Source: Bursaphelenchus xylophilus (Eukaryota; Nematoda; Chromadorea; Rhabditida; Aphelenchoididae). From it: 64,000 nt of DNA. Shown here piece by piece: positions 1 through 64,000 of this stretch; the stretch's first letter is position 1, and every line of letters begins with the position of its first letter. A program made the translations under genes and the position numbers. Location: positions 310,001 to 374,000 of the forward strand of contig CAJFCV020000001.1 of NCBI GenBank assembly GCA_904066235.2, in the 5' to 3' direction. The notes beneath the pieces were generated by a model. The model worked only from the letters and a program-made list of their open reading frames with translations, was not told the DNA's origin and searched no databases.

Positions 1-153
1 ATTCGCCTGGACCGAAAATTGATGTGCATTTCATTTCTGGCCATATTTTACATAAAAAAAAGAAAATAAAATTGCATTTACTTTCGAAAATTTTTGTCCA
101 GAATATGCAACGTGAAGGTAAAATTTGGCTTTAGACGGCGAAAAAATAGGATT

Positions 154-2362
154 TCAGATCTTGGCCTTTCGTTTTTGGATCGATTTGGCCATAAATTCGG
201 CCATTTCAGGGTCTTTGGCGCGCTGAATCAGGGCTTTCACCTCCTCAACGTGCGTATTTCTCCATTGAGGGCGGAGGTCGCGAACCATCAATTCTTTCAC
301 GGCCAGAACTGACTGAAAATCGTAAAAATAGGGTAAGATTACGAGCAAAAAACACATTAAAAATTTTATGAACAAAATTAATTTTTTTTTTTTTTTTTTT
401 TTTTTGAATTTCGAGATTTTCTTCAAAGAATTAGTTGATTTTTACTCCAAAAATTACAAAAAAATTAATTTATGGCAATCTTTTAGCGTTTTGCACAGTG
501 CAAAAAATTTTAAAAATTTCCCACCGTGCACTCTCAAAAATTTTTTTTGCACTGTGCAGACGAGTAAAAAATTGCACTGCGCAAAAAAAATAAGAATAAC
601 ACACCACAAAAAAACGATCCGAAACTTACCCCTGGCGCCAAGGTGGTCAAATATTTCAAATATTTTTCGCACTCCTCCTTGAAATTGGCCTCGGGATAAA
701 CGTGCGAGATCAGTCCGGCCTCGTGCGCCTCCTTGGCCGACAATTTTTCGGAGAAGATCAAGTGCTTGGCGGCTTTGATGCGACCCATTGTGTGGACCCA
801 ATTGGTGGACGAAGTTCCTTCGGCCAACAAGCCCAGCTGGGTGAAGGGGAGGAGGAAGTATGCCTAAAGAAATGGAACTTTTATCTCACAAAATTTTTGG
901 TTTATTGCACCGTACAAAAGAAACTTTTTGTGAGTTGCACAGCGCGAAAAAATTTTTGTGACTGCACTGTGCGAAAGGCAAATTTTGTGACTGCACTGTG
1001 CGAAAAAAGTATATAACTGCACTGTGCGAAAGACAAATTTTGTGCCTGCACTGTGCGAAAAAAATTGATAACTGCACTGTGCGAAAAAATTTTGTGACTG
1101 CACTGTGCGAAAGACAAATTTTGTGCCTGCACTGTGCGAAAAAAGTTTATAACTGCACTGTGCGAACGACAAATTTTGTGACTGCACTGTGCAAGAAACT
1201 AATTTTGTGACTGCACAGTGCTAACGACAAATTTTGTGATTGCACTGTGCTAACGACAAATTTTGTGATTGCACTGTGCGAAAGACAAATTTTGTGACTG
1301 CACTGTGCAAGAAACTAATTTTGTGACTGCACTGTGCGAAGGAGAAATTTTGTGACTGCACTGTGCAAGAAACTAATTTTGTGACTGCACTGTGCAAGAA
1401 ACTAATTTTGTGACTGCACTGTGCAAAAAAAATTTATAACTGCACTGTGCGAAAGGCAAATTTTGTGACTGCACTGTGCGAAAAAAAATTGTAACTGCAC
1501 TGTGCTAAACTTTTTTGATTTTTTTCACTGTGCAGCGACTCAAAAAACCTTTTAAATATTGAAAGAAATTGTCGTAAAAAATCACCTTCTCAGTCGCCAA
1601 AACTAAATCGAACAGTCCCAAAATTGTGGCGGCAATTCCGATAGCCGGTCCATTCAGCAGAGCGATTGCAATTTTCTTGTGCTCAATGAGTTCCGAGGCG
1701 GTCTCAATGTACTTCGGAGTGGCGTCGGAGACGCTGAAAATCGAATTTTAAACCAAAGAATCATAAACATTTTTCGCATGTTAAAATTTCTCACTTTCTA
1801 ACTTGTTTTGCCGTCAGTTCTGTGCCAGCACTGAAGAAATCGCCGGCTCCTGCAAAATTCAATATGTTGTTTTGGAGTAAAACGTGATTTTCTTACCGGT
1901 AAGGACAGTAAAAATGATTTCGTCATCAGAATTTATTTGGCGCAGAAGTTTTGGGAGGGCGTCGTAGAGCTGAAAACCTTTTTTTAATGAAGTTTTGAAG
2001 CCTAAACGAGCAGCGCTAGGTTCTGATTGATTTTGATGAAAATTGGCATAAGGTTCGACTAATTTGTTCTAGAACACGTGCGAGATTTCGAGTTCGTTCT
2101 TCGTAGAAAAGACCGAGATTTTTAGCTCAAAATTTAGAAAGTTGTGACGTTTTTTGCGGTTTATTATACAAAGTTTCATCCTTATTCCTACTATAGAGCG
2201 CAACATTTTTCCACAAAAAGATCAACGTTTTCCTTAAAAAGTCCCAATTTTCGAAACCAATTTCCTCTCACTCACCTCGTCATTAATCGCGTTTTTCTTG
2301 GCCGGCCGATTCAGAGTGATGTAGAAGAAAGGTGGCTCTCGTCTAGTGATCAGTTCCGGCAT
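154..2362 (-). CDS. Enoyl-CoA hydratase/isomerase family protein, ECI2-like delta3,delta2-enoyl-CoA isomerase
   Basis: I joined six exons in translation order: 2362-2276, 1969-1897, 1849-1795, 1733-1586, 863-630 and 312-154. They keep one frame and give about 251 residues, the length of a crotonase-fold protein. The N-terminus carries the family strand ITLNRPAKKNAIND. The oxyanion segment GAGDFFSAGTEL and the helix around LNGPAIGIAATIL follow, then PFTQLGLLAEGTSS. In ECI-type isomerases the Glu of that last motif is the catalytic base, and it is present. These enzymes shift double bonds of unsaturated fatty acyl-CoA during beta-oxidation in peroxisomes or mitochondria. The C-terminus ends AKI, a weak PTS1-like tripeptide, so a peroxisomal site is possible but unproven. 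No acyl-CoA-binding domain is attached. The start ATG at 2360-2362 was chosen because it opens directly into the family's first strand. An array of palindromic repeats fills the fifth intron. Confidence 0.85.
905..1550. repeat. Tandem GCACTGTGC array in an intron of the isomerase gene
   Basis: About twenty units of roughly 20-30 bp, each containing CTGCACTGTGC followed by short spacers such as GAAAGACAAATTTTGTGA, run through the intron between exons 1586-1733 and 630-863. Nearly every copy has T at the centre of the nine-base quasi-palindrome on this strand, so the array has one polarity. Spurious open frames cross it. Confidence 0.9.
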
Positions 2363-3398
2363 TATTACAGAGTAACGCGACAAACAAAATCAACGTTCTT
2401 CCAGGTACAATCAACAGCGAAACAATCAAGAGAAACGGAAACCTTGATCGCTTTTGAGGACTACAAATCTCGTAGCAAGTGGGGAAAAAAACAAACGTTG
2501 GGCTTTGCGTATGCTTTTCCAAACGTCAACACAGATATGTTTAGCAGAAGGAAACATATTACAATTATTGTAGTTTGGCGCACAGAGCCAAAAAAATGAG
2601 GTGATATGGGATACCAGGCCTCGCTACGGAAGTGTACAAATTGACCATCATCAAATGGCAAGTGTCCGGTCTGAAAGTCAAAGCAGTTATTATAACGTAT
2701 CAAAGACCAAAAGTTGCGGCAAAAAACGAAGATCCGTAACATCTATCTAGGTATTATTGATGCGAGCACATGTAAAATGCCTGAAAATAGGTGATACGCT
2801 ATCAGGACCGATCAATCTAACTATTTCTACTAACTAAGCCTTCCTTTCCCTAGCCTCCTCCATGCGTAAAACGACGAACCAAGGCTATCCATATATCGTT
2901 GAACCGAACTGTCGCTGGCCCGAAAAGTCGCACGGCAACCCAAAATAGAACAAAAATGTCTCCCGCCCACTTTTGAGTTTCGTCCAAACGAAGTGTCAAA
3001 ATTGGCAAAAGAAATAAAATAATTTCGAGAAAAATGTTTTTTGGTCGGAAACCCGCACGAAAAATTCATTTTTGACATTTCGTTTGAATTCAACCGAGAC
3101 TAGGTGGGCGAAGTGCCGAAACGAGGCGGGAGACTCCCTGGGTTGCCGTGAGTCGTAGCGCCAAAGTCCGGGCTATTTCCGGCCAGGCCGGAAAATTTCG
3201 TAAGCCCCGACCCGGAGTCATGCCTAACTAGGGAACTGTAAAAACTGACTATCGCCAAACTTTAAGCGATATACACCGTTACAAAGCCCTTGAAAAGTAG
3301 TTCTAGTCTCAATTCTTGCAGAATGCCTCCGGGCGGAAAATTAAGAGAGAAAGAAATAGTTTGCGAATGGCCGAAGAGTATACAGTACATTCAGAATA
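2363..3398. other. Intergenic spacer upstream of the isomerase gene
   Basis: I see no gene here. It should hold the promoter of the isomerase gene (minus strand). A short inverted repeat is visible: ACGGCAACCCA...GTCTCCCGCC near 2930-2972 is mirrored by GGCGGGAGAC...TGGGTTGCCGT near 3127-3153, suggesting a small decayed foldback element. Confidence 0.5.
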
Positions 3399-3657
3399 CT
3401 AGGCGGGCCAAAAAGTCTTGACATGTTTTCGCACCGTGCGGGCGCATGAATCCAGTGTCGCGACGAGGTGTCGCGCGATAAAACCTTTGGCGGGGTGCGA
3501 ATGAAGAACGCACTGTGCGTTGTTTACCCTTTTCAAAACAATCTTTTTGCACTGTGCGGTGTCGCATTGCACCGTGAATTTTTCTTGTCGCCGCGCGACA
3601 AATTTCATGCACGACGGCGCACTGTGCAGACATGTCAAGACTTTTTGGCCCGCCTAG
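3399..3657. mobile_element. Non-autonomous Tc1/mariner-type element (MITE family 1)
   Basis: The ends form a perfect terminal inverted repeat of about 27 bp beginning CTAGGCGGGCCAAAAAGTCT. The element is bounded by TA on both sides (3397-3398 and 3658-3659), the usual target duplication of this superfamily. The 259-bp interior has no transposase but contains several GCACTGTGC/GCACCGTGC motifs. Decayed copies or ends occur at about 8848-8882 and 17300-17517. Confidence 0.85.
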
Positions 3658-3714
3658 TACCTGACATTTTTAAAACGCAAAAAAATTTGATTTATTTCCA
3701 AAATAAATAATATT

Positions 3715-6700
3715 TTACTCCAGAATCATGGGTTCGGAGCCACTATTTGTTGCCCCGGCTGGGTTTCTGGCTCGACTTTTTTGTCCTCCGAGCCTTTTAG
3801 GCTCGGTCTTCTTCTCGTCTAACTTCGCAGATTCGGCTTTCTCTTCTTCTGGTTTTGTAGATTCGGCCTTCTCTTCTTCTGGCTTCGTAGGCTCCTCCGT
3901 AGAATGGGCCTTCTTCTCTTCTCGCTTCGTATTTTCGGCTTTCTTCTCTTCTCGCTTCGTATTTTCGGCTTTCTTTTCTTCTGGCTTCGTAGATTCGGCC
4001 TTCTTGGATACCGCCTTCCTTGCTCCGGCCTTCCTTGAAACGACCCTCTTTTCTTGCGGCTTCACAAGCTCGGCCTTGTTCTCTTCTGGCTTCATTGGTT
4101 CGTCACGAGTCCCTGCTTCCGATTCCGTCATGGTCGACTTTATCTCGGATTTCACGCCGACCTCCGTGGCCACTGACTCGCCTTTGGTCGTCTCTTCTGG
4201 AGGAACGTCCCACCACGGATCCATGTAACTGAACTGGAACTTTATTTGGAGCTGAAAACAAAAAAAAATTAATAAAAAATAATCTCAACATTCCAAATTT
4301 TAATCAAAAAGACTCACCTCATCCAAGGTCTTCTTGACCGCGTTCATATCGATCGTGTCGCCCGGAGGCTTGTTCCAAATCAATTCCCTGAGCGTTCCAA
4401 TGATTTCGCGGTCCTCAAAATCAGTCCGAAACCGCGGCACACCTTCGAGTTGGGCCTTCAGATATGTCTGCACCAACTGCTGATACGGAAGGTCGCGATT
4501 CGTCGGCGGCGAGTACGGAATGCCTCCGCACACGACCACGCAATAAACATAGAACCAGGAATTCAAATCGTCCACCATGCTCACCAGGTCACCCCTGAGC
4601 GCCGTAATCGGCATGAATAATAAAGTGCCACGGCCGGGCAGCCGCTTCGATCCGAACTTCTTCGCCATGCCGAAGTCGCAGAGGACGATCTGCAAGAAAA
4701 AAGCGTAAACCCTGCAGTGTAAAAAAATGCGCAAAAATAAACTGCACAGTGCAAAAAACGAAAAAAAAGAAAATCTGCACAGTGCGGCAACTCACTTTGT
4801 TCTCAGTTCGCCTTCTCTGCATATAGTTCGCCGGCTTGATGTCATTGTGCGCATACCCCAAGCGCTGCAGGTCCAGGATTCCCAACAGCATCTGGTAGCA
4901 GGCGTTCAGCTTCTGGGCGTAGGTGGCGCGCCTCAAAATCCCGTCCACGGCCTCCTGCATGCACAGTTCGTACAAGGGCGAGACGAAAAAGACGTAGTTC
5001 GGATACTGGCCCACATCCAACACTAGCAAGACGTACGGATCGCTGAAAAAACGTTTATCACACAAGGTATTGGCCGTATTGTTGCTATTAGCATCTCCAC
5101 ATGGCGCATGCACAATTGTCGCAGCCTTTCGATGGCGCTGATTTCGAATATCGCATCAATTTTTTCTGAATTTTACAATTTTGCTTAAGCAGTAGTGTTA
5201 ATTAGTAATAAAAAAAAATTTTTTTAGTAATCGATTTAGGGGTTTTCGATGGTGCTGATTTTGAAAATCGTATCTATTTCTTCTGAATTTTTGCCTTAAT
5301 CTTCATCAGTTCGATACGATTTTCGAAGTCAGCGCCATCGAAAACCTCTTAGACACTACTGCTTAAGAAAATTCAGAAAAATTGATATGATTTTCGAAGT
5401 CAGCGCCATCGAAAACCTCCCTCCCCCCTCCCCCCGCCCTCCTCTTTCCTTTTTTTAGCGGACCTTTCCGTCTTCAACCTTTGACGTATACCACTTCGGG
5501 CGCAAAATCCCGCAGAAAGAATAAACAATCAACAAAAACTCACCTGCCGGCATAGAGGCGAATTTTCCGGATCAACATAAACTCCCCTTTGGCACGCTGC
5601 TTCTCTGTGGGAGTCGTGGTGGGTTGGAACTTGACGGCCACCGCGTCTTTGTCGCCGTGCTCCGCCTTGTACTCATGCACCGTGCCGTAGCTGCCACTGC
5701 CCAGGTGGCCGACATGGGTGTACCTGTGCGTGCCGAGGTCGATCAGGGTGGGAAGATCCAGCTGGAGACTATCGTCGTGAACGATTTCCCCCTCGTTCAG
5801 GGCCATGGTCGGCAAAGTGTCGAGGGGGTTTTCTTCGTCTTCTCTGAAAATGCCAAGCCTATTATAAAGCTCAAACAAAGTTATAAAGATCAGAGAAAAA
5901 GTGCAACACCAAAAAAAGAAAGAAAGTTTCAGAAGTTCCATTTATAAACCTACTCATCACCCATGTCCTCTTCGTCGGTAAGCTCTTGCAGAACGAAATG
6001 GGGTACTTCGACGTTGGGATTCACCTGTTTCTGCTCGGGCGTCTTCGGCCTTCGGAATCTCCTCGAACGGGCTGCCACTGTCTTCCGATTGAACTGAAGG
6101 AGAAAAAAGAATTTCTTCCACACATTTCATCGAAATGATGGACTTTCTGCCAAAAGACTCCATCAGTCCCAACTCACCCAATACGCCAGGACAATAGCAA
6201 GGAAGAGGAGGAAGGCGACAATAGACAACACGCCGATCGCAATGTACAACTGCTCCTCATACGTCACGCGACCGCTTCTTTCTGTCGATGGTGCCGGGGA
6301 TAGGGATCTAAAAAGTTGTCCAAAAAGGCATACATTCCACTCACAGAAGGCTGACATTTTCGTAGAGGAACCGAACGTAGACGTTTTTGAGCTCATTTTT
6401 TGGGATAAATGACGCCAATTCGCAGTCGTGCATGACTTGGAGGTACTGCTGCAACTTGCACATGTAAAAACTTGGCATGAACCTTACGACATGATACCAT
6501 GCGGACTCTTGATTTGCGACCAAGGAAATCTTGACTTTATTGCATGAATAGGGCGTCCAATTCAAAGCCAACGAACCCACGGGCATTTCCTGGCACTTCC
6601 CATCGCCGTCTTTGTACACATACGTCCCGCCGGCCTGGTTCAGGCCCAAGTTTCCGTCCACGACGACGGGTATTTCCTTCATTTCCATTCGTTCCCCATC

Positions 6701-7817
6701 CAGGTCAAAAATCGCTGCGACCTTTCGCCGCTTATTTGCAATGCCATAGAGCTTGTCCTTGATTCGGTACACATAAAAGTGGATACTACAGTCGTCGGGC
6801 GTGGTAACAATTCGTACTGCATTGGCGTCGCCGGCAACGGGGCAATGGCTGAAATATGTTGCACATAAATTGAAGAAAGGTTCAACTTACACCCGATTCC
6901 CGTCACTTTCTTTGACTGTGACCTGGCCGCCGAGCTCAATCGCATCTCCCTTCACCACCATCTGCAGGTTAACGCCCTCGATTGTTCCGTTGAACTCGAT
7001 CGGCTTCCTGAAATAGGGACATAATTGACAAGGAAAGTACTTCCATGGGCTATGGAGTTACAGGTCGCGATATCCATCAAAAAATCGCAGTTTTTCTGAT
7101 TCAGAATATGTAAAAATTAGCTGCCTAATTTTGGTTTGTAAGGGCGAAAAAATCCTCTGAACTTTTCTCGCAACACCACGCAAATGCCTCTTTTTCATAA
7201 TGCAACCACTAATTAACCCGTAGTATTAATCAAATTTGATATTTTAAGGCTTGTCAAGATACCAGGATTTGCTTTAGCTCAAAAACAAGCTTCTGATTTG
7301 GTGCAAACTTGGTCAAAAAAACGTAGTTACGTGGCGTTGTGAGAAAAGTTCTGAGGGTCCCTTACAAATCAAAACTAGGCAGCTAATCTTTGCATATTCT
7401 GAATCAGAAAAACTTTGCGACTTTTTGATGTATGCCTCGACCGGTAACTCCATAGCCCATAGAAGTACTTTCTGTTAGCATTTTCAGCTAATTTCCAAAA
7501 GAACTGGCCTCGAAACCACGAAAAATAAAAAAAACGTCAGTCGAACGCCGAAACAACATTTCTAACAAGCCAACACGCCGTAGATTCATCCAAAGTTCCA
7601 GGATAAAGCGTGCGAAACTGACACCTCTAGAAACAAGAACAAACAAGGCTCCAACTTACGGTACAAGTCGTTCATTCCAGTCGAGCGTTTCCATTAGAAT
7701 CCCGCCGTCCTTGAATTCGAATAGCCTCAGCTCAGCGAGGTTCGGCTGCGGACCCTTGAACAACGCGCTGCACATCAACAGCGACTTGACCAGCGCGCGA
7801 ATCGCAATTTCTTCCAT
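3715..7817 (-). CDS. Receptor-like transmembrane CK1-family protein kinase, copy 1 (catalytic residues intact)
   Basis: Nine exons (7817-7660, 7007-6891, 6848-6345, 6307-6178, 6093-5954, 5843-5544, 5042-4796, 4689-4318, 4251-3715) join in frame to about 834 residues. The ectodomain of some 270 residues has scattered cysteines and no domain I recognise. A single hydrophobic span (LYIAIGVLSIVAFLLFLAIVL) is followed by a basic juxtamembrane stretch and a CK1-like kinase. The glycine loop is GSGSYG, the lysine sits in VAVKF, the catalytic loop is HNDIKPANY and the metal motif is DFG, so activity is plausible. The last exon is a Lys/Glu-rich tail of PEEKKAE-type repeats. CK1 kinases are normally soluble, so a membrane-anchored form is odd. 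The N-terminus is uncertain: an upstream in-frame ATG exists at 7913 and no clear signal peptide is seen. A possible AATAAA lies just after the stop, near 3690. Confidence 0.75.
5160..5475. repeat. Inverted-repeat fragment related to the Mutator-like foldback family
   Basis: It lies in the intron between exons 5042 and 5544 of the first receptor kinase. The phrase TTTTCGAAGTCAGCGCCATCG occurs twice and its reverse near 5240-5275, and the right end reads AGCGGACCTTTCCGTC, as in the elements at 12905, 22704, 24881 and 33766. The ends and target duplication were not resolved. Confidence 0.6.
7028..7475. mobile_element. MITE family 2, copy in intron 1 of receptor kinase copy 1
   Basis: The ends are inverted repeats starting near ACAAGGAAAGTACTTCCATG and continuing imperfectly for about 100 bp. 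A TA follows the right end. A related copy with tidy TA borders lies at 17603-18171. No coding capacity. Confidence 0.75.
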
Positions 7818-9055
7818 AGCATCGATCAAGGCGGGACGAGAAGCGGCCGCGGCCGGAGTGCGAAGCGACAAATGAGAGGAAATTCCAGAGAATCCACGCA
7901 AAAAATTATTCAAATATTACGCAATTTTTTGCGGCAAAAATATTCCAAGATATTGGAGTTCTCCCAGAAATTGGCATCACCAAGATCAATTTTCATCGGC
8001 GAACATTTGGAAAAAAGGTTTCTTGCGCGTACGCCCATTTGTTTTGCGAAAAAAATTTTCGGTCAAAAATCGGGCTGCGGCCCAGACTTCAAAAAACGTT
8101 AGTGACATATTATATGAAAGCGATTTAAAGCCAGTTTCTGTACTATTAGCATTTTCATAAAGTGCATGGACGGGTGCATGACTGAATATGAACTGACTGA
8201 ATATGAAGGACTAAATATGAAGGACTGAATATGAAAAGGACTGAATATGAACTGACTGAATATGAACTGTGGAGCTGACTGAATATGAAATTTGGCAAAT
8301 TTGGTCTATTTCAAGGACTATATAGTACCAAGTGCTATAAATGTGTTTTTGGGCTGTACTAAGCACCAAACCAACACCATTACCGCCTTACGCCCAAATT
8401 TTCACCTCGTACTAAATAGTACCAATTGGTACTATATAGTACCAAGTGCTATAAATGTGTTTTTGGGCTGTACTAAGCACCAAACCAACACCATTACCAG
8501 CCAAATTTTCACCTCGTACTAAATAGTACCAGGTAGTACTATTTAGCACCAAGTGTTAAAAAAGTTTTTTTTTAAGCAGTACTAGGCACCAAAACAACAC
8601 CATTAACGTCTAAAGGTGTCATAAGTCGAAAAAATTTTAAAAAGAGTCCTTAATCGGAACCTAGGTAGTAACAGTAACAGAAACCCGGTTTTCATATTCA
8701 GTCAGTTCATATTCGGTCCTTCATATTCAGTCAGCACCCCAGTTCATATTCAGTCAGTTCATATTCAGTCCTTCATATTCGGTCCTTCATATTCAGTCAG
8801 TTCATATTCAGTCTCCCTTCGGCATGGACATTTGTCCACAATGGCGCATTGTGAAGACATGTCAAGACTCTTTGGCCCGTCTAGTACAAAAACAATGAAT
8901 TAACATAAAAAATGGTCTTTTCATTGCATAAAGTGTCTTCCGCAGCTCGCGTCTCTTTCATTTCCCCAATACTTCGATTTTTTTAATAAAAAATTTTTAT
9001 TTATTTCCTAAATAAGTGACACATATTTTGCCACAGAGTCATTGATTCGGATTGC
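7818..9055. other. Spacer between receptor kinase copies 1 and 2
   Basis: No gene is supported. It holds the presumptive promoter of copy 1, an inverted-repeat element at about 8181-8817, and a decayed right end of MITE family 1 (ACATGTCAAGACTCTTTGGC, about 8857-8876). AT-rich sequence with AATAAA on the minus strand around 8994-9006 probably serves as the polyadenylation signal of copy 2. Confidence 0.6.
8181..8817. mobile_element. Foldback element with GACTGAATATGAA terminal repeats
   Basis: The left end repeats GACTGAATATGAA several times (8181-8290) and the right end repeats its complement TTCATATTCAGTC (8693-8815). The middle carries units of a roughly 115-bp repeat with TAGTACCAAGTGCTATAAAT and TACTAAGCACCAAACCAACA. 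The same internal units recur near 11570-11760, 22110-22330, 23260-23600 and 34230-34600. Confidence 0.7.
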
Positions 9056-12000
9056 CTATTCCTTCGGCTTGGTCTGCGGCTTTTTGGAGATGGCCTTCTT
9101 CTCTGATGGCTTCTTTTCTTCGGCCTTGTGTTCCTCAGCACGGTTTTTTTCCGGTTCCTTCTCCGACTTGTTCGATACTTGCGTCAGTTCAGGCTCCAAG
9201 TTGACGGGGGGCAACCAGGGGCCAGTGATATCCGGGGCTCCGCAAGCGACACCGACCTGAAATCAAACAAATTATAAAACTAAAAAAAAAACAAAAAAAA
9301 AACAAATTCCCTCCAAAAACTCACCGACTGAATCACAGCCCCAAAGTTGGTCGAATCGATCTCATCCTGGGGAGTCGCATTCCAAAAAGCCTCCTTCAGT
9401 CGACTGAAGGCATCAGCAAGACCCACGTATTGGTCAGGAAGACATTTCTCGAAGTGCCACTGCTTCTTCAAATCCTGCATTTTGTCCAAATCCTGTTCTT
9501 CGGCCCAAGGAAGGGGGGCAAACATCTCGAAACACATCATCAACCAGGACTGGAAGTCATCACATTGGCCGGTGGGTCTGCCAGAATGGGCGGCGATGGA
9601 AGCGTACTTCGGAGTGCCCATCGGGCTGTCCGATGGTCTGGAAGATCGAAAACGACGGGCCAAGCCAAAGTCGATGATCGTGAGCTGAAAATGGAACATG
9701 TAATGGACTGCAAGTACGCCAGAAGCATTTTTGAACCACCAAAAATCGTGCTCTTCTTATTTCCGCCACTTACAAATCCTGCATTACGGTTACGTTGAGT
9801 CATAAAGTGTCCCGGCTTGATGTCTCCATGACAATATCCCATATTCTGCAGGCCTCTGATGGTGAACCAAGTCTGATAGCAGATGCTGAGTTTGGCTTTG
9901 ACGTCTAACTTGTGTGCATTCAGGATCACAGACAACGATGGGCCCTGCAGCAGAGTGATCGTAAACAGGCAAAGTTCCGTCTGGCCGTGGTCAATGACGC
10001 GCGGGAAACGCTGGTCCTTGCTGAAAATTAACTAATTATTGAGTTTTTCCATGCGGACTGCAGTGCGGAAAAAAATCAAGAAACCCCAAACTTACAAACC
10101 GCATGCCGATGCAATGTTACGGACAACAGTGAAATCACGCAAGATCTTCTCTTGCTGTTCTTTGCCTGTGTACTTCACCGCCATTGAACCCATTTTAGAA
10201 TTGTAAGCGTAGAACACTGAGCAGGGGCCTCGAGCAATCGGCGTCTCACTGCACAGACAATAGCTTTGCATTTTGTGGATGTTACGCTGCAATCAAAAAA
10301 ATTTATCACCATGAAAAAAAAGTCAGAAAACTTTTGTCGCACTGTGCAAAAATCGAAGTTGAAGCACAGCGCAAAAAAAAATCAAAAAAAAAAAGAACCC
10401 ACCGGAATTCGGAATTTCAACTCCCTGTCTTCAAAATAATTCCTGGACACCGGATAGAGCACAAGCTCCCAAATATTGAACATCTTCTCGGACTCTGGTT
10501 TTTCACTCTCGTCCTCAGACTCCGTTACCTTGGACTCTTTCTTGGATGGTTCCTCCGGTTTCTTCGGTGCTGGCGGAGCGTTCATATTGGTCGGAGCGGG
10601 TGGAACCGCCGCTTTTACGGCCAACGCTGACTCATTATTGGTCGGGATGGAAGAAGCTTTTTGCACTTTTCCGCTCTTCTTGGCTTTTCGTTTCTTCTAA
10701 AATTTTCCTTTTGGTACAAAAGTACAAAAAAAAAACAAATAAATCGCAGTTTTTCTCGAAAAAATGAACACATTACAGGGTTGTTCAGCCGAAGCTTCCA
10801 TCCTTATTTCACGAATTTCTGCGCCGATAATGCACCAACTTTTATAAAATTTATATCAAATTGAAGCTGCGGTTCCCCATTTTTTGTCTACCAAATATGG
10901 CATACCCAAGTTCAAGGATACCTCGTACTGACCTTTGACATTTTCATTCCAAATTTTGGAGCCCAAAATCGGTGAAACTTAGAAAATTTTTGGAATGATT
11001 TTCAATTCGAAAGAATGAAAACGAAAGCTCTTTTCTCGGGAAATCGAGGCCTTACAACTTTATCTTCAAGGTGGATTTCGTCATGCACATAGACAGTCTC
11101 GCCCATTTGTTCGTATTTTTTAAAATTTCGATTAACGAAGAACCTCAGCTTCATTTTAATATAAATTTTAAAACTGGTGCATTATCCGCGCAGAAACGTT
11201 CTCGGAGGATAGGTTACCCCTAGCCAATAGGTTACCCCGGCGGATAGGTTACCCCACCGGATAGGTTTTGAGGATAGGTTACCCTTTTCCTAAAAAAAAA
11301 TTTTTTTTGGAACGTTTTCGCTTCGGGACATGAAACAAAAGGATTTTTTGTGAAATTTGAATAAAATTTGAAATGTTTTCGCTTCGGGAGTGGAAAAAAT
11401 ACTTTTTTGTGAAAATTGAAAAAAAAAATTGAAATGTTTTCGAGCTGACTGAGTATGAACAGACTGAATCTGAAAACTGGGTTTCTGTTACTCTACTACC
11501 TTTAGAGATTCTTTTTGAAATTTCTTCGACTTATAACACTTTTAGACGTTAATGGTGTTGTTTTGGTGCCTAGTACTGCTTAAAAAACACATTTTTAACA
11601 CTTGGTACTAAATAGTATAATACTACCTGGTACCATTTAGTACGAGGTGCAAATTTGGCCGTAAGGCAGTCATGGCGTTGGTTTGGTGCTTAGTAGAACC
11701 CAAAAACACGTGGTACTATATAGTACCAGCTGGACCATCGGTTTTAGACAAAATTTTAGTGATGGCGGCACCACAGTTCATATTCCGCAGACACCCTTTT
11801 TTCTACTCCGATGCAAAAAAAATTCAAAATTTTGTTGAATTTTCCAAAAAAAAATTTTTTTCCCAGTCCCGAAGCGAAAACGTTTCAATTTTTTTTTTCA
11901 AATTTCACAAAAAATCCTTTTTTCCAAGTCCCGAAGCGAAAACATTTCAAAAAAATTCTTTCTTTGGAAAATGGTAACCTGTCCTCTAGGTAACCTATTC

Positions 12001-14006
12001 TCGGGGTAACCTATCCTCCGCAAATCGCGCAGAAATACTTGAAATAAGGATGGAAACTTCGGCTGAACCACCCTGTACGTGCGAGAACTAACTAGCTACT
12101 TTTTGCTCCACGATTTCACCAAAAAAATCAAAATTCTTCCAAGTATGGGAAAGTCAATTGAAAATCATTCCAAAAATTTTTCAAGTTTTAGCGGTTTCGG
12201 CTCGAAAATAATTCTTCAAAATTTTCAGAAGGCATAGAACGGTCAATTCAAAATATATTCTTTTGAAACTCGACCGATCGAGGTCCGCATGGTGCAAAAA
12301 ATAATAGATTTATCAGAGCGAAAAAATAAACACATTACGTGCGAGAACTAACTAAATTTCGCACAGTGAAACTTTTCACGGTGCAGAAACTCAAAACATC
12401 AGGCCAGGCAGAATGTTTGCACTAAAGAATAAATCAAATAAACTCACACAGAAACAAACGCCGCCAATTATCGAGGCAATAATGCCCAACAATGATAACA
12501 CTCCGCCAACAGAGCCTGCAATGACGGCTACATTTTTGTGCTCTGGTTCCGATTCGACAGTGGAGTTAAGTCTAAAAATGTCAAATTAAATACAAACAGC
12601 TTCGAAAAATGCGGTTATCACACGATTACAAAAGCTTACGGAAGTTTCGATGGAACGGTGAGGAATTTGACAAAAGTGTTGTCGACAAGGTTGTCATCGA
12701 GTACATTCGTCTCGTTTTCTGGATCTTGAAGGCTGCAGCCGTGAACATTCACCAAATAACGCTGAAAAATCACTGTTAACGCTTCTAAACAGGCAATTCC
12801 AAAAAAATTCGTAAACCCCAGTCTCCAGAAATCCAAGCTGCGCCCGAGCGTTAGCTTTACATTTTTTAGACTAAAACGAGCGCCAAATCAAGCTTGGTGA
12901 AAACCACAAACGACCACGAAGGCCCGCTGCGGGAAGGTCGGCAAAAAAAACTTCTGACGTTTTTTTTTTCTTTACAACCAAACATTAGACACTACTGCTT
13001 AAGAAAATTCAGAAAAAAATGGAGACGATTTTCGAAGTCAGCGCCATCAAAAACCTCCTCCCCCCTCCCCGCCCTCCTCTTTCCCTTTTTCTAGCGGACC
13101 TTTCCGTCCTCAATCGGTGAAAACATCCCGCTGGAGTGTTTAAAGTACAAAATTTCGGCCAAAATTATTTGCCAGCAGCGCCCCAGCTTGGACTTGTAAC
13201 TCGAATTTTGACGCTTTTTGTGACTTCAACTTGATCCAAAAGTTTTCAGACTTACCATCGAGAAAGGACCATGTTTTTTGTTGTCTGCCGGAACCTTGAG
13301 CTTCTCCACCTCACACTCCTTCAATGGCCAGCCCTCCCTGAACTCAGAAAGCTCGACCATTTGACATTTCCCATTCTTTTGCAGAACAAGTCTCTTTCCG
13401 TCCATGTCCAGAGCAATGTGATCATCACAAGTCACTGTCTCAATATCTTGGGGAACTCTCGGGTTCTCAGGAGTCGCTACACCATCAACCCCGGTCTGAA
13501 ATGATGGCAGTGGTTGGCAGGAGATCATGTAAACGTGCTCATCTGATGACGTGAAGTGAAAGCCCGTGACACACGTACTCATGTTTAAAATGCTCGGTAG
13601 TGTATCTGAACCTCTGACGGCACAACGCCTACAAAAAAAAGTAAAAAATTCAAGTCCAACCTACCTTCCATCCGGCAACTCCACATCACCCTTGGTTGTG
13701 ATGTTGTCGCCATGTATCAAGAATTGGAATGTGACGGCCTTTAGGCCCAAAGTTCGGAGCGGGGTAACCGGCTCGCTGAAAAACAAATCGTTGGCTAAAA
13801 ATGGATGCTCTCTAAGATAAAATCGAACCGTCAACTCACTTGTTGATCTTTCCAGTTCCTTCGTCATGGAAAAATCTCGCCAGCTTGCCGGTGTCATCGA
13901 ATCCATAGGTCGTGATGAGAACGTCGGTGGGGCTGGGGTGCTCGAACATTGACCCGCACATCAACAAGACCCGAGTAATCGTAGCGAACGTTCCTGCAGT
14001 GTCCAT
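9056..14006 (-). CDS. Receptor-like transmembrane CK1-family kinase, copy 2 (catalytic-loop Asn changed)
   Basis: Ten exons join in frame to about 729 residues: 14006-13840, 13775-13665, 13628-13256, 12761-12640, 12571-12448, 10696-10403, 10286-10096, 10020-9774, 9684-9325, 9256-9056. The ectodomain is homologous to copy 1 (shared CDDHIAL, NGKCQM and KKHGPFSM-type segments across copies 2-4). The span VAVIAGSVGGVLSLLGIIAS crosses the membrane. The kinase has a degenerate glycine loop (ARGPCSVF), a Lys in MAVKY, the catalytic loop CHGDIKPGHF and DFG. The Asn that normally helps hold the metal is His, so activity is doubtful. The tail is short and Lys/Glu-rich. The ATG at 14004-14006 matches the start of copies 3 and 4; an ATG 24 codons upstream is in frame and no convincing signal peptide is visible. 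A 1.3-kb mariner-type element sits in the intron after the membrane exon. Confidence 0.75.
10776..12075. mobile_element. Mariner-type non-autonomous element (MITE family 3)
   Basis: It is flanked by TA at 10774-10775 and 12076-12077. The terminal inverted repeats begin CAGGGTKGTTCAGCCGAAG and run about 50 bp into TTATTTCA and TTTCTGCGC. The interior contains GAAGCGAAAACATTTC-type 60-bp repeats and the TAGTACC repeat, but no transposase. A sister copy lies at 21142-22631 in the paralogous intron, so the insertion predates the duplication of copies 2 and 3. Confidence 0.85.
12905..13115. mobile_element. Short Mutator-like foldback element with 9-bp target duplication
   Basis: Exact direct repeats GGTGAAAAC flank it at 12896-12904 and 13116-13124. 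The ends contain CCACGAAGG...CGGGAAGG and AGCGGACCTTTCCGTC...CTCAATC, matching the larger elements at 22704 and 33766. A 9-bp duplication is typical of Mutator-like elements. It lies in an intron of receptor kinase copy 2. Confidence 0.8.
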
Positions 14007-15520
14007 ATTGATCGCAGTCGCGATTCTTCCGGAGCGCTGTTTTCGACTGACCGACCACTGGATGGGAAATGACCGCAAATGACGCCCGGTTAGAGTTTGA
14101 ACTTATTTTGATTTTCCCCACATGTCACGAGAGTCGTTATGCAAATTTTTATAGGAAAATCAAAAAAAAATGAATTTAGATTTTTTTCCATGGAAAAGCG
14201 ACCGAACTTTTCGGCAAAATTTCGATATTTTTTGGAAAAACTTTGACTATGGTATGTTAGTGAGGTACCTTCTTTTTTACGTACCACCTTACCCTTCAAA
14301 AACGGCTGCAGCCTGTGATTTTACACTTTATACGATGAAACATGTCCGGAACTAAACTTATTGCCTCCGTATGGAACTAAATGAGTCGTCACAGCCTTCG
14401 TAGGTACCCTTTAAACTATAGAGCTATTATAGTAATTCAGTCCCAGCTAGGTCGAAGCGTTTTTTTCTAACTTTAGTGCCCAAGCTTGGGCGCAGTTCGC
14501 GTAGTACCTTTGTTGTGGCCAAAATAAGGAACTTTTTCCTAAGGGGGTCGCGACTTTTCGGTCCCCACACTTTCGGTCCCCGCCTTTTCGGGCCCGCCTT
14601 TTTGGGGTGGGAAACTTTTCGGTTCCAAAAAAGGAATTTTTACCAAGAGCAGGCTACCCCATTTGATTTTACGTCTAGATTGCGCGTTTTCTGGACGGAT
14701 AACCCACCAAACTTTTAATTTTGTGAAGCTTGTTGCCTCATGGATAATGTAAGTCAATTTATCTTTTTTTTCGCTAAAACAGTGTAAAAGTGGACAGTTC
14801 TACATTTAGTTTTGGAAACTAGATTAATTTTACCGTGTAAATTCGGCTAATGTTATGAAAGACCAGTTTAACCTTGAGTACCAAGCACAACATAAAATTT
14901 AAATTTAGCTGTGTCTGGTTGGAATTTGGTGTTAGAATGAAGCTAACAACTTACTTTACCCTTAGAAATCATTAATCAGAACTTACATTGTCCATCGGGC
15001 CACACACTTCACAAAATTCCAACTTTGTTGTACCATGGATACTCTTAATTTGAATCAATCTGAATCTCAAAAACTAAGCAAAGCCAGAACTTGATTCTTT
15101 TTCCATAATAATCTATTGTCGTAAAGAACATGTTTGAGCAACGAACAATCACATTTCAGGTAATAAGTGTAAAATTGTAAATTGCAATTTTAGATTTCAG
15201 GTGCGCAGAAAATTTGGATCAACCCTGCAAAAAGTTATTTTGCTCGCTGAGGTGGTGGATTTTATTGTTGTAAATGGTGAATACGGACACTACTGGAAAA
15301 AGAATCAAGTTCTGGCCTTGCTTATTGTTAGTTTTTGAGATTCAGATTGATCCAAATTAAATGCGCGGAGTATACAATTAGACAGAATTGTAATACTTAG
15401 AAAATGCATACGACTCTTGAAATCAGCGATGTCGATTACCCTCTTACTTTCCCTTCCCCACCCAGCCGTTGTACCGCCCTTTTTCAGTGGTCCTCGAGGG
15501 GCCTAGACTTATACATTATA
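14007..15520. other. Spacer upstream of receptor kinase copy 2
   Basis: No gene is supported. The stretch 14007-14640 is duplicated upstream of copy 3 (25985-26595) and should include the promoter. Two imperfect inverted arms of about 60 bp (around 15046-15107 and 15295-15361) share TCAAGTTCTGGC and TTTTTGAGATTCAGATTGAT. A segment near 15420-15505 (CAGCGATGTCGATT...GGTCCTCGAGGGGC) recurs near 27565-27650. Confidence 0.6.
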
Positions 15521-16122
15521 CAGGGTGGTTCAGCTAAGTTCGCGGATGTAAAATGCTTATAACTTTTTATAGGATTGTTCAAGTTTTATAAGCAATAGCT
15601 CATTTTATTCCTTAGTCGTTGCCATTTTGTTTCAAAAAAAGATCATTAAAAACGATCAATCCTGCGTCGAGTTATGACCCTTCAAAGTCAAACATGCTTT
15701 TACACGTAAATTTTTGAAAAAATTTAATTTTCAAAAATTTTTGAATTGCGGTGTCACCGCTCGCTGGTACCGGGAAATGATGGTGAACAGAGCGATCCCA
15801 GCTATGCAAAATTGGACCAATTTTGCCAGTCTTTTGAATTCTTCCATAATTTGGCGCCTCATTTGTTCATCCTGGCGAACTCGTTCCAACTCTTCTTCGA
15901 TTACGCGCTTCAATTCCTCTAACGTGTTTGGGCGCCAATCCCTGATGAAAATCCGCTGTGTTAAAAGCATCCAAATGGAGAAATCTAGCGGAGTTAGATC
16001 AGGTGAACGGGGGCCACGCAATTGGAGCTGATTAATAAAATGAGCTATTGCTCATAAAAATTGAACAATCCTGTAAAAAGTTATAAGCATTTTACATCCG
16101 CGAACTTAGCTGAACCACCCTG
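15521..16122. mobile_element. Mariner-family element carrying a transposase remnant
   Basis: TA flanks both sides (15519-15520, 16123-16124). The inverted ends are about 60 bp and begin CAGGGTGGTTCAGCTAAGTT. The right TA is shared with the next element, which begins at 16125. Confidence 0.9.
15731..16021 (-). pseudogene. C-terminal fragment of a Tc1/mariner transposase
   Basis: The 96-codon frame contains GPRSPDLTPLDFSIW, the signature around the last catalytic acidic residue of IS630/Tc1/mariner transposases, followed by a typical helical tail (NTLEELKRVIEEE). The N-terminal DNA-binding domain and the first catalytic residues are missing, so this is a remnant inside a deletion derivative. 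Confidence 0.8.
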
Positions 16123-16124
16123 TA

Positions 16125-17192
16125 CAGGGTGTTTCAAGAAATTTGGAACAAATGACTTGCTTATATCTTTGTGTTCTTTGCAGCTATCAACGAATTTCTT
16201 TTTGCTTCTAAAAATTGACAGCGTGCGTTTTTAGAATCTTAAAAAAAATTTTTTTGTCGGCGGAGGGCCCATTTCTCGGCGTAGAAAATTAGGGCCTTTT
16301 TTAAAAATCACAGCGTATTACGTGGCGGAAACGCCGTTGCAACGGCTGAAATCAAGTTTACGTTACACCTCCTTCGATTTTACGGTATGCATTTTTTTGT
16401 TTTCGATTTTACGCGCACCGCGAAGGCGCGGCGGAGACTTCAGATTTCGGCGGACGTTGTTTTGGGCCTTCGGCTGTTGCAATTCATGTTGGAAAAGAGG
16501 TTGGGGTGATTTTTTGTTGTCATCCAATGCACAGATGGCAAAAATTTCGTGCTTTTTTTCCCCGGCGGAGGATTCGGCGGAGGCTTTATCAAAGGGTCAA
16601 AGCTGTCTTACGAGTCCGGGAAAAATCTCAGCTACAAGAATCCATCAGAGCAGCATTGTCCTTCAAAGATTTTTGATTTTTTTGGTCCGGCGGACAAATC
16701 AGCGGAGTTTTGTTTTTACCCTTTGATAAAGCCTCCGCCGACTCCTCCGCCGGGGATAAAAAGCACGAAATTTTTGCCATCTGTGCATCGGATGACAACA
16801 AAAAACCACCCCAACCTCTTTTCCAACATGAATTGCAACAGCCGAAGGCCCAAAACGACGTCCACCGAAATCTGAGGTCTCCGCCGCGCATCCGCGGAAG
16901 TGCGTAAAATCGAAAACGCAAAAAAAGCATACCGTAAAATCGATGGAGGTATTACGTAAACTTGATTTCAGCCGTTGCAACGGCGTTTCCGCCACGTAAT
17001 ACGCTGTGATTTTTAAAAAAGGCCCTAATTTTCTCCGCCGAGAAATGGGCCCTCCGCCGACGAAAAAAATTTTTTTGAGATTCTAAAAACGCACGCTGTC
17101 AACTTTTAGAAACAAAAAGAAATTCGTTGATAGCTGCAAAGAACAAAAAGATATAAGCAAGTCATTTGTTCCAAATTTCTTGAAACACCCTG
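16125..17192. mobile_element. Long foldback MITE with about 450-bp arms
   Basis: The element begins CAGGGTGTTTCAAGAAATTT and ends with the complement, flanked by TA (16123-16124 and 17193-17194). The two halves are inverted copies for roughly 450 bp each, including GCGGAAACGCCGTTGCAACG at about 16324 and its complement near 16970. The centre near 16600-16720 is short and unique. No coding capacity; the open frames in it mirror one another. Confidence 0.9.
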
Positions 17193-17294
17193 TACAATGA
17201 AAAGTTTCATTGTTTATACAGTGGAACTCTGGGAAAGTTTTCTTTTGTGACTCGGTAATTCAGCGACATTTCGTCAAAAATCAATGATCCGAGA

Positions 17295-17520
17295 TTCCTT
17301 GTGGCATGTCTTCGCACCGTGCGGGTGCATGAAATCGGCGTTGCGACAAGGTGTCGCGCCATAAAGATTTGGCGGGTTGCGAATGAAGAACGCACTGTGC
17401 GATGTTTACCCTTTTCAAAACAATCTTTTTGCACTGTGCGGTGTCGCATTGCACCGTAAATTTTTCAAATTTCATGCACAACGGCGCACTGTGAAGACAT
17501 GTCAAGGCCCTTTGGCAGAG
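17295..17520. mobile_element. Decayed copy of MITE family 1
   Basis: The interior matches 3425-3635 closely, for example AACAATCTTTTTGCACTGTG, and the right end ACATGTCAAGGCCCTTTGGC is a degraded terminal repeat. The outer ends are lost. Confidence 0.7.
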
Positions 17521-17602
17521 TAAATTATCAAAAAGATGAAGTCTTTTCATTGCATAAAATGTCTTCCGCAGCTCGCGTCTCCTTCATTTCCCGATTTTTT
17601 TA

Positions 17603-18171
17603 ACAAGGAAAGTACTTCTATGGGGTATGGAGTTACCGGTCGAGATATGTATCAAAAAATTCGCAAAAATTTTCTGATTCAGAATATATAAAAATTAGCT
17701 GCCTAATTTTGGTCTATCAACGAGTTTTATCAATAAATGTATTTCTCGAGGAAAAAAACTGCGGCAACAAAAGCGCGCTCGGTCTCTTCCTTCGGAAGAG
17801 AGCGGTGTGGCCGAGTGGTTAGGGCGCTAGATTGGGAATCCGAGGGGAACGGGTTCGATTCCTTTTGCCACAAAACCCATTTTTTACATTGGAACTACTT
17901 TTAAGGTGTAGTTGTAATCCAATTTGATATTTTAAGGCTTGTCAAGGCCTCAGAATTTATCTTAGCACAAAATAAAAATTTTTTATTGGTAAAAACGCGG
18001 CCAAAAAGACACTTGCATGGTGTCGCGAGAAAACTTCTGAGGACAAAAACATGTCATCAGACCCAAATTAGGCAGCTAATTTTTTTATATTCTGAATCAG
18101 AAAATTTTTGCGAATTTTTTGATATGTATCTCGACCTGTAACTTCACACCCCATAGAAGTACTTTCCTTGT
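17603..18171. mobile_element. MITE family 2, copy containing a tRNA-like sequence
   Basis: TA flanks the element (17601-17602 and 18172-18173). The inverted ends start ACAAGGAAAGTACTTCTATG and continue for about 110 bp. Unlike the copy at 7028-7475, this one encloses a tRNA-like stretch at 17801-17872. Confidence 0.8.
17801..17872 (+). tRNA. tRNA-like sequence or tRNA pseudogene with intact A and B boxes
   Basis: An exact A box (TGGCCGAGTGG, 17808-17818) and B box (GGTTCGATTCC, 17852-17862) sit at normal spacing. With T54 at 17854 the numbering fits a class I tRNA with a five-base variable loop. The anticodon loop reads TTGGGAA (GGG, nominally Pro). The acceptor stem has two mismatches, the anticodon stem two and the T stem one. 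It is probably a pseudogene or a pol III promoter module; a working tRNA is unlikely. Confidence 0.45.
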
Positions 18172-19384
18172 TATAAAAAATTTTTATTGATTTCCTAAAT
18201 AAGTGACACATATTTTGCCACAGAGTCATTGATTCGGCTCGCCTATTCCTTCGGCTTGGTCTGCGGCTTTTTGGAGATGGCCTTCTTCTCTGATGGCTTC
18301 TTTTCTTCGGCCTTGTGTTCCTCAGCACGGTTTTTTTCCGGTTCCTTCTCCGACTTGTTCGATACTTGCGTCAGTTCAGGCTCCAAGTTGACGGGGGGCA
18401 ACCAGGGGCCAGTGATATCCGGGGCTCCGCAAGCGACACCGACCTGAAATCAAACAAATTATAAAACTAAAAAAAAACAAAAAAAAAAACAAATTCCCTC
18501 CAAAAACTCACCGACTGAATCACAGCCCCAAAGTTGGTCGAATCGATCTCATCCTGGGGAGTCGCATTCCAAAAAGCCTCCTTCAGTCGACTGAAGGCAT
18601 CAGCAAGACCCACGTATTGGTCAGGAAGACATTTCTCGAAGTGCCACTGCTTCTTCAAATCCTGCATTTTGTCCAAATCCTGTTCTTCGGCCCAAGGAAG
18701 GGGGGCAAACATCTCGAAACACATCATCAACCAGGACTGGAAGTCATCACATTGGCCGGTGGGTCTGCCAGAATGGGCGGCGATGGACGCGTACTTCGGA
18801 GTGCCCAACAGGCTATCCGATGGTCTGGAAGATCGAAAAGGACGGGCCAAGCCAAAGTCGATGATCGTGAGCTGAAAATGGAACATGTAATGGACTGCAA
18901 GTACGCAAGAAGCATTTTTGAACCACCAAAAATCGTGCTCTTCTTATTTCTGCCACTTACAAATCCTGCATTATGGTTACGTTGAGTCATAAAGTGTCCC
19001 GGCTTGATGTCTCCATGACAATATCCCATATTCTGCAGGCCTCTGATGGTGAACCAAGTCTGATAGCAGATGCTGAGTTTGGCTTTGATGTCCAACTTGT
19101 GTGCATTCAGGATCACAGACAACGATGGGCCCTGCAGCAGAGTGATCGTAAACAGGCAAAGTTCCGTCTGGCCGTGGTCAATGACGCGCGGGAAACGCTG
19201 GTCCTTGCTGAAAATTAACTAATTATTAAGTTTTTCCATGCGGACTGCAGTGCGGAAAAAAATCAAGAAACCCCAAACTTACAAACCGCATGCCGATGCA
19301 ATGTTACGGACAACAGTGAAATCACGCAAGGTCTTCTCTTGCAGTTCTTTGCCTGTGTACTTCACCGCCATTGAACCCATTTTA

Positions 19385-20589
19385 TTAGGTTGATTCAAAA
19401 GTTTTTCCACATTTTTTTGAGACACTTCAAAATAAAATTCCTGGAGCCTGATTGAATGTACGTTAAAACTGAAAGCATAGATGTATGGGGCAGACCATTG
19501 CAAAATTTTTGATTCGTAGAATTTTATTTTCTACAAGCTTCCTTTCAGAATATTTCAAAAATACTAAAAATTTCTCCGTTTGTGTCATGGTGAATATCCC
19601 GGGCCCTAGCAATTTTCCAGCCCACTAAAAAGTCTCGGGTTTTGGGTTATTCGTACTGGGGATGACTGTAGTTTCTTCTGAATTTATTGCTCTACTTATA
19701 TCTACACTGACGTTTTTTGTAGGATCCCATAAAGTTGGCCGAAGAGCCGAGCTACCGATCAAAAGCAGATTTTTACAAATTTTTTGAAAGGAGTTAGACT
19801 TTTTTGACTTGGCTGCCATTCAGGTTGTACAAAGACAGTATGCTGATGATACATTCAAAAAGTCACCAACTGAAATTGCCTTATAAGGTAGAAAAGTAGC
19901 ATAAACTGCACTTTTAGGCGAATTTTTGTAATTTTTTTACTGGTATGGCAAGAGGACCTTCAGCTTAGCGCGTCTAGCAACTGATAGTGTATGTCAAGTA
20001 GGATCAATTATTTATTAAATAACTAGGATACCGGGCGAGAGTAATGAACAGAAAACGTTTTTGTAAAAATCCCCTAAATTTCGTAAAATATTGGTAGATT
20101 AGAAAGATTCGATTTTTCTGCCGCATAGCTAAAGCTAGCGCGAATGTTTAGCATTGGCGTTGTAGTGCTACTCATACACTACAATAACAGAAAGCGTTAT
20201 CTCTTAGTGCTTCTAATAGCTGCGTCTACAGGGTCTACTTTTGCCAGATCCTAATTTTAGATTTTTCGCACTAAAAATTTTTCGACTAGCCCTATAGCAA
20301 ATTGTCCTCGATGCCATAGAGATTACATACAGGCATACCATATTCTAGAATATTAAGAAGATACAGCCACTCGAGACGTAACGCCGGCGGTTTACTTTTT
20401 CTTCCTTCGAGTAGTTAAGGTTTAACACGGCGCTACTACTACAAATTGCTAAGTTGTAAAAAGTTATTAATCTACTATAATCTACAAACAGCCCTCTTTC
20501 TAACAAGATATATATCAGGCCCACTGGCTTTGGTCTAAATTTTTTAAAATTTTTTAAACACATGTGGAAAAACTTTTGAATCAACCTAA
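19385..20589. mobile_element. Mariner-like element inserted in the kinase exon of copy 3
   Basis: Inverted ends start TTAGGTTGATTCAAAAGTTT and extend about 30 bp through TTCCACAT. Comparison with copy 2 shows the intact exon reading CATTTTAGAATTG; here the TA is duplicated at 19383-19384 and 20590-20591. The TTAGGTTG end is characteristic of mariner. I find no transposase frame in the 1205-bp interior. Confidence 0.9.
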
Positions 20590-21141
20590 TAGAATTGTAA
20601 GCGTAGAACACTGAGCAGGGGCCTCGAGCAATCGGCGTCTCACTGCACAGACAATAGCTTTGCATTTTGTGGATGTTACGCTGCAATCAAAAAAAATTAT
20701 CACCATGAAAAAAAAGTCAGAAAACTTTTGTCGCACTGTGCAAAAATCGAAGTTGAAGCACAGCGCAAAAAAAATCAAAAAAAAAAAAGAACCCACCGGA
20801 ATTCGGAATTTCAACTCCCTGTCTTCAAAATAATTCTTGGACACCGGATAGAGCACAAGCTCCCAAATATTGAACATCTTCTCGGACTCTGGTTTTTCAC
20901 TCTCATCCGTGGTCGGAACGAGTGGAACGGCCGCTCTTACGGCCAACGCAGAGTCATTGGTCGGGATGGAAGAAGCTTTTTGCACCTTTCCGCTCTTCTT
21001 GGCTTTTCGTTTCTTCTAAAATTTTCCTTTTTGGTACAAAAGTACAAAAAAAAACAAATCTCGCACAGCGCAAACAAAAAAATATGTTCCGCACGGTGCA
21101 AAAAATAATAGATTTCTCAGAGCGAAAAAATGAACACATTA

Positions 21142-22631
21142 CAGGGTGGTTCAGCCGAAGCTTCCACCCTTATTTCACGTATTTCTGCGCCGAAAATGCA
21201 CCAATTTTTATAAAATTTATATCAAATTGAAGCTGAGGTTCCCCATTTTTTGTCTGCCAAATATGACATACGCAAGTTCAAGGATGCCTCCGTACTGACC
21301 TTTGACATTTTCATTCCAAATTTTGGAGCCCAACATCGGTGAAACTTAGAAAATTTTTGGAATGATTTTCAATTCGAAAGAATGAAAACGAAAGCTCTTT
21401 TCTCGGGAAATCCAGGCCTTACAACTTTATCTTCAGTGTGGATTTCGTCATCCACATAGACAGTCTCGCCCATTTCTTCGTATTTTTTAAAATTTCGATT
21501 AACGAAGCCTGTTACCCCAAAACAGAAGAGCAATGCCTTGAAGATTAATTAGGAGTATTCCGTTGACTACCGTCAATTTTTTCAGCTACCTCTAAATGTC
21601 TTATTTAGCCAAAGACTCCAATATTTTCCAAATACGAGAACTTAATTGAAAATCATTTCAAAAATTTTCTAAGTTTCACCGACTTCGGGCTTCAAAAGTT
21701 GGAATGAAAATGTCAAAGGTCAGTACGGGGGTCCTTGAACTTCGGCCTGTCACATTTGGTGGGCAAAAAATAGGGAACCTCAGCTTCATTTTGATATAAT
21801 TTCGGATAGGTTAACTCGGAGGATAGGTTGCCTTTTTTCTGAAGAAAAAATTTCTTTTTGGAATTTTTTGGATTTTTTGCTTCGGGACTTGGAAAAAAAG
21901 GATTTTTTGTGAAAATTGAAAAAAAATTTGAAATGTTTTCGCTTCGGGAGTGGAAAAAATACTTTTTTGTGAAAATTGAACAAAATTTGAAATGTTTTCG
22001 AGCTGACTGAGTATGAACTGACTGAATCTGAAAACTGGGTTTCTGTTACTCTACAACCTTTAGAGATTCCTTTTGAAATTTCTTCGACTTATAACACTTT
22101 TAGACGTTAATGGTGTTGTTTTGGTGCCTAGTACTGCTTAAAAAACACATTTTTAACACTTGGTACTAAATAGTATAATACTACCTGGTACTATTTAGTA
22201 CGAGGTGCAAATTTGGCCGTAAGGCAGTAATGGCGTTGGTTTGGTGCTTAGTAGAACCCAAAAACACGTGGTACTATATAGTACCAGCTGGACCATCGGT
22301 TTTAGACAAAATTTTAGTGCTGGCGGCATCACAGTTCATATTCCGCCAGACACCCTTTTTTTTACTCCCGATGCAAAAAGATTTCAAAATTTTGTTGAAT
22401 TTTCCAAAAAAAAATTTTTTTCCAGTCCCGAAGCGAAAACGTTTCAATTTTTTTCAAATTTCACAAAAAATCCTTTTTTCCAAGTCCCGAAGCGAAAACA
22501 CTTCAAAAAAATTCTTTCTTTGGTAAATGGTAACCTGTCCTCTAGGTAACCTATTCTCGGGGTAACCTATCCTCCGCAAATCGCGCAGAAATACTTGAAA
22601 TAAGGATGGAAACTTCGGCTGAACCACCCTG
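21142..22631. mobile_element. MITE family 3, second copy (intron of copy 3)
   Basis: TA at 21140-21141 and 22632-22633 flanks ends beginning CAGGGTGGTTCAGCCGAAG. It occupies the same intron position as 10776-12075 in copy 2 but has an extra internal segment of about 190 bp, so it is a diverged inherited copy. Confidence 0.85.
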
Positions 22632-22703
22632 TACGTGCGAGAACTAACTAAATTTCGCACAGTGAAATTTTTGATTTTAGTAAGAGCGTAAGCTACTTTT
22701 TGC

Positions 22704-24074
22704 CACGAAGGACGGAAAGGTCCGCTGTGCGGAAAGGTCCGCTGCGCGGAAAGGTCCGCTGTGCGGAAAGGTCCGCTAAAAAAAAGAGGAGGGCGGGGAG
22801 GGGGAGGTTTTCGAAGGCGCAGATTTCGAATATCGTATCCATTTTTTTCTGAATTTTACAATTTTGCTTATGCAGTAGTGTTAACTAGTAATTTTTAAAA
22901 AAATTTTTTTGAGTAATGGATTTAGGCGTAAGTTATATTGTACTTGGTGTTTTGATTTTTAGGTGTGACTAGTCTCGAAAAAAATTTTTTTTGAAATGTT
23001 TTCGCTTCGAGACTTGAAAAAAAGGATTTTTTGTGAAATTTGAATAAATTTGAAATGTTTTCGCTTCGGGACATCAAAAAAAGAATTTTTGGTGAAATTT
23101 GAAAAAAATTTGAAATGTTTTCGCTTCGGGACTGAGAAAAAAAAGAATTGTTTGAAAAATTCAACAAAATTTTGAAATCTTTTCGCATCGGGAGTAGAAA
23201 AAAGGGTGTCTGACTGAATATTAACTGTGGTGCCGCCAGCACTAAAATTTTGTTTAAAACCAATGGTACCACCTGGTACTATATAGTACTACCTGGTACT
23301 CTATAGTACCACGTGTTTTTGGGCTCTACTAAGCACCAAACCATCATCATTACTGCCTTACGGCCAAATTTTCACTTCTCACTAAACAGTACCAGTTGGT
23401 ACTATATAGTACCAAGTGATAAAACGTGTTTTTGGGTTCTACTAGGCACCAAACCAACGCCATTACCGCCTTACGGCCAAATTTGCACCTCGTACTAAAT
23501 AGTACTACCTGGTACTATTTAGTACCAAGTGTTAAAAATGTGTTTTTTAAGCAGTACTAGGCACCAAAACAACACCATTAACGTCTAAAAGTGTTATAAG
23601 TCGAAAAAATTTCAAAAAGAATCCCTAAAGGTAGTAAAGTAACAGAAACCCAGTTTTCATATTCAGTCAGTTCATACTCAGTCAGCTCGAAAAAATTTCT
23701 AATTTTATTCAAATTTCACAAAAAATCCTTTTTTCCAAGTCCCGAAGCGAAAACATTTCAAATTTTACTCAAATTTCACAAAAAATCCTTTTGTTTCATG
23801 TCCCGAAGCGAAAACATTTCAAATTTTATTCAAATTTCACAAAAAATCCTTTTGTTTCATGTCCCGAAGCGAAAACATTTCAAATTTTATTCAATTTTCA
23901 CAAAAAATCCTTTTGTTTCCAGTCCCGAAGCGAAAAAATTTCAATTTTTTACAATTTTCACAAAAAATCCTTTTTTTCCCACCCTCTTCTTTTCCTTTTT
24001 TTAGCGGACCTTTCCGCAGCGGACGTTTCCGTACAGCGGACCTTTCCGCGCAGCGGACCTTTCCGTACTCAATC
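22704..24074. mobile_element. Mutator-like foldback element, 1.37 kb
   Basis: The 9-bp direct repeat ACTTTTTGC lies at 22695-22703 and 24075-24083; copy 2 has the single uninterrupted site near 12091. The ends carry tandem GGAAAGGTCCGCTGYGC units pointing inward. The interior holds about 60-bp GAAGCGAAAACATTTC repeats in opposite orientations and TAGTACC repeats. A second copy in reverse orientation is at 33766-35166. No protein-coding capacity. Confidence 0.9.
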
Positions 24075-24880
24075 ACTTTTTGCTCCACGATTTCACCAAA
24101 AAAATCAAAATTCTTCCAAGTACGGGAAAGTCAATTGAAAATCATTCCAAAAATTTTTCAAGTTTTAGCGGTTTCGGCTCGAAAATAATTCTTCAAAATT
24201 TTCAGAAGGCATGTAACGGTCAATTCAAAATATATTCTCTTGAAACTCGACCGATCGAGGTCCGCATGGTGCAAAAAACAATAGATTTCTCAGAGCAAAA
24301 AAATAAACACATTACGTGCGAGAACTAAAAAATTTCGCATAGTGAAACTTTTCACGGTGCAGAAACTCAAAACATCAAGCCAGGCAGAATGTTTGCACTA
24401 AAGAATAAATCAAATAAACTCACACAGAAACAAACGCCGCCAATTATCGAGGCAATAATGCCCAAAAACGATAACACTCCGCCAACCGAGCCTGCAATGA
24501 TGGCTACTTTGTTGTGCTCTGGTTCCGATTCGACAGTGGAGTTAAGTCTGAAAATGCCAAATTAAATACAAATAGCTTCGAAAAGTGCGGTTATCACACG
24601 ATTACAAAAGCTTACGGAAGTTTCGATGGAACGGTGAGGAATTTGACAAAAGTGTTGTCGACAAGGTTGTCATCGAGCACATTCGTCTCGTTCTCTGGAT
24701 CCTGAAGGCTGCAGCCGTGAACATTCACCAAATAACGCTGAAAAATCACTGTTAACGCTTCTAAACAGGCAATTCCAAAAAAATTCGTAAACCCCAGTCT
24801 CCAGAAATCCAAGCTGCGCCCGAGCGTTAGCTTTACATTTTTTAGACTAAAACGAGCGCCAAATCAAGCTTGGTGAAAAC

Positions 24881-25091
24881 CACAAACGACCACGAAGGCC
24901 CGCTGCGGGAAGGTCGGCAAAAAAAACTTCTGACGTTTTTTTTTTCTTTACAACCAAACATTAGACACTACTGCTTAAGAAAATTCAGAAAAAAATGGAG
25001 ACGATTTTCGAAGTCAGCGCCATCAAAAACCTCCTCCCCCCTCCCCGCCCTCCTCTTTCCCTTTTTCTAGCGGACCTTTCCGTCCTCAATC
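24881..25091. mobile_element. Short Mutator-like foldback element, duplicated with copy 3
   Basis: Same insertion as 12905-13115, with the same flanking GGTGAAAAC repeats at 24872-24880 and 25092-25100. It was therefore present before the gene duplication. Confidence 0.8.
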
Positions 25092-25984
25092 GGTGAAAAC
25101 ATCCCGCTGGAGTGTTTAAAGTACAAAATTTCGGCCAAAATTATTTGCCAGCAGCGCCCCAGCTTGGACTTGTAACTCGAATTTTGACGCTTTTTGTGAC
25201 TTCAACTTGCCCCAAAATTTTTCAAACTTACCATCGAGAACGGACCATGTTTTTTGTTGTCTGCCGGAACCTTGAGCTTCTCCACCTCACACTCCTTCAA
25301 GGGCCAGCCCTCCCTGAACTCAGAAAGCTCGACCATTTGACATTTCCCATTCTTTTGCAGAACAAGTCTCTTTCCGTCCATGTCCAGAGCAATGTGATCG
25401 TCACAAGTCACTGTCTCAATATCTTGGGGAACTCTTGGGTTCTCAGGAGTCGCTACACCATCTACCCCGGTCTGAATTGAAAAGATAGTAGGTTGGCAGG
25501 AGATTTGGTAAACGTGCTCATCTGATGACGTGAAGCGAAAGCCCGTGACACACGTACTCATGTTTAAAATGCTCGGTAGTGTATCTGAACCTCTGACGGC
25601 ACAACGCCTACAAAAAAAGTCAAAAATTCAAGTCCAACCTACCTTCCATCCGGCAACTCCACATCACCCTTGGTTGTGATGTTGTCGCCATGTATCAAGA
25701 ATTGGAATGTGACGGCCTTTAGGCCCAAAGTTCGGAGCGGGGTAACCGGCTCGCTGAAAAACAAATCGTTGGCTAAAAATGAATGCTCTCTAAGATAAAA
25801 TCGAACCGTCAACTCACTTGTTGATTTTTCCAGTTCCTTCGTCATGGAAAAATCTCGCCAGCTTGCCGGCGTCATCGAATCCATAGGTCGTGATGAGAAC
25901 GTCGGTGGGGCTGGGGTGCTCGAACATTGACCCGCACATCAACAAGACCCGAGTAATCGTAGCGAACGTTCCTGCAGTGTCCAT

Positions 25985-27281
25985 ATTGATCGCAGTCGCG
26001 ATTCTTCCGGAGCGCTGTTTTCGACTGACCGACCACTGGATGGGAAATGACCGCAAATGAGGCCCGGTTAGAGTTTGAACTTATTTTGATTTTCCGCACA
26101 TGTCACGAGAGTCGTTATGCAAATTTTTATAGGAAAATCAAAAAAAAAATGAATTTAGATTTTTTTCCATGGAAAAGCGACCGAACTTTTCGGCAAAATT
26201 TCGATATTTTTTGGGAAAACTTTGACTATGGTAATAGTTAGTGAGGTACCTTCTTTTTTACGTACCACCTTACCCTTCAAAAACGGCTGCAGCCTGTGAT
26301 TTTACACTTTATACGATGAAACATGTCCGGAACTAAACTTATGGAACTAAATGAGTCGTCACAGCCTTCGTAGGTACCCTTAAAACGATAGAGCTATTAT
26401 AGTAATTCAGTCCCAGCTAGGTCGAAGCGTTTTTTTCTAACTTTAGTGCCCAAGCTTGGGCGCAGTTCGCGTAGTACCTTTGTTGTGGCCAAAATAAGGA
26501 ACTTTTTCCTAAGGGGGTCGCGGCTTTTCGGTCCCCGCCTTTTCGGGCCCGCCTTTTTGGGGTGGGAAACTTTTCGGTTCCAAAAAAGGAATTTACCCTC
26601 CTGGGCGAAAAGGTCGTTGAATATCTTGGCAGCCCCTGAAAGGCGCGACCTGAAACTCTCAGGAATTGATACAGTGGCAAAAAAGGCACCATTTTGCATC
26701 CGGGAAGCGTCAAAAATGTGGCAAAACCTCTCTAGATGAAAAAACCAATTTGAAGGGCGCGCCATTTTCCCACATTTTTGATACTTCCCGGATGCAAAAT
26801 GGTACGTTTTTGCCACTGGATCAGGTACCCCGCTTTTTTGACTTATTGATGGATCATCGCAATGACACTTGGATTCTGAAGCCACGTTTGTTCACATTAA
26901 CGGAGACCAACTCCAAATTGAAGAACGGACTTATACCACTCTCGTATATAAATGTAGCCTGTCATAGTTGTGCGGCTTGTTGAAGAACGCCAACAAAAAA
27001 GTAACAATATCGGCGTCTCTGGCTATAGCCGGCTAAACTTTATAAGCCCAGTACATGGCTAATGCAAGCTACAATCAAATCAACTGCTGACCCAAGTAAA
27101 GCAATGTTAGATGTCTTACAGAGATCGCCTTTTGCGGCGATTAGCACAAGCCGGGCCGCCCTTCGAGTTTTGAAACCCGATAATCCCAAAAATCCAGAAC
27201 TACCTGGATGAATCTCTTGTGGTTCACGTTGCGAACTGCTGGAGCGTTATTAATAAATCAGCGTTTTCGCTTCTCTAGGTC
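25985..27281. other. Spacer between receptor kinase copies 3 and 4
   Basis: No gene is supported. Up to about 26595 it matches the upstream region of copy 2. An inverted-repeat MITE at about 26668-26825 (CAGTGGCAAAAAAGGCACCA and its complement) is related to those at 30417-30809. Mariner-derived sequence begins somewhere before 27282. Confidence 0.6.
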
Positions 27282-27536
27282 AAATCAGGTGACACCAGCT
27301 TGCAAGATAAACCAGGAAGAGGTCGGACATCGGATTTCGACGATCAGGCACTTCTGGCAGCCGTGGAAGACGACGAAAGCTTGACAACACGAATGCAGTC
27401 AACGATCGTTAGACGTCTCAAAAAGCTTGGAAAAGTATGGAAATTGGCTGGATGGGTCCCTCACGAACTCTCCGACAACAGCAAAGCCGACTGCGCGATT
27501 TGCTGAAAAATGCCGGATAATTATGCATCAACCTAA
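27282..27536 (+). pseudogene. Mariner transposase N-terminal fragment and right element end
   Basis: The frame at 27282-27506 reads through DKPGRGR and later KLAGWVPHEL, landmarks of the second helix-turn-helix and linker of mariner transposases. The catalytic domain is missing. The element ends with CATCAACCTAA followed by TA (27537-27538), the mariner right end. It is an internally deleted mariner copy; its left end was not located. Confidence 0.75.
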
Positions 27537-27821
27537 TACCTAGACAAAACAGAAAATGAATACGATTTTTGCAATCAGCGATGTCGATTGCCCTCCCTCC
27601 CCTTCCCCGCCGCTGTACCACCTTTTTTTCAGCGGTCCTCGAGGGGCGTAGACAACTTTTCATTGTATAAAATGTCTTCCGCATGTCGCGCCCTTTTCCT
27701 TTTCCCAAAACTTGATTTCTTTTTGAGTGGTGGTCAATCTGTGGAACTTCAGATAAAGGATTATATTTATTTGCTTAATAAGTGACACACATTTTGCCAC
27801 GAAATCAATGATTCGGATCGC

Positions 27822-30800
27822 CTATTTCGGCGTGGTCTCTGGCTTTTTGGAGCCAGCCTTCTTCTCCGCTGGCAACCAGGGACCAGTGATATCCGTGGCA
27901 CCGCAAGCGACACCGGCCTGAAATCAAACAAATTGTAAAACTAAAAAAGCCCAAAAAAATCAAATTCCCTCGAAAGGCTCACCGACTGAATAATAGCTAA
28001 AAAGTTAGCCGACTCGATCTCATCCTGGTGGGACGCATGCCAAAAAGTCTCCTTCAGTCGACTGAAGGCATCAGCCAGAGCCGCGTATTGGTCAGGAAGA
28101 CATTTCTCAAAGTGCCACTGCTTCTTCAAATCCCGCATTTTGTCCAAATCCTGTTCTTCGGCCCAAGGAAGGGGGGAAAACATCTCGAAACACATCATCA
28201 ACCAGGACTGGAAGTCATCACATTGGCCGGTGGGTCTGCGATAATGGGCGGCGATGGACGCGTACTTCGGAGTGCCCATCAGACGGTCCGATGGTCTGGG
28301 AGATCGAAAACGACGGGTCAAGCCAAAGTCGATGATTGTCAGCTGAAAATGGAACATGTAACGGACTGCAAGCATTTTTGAAGAACGTCCAAAAATCTCG
28401 AACAGTATAGATTTTAAATTTTTGACTTGCACCATTTTAGGTTTAAGTCTGCACCGTGGAAATTCCAACTTTCGGTCTCACACAGTTCAAAATCGAAAGT
28501 ACGGAAGCAATTTGCACTTTCCAAAAGCTTGCTCCTGCAATTTCCGCCACTTACCGTTGCGGCAAAACTCTCCCCCTTTTCTGAACTTCCCTCAATCTGA
28601 ACTCTCCCCCTTTTTGAACCCTCCCCCTTCAGAACTCCCCCCTTTTTGAACTCTCCCCCTTGAATGAACCCAACCCCTTTTTGAACACTCGCCCTCATTT
28701 TGAAAATTGAAAAAATGTGACATCTTATACGATGAAAATTTTTTAACGGTAGAATAGTATTTATTTTGCTAAAATCATATGTACTTAAGTGTTTATGGTG
28801 TATATCGCTTCCTTTGCGATGTCACACCTCATTTTTCTCAATTTGAAATTTTTTTATCGTATAAGATGTCCACCTAATTTTTTCTCAATTTGAAAAAAAA
28901 ATTCTTCGCATAAGAATTTTGTCACACCTCGTTTTTTCAATTTTCAAAATGAGGGAGTGTTCAAACAGGTGGAGAGTTCAGATTTTTGGCGAAAATCAAA
29001 AAAAGGGGGAGAGTCCAGGCTCAACCGCCACTTACAAATGGTGCATCACAGTTATGTTGAGTCAAAAAATGTCCCGGCTTGATGTCCCCATGACAATATC
29101 CCATATTCTGCAAGCCTCTGATAGTGTAACATGTCTGATAACAGATGCCGACCTTGGCTTTGAAGTCCAGCTTCTCCTCCTTCAGGATCGCAGTCAAGGA
29201 TGGACCCTTCAATGGAGTGATCGTGTAAAGACAGTCTTCTACCCGGCCGTATTCGATAATCGGCGGAAACCGCACCTCACCCCTGAAAAAATGCAGTGCA
29301 GTAAAGGAAGACATGTACAGGGCACGTCAAGCTGACATTTGTGAGATAAGCTATAAAACGGTCCGGTGAATGAATTTGCAATCCGCCAAAAAAGACGCGA
29401 AATTTTTTTTTCAGCACCGAATTCCGAAATGCGGTGCTGACTTAAGCACTAAAGTCTTCGGTGCAGACTTAAGACTTTGTGCGCTGATTTCGAAAAACTT
29501 AGAAAATTTTACCGGATTTCAGAATTCGGTGCCGAGAAAAAAAGTCGACGCCGGTTTTTCGATTTGGGCGTCCACTTTTTTGTGCACCGAAAATCGCGAT
29601 TTGGGAAAACGAAATTTTTAATTCTTATATGTCCACCTTTATATACAGCATATTTGGTATTAAACAAAATGGGGACGTCTGAGGGTTAACGGTAAAAAAG
29701 AATTTTAACATTTGGACAAAAACTAAAAAAGTTATAGCCAATTCAAATCCAACCGAAAAATTGCAAAAAAAAGCCAAAAAATTGTCAACGAACCAAAACT
29801 TACGTTCCAAGTTCCGCCACAAGGTGCCAAAGAATGGTGATCTCGACCAAGACCTTTGCTTTCTCGACCCGATTGTGTTTTGCGGCTATGAATTTGACTG
29901 CCGTTTTCTCGTTCGCAGCGTTGAAAGGATAGACCACCGAGAAGGCGCCTCGAGCGATTGGACTGTTCGCGCACATGGCAAAACACCTGCATTTCCCGAC
30001 AAATCGCTGAAATCGCACAAAAGTCATTCTTATTGCCTTGTCTTCATAAAAAAAATGTTGTTTGGCAAAGGGTATCTTTTACATATTTTAATATTTTGAT
30101 ACAGCCTTTTCTCCTCCACAACTTTCTTTTTAGTTTTTTGTTTGAAAACTTAATTTTTTTCAGGCTCAAAAGGTTTTTTGAGGTCCTCTTCGCCGTCGAA
30201 TTTTTCACCGTAGATTTGCTTAGACAGGGAGCGGAAGAGGTGGTAACCGGTTAGCGGACAGGTCGAGAGTATAGCGGACGCTGAAAAACCTCTCATTTCT
30301 TGGAGTGCGGTCCTGACGACTAGTGCAACATGGGAGCAAAATGATTCGTGGTGCAAGATGACTGGGCCTTGCCTATCGGGTCTTTCAGTCGAATGAAGCC
30401 CCATTCACACCGTGTACAGTGAGGGACCTGATCCAGTGGCAAAAAACGTACCGTTTTGCAGCCGGGAAGTATCAAAAATGTGGCAAAATGCTTCCCTTTC
30501 CAAGTGAAAAAAATCCGATTTCAAAAGCGCGTCTTTTTGGGAAGGAAAGGGCGCGCCCTTCAAAACATAGTTTTTTTTACTTGAAAGAGAGGCATTTTGC
30601 TACATTTTTTTGATGATACGTTTTTTGCCATTGGATCAGATCCTTCACTGTAGCTGGGCAGTGTAGAGCTCCATTTCCCTCATACAAAGAGCAGGTGCGC
30701 TTTTGAAATCGGAGTTTCTTCACTTGGAAAGGGAAGCATTTTGCCACATTTTTGATAGTTCCCGGCAGCAGAACGGTACGTTTTTGCCATTGGATCAGGT

Positions 30801-33800
30801 CCCCCACTGTAGTTGACCGTGGCGTTCTTTTCGAGCGTTTCCCAATCCACCATGAAAAATGCCAAATCTTATCAAAATCGGTCTACGGCAAAAAAAGTAG
30901 TAGCGATATTACAATTGAAGGTCAAGACCTAAAAATAAACCGTTGTGCGTCCTAGCAACTTTGCTGATCATTTATTTGTACCAATTTGGTCATAAAATAG
31001 CTTTTTCTACGATTACACATATCTGAAATTCCAATTTGGCGTTTCGGACTGATATTAACCATGTTATACATGACAAAATTAAAGTAAATTTTTTTTACGG
31101 ATTTGACCCAATTATTCTATAAAATAGGTAAACAAGAGCCACAGTTGACGAAACTCTCCCTCTTCCCTTCTCTAAAGACCCCAAACCTCATTCTTGACAA
31201 GTCCAGATCTGCGCATCTTCTCCTCCAAGAATTCCGCGATCGAGGTTAGTAAAATCTCTCTATTTGCTCCCGTTTCATAACTAACATAGTTTTAAAACTG
31301 CTCACATGTTCCATTAGCTTGGAGTCCTGCTGAGGCGCTTCCTCGGCAGGATATTGATCTTGATCATGGGTAACATAATTTTTCCATCTAAAAGTACTTT
31401 ACTACTTTTTGGATTGTCAAGACGAGCTTATTCTGGCGTTACCTTCGAGGTTTGATGTGCCGGGGCATTTTAAACACAAAAAAAATAAAAAATAATGAAT
31501 TGATGGTGCCTATTTTGAAGTATTTTTGCTACTGCTGCAAAACTTGTAGACCGATTTTGCTGAAACTTAGCCCACACGAAGAGAAAGACATGTTTAACAA
31601 ACCTCCCTGATCAGATTTGTCAAAAAAAGTACTTTACACTCTAGAAGAGCTAAAACTTTTGCAAAAACGGGCATATTTTCGGCCAGTTTTGCCATAAAAC
31701 CATAAGTTTGTTATCTAAAAAAATCGAACTATAATAAACTGAAACGGATTGTCTTTCATATGATATAATAAACTTAATAAAATTATGGCCCTTTGGTGGC
31801 GTATGAGCCTGGTTTATCCGACCTGTCTTAAAAAAATTGAGAAAAATTAATGCCAAAATTCTTGGCATTCTGTTTCTGTTCGTTGTGCGACACCATTTCT
31901 CTGATGAGTCGATACAAAAAGAGCCGTTGGTGTCCACGCGTTGCTCGGCGAAAAAAACAGATGCCTCAAAAGCAAAGTTTTGCCTCCTCGATGGTTCATC
32001 TTTGAGCCCAAAACATAATAAAAAAATTTCAAAAAAGAAAAATATCGATACCCTTTGCCATACAACAAACACTCCTTGTAAAACAAAGATTGCACAGTGG
32101 AATAAAATAAAAAATATAAAAAATCAAAAATTTCAACCCACCGGAATTCGGAGTTTCAACTCCTTATCCTCCAAGTAATCCTTGGGGTCTTTCGGCGGCT
32201 TCACCCTCGGAACACACGAAATCTTCGAAAGCTTGAGCACAGTAACACGCTTTTTCTTCCCCGCTTCACCAGTCTCTTCCTTGTGTGCCGTACCAGGTTG
32301 CAAAGAGGCCGGGATGGAAGACGCTTCTGGCCATTCCTTGGCTTTTTGTATCTTCTAAAAATGGGAACTCGAAATTGCTAGAAATATAAATAGTTGATTG
32401 TGACGCACAAAGATATTGCACAGTGCAAAAAAATGTTGCACAGTGCAAAAAAATGCTGCACAGTGCAAAAAAAATGTTGCACGGCACAAACAAAAGGTTG
32501 CACAGTGCAAAAAAATGTTGCACAGTGCAAAAAAAAGTTGCACAGTGCAAAAAAAATGTTGCACAGTGCAAAAAAATGTTGCACAGTGCAAAAAAAAGTT
32601 GCACAGTGCAAAAAAAATAATGGAAACAAAATGTTGCACAGTGCAAAAAAATAATGGAAACAAAATGTTGCACAGTGCAAAAAAAAGTTGCACAGTGCAA
32701 AAAAAATGTTGCACGGCACAAACAAAAGGTTGCACAGTGCAAAAAAAATAATGGAAACAAAATGTTGCACAGTGCAAAAAAATGCTGCACAGTGCAAAAA
32801 AATGCTGCACAGTGCAAAAAAATGTTGCACAGTGCAAAAAAATGCACCAAAAATCACATTGACTCACATAGAAGCAAACACCGCCAATTATCGAAGCAAT
32901 AATGGCCAAAAGGAATAACCCTCCGCCCACCGAGCCTGCAATGATGGCTACTTTGTTGTGCTCTGGTTCCGGTCCCACGGTGACGTTGCGTCTGAAAATG
33001 GCAAGGTATTATCAATACAACTAGGTTCAAAAAAGGCGGTTATCACGTGATTACAAAAGCTTACGGAAGTTTCGATGGGTCGATGAGGAATTTGACGAAA
33101 GTGTTGTCGACAACGTTGTCATCGAGTACATTCGTCTCGTTCTCTGGATCTTGAAGGCTGCAGCCGTGAACATTCACCAAATAACGCTGAAAAATCACTG
33201 GTAACGCTTATAAACAGGCAATTCCAAAAAAAAATCGTAAACACCAGTCTCCAGAAATCCAAGCCGCGCCCGAGCGTTAGCTTTTCATTTTTTAGACTAA
33301 ACGAACGCCAACTCAAGTGCGACGCTCGGATTTTTATGAAACTTGGCACAAACTTCGAAAATTTTATTCTAAAATACACGCGAGAATCCAGAGCACGCTA
33401 AACGCGGAGAGCGGTCAGAGAGAAAAGCGCTTTTTGGCCATAACTTTGGCAGTTTCGTGCGGAAAATTAGATTTTTTGTAGAAACATTATCCTTTACGGT
33501 TGAAATAGGCATGAAAATTTTCGTGCCGAAATTCGGCAAAAAGTCCTAAATTTTTGCCGACTTTCGATCTAAAAATCTCGGTTGTTTCTGCAAAGCGCGA
33601 GCCAGGATTCTCGCATATATCTTAGAAAAAATTATTCTAAATTTGTGCCAAGTTTCATCAAATCTGAGCGTCGTGCTTGGAGTACTTCCCCTGTCAGTCA
33701 AATCAAGAAGAAGTGTAAAAAACCGATAGCGAAGAGTCTATTCCGGTCGCCGGACTCCTCTGTTTGATTGAGTACGGAAAGGTCCGCTGCGCGGAAAGGT

Positions 33801-36756
33801 CCGCTGTACGGAAACGTCCGCTGCGGAAAGGTCCGCTAAAAAAAGGAAAAGAAGAGGGTGGGGAAAAAAGGATTTTTTGTGAAAATTGTAAAAAATTGAA
33901 ATGTTTTCGCTTCGGGACTGGAAACAAAAGGATTTTTTGTGAAAATTGTAAAAAATTGAAATGTTTTCGCTTCGGGACTGGAAACAAAAGGATTTTTTGT
34001 GAAAATTGAATAAAATTTGAAATGTTTTCGCTTCGGGACATGAAACAAAAGGATTTTTTGTGAAATTTGAGTAAAATTTGAAATGTTTTCGCTTCGGGAC
34101 TTGGAAAAAAGGATTTTTTGTGAAATTTGAATAAAATTAGAAATTTTTTCGAGCTGACTGAGTATGAACTGACTGAATATGAAAACTGGGTTTCTGTTAC
34201 TTTACTACCTTTAGGGATTCTTGTTGAAATTTTTTCGACTTATAACACTTTTAGACGTTAATGGTGTTGTTTTGGTGCCTAGTACTGCTTAAAAAACACA
34301 TTTTTAACACTTGGTACTAAATAGTACCAGGTAGTACTATTTAGTACGAGGTGCAAATTTGGCCGTAAGGCGGTAATGGCGTTGGTTTGGTGCCTAGTAG
34401 AACCCAAAAACACGTTTTATCACTTGGTACTATATAGTACCAACTGGTACTGTTTAGTGAGAAGTGAAAATTTGGCCGTAAGGCAGTAATGATGATGGTT
34501 TGGTGCTTAGTAGAGCCCAAAAACACGTGGTACTATAGAGTACCAGGTAGTACTATATAGTACCAGGTGGTACCATTGGTTTTAGACAAAATTTTAGTGC
34601 TGGCGGCACCACAGTTAATATTCAGTCAGACACCCTTTTTTCTACTCCCGATGCGAAAAGATTTCAAAATTTTGTTGAATTTTTCAAACAATTCTTTTTT
34701 TCTCAGTCCCGAAGCGAAAACATTTCAAATTTTTTTCAAATTTCACCAAAAATTCTTTTTTTGAAGTCCGGAAGCGAAAACATTTCAAATTTATTCAAAT
34801 TTCACAAAAAATCCTTTTTTTCAAGTCTCGAAGCGAAAACATTTCAAAAAAAATTTTTTCGAGACTAGTCACACCTAAAAATCAAAACACCAAGTACAAT
34901 ATAACTTACGCCTAAATCCATTACTCAAAAAATTTTTTTAAAAATTACTAGTTAACACTACTGCATAAGCAAAATTGTAAAATTCAGAAAAAAATGGATA
35001 CGATATTCGAAATCTGCGCCTTCGAAAACCTCCCCCTCCCCGCCCTCCTCTTTTTTTTAGCGGACCTTTCCGCACAGCGGACCTTTCCGCGCAGCGGACC
35101 TTTCCGCACAGCGGACCTTTCCGCGCAGCGGACCTTTCCGCACAGCGGACCTTTCCGTCCTTCGTGCCTCTGTTTGACCTGCGTACCACTTGGGGTAGTT
35201 CCCTTGTCAGCCAAACTGATTTCCGAGCTGCGGCCGAGCTTTCACTTCCAATTTGCTTTTTGTCAAAAAACTTATCGGACTTACCATCGAGAACGGACCA
35301 TGTTTTTCGTTGTCTGCCGGAACCTTGAGCTTCTCCACCTCGCACTTGTTCAGCCGCCAGCGCTGCGTAAACTCGGCAAATCTGATCATTCGGCACCTCC
35401 CATTCTTTCGCAGAACAACTTCCGTTCCGCCCACGGTCAGAGCAATGTGATCGTCACAAGTGAGTGTCCGAATTTCCACTTTAGCATCCCCAGCAGCCGC
35501 TTTACCCGATGCATCCGACTCGACTGAACTTAATTCAGGGGTGCAGGGGATTTCGTACACGTGCTCATTCGATGCGATGAAGCGAACCAGCTGCTTACAC
35601 CTATCCTTGTTTAAAATCCCCGGTTCCATGGCCGTACCGGCGACGGGACAACGCCTGCGAATAAAAACAGAGTCAAAAATTCAAGTCCAAGTCCAACCTA
35701 CATTCCATCCGCCAACTCCACCTGACCCTTGATTGAGAGGTCCTCGTCGTGGATCAGGAATTGGAATGAAGCCGACTTCAGGTCATACTCTGTGAGCGAG
35801 GAAATCAGCGAACTGAAAAAAATGTAAGGTTACGCCTAAACTGCGCTGAGTCTGGCCAACTTTTCGTTGTATAAAACGTCCTCTGACTAGATATCAATTC
35901 CTGAAAGTTTGCCTTTCGGCTAAGCATAAACTAACAGGGGAAGTACCCCAAGTGCGACGCTCAGATTTTGATGAAATTCGGCACAAAATTAGAACAATTT
36001 TTTCTAAAATATATGCGAGAATCCTAGCTCGCGCTTTGCAGAAACAACCGAGATTTTTAGATCGAAAGTCGGCAAAAATTTAGGACTTTTAGCCGAATTT
36101 CGGCACGAAAAGTTTCATGCCTATTTCTACCGTAAAGGATAATGTTTCTACAAAAAATCAATTTTTTCCGCACGAAACTAGCAAAGTTATGGCCAAAAAA
36201 TGTTTTCCTCTCTGACCGCTCTCCGCGATTAGCGTACTCTCTCGGCGGCAAATATCGTTCAATATCTCGGCGGCTCTTGCAAAGCGCGAGCTAAAACTTT
36301 CAGGAATTGATACTTAGTCCATGACCGACGTGTGTGCAAAATTTAAAGAAAATCTGAGCGTCGCACTTGGGGTACTTCCCTTGTAAGTCTAACCTGCCTA
36401 AGCCTGAGGGTAAGCCTTCCTTTTTCTGGCCCCGCCTGAGGCTAAGCCTGACCCTGATATTCCTTGCAAGCGGAATTGTTCGGGCGCAAGCTGCGAAGCG
36501 CGGGGCCAGAAAAAGGAAGTTCTACGTTAGACTGTATATTCTCCGCTGAGCATTTTCCATACATACAACCGAACCCCTCGTCCACTCACCTGCTGATCTC
36601 TCCGGTTGTTTCATCGTGGAAGAATCTCGTCAGCTTGCCATTTTCGTTTATTCCGTAGGTGGTGATGAAGACGTCGGTGGGACGGGGTTGCTCGAACATC
36701 GGCCCGCACATCAACAGCACCCGGGTGATTGCAGCGAAGGTGCTTGCAGTGTCCAT
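27822..36756 (-). CDS. Receptor-like transmembrane CK1-family kinase, copy 4
   Basis: Ten exons join in frame to about 670 residues: 36756-36590, 35812-35702, 35654-35285, 33186-33065, 32991-32868, 32354-32142, 30006-29804, 29282-29036, 28342-27983, 27917-27822. The exon phases equal those of copies 2 and 3. The ectodomain keeps the CDDHIAL and KHGPFSM segments. The membrane span is VAIIAGSVGGGLFLLAIIAS. In the kinase the glycine loop is reduced to ARGAFSVVY, Lys is in TAVKF, the loop is CHGDIKPGHF and DFG remains. As in copies 2 and 3 the loop Asn is His, so reduced or no catalysis is likely. The Lys/Glu tail is only about 32 codons long including its lead-in, the shortest of the four. The introns carry at least five transposable elements, yet every splice site I used is canonical. 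Confidence 0.75.
28555..29024. mobile_element. Foldback element with CTCCCCCTTTTTGAAC repeats and 11-bp target duplication
   Basis: The direct repeat CCGCCACTTAC occurs at 28544-28554 and 29025-29035; the latter is the splice-donor side of the exon ending at 29036. The ends hold tandem ACTCTCCCCCTTTTTGAAC units, inverted at the right end. The long duplication suggests a Mutator-like origin. Confidence 0.7.
30417..30809. mobile_element. Small MITE (30417-30650) with an adjacent partial copy
   Basis: The first unit starts CAGTGAGGGACCTGATCCAG and ends with a near complement, flanked by TA (30415-30416 and 30651-30652). The second unit, ending at 30809 before another TA, shares the right end and interior but lacks a matching left end. 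A relative lies near 26668-26825. All lie in the long intron of copy 4. Confidence 0.75.
30815..32141. other. Unassigned part of the long intron of receptor kinase copy 4
   Basis: AT-rich sequence between the MITE pair and the linker exon. I see no coding exon, RNA gene or complete mobile element that I can defend. Confidence 0.5.
32408..32850. repeat. Tandem TTGCACAGTGCAAAAAAATG array
   Basis: More than twenty units of about 19-20 bp, nearly all with A at the centre of GCACAGTGC on this strand. Larger blocks including ATAATGGAAACAAAATG and GCACGGCACAAACAAAAGG are repeated, showing higher-order duplication. It lies in the intron just downstream of the membrane exon of copy 4. Confidence 0.95.
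33766..35166. mobile_element. Mutator-like foldback element, 1.40 kb, second copy
   Basis: The 9-bp direct repeat CCTCTGTTT lies at 33757-33765 and 35167-35175. The sequence is the reverse complement of 22704-24074 over most of its length, with six GGAAAGGTCCGCT-type units at its right end and three at its left. It lies in an intron of copy 4. The region just left (33315-33695) is a decayed relative of the element at 35934. Confidence 0.9.
35934..36384. mobile_element. MITE family 4 (GGGGAAGTACCCCAAGTGCG ends)
   Basis: Terminal inverted repeats of more than 30 bp start AGGGGAAGTACCCCAAGTGC and continue GACGCTCAGATTTTGATGAA at the left. A TA precedes the element. The sister copy is at 37399-37845. 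It sits in intron 1 of copy 4. Confidence 0.8.
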
Positions 36757-37398
36757 AGGGATACTATTCCTCTGAAGCGTTGTTTTCGACCGACCAACCG
36801 CTAGATGGGAAACAAACGCAAATCAGGTTTCGACCAACTTTTTTTCATTTCTGCCATTGACTTTTTATGCACTTTTTTGGGAAAGATCGAAAATTTAAAT
36901 TTATTAGAGGAATCCGCTGATTTTTGGAGAAAGTTTTGGAGTTTTCACGAAAAGCCCGCAGGGAACTTAGAAAAATTCTCGGATTTGAGAAGCAGGCAGC
37001 AAAAATATTTAATTTTTTTTTTGCATCGAGATTTCTCGGGTCGACAACACTTCGGGACAGCACAAAATCGATTGATACGGGGCGTAGGGCAAGTAGACAC
37101 CCAAAAAAAGGTTGTAGGAAGTGTCTAATAGGCCTGGCAAAGCCGTTGGACGGTAAGAGAAAGCACGACGAAGGCTCGGCGGGAACTTACAATATGCCAA
37201 CTTTTTATGAATCGGGCTATTACTAACGTTAACTTCCTTTACTCTGAGTTGTTACAACATATATAAGACCAAAATTTTCGGGGACAACACAAAGATTCAT
37301 AATTTTTCTCTTGATATTATTGATGTGAGTACATGCAAAATACCTCAGAATAGGTGATAAACGATCCTAGAGCTCGATCAATCCGATTATTTTACTGG

Positions 37399-37845
37399 CA
37401 GGGGAAGTACTCCAAGTGCGACGCTCAGATTTTGATGAAAGATTGCACAAATTTAGAATAATTTTTTCTAAGAGATATGCGAGAATCCTAGCTCGCGTTT
37501 TGCAGAACAACCGAGATTTTTAGATCGAAAGTCGGCCAAAATTTAGGACTTTTTGCCGAATTTCAGCGCGAAAAGTTTCATGCCTATTTCTACCGTAAAG
37601 GATAATGTTTCTACAAGAAATCAAATTTTTCCGCACAAAACTGCCAAAGTTATGGCCAAAAGGCGTTTTTCTCTCTGACCGCTCCCTACGTTTAGCGTGC
37701 TCTCTCGGCGGCAAAAATCGTTCGATATCTCGGCGGCGCCCGCAAAGCGCGAGCTAAAACTTTCAGAAATTGATAGTTAGTCCATACCCGACGTGTGTGC
37801 AAATTTTAAAGAAAACCTGAGCGTCGCACTTGGAGTACTTCCCCT
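37399..37845. mobile_element. MITE family 4, second copy
   Basis: The ends read CAGGGGAAGTACTCCAAGTG and complement. The interior shares CTACCGTAAAGGATAATGTT with 35934-36384 and with a fragment at 33315-33695. Confidence 0.8.
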
Positions 37846-37859
37846 GTGGCTTTTATTTT

Positions 37860-38330
37860 TTCAAAAATTAAAAAAAATTTTTTTTTTGACACCAGGGTAA
37901 GATGGTCTCACCATATCTTTTTAATTGAAGACTAAGTTTTTGGGGAATTTTTGATAATTTTTGACCGAAACCCCCTAAGGGTGATTAGTGAAATTGACGA
38001 GGTCATTAGTTTTTTTTACACTGAATATCCGTACTTTTGCATATTTCATTCTGAAATTACAGTAATCCACTTCGATTTCCATATTACCAAATTTATTTTA
38101 AAAAATCAAAAAATCTTCAATAAAATTCGACAAAAGGCACAAAAAAGAGTAACTCGTAACAAACTGCATGTGAAATGTAAGACCTTTCGGCCCAATTTTT
38201 ACAATTTCAAGTTCAGATTCCACTCGGTTAATGGGAAGTAGACCATTTCGGCGTGAAATACGACGGTTCTGAGATGATAAGACGAAAAAAAATTTAAAAA
38301 AAATTGAAGACATAAAAATCATCTGGGGAT
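37860..38330. repeat. Dispersed repeat, inverted partner at 48940-49420
   Basis: The stretch containing CGTGAAATACGACGGTTCTG and GTCTTACATTTCACATGC (as its complement) is present in opposite orientation near 49000-49120. The two copies are about 10.6 kb apart and diverged by small indels. Confidence 0.75.
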
Positions 38331-38621
38331 ATGTGCGGAAACAAGTGAAAAGTGGCGTATTTTGGGGGCGAAATGCGAAAAAACATCAACTATAAGTGCG
38401 CACTGTGTAAAATGCAAAAAAAAAATTTTTTTTTGAAAAAAAATTTCAAAAAAATTTCGAAAATAATATGTAAAAATAGCGATAGTATTTACATGAGTGC
38501 AATCAAAATTTGGTTTCCTACTGTAAGAAGAGCGGTCTTAAAGCATCGGCGAAATGCGTATTGGTAATGGAATTGAGGACCTGTTTTTGCGTTCACGACT
38601 TCGAATACGACCACGAATCGC

Positions 38622-41600
38622 CTAACCATGAGCATGACCATGTCCATCGCTGAAAGTTTGGTTATTAGGAAATTGGGTTTGGCCCATTTGCTTTGTGTTT
38701 GCCACTTTTCGAAAAAAAGGTGAAATTGGTGAAATTTGCACAGTGCCCCCTGAAAAAGCTGGGATTTTGGCAACGGCAAGAACAGTGGAAAAAAATTTTT
38801 CAATTTTCTCTCATCCTAGGACTACAGTAATCCATGCTTGCTCGTATTTTTCTGCGGGCTTTCGAACTTGGCCGCACACTTCACAAAAAATCGAAGAGCA
38901 CGGTGCAACTCAAAGAAACGCAAAATTTTCCGCGCTGTGGAGTAAAATCCTGATTGCAGTTGATTTAGAAATTATTTATGATAGTTTACGATACGCAGAC
39001 ATCATTTTCGTATCAAAAATTTTTGATTCGCAACGCATAATGTACCAAAGTTTCCACTGCACAGTGCAGTCTCTAGAACTTGATTTTTCCGCACTGTGCG
39101 ATAAAATTTCGGGCCACTTAAGATTTCAGAGGCTTCATTATAACGTGGGGAGTTGATGCAAATCATTTCCCATTCTAAAATTCCATTTTCTCTGTGCATT
39201 ACGCAAAATTTTTCGTTTTGCACAGTGCAGTCGTCCAATTTCGCCCAATTTTCGACATTTCTCGATTTTTTCCGGAATAAAACTCGCCAAAACTTTTCCA
39301 ACTCACCCTCCAAGATGTTCTTGAAGCTGGAGCAGTGCAATGCACGCAAATCCAAGGACAATAGCGGCCAATTGGATCAAATTTGAGTGGTCATTCGCCT
39401 TCTCTTGGGCCAACACCTCGAAGAACGTGACGTAAATGAAGGTCCCGGCGGCACAACCCTCCAGAATGATGACAAACAGGTCCCTCTTGATCGGATCAAT
39501 GTCCCAGGTGGTTAGAAGGACGCCCAGCATTGAGCCAACCGGCGTCATTAGGGCGTAAATGCAGATTGTGAGGATATTGGCGAGGATCTTCTTCTTTTTC
39601 TTACTCGAATTGATACCCCTGGAGACTTGAAGCCCCACACTGAAGGCCTCAATACCCTTGTGGATGATCAGAGAGATGAACAGCGTGATAATTCCCGACT
39701 TCTCCTCCTGCACCCCGAGCGCAAATCCCTCCAAAATTGAATGGAAGGACATCACAAAGGCAAACGTTATCGACTTCAGGATGCCGCCGTTGGCTGAGTC
39801 CGAATTCACGTAGCGCACGCTCTCGTCCATGACGTGTCTGAAATGCAAAAACGTCGTATTTTTCGATCAACGAGAATGGAGAGTCGACTGCACAGTGCGG
39901 TGACAAAAAAATCGAACTTCGAAAAATTCGGATGACTAAAAAATTTTGAGTTTTTTGTAAGTTAATGTAATTACATCTATTCTTAGGCGTAGAAATCGAA
40001 AAAGCAAAAAAAGTTCACCGATACCCTCAAAAAACCATTAAAATTTTTCTGCACAGTGCAGTGACAAAAAAATCGAATTTTGAAAAAACAGGATGACTAA
40101 AAATTTTGATTTTTTTGTAAGTTAATGTAATTACATCTATTCTTAGGCGTAGAAATCGAAAAAGCAAAAAAAGTTCACCGATACCCTCAAAAAACCATTA
40201 AAATTTTTCTGCACAGTGCAGTGACAAAAAAATCGAATTTTGAAAAAACAGGATGACTAAAAATTTTGATTTTTTTGTAAGTTAATGTAATTACATCTAT
40301 TCTTAGACGTAGAAATCGAAAAAGTAAAAAAAGTTTACCGATACCCTCAAAAAAACATTAAGACTTTCTGCACAGTGCAGTGACAAAAAAATTCGAATTT
40401 TGAAAAAAACGGGAAACTAAAAATTTTGTTTTTTTGCGAGATGATGTAATTACGTCTGTTCTTAGACGTAGAAATCGAAAAAGTAAAAAAGTTCACCGAT
40501 ACTCTCAAAAAACCATTAAAATTTTTCTGCACAGTGCAGTGACAAAAAAATCGAATTTTGAAAAAATCGGTGGACTAAAAAGTTCGAAAATTTGTGGAGG
40601 TGTCTAGTTAGATGCACCGTTGAAAATAATATTCAAAAAAAATATTTAAAAATATGATATTTCCCAAAAATCCAGGAAAACTCTAAACCGCACAGTGCAA
40701 AATACATATTTTTGATTTTGCACTGTGCAACACCGAAAGTTTGTGTTCAAAAAATGCACAGCAAACGGGCCTGAGCTTGTCGCATTTTGTAGCGACAAAA
40801 TTGGAAAAGTTTCACTGCACAGTGCAAAAAAATTCCGCAAATTTTTTCTTCGCACTGTGCAAAATTTCCAAAGACTTACTCGTGCGTGAGAACGGCTGGG
40901 TAGGGCTCAACGCCGCTGAACTTCCGATCCACCGGGTAGCCTTCATCATCAATTTCGGCGACATCAACAGTTGTCGACCCATTCACTCCGTTCGATTTCT
41001 CATTTTGCCCAACAGACGGGGTAAATGACCTAAAATATGGAAATTTTATGCTCAAAGTCTTGAAAATTGTTGCAAAAATAGTTGCAGAATATGTGTTGAG
41101 CAACAGTTCGTATTCGCTTACTGCGGTGGAGGCGCTGGGCCATGCGTGTGGCCGTGCGAAGAGAAAACTTTGAGGCTGATCTCTTCGAAGAAGTAGACCA
41201 GAAAGAAGCCCATGCAAGCCAAAAATTCGGGCAAGGGATAGGCGAACTTCCATCCGTACGTGTCCTTGTACTTGTCAAAGTTGCCACTGAAATCGAAATT
41301 TCATTTTATTCTGTCATTATGACACATTTTTTGGACACTTGTCAAAATCCCCGAAAATTTGAAAATTTTCGAGAGACCCTAAACTTTGGGAAAATATCAG
41401 CAGTATATCAACTCACTTGACATGAGGGAAAATGTCCAAGAAACAAGTCCCCAAGAAAACTCCTCCGGCAAAACAGGAGAGGAGCGTTAGAACCCAGGAA
41501 TGTCGACGTTGAGCATGAGCTCCTTGTTTGGCCATGTATCGGAGCAGCTGAAATCAAATATGTTAAATTTGCAGTTACACCGCTTCTACTACGTTCAGAG

Positions 41601-41931
41601 TAGGTCATGCTACAATTTTTATCACTCTTCTACAACGGTTTCTCTATTAAAAGCCCTTAGGGAAAAGGTTGATTTCTGACAAAAATTCATGGTTTTTTCG
41701 TAGGCTAAATTACACTAAAAAATAACCATAAATTTTCGTAAAAATTTAAAAGACGATTCTAGCATCTAAAGTTATATTTTTTTTGCTTTACAGATATCAC
41801 GAAGCCTCTCAAGGTACGTTGGAGACCAAAACGGAACGGCTTTTGCTTACTTTTAGCGGGACCAGACCGGCAATGAAGGTTGTCAGGAACATGACGATGG
41901 CCAAGCATGCTTGAAGCGTCACACCTTCCAT
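38622..41931 (-). CDS. ZIP-family zinc/metal transporter (SLC39A1/3-like)
   Basis: Six exons (41931-41851, 41547-41417, 41286-41122, 41029-40880, 39837-39307, 38649-38622) join in frame to about 361 residues, normal for a ZIP1/ZIP3-type transporter. The first exon encodes a membrane span. A His motif HGHTHG lies in the variable cytoplasmic loop. The signature spans are HSILEGFALGVQ and HKGIEAFSVGLQ, whose His and Glu residues line the metal path in this family. ZIP proteins move zinc and related metals into the cytosol. The last exon of 28 bp adds GDGHGHAHG before the stop, a His-rich tail; its donor at 39306-39301 is a perfect GTGAGT. If that intron is retained, translation stops at 39303 after LGG instead. 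An acceptor-like TTTTTTCAG lies 8 bases before the ATG and may be a trans-splice site. A 160-bp tandem repeat fills the 39838-40879 intron. Confidence 0.85.
39888..40575. repeat. Tandem repeat of about 160 bp in the ZIP intron
   Basis: CTGCACAGTGCAGTGACAAA recurs near 40050, 40210, 40369 and 40528, with an earlier degenerate start near 39889. Each unit also contains GTAATTACATCTATTCTTAG and GAAATCGAAAAAG. The second and third units are almost identical. Confidence 0.9.
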
Positions 41932-42945
41932 GGTGTAGCCTGAAAAAACGCCAAAGTAAGTTTTCAAATCTCTACTCAGTACTTAGCATCATAATATATC
42001 ATAATAGTATCAATTTAAAATACGAGAATTTTTTGCGATATAAGCGATATCAAAAGATCTATCAATATCGCCAGTTACAGTAATCCCAAAGTTATAAAAT
42101 TTTCCGTATTCACTTTGTTACAGTATGTGTGGGATAATGGTGAACCACAATTTCCTTTGCCACACTTTCTAACCTTTTTGGCATTCTGCACTAGCGCGGG
42201 AAATTCAAATCAGACAAGCTTGGAACTGACTCAAATGATCAACAAAGCTTGTCAGCTTTCAGGTTATGTCTTTTTTGACAAATACCCCATTAAAAACACC
42301 CGTAATACCACCCATCTTTGTTATCTGAAGTCATAAGAAATTCCTTTCGAATTTTAATGACTAGTAGGTCAAAAATAACAAGGTACTTAGTGGAGAAAAG
42401 TGCAAATGGGTCATAACCACGGTTAATATTGTTTACCGGCAAGAACTGAGGTAAACAGAGCAGTTTGAGCGAGATCTTTATATTGTATTTACTTGACACC
42501 CCATGCCAATTTAGGCAAAAAATTGATGAAATCTTATCATTTTTAAGTAAAAAAGGTTAGAAAATTGAAAAATAAAAGTGTTACCATACTTCATAAAGTT
42601 TTTTATCTAAATTAAAAACCATGTTAGATCAGAAAAAATAGCTAAATTAATATAAAATTAGTCAACTTTTGGTCTAAAACATGATTAAAAACAAGTCGGA
42701 GCGCTTATCAACAAATTCTCCGTTGATTAGACGGAAATAAAAGTTTGCCGAGATGAATAGACACTAATCCTAAACGAAAATACAAATTTGGGTACGGATC
42801 GTCTTAAAAAGTAGTGATAAAAAGTAAGTCCTCGTCACAAACCAGCACTAAATTAAAGTAAGGGAAGCTCTGAAGCTTTCTACTCATTTTTTTGTTGAGT
42901 CAATGGCGGGGTAGCAAGCCGCACGGTGAAGTGTTTGAAAATCAA
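41932..42945. other. Spacer upstream of the ZIP gene
   Basis: AT-rich; presumably includes the ZIP promoter. I see no coding exon or complete mobile element. Confidence 0.5.
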
Positions 42946-44075
42946 AAAATCTGCACAGTGCAGTCAAAAAATAGATTTGCACCGTGCAATCGAAAATCGA
43001 GATTTTTGCACCGTGCAAAAAAAATCTTTTTTTCGTCGCAACTGAAATTTGCACCGTGCAAAAAACATTATTTTTGTGTGCGAAAAAAGTTCGCTTTTTG
43101 TCGCACTGTGCTAGAGAGTTTGAAAATTTTCTTTTCGCACTGTGCAAAAACTTTCCCAAATTTTTCCGCACTGTGCGAAAAAGTTTGTTTTTTGTCGCAC
43201 TGTGCAAAAACTTTCCCAAAGTTTTCCGCACCATGCGAAAGCAGTTGTTTTTTGCCGCACTGTGCAAGAGATTTCCGAAATTACAATATATTTTCGCACG
43301 GTGCAAAAGATTTTCTTAATTTTTTCGCACTGTGCAAAACAAAAGTTTGTTTTTTGCCGCACTGTGCAAGAGATTTCCAAAACTTATTTTTTGCACTGTG
43401 CAAAACAAAAGTTTGCTTTTTGGCGCACTGTGCAAGAGAGTTGGAAATTTTTTGTCGCACTGTGCAAAAACTTCCCCAAATTTTTCCGCACTGTGCGAAA
43501 AAGTGTGTTTTTTGTCGCACTGTGCATGAGAATTCGAAAAAATTTCATTTCGCACTGTGCAAAAACATTCCTAAATTTCATTGCACTGTGCGAAAAAAGT
43601 TATTTTTTTGCCGCACTGTGCGAAAAAGTGTGTTTTTTGTCGCACTGTGCATGAGGTTTCCGAAATTCCTTTTTTGCACTGTGCAAAAACCTTCCTAAAT
43701 TTTACCGCACCGTGCGAAAAAAGTTTGTTTTTTGCCGCACTGTGCAAGAGAATTCGAAAAAATTTCATTTCGCACTGTGCAAAAACATTCCTAAATTTCA
43801 TTGCACTGTGCGAAAAAAGTTATTTTTTTGCCGCACTGTGCAAGAGATTTCCAAAACTAATTTTTTACACTGTGCAAAAACTTTCCCAAATTTCATTGCA
43901 CTGTGCGAAAAAAGTTATTTTTTTGCCGCACTGTGCAAGAGATTTCCAAAACTAATTTTTTACACTGTGCAAAAACTTTCCCAAATTTCATTGCACTGTG
44001 CGAAAAAAGTTATTTTTTTTGCCGCACTGTGCAAGAGAATTCGAAAAAATTTCATTTCGCACTGTGCAAAATTCC
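42946..44075. repeat. Large GCACTGTGC array
   Basis: About forty motifs spaced 20-35 bp with spacers such as AAAAACTTTCCCAAATTT and AAGAGATTTCC. The centre base is almost always T on this strand. Longer blocks of 90-130 bp are duplicated. Long open frames through it are made of the repeat and show no domain. Confidence 0.95.
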
Positions 44076-44094
44076 CCCCAAAAATATTCAAATA

Positions 44095-44425
44095 GCCCCG
44101 CTGGAATGCTCAAAACCTCGATGACCGCCAAACCAAACCTTTCATTTCGTTCCGAATTGCACAAGAATAGCGAAAAAGCCGGAAGGATCCGGAGGGATTT
44201 CCATTATTTCCCCCCGCAGGTGAAATCCCGCCGGTTCAAGGGCAAAAAAGAAAAGTAAAAAAAAGATCAGAACCAAAAGACATCATGGGATCCGAAAACG
44301 GGCTGAACAGCGAAGGGAAAGGGTGATTCCTTATCTGGGTTAACCCCAGCGGTCTCACGAATCCATCAAATCGAAGGGTTGTTTGCTTTTTTGCGGGAGA
44401 AAAGTATAAGTTTTCAGAGAGAAGG
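44095..44425. other. Spacer between two GCACTGTGC arrays
   Basis: I see no gene, RNA or mobile element in this stretch. Confidence 0.5.
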
Positions 44426-44915
44426 CTGTGCACTGTGCGGCGGAAAGTGTATTTTTTCGCACTGTGCAAAAAAATAAAAAAGTTTTTAATTCAAATTTTT
44501 GCACGGTGCAAATTTTTATGATTTTTTTTGTGCACTGTGCAGTCAAAATTTTGCTATTTTTTGCACTGTGCAGTCAAAATTTTGCTATTTTTTGCACTGT
44601 GCAGTCAAAAATTTGAGATTTTTTGCACTGGGCAGCCAAAATTTTGCTATTTTTTGCACAGTGCAGTTTCACAAAGTCTCAAGTTTCGCCGCACAGTGCA
44701 AAACTTCGGAAATCTCTGCACAGTGCAAGAAAAATTTTCAAGATTTTCTGCACTGTGCAATCAAAAAAAAGTTCCCAATTTTGCACATTGCACTCATAAA
44801 AGGCTAAAAAATATTTGGCATGGTGCAAATTTTTTCCCACAAACTATACTGTTCCAAAATTTCGATTATTCAAAATCCGCACAGTGCGGTCAAAAATCAA
44901 TTTCACTGCACGGTG
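44426..44915. repeat. GCACTGTGC/GCACAGTGC array with a polarity switch
   Basis: Motifs with central T dominate to about 44640, then central A appears (44655-44725, 44880) before T returns. One block, CAGTCAAAATTTTGCTATTTT, is tandemly repeated. Confidence 0.85.
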
Positions 44916-45425
44916 CAGCGAAAGAAAATTGATATTCGACACTCAATTTCCCACAAAAAAGTACAGTATACCCCCATGGGCCAATAAACCGCCCAATTTT
45001 CTGAGGGTATATATACGACGAGAAGAACGGGGCCCGACTGATTCAAGCAACTTCTAATTGCTCATATTGTCTTCAGCCCATCGATAATGGGGCGACTAAG
45101 ACGAAGAGAAGGGGGGAAGAAGAGAGAGATCGCTCCTCTTCCGCACGTAGCAGAAACAAAGTCAAAACTTCTCGCGCCTACAGGCAGGGAAAACAACCAG
45201 CTGGGAGATTGCAAAACCCCTCCGGAAGTTGCGGGAATTTTTCGAATTTTGCGACTTTTTTCAAAATCTCCCCTCTCTATGGGGAGAAGTTTAAAAAATT
45301 TAATCTATAAGACAATCAAAAAAAACTTATTTTTAGACCCGATGACGTAAGAAGGTTGGTTTTCCCTATTTCCGCAATCAATACGTCAAAGACGATCGAA
45401 AATGGCGATAAATATTGCAAAACCT
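44916..45425. other. Unassigned spacer
   Basis: I see no gene. A short open frame here has no recognisable domain. Confidence 0.5.
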
Positions 45426-45429
45426 ATTT

Positions 45430-47740
45430 TCCGAACGCTCAAAAATACATTTTGAAACGCCGCGCTAAAAGTACTGAGGTTTTACCGAAACTTGAGGAAA
45501 ATTTTGAATGTTTTTTAATTGATATTCGAGACTCTTGGCTCGAGGATTTGCTGAAAAATCCGGGATTTTTGAGTCGCAAATTGATGAAAATTTGGAATTT
45601 TTTTTTTGCAAATTTTGGCAAGAAAAGTTTCATATTTATTTCTGCCGTAGAGGGTAATGTTTCTACAAAAAATAAATTTTTTCCACGCAAAATTGACAGA
45701 GATATGGCCAAAAAGTTTTTTCCCTTCGCTCTCCGCATCTCGCCTACCCTCTCGGCAGCAAAGATCGCTCAATATCTAGGCGGCCCCTGGAAAGCTCGAG
45801 CTAAAACTTTCTGGAATTGATATGCGGCCTATGCCCCAGTGTGTGACCAGTTGAACCCGAGATTTTTTGGCGAAAACTCGGCATTTTTTAAGGCGAATTT
45901 TTTGCGAACTTTTGCAAATTTTGGTATGAAAAGTTTCATATCTATTTCTACTGTAGAGGGTAATGTTTCTACAAAAAATCAATTTTCTCCACGCAAAATT
46001 GACAGAGATATGGCCGAAAAGTGCTTTTCTCTATGGCCGCTCCCCCCATTGCACACACTCTCTCACATATCGTTGAAAATCCCGGCTGTGCCTGAAAAAC
46101 ATGAACTAAAATTTTTGGATATTGTTGTTTTCCATGTACCTATCATATGGCCACTGTGTAAGCCGAGATATTCGATGAGACGAGAGAGTGTATGCAATGC
46201 GGAGAGCAGTCGATGAGAAAAAGCTTTTAAGCCCAGCAAAGCAAGAGCTATCATCTTTGGAGTTACTATATGTATATACACACATATAGATGTATATATA
46301 CATACACATATATTCTGTATATGTATATGTGCACATATACATATCTTATATATATACATAAATAGAATATACATACACTTTCAAGATACGTAAGAAAAAT
46401 CAGTCAAAACTTTGATTTTCATGTATATTTATACCCCATTTACAGTACTCCCACTTCCTAGAAACATTCAAAAATTCGAGAAACAATTTCCGGCTCATTC
46501 TCCGAACTGACAAACTCATCGCGTCATGTCGGGCAATATCGGAAGATTTGACATTCCCAATTTGCTAAACTCCCCATTTTTCTTCATCGGCGATGACACG
46601 AAATTCAATAAATCATCTTCCATATGCGGAGTCAACGCTTCCTTTCATGGCTCAAAAACAATTTCGGACCGTTTTTTTCCTTGATGATGACGCACATCAT
46701 TAAAAAAACTTTAATTTAAAATTTTTCTCGCCCACATTTTTTAACATTTGGCCCACACATTGATTGGCCATATAACAATTTGCGAAAATTTTGAATTTTA
46801 ACGATATACGAGAGAGTGTGTGCAATGGGGAGAGCGGTTAGAGAGAAAAACGCTTTTTGGCCATATCTCGGCCAATTTCGCGAGGAAAAAATTGATTTTT
46901 TGTGGAAACATTACTCTCTACGGTAGAAATAAATATGAAACTTTTCATGCCAAAATTCGCAAAAGTTCGCAAAAAAAATGGCCAAATTTTTGTTAACTTG
47001 CGACTCAAAAATCTCGGGTTTTACTTGTCACACACTCGGGCATAGGCCGCATATCAATTCCAACAATCTCCAAAAATTTTAGTTCATGTTTCGCAGGCAC
47101 AGCCGGGATTTTCAACGATATGTGAGAGAGTGTGTGCAATGGGGGGAGCGGCCATAGAGAAAAGCACTTTTCGGCCATATCTCTGTCAATTTTGCGTGGA
47201 GAAAATTGATTTTTTGTAGAAACATTACCCTCTACAGTAGAAATAGATATGAAACTTTTCATACCAAAATTTGCAAAAGTTCGCAAAAAATTCGCCTTAA
47301 AAAATGCCAAGTTTTCGCCAAAAAATCTCGGGTTCAACTGGTCACACACTCGGGCATGGGGCGCATATAAATTCCGGAAAGTTTTAGCTCGCGCTTTGCA
47401 TCGGCCACATAGACATTGAACGATCTTTGCTACCGAGAGAATAGGCGAGATGCGGAGAGTGGTCAGAGAAACACTTTTTAGCGCTATCTCGGCCAATTTT
47501 GCAAGGAAAAAATTGATTTTTTGTAGAAACATTACCCTCTACGGTAGAAATAAATATCAAACTTTTCATACCAAAAACTCGCAAAAAAAATTCCAAATTT
47601 TCGCCAACTTGCGACTCAAAAATCTCATTGGTAACGCATGAGAAATCTCGAATATACCCTAAAGAAGCATAATAAAAATTTTCGCCAAGCTTCTCCAAAA
47701 TCTGAACGTCGCACGTCCAGAAATTTCTCGCAATTTTCTC
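45430..47740. repeat. Composite of decayed repeats related to MITE family 4
   Basis: Units containing GTAGAGGGTAATGTTTCTAC and AATTGACAGAGATATGGCC occur forward near 45640-45715 and 45945-46015, and in reverse near 46860-46930, 47165-47235 and 47475-47550. Inverted arms of several hundred bases therefore face each other across 46400-46800. A microsatellite interrupts the left arm. No gene seen. Confidence 0.75.
46258..46378. repeat. TATACA/TATGTA-type microsatellite
   Basis: Low-complexity alternation of TATA, CATA and ACATAT for about 120 bp. Confidence 0.9.
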
Positions 47741-48235
47741 CAATTTTATAGAAAATAGCCTGAGGCAAAATCCCAAAAAATCATGTCTTAACAAAACCTT
47801 GGGCTCTAAAAATAAGCGTCGAAAGGGCGCCGACCCATACCGAGGCTCTTATCAGCGCCGCTTTTCAATGGGTTATCATACCAAAAGAAGGAAATGTTTT
47901 TCCGAAAGAGTGGTCAAAACCGAGGGAAAAGGACATCGAAACTTTGGGTTTGCAAGGGTTGGGATGAAAGTTACGACGCACGTTAAACTGAGATAAGCTA
48001 AAACAGTCCGGTGAATGGATTGGCAATTTGCCAAAAAACTACGCGAAAAAACGTTTTGTCGGGGAAGAAATGGGGAATTTTTGGGGCGAGAGAGTACGTT
48101 TTTGCGTGTCTTTTTTCTCTCTTTCTCTGGAAATCAAGACGGAATGTAAAAAACCGATAGCGAAGAGTCTATTCCGGTCACCGGACTTCTCAGTTTGACG
48201 TGCGACGTGACTTATATTGCAGATATTTTTGGGAA
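47741..48235. other. Unassigned spacer with a short basic open frame
   Basis: A frame near 47799-47996 would give a Lys/Arg-rich peptide of some 65 residues with no recognised domain and no ATG at its beginning. I do not regard it as a gene. Confidence 0.4.
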
Positions 48236-48490
48236 AAGTAAAATTTGCGAAATTTTTTGCACACTGCAGTGTAATTTGGAAATTTTTTCGCACAGTGCAG
48301 TGTAATTTCGAAATTTTTTCGCACATTGCAATGTAACTGTTAAAAAAATTGCACAGTGCGGCAAAATAAAAAAAAATTTCGCACAATGCAGTAAATTAGG
48401 GGAAGTTTTTTGCACAGTGCAGTGACATTTGAAAAAGTTTTTGCACGATGCAATGTAACTTGAAAAATTCTTTGCATACTGCGGCAAAAC
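48236..48490. repeat. Short GCACAGTGCAGTGTAA array
   Basis: About eight degenerate units around TTTTTCGCACAGTGCAGTGT, centre base mostly A on this strand. Confidence 0.8.
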
Positions 48491-49648
48491 AAAATCTCGC
48501 ATCTGTCGCGGAAAACATTACTCTAAATTTGCGCCAAATTTCATCAAAATCTAACCGTTGCACTTGAAGCACTTTACATTGTAAACATTGACGTTCAAAG
48601 TGCAAAATTTAAAGAAATTTTGATCGTTGCACTCTGAAACTCTTCCCTAAAAAGGAAATAAGAATCGTAATAAAACACCCGTTCAAAAAAATCGCCCGGA
48701 ATTTACAAAAATTGAAAGAGATCTCCCATAAAATTGCGTGAAAAGAAATTCCCCAGCCAATGTTTGTCTACGCCCTCAGGGTACAAAGGAAACGTCAGGG
48801 GGTGGAAAAAGCGGGCTGGCCATAAGATGACCGGTCCGTGGAGAGGGGGGAAAGAATGAAAAAAAGAACCGTAGCTATGAAAAATAAGATTTGGAGCTAC
48901 GACTTTTCGAATCGGCGATAGTTAAAAATTGAAGATATCATGATGTCTTCAATTTTTTATAATTTTTTTTATCTTTCATCTTATCATCTCAGAACCGTCG
49001 TATTTCACGCCGAAATGGACTACTTCCCATTAACCGAGTGGAATCTGAACTTGAAATTGTAAAAATTGGGCCGAAAGGTCTTACATTTCACATGCAGTTT
49101 GTTACGAGTTACTTTTTTTTTGCCTTTTGCCGAGTTTTATCGAAATTTTTTTGAATTTTTAGATAAATTTGGTATATGGAAATCCAAGTGGATTACTGTG
49201 ATTTTAGAATGAAATATATAAAAGCACGGCTTTTTAGTGTCAAAAAAATTAAAGAAGTCGTCAATTTCACTAATTGCCCTCAGGGGGTTTTGGTCAAAAA
49301 TTATCAAAAATTCCCCAAAAACCTAGTCTTCAATTAAAAAAATATGGTGAGGCTAGCTTACTTTAGTGTCAAAAAAAATTTTTTCTAATTTTTGAAAAAA
49401 TAGAAGTCAATTTTTTATGACGTCATCTGATCAAAAGTGCTCTCTAAAGATTATTCAAACCCCCGGATCACTCCAAAATATATCACAAACTAAAAAGAAT
49501 TTAGTTTCTCTCCAAAATACGGAACGGATTTGCATTTTTTTTATATTGTACAAGGTGAATTTCAAAAAAAAATTTTTTTAATTAAATTAAATTTTTTTAA
49601 AATTTCAAAAAATATTTTTTGAATCACAGTGCAAAAAAAAATATTTTG
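48491..49648. other. Left flank of the LTR element
   Basis: No gene. It includes the inverted partner (48940-49420) of the repeat at 37860-38330, and ends in a GCACAGTGC-like motif (CACAGTGCAAAA, 49625-49636) next to the insertion site. Confidence 0.6.
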
Positions 49649-49851
49649 TGTCGCGACACCCTCGCGATACTAAAAATAGCAAAAAGGAATTCTCTCAATA
49701 GGCCGATTGGATGATTAATTTGGGCCGAGAAGATTCTTGATTGCCATAACATTCATTTCCCCTGCCTCTTAATCACCGCTTTCCGTGCAAACGCCTGAGT
49801 AAGCACGGATCATTCACTCCGTATCTCCTGCTTTATGATTCCACTTATGAG

Positions 49852-49897
49852 GTGTCCTAGGGCCGGACCCAACCCCCTTGGCCCAGCCCTAGGACAC
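49852..49897. promoter_or_regulatory. Perfect 12-bp inverted repeat in the LTR, upstream of the TATA box
   Basis: GTGTCCTAGGGC at 49852-49863 pairs with GCCCTAGGACAC at 49886-49897 across a 22-base loop. It lies about 30 bp upstream of the TATA box and recurs in the 3' LTR at 60662-60707. It may be an operator-like protein site or a structure in the 3' LTR transcript. Confidence 0.7.
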
Positions 49898-49923
49898 TCC
49901 AGCTAATCCCGCCCTTTTGATGA

Positions 49924-49955
49924 TAATATATAAGCCTGAAAATTCCCACAATAAA
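49924..49955 (+). promoter_or_regulatory. LTR TATA box and AATAAA polyadenylation signal
   Basis: ATAATATATAAG (about 49923-49934) is a good TATA element for transcription towards the coding region. AATAAA follows at 49950-49955. Their closeness implies a transcript start just downstream of about 49960 and a short R region. Confidence 0.65.
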
Positions 49956-50115
49956 TATATCGCAAAATCAACTGTTGTTGTTGTCAGTCAGCGTCGCCAT
50001 CCCCAGCACCCCCGCGAAAAGGTAGGAGAATTGTAAGATTCTCAAAAGGAGTCGGCAAACCCAGCCGGCCGACTCCCAAATTGTCACCGAGCCTATTCCC
50101 GGCCGTGACAATTTT

Positions 50116-50133
50116 TGGTGACCCCGACGTGAT
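50116..50133 (+). other. Primer-binding site for tRNA-Trp
   Basis: TGGTGACCCCGACGTGAT begins 5 bases after the LTR. It is complementary to the 3' end (including CCA) of the conserved eukaryotic tRNA-Trp as I recall it, over 18 bases. Confidence 0.8.
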
Positions 50134-50390
50134 CTAGGTCCGCCAAAGGTAGACCTAGATCGCGCCTCTGAAACCAACGGCAGCTCCCAAAAAAGGGTAG
50201 CTAAGAAGTCAGCTCCCTAAAGGGAAGCTCAACTACCGCGGAGACCACGCGCAAGTCCCCAACGCAGGATCCCTGCTTCGAAGATTGATCCCAACCTCTA
50301 CCTGTATCCTTTTACTTGCTGAATCTTCTACCTGTGCTTATCTGATTTGTGCTAAAAGGCGATATCAACCCAACAAAGTCCCCCCGAACT

Positions 50391-53300
50391 ATGGACTCCC
50401 CTTCCGGCAAAATCCGCCAAGCAATCGGCTTGGCAAAACGCCGCCTACAAGATGCCCTCCGATCCTACCTACAAATCCAAAAGGAAATAGACCTAAATCC
50501 CGCTGAAATCAATGACGAGCAACTCTATAACACCTTCGAAACTGCCCATGATGTTTTCCGAAGACTATCCCGAAATGTTCAACGATTAGACGAGCTCCAT
50601 AACCAATGGCAACGCATCATTGAAACCAACCCATCCGAACAGACCACCTTCGACAACTACATTACCGCTCATGGAGACTTCCGCTCCCTCGTCGAGGAAG
50701 GTCGCGCCGCCGTCGACCACCTCCGACTCCGCATCGGACTTCTGCGCGAAGCCGCATCAAACCGACTCGAACTGACCGACCCTAATGACCTGTACGACAA
50801 TGGCGAGGGAACACTGGACATCGTCCCCTCTAATGATGCCGTGTTCTCCACCCCAACCACGCCGACCCGTCCCAGCACGCCGGCTACCCCTGCGACTCAG
50901 GTAAACCCTCCCGCCGAACTAAGTCAGCCCTCTCCCGGCTGGATGGACCTCCTGTTCCTTCCAAACGTCTCAATCCCCCAATTCAACGGCAATCCCAGCC
51001 GATGGAATGAATTCTGGGATTTGTTCAACGCCATGGTAAACAACCGAAAGTTGGAGCCGTGCCTGAAGCTCTTCCAACTCCGATCATGCCTCGAAGGTGA
51101 GGCAAAAGCAGCACTTTCCCACCTTGGAAATTCTAACGCCGACTACAACATTGCCGTCCAAACCCTCAAGGACCTCTACGGTGACCCCCTCAGAGTCACC
51201 CACAGACTCCGCGCAGAAATCCTTCAATTCCGTATCCTTGACAAGGGATCCATCAACCTCTACCGAGGATGGTCCCGTCTACACCAATTGTACTCCCAAC
51301 TCCTGTCCATGGGTGACCCAGCCGACACCACCCTTCTAGCCCAAGTCATCGAAAGCAAGTTCCCGCGCTACGTACTCCAAAAAGTATACAAGGATGCCAC
51401 CATCATCCCTAAAGGAAAACAAATGTTAGATGCCGTAGGAGATGTCCTCCGCAAAGAGGCAAATATCGATCGAATGATTTCCGACAACCATGGAGACCAG
51501 AAACGCCTCCCAAATCGGCCAAATACACCCCGACGGCCCGATCAAGTGCTCTCTCATTATAACGCCGACCAAGACGAGAAAAATCCCAATGGGCCCTCCT
51601 GCCACCTGTGCGAAGGCCGACATCTCACCTACAAGTGTTCCAAATATGGCGAACCCCAAGAACGACAACGACAAGCAAGTTTGAAGAAATTGTGCCGCAA
51701 TTGTCTTCTACCTGGACATTTCGTCCCCGAATGCCCCTCCAAACATTCCTGTCGCCATTGCAACCAACGGCACCACTCCTCAATGTGCTTCCGTAACAAC
51801 CCGGCCGGGCCAAGCAGACCAGCTCAAAAAAGCAAACCAGCGCAGAAAGTAACCTTTGCTCCGAAACCCGCCAAAACCACCCCTTCGGCTAAAACTAGGC
51901 CGCCTTCCAATCCACGAAAGGAAAAGACTCATGTCGTTATTAACGAAGATGAATTGGACGACAATGAACAGTCAGAACAAGCCTTCCTGACAAATACCAA
52001 GCCAAAGCCCAAACTATCAACAACTCTACTCATGACCACCGAAGTGGAAGCAATCAACCCCGACGTCTCGAAGGTAAGCAGACCTGCTGTTCTTTTCAGT
52101 GACTCCGGAAGCACTCGCAGCTTCATCACCGAAGAACTCGCGTCCAACTTAAAACTGAGACCCCTCTCCGACGAGATAACCACAGTCAACGTCAACACAT
52201 TTGGAGATCACAGCGAGACCTTCAACACCAAAACGTACAACTTAGTCATCCGCGATCCAGCGCACCCAAAGAAGACAACCAAAATCTCCGTCCTCTCCAT
52301 TCCCAATATGACCAGTTCGATGCTGGCTGCCCTCCCTACCGATTTCCATGAAACGCCACTGACCGTGAAGAAAGTCCGGCCCTCCATCCTTCTCGGAATG
52401 GACAATCTCGACATCTGTCGGAGCACCGGAGAGCCAGTCGACCTCCCCTCGGGCTTCAAGCTCTCACACTCCAAGATAGGGCGATTCATCTATGGAGAAG
52501 GAAAGGCAAGTCCAGTGCCTCAAACCAATGCCCATACCCACCATTCTTACATGATGGAAATGGCGATCCCTCTGCCTACAACAGAAGGATCTATCACCGC
52601 CATTGCTGGACCTATGTGGTCAGGAAAAACAACTCTCCTCTTGGAAAAATTGAATGAGTTTCCCGAGCAATCCCGCATCCTGAGAATACGGCACGTGGCG
52701 GACATCAGATACACTGAAGGTAACCAAATTGTGACTCATGACGGCCAGACCCACGCCTGCATGAGAATCGCCGACCTCAACAGTACGATTGCCTTACTGA
52801 ATGTCTACGACGTGTTGGCCATCGACGATGCCCATTTTTTCCCCGAATTGGCTGTAGTCTGCCAGAAGATTCGCGACCTCGGTAAGACTATCATCGTCAC
52901 CGGACTCCTAAACGGGACTTATCTCGACAATCCTACGCCGAAGACAAACTACAACTTCGCTCCATTATGGGCCATTGCAGACCTCCGCCATACTCTGCTC
53001 GGAAATTGTGATATCTGTGGTGAACCGGCCTCTTACAGTAAAAGGATTGTCCCGAATCCCACCGATCCCACCGATATTTCTCAGTGGGTCGGCGGTAAGG
53101 ACAAGTATGCTACTCTTTGCCCAACTTGTGATACAGCATACACCACCAAGCATTCCCCACAAGTATTCCACATATCCATTCCTACAGAGGAGACCCCCAA
53201 CGATTCTTCAACCGAGCCCGTGTCGATTTGCGTGAAACATACGGAACAAAAGCAGCTCAGTTCCTTACTCACAAAATTCTGGACCCTCGAACACTTGGGA

Positions 53301-56300
53301 ATCCACGACGACCCCAGTCGTAACGACGACGACCTCGCAATGGAAGCCTTCCTTAAAACCGTCACTCGTGATGAAGAAGGTCGATACGTTTGTCGATGGC
53401 CGTGGAAAGGCACTCCTACCACTCTTCAAAGTAATTTCGGCCGTTGCCTCGGGCGACTTCGTTCTACTCTCCGCCGCCTCAGCGCTAATCCAACCCTCCT
53501 CCAACAATATAGTGAGATCTTTTCCGATCAACTCACCAAGGGCATTATCGAGGAAGTCCCTCTCAATCAACCGAGTCAGGGACCTCTCCATTACATCCCC
53601 CACCAACCTGTCATCACCCCCGACAAAACCACGACCAAATTACGCGTGGTTTATGACGCTAGCTGTAAAACTCCCAACGGGAAGAGCCTGAATGACCACA
53701 TGTTCCGCGGACCAGTGCTCCTCCCCGAACTGGTTGGCATGCTTCTTCGATTTCGTGTTACCAAGATCCCATTGCTTTCCGATGTTGAGAAAGCTTTCCT
53801 CCAATTATCACTGGACGAACGTGACCGCGACTGTACCCGCTTCCTCTGGGTCCGTGACGTCACCCAACCCGCGGAAGGTGCCAACCTGATGGTCTTCCGC
53901 TTCAATCGGGTTTGTTTTGGAGTAGTTTCATCACCCTTCCTCCTCGCCGCCTGCGTGGATTACCACCTCCAACACTACCCACATCCCTTGGCCAAAGCAA
54001 TGCGAAAAAATTCGTACGTCGATAACGTACTTATCGAATGTTCCGACGTCCAAGAGGCTACCGACGCTTATCACCTCTCACGACAAATCTTCAGCGAAGC
54101 AAAAATGAACCTCCGAGAGTTTCAATCCAGCCATCCAACAGTCAAGGCCTTTTTGGAACAACAAGGAGAAAAGATCCCGGAAATTGTCAAATTTCTTGGC
54201 CTACAGTGGAATACAAACACCGATATTCTCACTCTCGTGCCCTGGAAAACCCCAAACTCCGAACAGCTTGCCACAAAGAGAACCATCCTCAAAAGGATCG
54301 CTAGCCTGTTCGACCCCCTAGGTTTTCATGCACCTTTGATCCTCCAAGCTAAACTCCTCCTCCAAAAGTTGTGGCAACAAGGTAAAGACTGGGACATCCC
54401 ACTACAGGAAGATCTTCTTTTTGAATGGAATCAAATTCAATCATTACTCGAGACATCCACAATGCCCACACTACAACGCCACGTATGCCCATTTTCTTCT
54501 GACTCTGCTGAACTTCACGTGTTCTGTGACGCTTCTGACCGAGCTTATGCAGCAGTCGCTTATCTTCGCACTCAGTCAGGCGACCTCATCGATGTGTCAT
54601 TCCTAATCGGTAAAAGCCGTCTGGGACCCATAAAAGGCATGACCGTGCCCCGCCTGGAACTCCTCGGACTTCTCATTGGATCTAACCTTGCTCGCACAAT
54701 TGCCACTGAGCTACCGTCAATTCGGCTCACCAACATCTTCCTCTGGACAGACTCACGGATCGTCCACACATGGCTTCTTTCTCGTCGAACACTTCCAATC
54801 TTCGTCAAGAATCGAGTCAACTCCATCTGGCAAAATGTCCCCAACGCCTCGATCCGATACGTTCCCACGGCAGAAAACCCAGCTGACTCGGCTACCAAAC
54901 GTTGTCCACCATCACAACTTTGGCTCGAAGGTCCCGCTTGGCTCCGGCAGTCACCAAGCCAATGGCCAAATCAACCGGAACTCTACGAAGCTCCGGAGGA
55001 TATCACTGCTGTCGCCGAAGTAACAACGGCACCCATACCCCTCATCGATGCTACTCGGTTCAGCCGCTGGACCATCCTCATCCACACCCTTGTGTGTGTA
55101 CTGCAGTACCTGGCGACCGTACTCTCGACCAGTAATACCGCTCAACGGAAATATCCCTGGCTTTCCGTGTACACCACGCCGTCCACCCCACACACAACCC
55201 AATTTCATACTGCAGAGAAATTGTTCTTTCGGTTAATGCAACAAGAACGACCCCCAACAAAAGCTCAACAGCACGAGCTCAACCTGTATCAAGATTCTGA
55301 ACAAGTTTTTCGCTGTCGTACTCGGCTCGCCCATGCTTCTCTCCCTACGACAGCACAAAACCCCATCTTCCTACCATCTCCCCATTACGGGACCGCACTC
55401 TACATCCATCATATCCACCAACTATTGGGACATGCGTCCACTTCAACTACGCTATGTCACCTTCGTTACCGCGTATGGATTCCAAAAGCCAGACGCCTTG
55501 TCCAATCCAGCATTCGCCAATGTTCTTGCCGAACGTTGAAGCCGTTCGCGCTTCCACCCTTTCCCAATTACCCACACATGCGTGTACAACCAAACCCTCC
55601 ATTCCACTACACAGGCCTGGATTACGGTGGTCCCATCTCCGTCAGCATCACCACTACCGACACCATAAAAACATACATCTGTTTGTTCACTTGTCTCACC
55701 TCACGGGCCGTACACCTCGAGCTCGTATTGGACCTTTCCACCCTCGCCTTCCTCCAGGCCCTTCGAAAATTCATCTCTCGACGGGGCACCCCAGCCGAAG
55801 TCTGGAGCGACAATGCCCCTCAATTCCGCCTCGCAACTCAAGCAATCACCCTTGCATGGGCTGAATCCGAAGACGTACAATCGTATTTGGCAACGCGCGG
55901 AATTAAATGGAGCTTCATCACCGAATCTGCCCCTTGGCAGGGCGGATCGTGGGAAAGATTGATGGGAGTAACGAAGACGGCACTCAAGAGAGCCATCGGC
56001 AAGAAAAAGATCTCGCTGCCTGAAATGATGACGGTATTAACCGAGGTAGAAGCTATCGTCAATTCCCGTCCACTGACATTTGTACCCTCAAAAATCGATG
56101 ATCAATCATTTCACCCGATCCGACCCATCGATTGCATCCAACCAGGAGCCTTCATCGGAGTCCCTCTCCTCGACCCTTGGGATCCCGAGGATGGCACCTT
56201 CGAGCCTAAGCCGTCATCGGTCACTAAGTTAATGGATCTTTGGAGAAAGCAACAAAGAATCATTAACCAATTCTGGAAAATTTGGAGCTCGGAATACCTC

Positions 56301-58406
56301 CTCACTCTGGCCGAGCGACATCAAACAACCCACAAACAGGACAGATCTGCGATCGATCGACTCCCAATGAAAGGAGAAGTCGTGCTTGTCCATGAGGAAG
56401 GACTCGGAAGAGGAAAGTGGCAAATGGCGAAGATCTTGGAGATCGTCACTCCAAACAAAATCCAAATTCAACTCGCTACACCGCCCCATTTGGTCCTCCA
56501 CCGATCCCCGAAACACCTCTATCCACTCGAACTTCAACCCGAGATCCCAAACGCAACTGAAGGAATCCCAAGAACGTCCAACCAGCACGATAGCCCACCG
56601 CCACCCAGACGGAGTCCGAGAAAGAATTCTTCTTCCACCACACTAGTCGCCTATTTTCTGGGCATAGTTCTTATTAACACCGTTTCGGCTACGGAATCCC
56701 TACCCAACCCTTGTACAGCAGAGGACTGTGCCCCTTGGAGATGGGATTGCTGTACAGCTATCCAAAAAACAGGAATCTTCATCTGGATGGGAGTATTACT
56801 CGCTCTAATACCTTTCATTTGCATCCTACTAGCTATACACACTTGGATTTGGCGAACAGTCAGATGGATCTGGACTCGATGCCGTCCACAAAACCCTCGG
56901 CAACCACGATACCAGGCTCCACACCGAATTCGACGTCTTCTTCGGACGACAGGCACCATTTACCTCCTCTTCGGACTCTTTCCGTGGGTTAATGGTTGCT
57001 CAGAGGTAACCGCCTTAACCGCGAGCACTCACAACTGCCGTTTTGATGAAGATTCCAACGTCGAGACCTGTTCCCTCTCCCAATCCATCCAACTCAGTTT
57101 GCGGCCCATCAACGAGACAAGCTGTCTTCGAATCACCACCCCACTCAACGGATCATATATGCTCCGCTTGACTACCCTCCAGCTAAAGTTTAAATGTAAC
57201 TTTAAATACGGCTACCATACACGAGACTTTGCCACCACAGTTGAATCCGTCCATCGATGTGACATGGCATCGAATTCGTACTGTCAAGGATATCAATGTG
57301 AAAAGGTCTCCACGTCCGACGACCTCCCCGAATTTTCACTCCTAGCTCGTCGGGCCCCCGGCTACTCCCACTGTACCCGGGCCTGTGGGTGCGCCACTTG
57401 TGGCTGCTTCCTCTGCAGTCCGGGATGTAACTTCTGGCGCCTCTATGCCTTACCAAAAACCAACAACATTTACCTAATAGGACGTTGCCCCACGTGGACT
57501 ATAACCGCGTCAGTAATCCTAGAAGTGAGCGGCAAAACGTCCCTCATACAACTGGTGGCTGCCAAGCCCGTCCACGTCGGAAACGAGATCTTCACTCTAC
57601 AGGCCATATCCACTCCGCAGGTACCGATTCTGTATCAACCTATGGTTATAAAAGTGGGAACCAACGAGGCCATCACCACCGCAGCCTCTGACCCCCAACA
57701 ACCTGCTCCGGGCAGCCTAGGGGTCTTCCAATGCCGCTCAGAAGACGATGCCAGAAGATTCCAGTGTACATTCCCCCATGAAACTTGTTCATGCAGCCCC
57801 AGCGATTTCCACACCAAATGCACATGCAACTACCGCAACCCTATGGACCTATGGCACAGCCCGGAGGTAAAACTCCCGTTCACTTCTGGTCCAATAAAGA
57901 TCGCCTACCAAAACCACACCATCACGGCAGAAATCGCTCAACAAACCGCCATTCTGGTTCACATCGCCTTCCAAAACGCAACGATATCTACGTTTCATTA
58001 TCGTGCAAAGTGTGCACCTTCCGTGATACAACAATTGACCGGATGCAAGTCTTGTCATTCGGGCGCGCAAGCTATCATTTTCTGCCAATCCAAATTCCCA
58101 ACGACTATCAATGTCGAGTGTGATGGAACAAATGTCCAATCATCTCCCTGCAACAACATTACGTTCCAACTCAACATCCACACCGATGAAGCTGAATTTA
58201 ACAAAAACTGTTCCTACTCCTGCTCCGATAAATCTGACGGAACTCTACACCTTTTCGGAAAACTTCACACCATGACGATTCCTCCTCCCCGTCCAAGGAA
58301 CTTGGACAGTGGTGGGCAAGAGCCGCCGATGAAGTTCCGATCGGAAACATTCTACGCGATATTACACAATTTCTGGAAAAAGTCGCTTGGTTTTTCCCTT
58401 CTTTAA
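50391..58406 (+). CDS. Gag-protease-thymidine kinase-RT-RNase H-integrase-glycoprotein polyprotein
   Basis: One 2671-residue frame from the ATG at 50391; a GTG 14 codons earlier is in frame but not a normal nuclear start. In order: helical Gag and DUF1759-like segment (about 190-330, with QFNGNPSRWNEFW); zinc knuckles C404-C416, C435-C448 and C454-C466; aspartic protease with DSGS at 571; TK1-type thymidine kinase (734-931); RT (about 1050-1290) with D1131 and YVDN 1209-1212; RNase H (about 1370-1505); integrase with an HHCC finger, D1744, D1807 and E1855; a DUF5641-like tail; then a glycoprotein from about 2084. Two membrane spans and a second signal-like span precede a Cys-rich ectodomain with potential N-glycosylation sites. 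No stop separates pol from the glycoprotein, so processing by proteases is expected. The frame ends without a membrane anchor, which lies in the -1 frame. Confidence 0.95.
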   Translation: MDSPSGKIRQAIGLAKRRLQDALRSYLQIQKEIDLNPAEINDEQLYNTFETAHDVFRRLSRNVQRLDELHNQWQRIIETNPSEQTTFDNYITAHGDFRSLVEEGRAAVDHLRLRIGLLREAASNRLELTDPNDLYDNGEGTLDIVPSNDAVFSTPTTPTRPSTPATPATQVNPPAELSQPSPGWMDLLFLPNVSIPQFNGNPSRWNEFWDLFNAMVNNRKLEPCLKLFQLRSCLEGEAKAALSHLGNSNADYNIAVQTLKDLYGDPLRVTHRLRAEILQFRILDKGSINLYRGWSRLHQLYSQLLSMGDPADTTLLAQVIESKFPRYVLQKVYKDATIIPKGKQMLDAVGDVLRKEANIDRMISDNHGDQKRLPNRPNTPRRPDQVLSHYNADQDEKNPNGPSCHLCEGRHLTYKCSKYGEPQERQRQASLKKLCRNCLLPGHFVPECPSKHSCRHCNQRHHSSMCFRNNPAGPSRPAQKSKPAQKVTFAPKPAKTTPSAKTRPPSNPRKEKTHVVINEDELDDNEQSEQAFLTNTKPKPKLSTTLLMTTEVEAINPDVSKVSRPAVLFSDSGSTRSFITEELASNLKLRPLSDEITTVNVNTFGDHSETFNTKTYNLVIRDPAHPKKTTKISVLSIPNMTSSMLAALPTDFHETPLTVKKVRPSILLGMDNLDICRSTGEPVDLPSGFKLSHSKIGRFIYGEGKASPVPQTNAHTHHSYMMEMAIPLPTTEGSITAIAGPMWSGKTTLLLEKLNEFPEQSRILRIRHVADIRYTEGNQIVTHDGQTHACMRIADLNSTIALLNVYDVLAIDDAHFFPELAVVCQKIRDLGKTIIVTGLLNGTYLDNPTPKTNYNFAPLWAIADLRHTLLGNCDICGEPASYSKRIVPNPTDPTDISQWVGGKDKYATLCPTCDTAYTTKHSPQVFHISIPTEETPNDSSTEPVSICVKHTEQKQLSSLLTKFWTLEHLGIHDDPSRNDDDLAMEAFLKTVTRDEEGRYVCRWPWKGTPTTLQSNFGRCLGRLRSTLRRLSANPTLLQQYSEIFSDQLTKGIIEEVPLNQPSQGPLHYIPHQPVITPDKTTTKLRVVYDASCKTPNGKSLNDHMFRGPVLLPELVGMLLRFRVTKIPLLSDVEKAFLQLSLDERDRDCTRFLWVRDVTQPAEGANLMVFRFNRVCFGVVSSPFLLAACVDYHLQHYPHPLAKAMRKNSYVDNVLIECSDVQEATDAYHLSRQIFSEAKMNLREFQSSHPTVKAFLEQQGEKIPEIVKFLGLQWNTNTDILTLVPWKTPNSEQLATKRTILKRIASLFDPLGFHAPLILQAKLLLQKLWQQGKDWDIPLQEDLLFEWNQIQSLLETSTMPTLQRHVCPFSSDSAELHVFCDASDRAYAAVAYLRTQSGDLIDVSFLIGKSRLGPIKGMTVPRLELLGLLIGSNLARTIATELPSIRLTNIFLWTDSRIVHTWLLSRRTLPIFVKNRVNSIWQNVPNASIRYVPTAENPADSATKRCPPSQLWLEGPAWLRQSPSQWPNQPELYEAPEDITAVAEVTTAPIPLIDATRFSRWTILIHTLVCVLQYLATVLSTSNTAQRKYPWLSVYTTPSTPHTTQFHTAEKLFFRLMQQERPPTKAQQHELNLYQDSEQVFRCRTRLAHASLPTTAQNPIFLPSPHYGTALYIHHIHQLLGHASTSTTLCHLRYRVWIPKARRLVQSSIRQCSCRTLKPFALPPFPNYPHMRVQPNPPFHYTGLDYGGPISVSITTTDTIKTYICLFTCLTSRAVHLELVLDLSTLAFLQALRKFISRRGTPAEVWSDNAPQFRLATQAITLAWAESEDVQSYLATRGIKWSFITESAPWQGGSWERLMGVTKTALKRAIGKKKISLPEMMTVLTEVEAIVNSRPLTFVPSKIDDQSFHPIRPIDCIQPGAFIGVPLLDPWDPEDGTFEPKPSSVTKLMDLWRKQQRIINQFWKIWSSEYLLTLAERHQTTHKQDRSAIDRLPMKGEVVLVHEEGLGRGKWQMAKILEIVTPNKIQIQLATPPHLVLHRSPKHLYPLELQPEIPNATEGIPRTSNQHDSPPPPRRSPRKNSSSTTLVAYFLGIVLINTVSATESLPNPCTAEDCAPWRWDCCTAIQKTGIFIWMGVLLALIPFICILLAIHTWIWRTVRWIWTRCRPQNPRQPRYQAPHRIRRLLRTTGTIYLLFGLFPWVNGCSEVTALTASTHNCRFDEDSNVETCSLSQSIQLSLRPINETSCLRITTPLNGSYMLRLTTLQLKFKCNFKYGYHTRDFATTVESVHRCDMASNSYCQGYQCEKVSTSDDLPEFSLLARRAPGYSHCTRACGCATCGCFLCSPGCNFWRLYALPKTNNIYLIGRCPTWTITASVILEVSGKTSLIQLVAAKPVHVGNEIFTLQAISTPQVPILYQPMVIKVGTNEAITTAASDPQQPAPGSLGVFQCRSEDDARRFQCTFPHETCSCSPSDFHTKCTCNYRNPMDLWHSPEVKLPFTSGPIKIAYQNHTITAEIAQQTAILVHIAFQNATISTFHYRAKCAPSVIQQLTGCKSCHSGAQAIIFCQSKFPTTINVECDGTNVQSSPCNNITFQLNIHTDEAEFNKNCSYSCSDKSDGTLHLFGKLHTMTIPPPRPRNLDSGGQEPPMKFRSETFYAILHNFWKKSLGFSLL
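52590..53183 (+). other. TK1-like thymidine kinase domain embedded between protease and RT
   Basis: Residues 734-931 follow the type II thymidine kinase plan. The P-loop is AGPMWSGKTT with K746. The next conserved patch is DIRY...THDGQTHA. The Walker B/catalytic segment is LAIDDAHFFPE (D812, D813), where the family normally has IDE, so the catalytic base position holds Asp. A zinc site is formed by C873/C876 and C910/C913. The lasso motif GGKDKY that closes over thymidine is intact. Length (about 198) matches cellular TK1 cores. The enzyme would phosphorylate thymidine to dTMP. A lentivirus-like parallel is pol-encoded dUTPase, also a nucleotide-pool enzyme. I cannot tell whether the donor was animal, bacterial or viral. 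Confidence 0.93.
56640..58406 (+). other. Envelope-like glycoprotein region, phlebovirus Gc type
   Basis: It starts with a signal-like span (residues about 2095-2110), then a hydrophobic span near 2130-2150, then a second signal-like span ending near residue 2203, after which a Cys-rich ectodomain begins. Around residues 2324-2354 a Cys/Gly-rich loop with a following aromatic-Arg pair resembles the fusion-loop region of bunyavirus class II glycoproteins. Nematode retroelements with such envelopes are known (Cer7/Cer13 type). N-x-S/T sites are frequent. The frame runs out before the anchor. Confidence 0.75.
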
Positions 58407-58588
58407 TCTTCCAATATCCCCTCCTTATGTTAATTGTTATGGCAACTGTCGTTATCATGCTTTATTTTCTTTTCCGCTACAATTTCCCTTCCACCCCACC
58501 TGCGATCTTTCTCGGACCTCGCCCGCACCAACAACTCCCCGAAAGCCGTGGTCTCCTGCCCAAACGGGCTAAGCCCCACCACCATTAA
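58238..58588 (+). other. Glycoprotein stem and membrane anchor in the -1 frame
   Basis: The -1 frame is open from 58238 to the TAA at 58586-58588. It encodes an amphipathic stem, a hydrophobic span around 58415-58475, a basic aromatic cytoplasmic start and a short tail. This is what a class II fusion protein needs after its ectodomain. The main frame instead ends at 58406 with a poor hydrophilic tail. I see no canonical slippery heptamer in the overlap, so a one-base indel is more likely than programmed shifting. Confidence 0.7.
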
Positions 58589-58859
58589 CCAACCACTGGT
58601 CCCTTACCCTTCTTCCGATCCCTTTCGTCCTTAGCAAAAACCACAACTCATATTTTTCGACACAAAAAAAAAAAAAAAAACATGGATCGGGAGAAGTTTT
58701 TTTCCACGCAACCCACATCTTTTGCCAAAATTTTACCACTGCTTTATCCTAACCATTGTCGTCAAAATTCGTATCCTAAACCCCACATCCCCTCCGGTTC
58801 CTCAACACTTCCCTCCGCGGGAGCGTCACCACTAGCAGTTCAATTACAAATGAACTGTA
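58589..58859. other. Spacer between the two element genes with an A17 run
   Basis: A run of 17 A at 58664-58680 precedes an ATG (58682) that opens a frame overlapping the accessory gene out of phase; I do not treat that frame as a gene. The A run could be a slippage product or a relic of a captured polyadenylated transcript. Confidence 0.6.
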
Positions 58860-60308
58860 ATGCTGAAAAACAACACCCTCCCCCGAAAAAATCCGGAATC
58901 TATGGCCGGTCGTCTCATACCAATCTTTCCAGACATGAGTGGAAAAAGAAACCAACAGAAGGAGCAAAACGACGAATGTCGCCATCTTTTCGACCCCTCC
59001 GAAGAAGACCTGCTTACCATATATTCAACCATCCTAGCACTAGGTCTGATAAATCTCCAAAGCCGCACACAGTCCCGATGGGCCAGCATCCGGAGGCGGG
59101 CCGCTTTCCGTCTACATCCGGATAAATCCAACAACCCAACCGTCGCGACCGAACTCTTCAAAGTCTTCCAGTACAGCTGCAGATACCTGGATGACCTCAC
59201 CCAAGCTCAATACGAAGAATTTATCGAACGCCACCGCCACTGCCGCCCAATTCCGCTGCTAGACATAATCAACTTCGCCGACATCCCCGGCCCATCTACG
59301 TCCGCACCACAAGATCCTGCCATGTCGGACGCAATCCAGGAACTTCAACGCGAGGTAGAATCTCTCCGAGCGCAGAACGAAGCGCTCACCGCGGAGGCCT
59401 CCTCCTCCACCGCCGCCCGACACCAGGCGGAGGAGGAGGCCAAGCGCCTCCTGAGACAGAACAAACAACTCCGGAAACGCAACGAGGAATTGTCTGCCGA
59501 AGCCTCTTCCTCCGCCGCCGCCCGTAACCAGGCGGAGGAGGAGGCACAGGCCCTCACCGACACCCTGAACGAAGCTCGCCGAACCCGGCGCATCTTAGCA
59601 GAAGACAACGAGAGGCACTACCGGGCAATCCAAGCACTCCGGGAGGCCTCGCGAAACCAGCAGCTAGCCGCAGCGGAGGTGGGCGCTCAGCTCACCGAGG
59701 AGATCAATCAGCTCAGCGCCTTGCTACAAAACGAGGAAGAAAGGCATCGGCGAAGTTTGACCAGACTGGATGAAGCCGAAACCCTGGCCGCCTCCCTCCG
59801 CCACAATTTGGAGCAAGAAATGAGGAGGCCGCATAAAGCACGCCGTCAGCCGTGCCCCTACTGTAACTCGGCTGACCACAACCCTCTCGACTGCACGGTC
59901 GTTGTTGACCGCTCGGTCCGCCGAAGACTTATCGGCGACCGGTGCGTCAACTGTTTGGGAAGACACGATGTCATCAGATGCCCAAGCAGAAAAACGTGTC
60001 TACACTGCAAACAATGGCATCACACCTCGCTGTGCGCCCTGGGAACCCCCCACGACGTCCCTGGGCCCAGCACCTCCAGAGCACACGAGGACCAGTGCCC
60101 CATATGCCTCACCGGGGACGACCGACCAGTGACCCGCACATACTGCGGTCATCTCTTCCACCAGATCTGCCTAGACGAGTGGATCACCAGCCAGCTCAAC
60201 CAACATCAGAACCCGACGTGCCCCAATTGCCGCGCCCCTCTACATATCGACTCCCGCCACCGCCAACCGGATACCAGCCCAGAGGAACCGGAGGAACCCA
60301 CTTTCTAA
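58860..60308 (+). CDS. Accessory protein: J-domain-like module, coiled coil, zinc knuckles and RING-H2 finger
   Basis: 482 residues from the ATG at 58860. Residues about 46-120 resemble a J domain: a helix with IYSTILALGL, a basic helix RWASIRRRAAFRL, the loop HPD at 86-88 and a following helix with LFKVF. J domains stimulate Hsp70. Residues about 155-325 form an Ala/Glu/Arg-rich coiled coil with a 35-residue internal duplication (173-198 and 208-233). Zinc knuckles follow at C332-C345, C362-C374 and C380-C392; the last two resemble the knuckles of the element's own Gag. A RING-H2 finger has all eight ligands: C413, C416, C429, H431, H434, C437, C454, C457. RING-H2 fingers usually recruit ubiquitin-conjugating enzymes. 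Other ATGs at 58902 and 58935 are possible starts. How it is expressed, by splicing or its own promoter, is not visible. Confidence 0.9.
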   Translation: MLKNNTLPRKNPESMAGRLIPIFPDMSGKRNQQKEQNDECRHLFDPSEEDLLTIYSTILALGLINLQSRTQSRWASIRRRAAFRLHPDKSNNPTVATELFKVFQYSCRYLDDLTQAQYEEFIERHRHCRPIPLLDIINFADIPGPSTSAPQDPAMSDAIQELQREVESLRAQNEALTAEASSSTAARHQAEEEAKRLLRQNKQLRKRNEELSAEASSSAAARNQAEEEAQALTDTLNEARRTRRILAEDNERHYRAIQALREASRNQQLAAAEVGAQLTEEINQLSALLQNEEERHRRSLTRLDEAETLAASLRHNLEQEMRRPHKARRQPCPYCNSADHNPLDCTVVVDRSVRRRLIGDRCVNCLGRHDVIRCPSRKTCLHCKQWHHTSLCALGTPHDVPGPSTSRAHEDQCPICLTGDDRPVTRTYCGHLFHQICLDEWITSQLNQHQNPTCPNCRAPLHIDSRHRQPDTSPEEPEEPTF

Positions 60309-60458
60309 AAAGATAAGATAACCTGTCTATAAAATTTATTGTAATTAGATAAGCTCACTATAAATTTATTGTAAAATTTTGTAATCTCTGTACTCTGTTC
60401 CAAACTTTTGTAACCCAAAAATTCCCTCCTCTTCTTCCTCCCTCTCCCTCCCCCGGAG
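60309..60458. other. 3' untranslated stretch ending in a polypyrimidine tract
   Basis: From 60421 to 60454 almost every base is C or T, then CGGAG meets the LTR. LTR elements normally carry a polypurine tract here on the coding strand as the plus-strand primer, and I do not see one. The nearest purine run is AAAAAGATAAGATAA at about 60307-60321. Confidence 0.8.
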
Positions 60459-60920
60459 TGTCGCGACACCCTCGCGATACTAAAAATAGCAAAAAGGAAT
60501 TCTCTCAATAGGCCGATTGGATGATTAATTTGGGCCGAGAAGATTCTTGATTGCCATAACATTCATTTCCCCTGCCTCTTAATCACCGCTTTCCGTGCAA
60601 ACGCCTGAGTAAGCACGGATCATTCACTCCGTATCTCCTGCTTTATGATTCCACTTATGAGGTGTCCTAGGGCCGGACCCAACCCCCTTGGCCCAGCCCT
60701 AGGACACTCCAGCTAATCCCGCCCTTTTGATGATAATATATAAGCCTGAAAATTCCCACAATAAATATATCGCAAAATCAACTGTTGTTGTTGTCAGTCA
60801 GCGTCGCCATCCCCAGCACCCCCGCGAAAAGGTAGGAGAATTGTAAGATTCTCAAAAGGAGTCGGCAAACCCAGCCGGCCGACTCCCAAATTGTCACCGA
60901 GCCTATTCCCGGCCGTGACA
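60459..60920 (+). repeat. 3' long terminal repeat
   Basis: Identical by eye to 49649-50110, with the hairpin at 60662-60707 and AATAAA at 60760-60765. Followed by the TTTTG target duplication. Confidence 0.97.
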
Positions 60921-60925
60921 TTTTG

Positions 60926-61265
60926 TGACTGCACCGTGCGCGAAAACAGAACAAAAAATGCAGTCCGTCAAGTCCTTCTCGACAAATTTATAAAAAGTTT
61001 CGCCCAAAAAATTGGGAAAATTGATAAAACGGAGTTAATCAAGGTCTCTTGAAGGCACCGAAAAGCGAACGTCACCCGCTTAGCGAACAAAATAAACGAA
61101 AGAATCATGATGGATCAGCGGAATTTATGATTTTTTTTTGATAAACAGATATGATGGGATCATTCAATCCGCTCTTTGGTAAAGAAAAGCTACTTTTAAC
61201 AATAAAGGCAGGGAAAGGAGGTGGTTTTTGGGTGTTTACTTTCTTCGCAACCCCAGGATATTATG
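60926..61265. other. Right flank of the LTR element
   Basis: Begins with a GCACCGTGC motif directly beside the insertion site. No gene seen. Confidence 0.5.
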
Positions 61266-61269
61266 AGTT

Positions 61270-61540
61270 TTTCACAGTGCAGCGAAAAAAAAGAAAAATG
61301 GGGAATTGCACGGTGCGGTGAGAAGAAACGAAAATTTGCACGGTGCGGCAAGAATAAATAGGGAATTGCACTGTGCAAAAAAAAGTGCAGTTTGCACTGT
61401 GCGAAAATTTAGAACATTTTTTATTGCACAGTGCGGTAAAAATCGCGTGTTTGAATTTTCATTGCACTGTGCAAAAGAAAGTTCAGTTTGCACTGCGCGA
61501 AAATTGAAAGCTTTTTTATTGCACAGTGCGGTAAAAATCG
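61270..61540. repeat. GCAC-quasi-palindrome array
   Basis: About nine motifs (GCACGGTGC, GCACTGTGC, GCACAGTGC) spaced 25-40 bp, with alternating polarity. Confidence 0.85.
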
Positions 61541-61552
61541 CGGGCGCTACGA

Positions 61553-62545
61553 CATTCGGGTCAGGGACAACTCGGGTCGCGACAACTCGGGTCAACGACA
61601 ACTCGGGTCAACGACAACTCGGGTCAACGACACTTCGGGTCAACGACACCTCGGGTCAACGACATTTCGGGTCAACGATACCGTTTAATATTTTCGCTTC
61701 GGGACTGGAAAAAAAGAATTTTTTGGTGAATTTGAGAAATTTTTGAAATATTTTCGCTTCGGGACTTGGAAAAAAGAATTTTTTGAAGAATTTGAACAAA
61801 AATTTTTAAATGTTTTCGCTTTGGAACTTGGGAAAAAGAATTTTTTGAGAGTTTGAACAAATTTTTGAAATGTTTTCGCTTCAAGAACTGGGGAAAGAAA
61901 TTTTTGCAGAATTGAGGTTTATTTTTTAAAAAATTTTCGGAAAATAGTGTATAAGCGACGAGTAAATAAGAAAATCGTATCCATTGTCTATGTTTTTAAC
62001 TGGAAGCACGGGATTTAAGCGCAGACAGTGCCAGAGAGTGGAGTAAGAAGATAGTCGTAATGATTGTATGCACATAACGATTTTCTTATTTGCTCCTCGC
62101 TTATAAACACTATTTTCCCAAAAAATTTTTAAAATAAACCTCAATTACCTCTAAAATAACTATTTATCTAAAAAATTAAAGAAATAACATTCGTACCTTA
62201 TTTAAAATAAAATTGTAACATTCAGAACAAAAAATCCTTTTCCCAATTTCCGAAGCGAAAAATTTTCAAAAATTTGTTCAAACTCTCCAAAAATCCTTTT
62301 TCCCACGTCCCGAAGCGAAAACATTTCAAAAATTTGTTGAAACTCTCCAAAAAATTCTTTTTTCCAAGTCCCGAAGCGAAAATATTTCAAAAATTTCTCA
62401 AATTCACCAAAAAATTCTTTTTTCACAGTCCCGAAGCGAAAATATTAAACGGTATCGTTGACCCGAAATGTCGTTGACCCGAGTTGTCGTCGACCCGAGT
62501 TGTCGCGACCCGAGTTGTCCCTGACCCGAAATGTCGGGACGCGAA
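61553..62545. mobile_element. Foldback element with GGGTCAACGACAACTC end repeats
   Basis: The left end carries about eight 15-17-bp units of CTCGGGTCAACGACAA (61555-61680). The right end carries the complement CCCGAGTTGTCG (62452-62545). Inside each arm lie three or four 60-bp GAAGCGAAAAYATTTC repeats, forward on the right and inverted on the left. A central inverted pair, ACGATTTTCTTATTTGCTC and complement, completes a nearly palindromic 993-bp unit. No coding sequence. Confidence 0.85.
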
Positions 62546-62569
62546 ATCGCGCTTGTTTCAATTTTTACC

Positions 62570-63240
62570 GCACCGTGCAGAAAAAATCAAAATTGCGATG
62601 AAAACAATAAAACCTTTGCACCGTGCAAAAAATTCATTCCAACTGCACTGTGAAAAGGGAAGAAATTCTGATTGCACTGTGCGGTAGTGATCTTGATTCT
62701 GCAAAAATTTTCTTTTCTACCGCACAGTGCAAACATTATGAAAAAACTGCACTGTGCAAAGAAATTTCCATTTGTGCAAAACCAAAGACGCACAGTGCGA
62801 TGAGTGTTGACATTGATTTCAGAATTAGCACTGTGCAAAAATTTTGTTTTTGCCGCACAGTGCAAGCTAAAGGCGCGCGGAGCAGTAAATCGCGACATTG
62901 CTTTGAGAATTTGCACAGTGCAAAAACGAAAAAACGCACAGTGCAATGAGTCGCGACTTCGATTTGAGAATCTGCACTGTGCAAAAAAACTGTTTTTTCG
63001 CACTGTGCAGAACTTTGATTTCTCCGCACAGTGCAAAAAATAAAGGGAGATTGCACAGTGCAACGAAGTTTCCATTTGCACAGTGCAAAAACAAAAAACG
63101 CACGGTGCAGCGGATCGCGGCGACATTTCTTTGAGAATTTTTGCACGGTGCGAAAAAATTCGTTTCTTTTTGCACTGTGCAAAAAGTAAAGAGAGACCGC
63201 ACTGTGCGGTGGAAAATTTACCGCATTGCACAGTGCAATA
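62570..63240. repeat. GCAC-quasi-palindrome array with mixed polarity
   Basis: Roughly thirty motifs with T, A, C or G centres. Longer phrases such as GCGACATTGCTTTGAGAATT recur (near 62892 and 63118). Open frames through it are repeat-derived. Confidence 0.9.
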
Positions 63241-64000
63241 AAAACTATTTTTTATTTTGAATTTTTTCAATCAAAATTTTTTAAAACTTACCCAGCTGCA
63301 CTATCGTTCGAAAATACGCTGTAAAAATATTCGAATTCGGAGTCATATTTGCGAATTCAAACTCCAAACTTCAACGATCAATCGCTAATTTAATATATTC
63401 GCTAAATACGTAGGCTCAGCGTGAGATTCGGCTTGAACAGAGCGATGACGAAGAATCGAGCTAGTTCCCTGTTTATCAAGTGGAAAAAAGACGCTTTTAT
63501 AACGAAATCTCCAAAAGTTATCAGACAGCTTTGGTCAAGAGGATTTGCGGCTGATAAGAGTTGCGTAAGACCTTTAATTTTTCGGAATTTTTAACTTTAA
63601 AAAAGGAATTTTGGGGAAAGTGAAGATACAAATTTTTTCAGGTATTTTTAGGAGTTAAAAAAAATAAAAATAAAAAAACACAAAAATTTTTGATTTTATG
63701 CAAATTTAGGCTAAATAATTTTATTTTTTAACATTTGGATTACTTCAAAATTTACAGAAAATCAAGACTCACCGAAAATATCGACTGTAATCATGATTTA
63801 TCACAATTTTTTGATGATTCTGACCAAAATTTGTAGAAATTGCAAGCAATTTGTTATCCAAATAGTTGACCGAGAGATTTTCAATGTCTTTGAGACCTTA
63901 TTTCCACTAGCATCTGAAAAAAAAATCAAATAAAAACTGTTTTCATAAAGAAAAAATGGCAAAAATTCGCGCACAGTGCAATCAAAAAATCATTTTTTCA
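63241..64000. other. Right end of window; possible minus-strand exon, not established
   Basis: On the minus strand a good donor (GTGAGTCT) near 63772 and an acceptor-like TTTTTTTTTCAG near 63916 bracket sequence in which one frame from about 63895 to 63773 is open. I recognise no domain and the full interval is not open in any frame. The rest is AT-rich with one more GCACAGTGC motif near the end. Confidence 0.25.

What the first reader, a model, noticed from the sequence alone, without database searches (positions are those of the whole stretch)
52590..53183. A TK1-type thymidine kinase fused into a BEL/Pao retroelement polyprotein
The P-loop, the THD patch, both CxxC zinc pairs and the GGxDKY lasso motif of type II thymidine kinases are present in order, in frame, between the protease and the RT of an intact element. 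I know of dUTPases in retroviruses but of no retrotransposon with a thymidine kinase. It could raise the dTTP supply for reverse transcription in cells that are not replicating, such as resting germline or somatic cells (inference).
Basis: partly seen in the sequence, partly recalled or inferred. Interest (0 to 1): 0.96.

Follow-up and report, generated by a model that had tools for sequence, protein, structure and literature searches.

The report
Retroelement carrying a thymidine kinase domain
A virus-like jumping element in what is likely a nematode genome carries, inside its replication protein, a domain related to the DNA-building-block enzyme thymidine kinase, and two related elements from metagenomes carry it in the same place; it would likely help the element copy itself where that building block is scarce.

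Summary
Window 52590-53183 encodes a TK1-family thymidine kinase domain (PF00265, E 4.5e-26), in frame between protease and reverse transcriptase of a BEL/Pao element with identical LTRs, a phlebovirus-type envelope domain and an extra RING-finger ORF. It is no chimera: four copies sit at four loci, each with its own 5-bp target duplication. Nor is it unique: of the 120 listed RT relatives, two metagenomic polyproteins besides the window's own carry TK at the same site; 117 do not. The protease-RT interval is 393 aa, against 137-175 aa in eight TK-less elements of this genome. The host's own TK1 is a separate intron-bearing gene, 31% identical. Copies show purifying selection on TK (17 synonymous, 5 replacement). 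Against a working enzyme: the catalytic Glu (158 of 158 other TKs, and both relatives) is Asp in three copies, Gly in one. Best reading: a retained nucleotide-supply module in the slot where bdelloid LTR elements carry dUTPase; activity is untested and may be weakened here. Searches of open papers found no such retroelement.

The parts
49644..49648 (.). 5-bp target site duplication TTTTG (left)
49649..50110 (+). 5' LTR, 462 bp, TG...CA
   Evidence: identical to 3' LTR
50116..50133 (+). primer binding site, complementary to the 3' end (with CCA) of a host tRNA-Trp
50391..58406 (+). Gag-Pro-TK-Pol-Env polyprotein ORF (from first ATG)
50982..51383 (+). Gag domain PF03564 (DUF1759)
   Evidence: E 2.1e-19
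51690..51740 (+). possible CCHC zinc knuckle (below cut-off)
   Evidence: E 0.26
52056..52484 (+). aspartic protease PF05585 (DUF1758)
   Evidence: E 5.8e-5, just above cut-off
52590..53183 (+). TK1-family thymidine kinase domain PF00265
52608..52631 (+). P-loop GPMWSGKT
52824..52841 (+). DDAHFF, place of the catalytic acid (Asp here, Glu in the family)
53007..53018 (+). first Cys pair CDIC
53088..53108 (+). lasso motif VGGKDKY
53118..53129 (+). second Cys pair CPTC
53772..54116 (+). reverse transcriptase PF00078 (below cut-off, E 1.5e-5); motif YVDN at 54015
54273..54755 (+). Pao Peptidase_A17 domain PF05380
   Evidence: E 4.7e-49
55401..55922 (+). integrase: PF17921 (above cut-off) and PF00665 (below cut-off)
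56241..56453 (+). DUF5641 PF18701
   Evidence: E 1.3e-10
56997..57962 (+). Phlebovirus_G2 envelope fusion domain PF07245
   Evidence: E 2.9e-72
58860..60308 (+). second ORF, 482 aa, C-terminal RING finger (60090-60233)
   Evidence: PF13639 E 2.6e-9; in all four copies
60459..60920 (+). 3' LTR, 462 bp
60921..60925 (.). 5-bp target site duplication TTTTG (right)

Best explanation
A TK1-family thymidine kinase domain is built in frame between protease and reverse transcriptase of a multi-copy, envelope-bearing BEL/Pao element, and it likely phosphorylates thymidine to supply dTTP for the element's own reverse transcription. Shown: the domain, its place, its four copies, its presence at the same site in two related metagenomic elements, and purifying selection on it. 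Inferred: that it entered the ancestor of these elements once; that it is packaged with Gag-Pol; that it makes dTMP locally, as retroviral dUTPases make dUMP, so that reverse transcription can proceed in cells with low dTTP. In the window's lineage the catalytic Glu is Asp, so here activity may be low; the two relatives keep Glu.
Against: The catalytic Glu is Asp in three copies and Gly in the fourth, against Glu in 158 of 158 other TKs. TK identity to the two relatives is 40% and 32%, against 67% and 65% for RT, though protease (37%, 40%) and envelope (39%, 46%) are about as loose. P0004 is nearer than P0003 in Gag (80% v 64%) but farther in TK, so one acquisition is not certain. The host has its own TK1 gene. 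No activity, expression or mobilisation data.
Confidence: 0.55

Rival explanations
1. The domain came in as a kinase, but in the window's lineage it is weakened or dead and is kept for another task, such as nucleotide binding, dTTP sensing or oligomerisation of Pol.
For: Asp at the place of the proton acceptor (Glu98 in human TK1 per PMC8757434, passages), Gly in the C4 copy; Asp in none of the 160 other TKs compared, the two relatives included; yet replacement changes are still selected against.
Against: P-loop Lys, Cys pairs and lasso residues are kept; both relatives keep Glu. Asp could in principle act as a base (inference).
Confidence: 0.32
2. A passenger: the protease-RT linker tolerates inserts and the domain does nothing.
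For: Fast divergence of TK between elements; catalytic residue changed.
Against: Purifying selection; presence in three elements whose RT regions are only 58-59% identical to the window's.
Confidence: 0.1
3. Assembly or annotation artefact.
For: None found in the calls.
Against: Four loci with four different duplications; two further proteins on two metagenomic contigs.
Confidence: 0.01

Closest known systems
Atlas virus and other nematode belpaoviruses with phlebovirus-like envelope (PMC9094657)
   Same: BEL/Pao Gag-Pol-Env in one polyprotein, identical LTRs, phlebovirus-type envelope, YVDN RT motif (passages)
   Different: 'thymidine' occurs 0 times in that paper's main text; 9.2 kb there, 11.3 kb here
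LTR elements and retroviruses with a dUTPase domain; bdelloid Juno, Vesta and TelKA place it between PR and RT (PMC5408684)
   Same: Pyrimidine-nucleotide enzyme inserted in the same slot of pol (passages)
   Different: Different enzyme, fold and reaction (recalled): nucleoside kinase, not dUTP hydrolase
TK1-like (type II) thymidine kinases of cells and large DNA viruses
   Same: PF00265, fold, P-loop, Cys pairs and lasso motif
   Different: Embedded in a retroelement polyprotein; catalytic Glu replaced in this lineage; 31% identical to the host's TK1
TK-like (Tkoid) genes on bidna-class parvovirus segments (PMC11071296)
   Same: Small viruses with a TK-like gene, others with a dUTPase-like one (one passage)
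   Different: DNA virus segments, not a reverse-transcribing element

Membership tests
TK1-like (type II) thymidine kinase | Profile match above the family cut-off | tested here: met
   PF00265 92.2 bits, cut-off 20.6
TK1-like (type II) thymidine kinase | P-loop GPMxxGKT | tested here: met
   GPMWSGKT; invariant Lys
TK1-like (type II) thymidine kinase | Catalytic Glu (Glu98 of human TK1) | tested here: not met
   Asp in three copies, Gly in one; Glu in P0003, P0004 and 158 of 158 others. So I file it as a TK1-family domain by descent, not as a proven thymidine kinase
TK1-like (type II) thymidine kinase | Two Cys pairs (zinc) and lasso GGxxxY | tested here: met
   four Cys, Gly-Gly, Tyr; zinc itself not tested
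TK1-like (type II) thymidine kinase | Fold | tested here: met
TK1-like (type II) thymidine kinase | Thymidine phosphorylation; tetramer | not testable with these tools
   Needs protein
BEL/Pao element (Belpaoviridae) | LTRs of 0.2-1.2 kb (ICTV profile) and short target duplications (recalled) | tested here: met
   462 bp; TTTTG, GAATT, GGGCT, AAGAC at the four copies
BEL/Pao element (Belpaoviridae) | Gag and Pol in the order PR-RT-RH-IN with Pao-type domains | tested here: met
   PF03564, PF05585, PF00078, PF05380, PF17921, PF00665, PF18701 in order; PF00078 and PF00665 below their cut-offs; no separate RNase H match
BEL/Pao element (Belpaoviridae) | 18-nt PBS complementary to a host tRNA 3' end | tested here: met
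   tRNA-Trp, where the ICTV profile names Arg or Gly (passage)
Nematode belpaovirus with phlebovirus-like envelope | Phlebovirus-type G2/Gc at the C-terminus, YVDN in RT | tested here: met
   PF07245 E 2.9e-72; YVDN at 54015

The most novel reading that the evidence does not exclude
A lineage of envelope-bearing belpaoviruses has made nucleoside salvage part of its replication polyprotein: a captured TK1-type kinase rides with the reverse transcriptase and makes thymidylate on site, freeing the element from the host cell cycle. It would be the first reverse-transcribing element known to encode a nucleoside kinase.
Probability: 0.45. Interest if true: 0.92.

Novelty: new variant of a known kind. 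Interest (0 to 1): 0.82.

Why it matters
Reverse transcription in resting cells is limited by dNTP supply (recalled). Some retroviruses and LTR elements carry dUTPase (PMC5408684, passages); this would be a second answer, direct thymidine salvage, in the same polyprotein slot. It makes testable whether retroelements manage their own nucleotide pools, and it shows a fusion present in three diverged elements. The natural contrast between Glu-bearing relatives and the Asp and Gly copies also asks whether catalysis or mere nucleotide binding is selected.

Tried and rejected
Chimera: rejected. Recent capture of the host TK1: not supported; the host gene has introns, is 53% identical to human TK1 but 31% to the element's domain, and the retro-TKs group apart, yet AU p 0.0808 does not reject a grouping with eukaryotic TK1. 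Donor search: the domain alone found nothing at E 1e-3 or better among 137 candidates, and no IMG/VR contig matched patterns from it or from the P0003 domain. The tree has long branches, an unsettled bootstrap, a warning that the window's and P0003's long branches meet, and only three eukaryotic rows, so the nearest rows (a nanoarchaeal TK and one from a viral contig) are not taken as the donor. The TK region used as query found only the window's own protein; the RT region then found the two relatives, so alone would have misled. Pieces related to the RING ORF lie at other places of C3, C2, C4 and C1; the three 9.9-kb stretches fetched (none from C1) held no TK remnant at E 0.01. The single-sequence fold was poor (pLDDT 32.9) and was not used. 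The fold library 'viral' was not searched.

Full report
What is there. The window holds one complete BEL/Pao element at 49649-60920 (11,272 bp): LTRs of 462 bp, identical to each other, flanked by the duplication TTTTG. The main ORF, 50349-58406 with its first ATG at 50391, has no internal stop. Pfam finds, in order, Gag DUF1759, protease DUF1758, thymidine kinase PF00265 (E 4.5e-26), RT, the Pao A17 domain, integrase, DUF5641 and Phlebovirus_G2 (E 2.9e-72). RT and the integrase core score below their Pfam cut-offs but sit in the right place, and the RT has the YVDN motif that PMC9094657 gives for nematode belpaoviruses (passages). A second ORF, 58860-60308, ends in a RING finger. The primer site occurs 14 times in the genome, 4 of them in the element copies; of two other places scanned, one is a tRNA-Trp gene and one gave no tRNA.

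Not a chimera. The TK domain occurs in four places of the genome at 98-100% identity; all four copies have two LTRs and different 5-bp duplications, TTTTG, GAATT, GGGCT and AAGAC. In the PF00265 scan of the whole genome there were 9 matches: these 4 and 5 pieces of one host gene on C4, one of them at E 0.04 and one at 0.59. That gene, spliced by hand, gives a 229-aa TK1, 182.6 bits to human TK1, 31% identical to the element's domain. SL1-like RNAs (48 matches, best E 2.8e-7, none over the Rfam cut-off, 50 of 30,139 candidates scored, none in 14 control genomes) fit a nematode host; I take that as likely, not shown.

Not unique. A search with the RT region scored 7,966 candidates; 2,353 passed E 1e-10 and only the best 120 are listed. 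Three of the 120 carry PF00265: the window's own protein, P0003 (2,743 aa, 59%) and P0004 (2,774 aa, 58%), both with Phlebovirus_G2. A TK query against the 120 sequences matched only these three at E up to 10; the 2,233 unlisted ones were not examined. The TK pieces alone score E 1.3e-38 and 1.4e-32. Domain order is colinear in all three. In eight TK-less elements of the window's genome, the stretch from protease active site to the RT N-terminal block is 137-175 aa; here it is 393 aa. These eight come from the 29 RT matches (4 are the TK copies, some others are pieces or near-copies); the motifs were picked by eye from the alignment, and the other places were not measured. An earlier search with the TK region found only the window's own protein. 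Identity to P0003 and P0004 is 40% and 32% in TK, 67% and 65% in RT, 64% and 80% in Gag, 37% and 40% in the protease stretch, 39% and 46% in the envelope domain.

Selection. Among three distinct copies (the window and the second C1 copy are identical in the three stretches compared, and count once), TK has 17 synonymous and 5 replacement changes, where 74% replacement is expected without selection (P 6.5e-7). RT-A17 gives 33 and 3, the Gag-protease stretch 16 and 10, the RING ORF 6 and 4 (transition bias of 2 assumed, changes counted against the majority codon). So the domain is constrained, less tightly than RT. One of the five replacements is the change to Gly at the catalytic place.

Origin. 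In a tree of 92 of the 161 TKs (rows 60% or more identical to a kept one were dropped) the three retro-TKs form one group (100/83), apart from host, human and trypanosome TK1; without five long rows the result is the same (100/84), but the program warns of long branches and an unsettled bootstrap, and joining them with eukaryotic TK1 is not rejected (AU p 0.0808). One acquisition is the simplest reading given the shared place; the better Gag match but worse TK match of P0004 leaves replacement of the domain possible. The donor is open.

How it likely works. By analogy with dUTPase, which in bdelloid LTR elements lies in the same slot between PR and RT (PMC5408684, passages), I infer that the kinase travels with Pol and tops up dTMP, hence dTTP, for reverse transcription. 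The Asp and Gly variants mean that this lineage may be losing or have altered that activity; the relatives are the better test.

Known or new. Full-text searches of open PubMed Central papers listed no TK-bearing retroelement; I saw titles and starts of abstracts, and only 15 of 52 and 15 of 137 papers. 'Bel-Pao' with 'thymidine kinase' returned none, as did 'thymidine kinase domain' with 'retrotransposon'. JGI names P0003 'thymidine kinase', which I take as an automatic label. The BEL/Pao survey PMC3118150 and the ICTV profile PMC8742986 do not use the word kinase in the main text. Subscription papers and repeat libraries were not searched.

Noticed in passing
window 58860-60308: Second ORF with a RING finger after weak coiled-coil matches, in all four copies; diverged pieces (48-88% identical) lie at C3:482729, C2:10787651, C4:3316625 and C1:5026488, hinting at older relatives of the element.
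   Followed up: partly
window 50116-50133: Primer site fits tRNA-Trp, whereas the ICTV profile names tRNA-Arg or tRNA-Gly for this family.
   Followed up: yes
window 60430-60458: The stretch before the 3' LTR is pyrimidine-rich on the coding strand, not an obvious polypurine tract.
   Followed up: no
G000 C3 (e.g. L209): SL1-like RNA matches, 45 of the 48 listed on one contig, on both strands, in clusters.
   Followed up: no
window 44495-44680 and 45710-47478: 31-bp direct repeats and an inverted repeat with 418-nt arms (93% complementary) upstream of the element.
   Followed up: no
G000:C5:10634367-10637960 (L003): The C5 copy has a shorter open frame (2331 aa against 2686-2747) although its TK stretch is open and both LTRs are present.
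   Followed up: no
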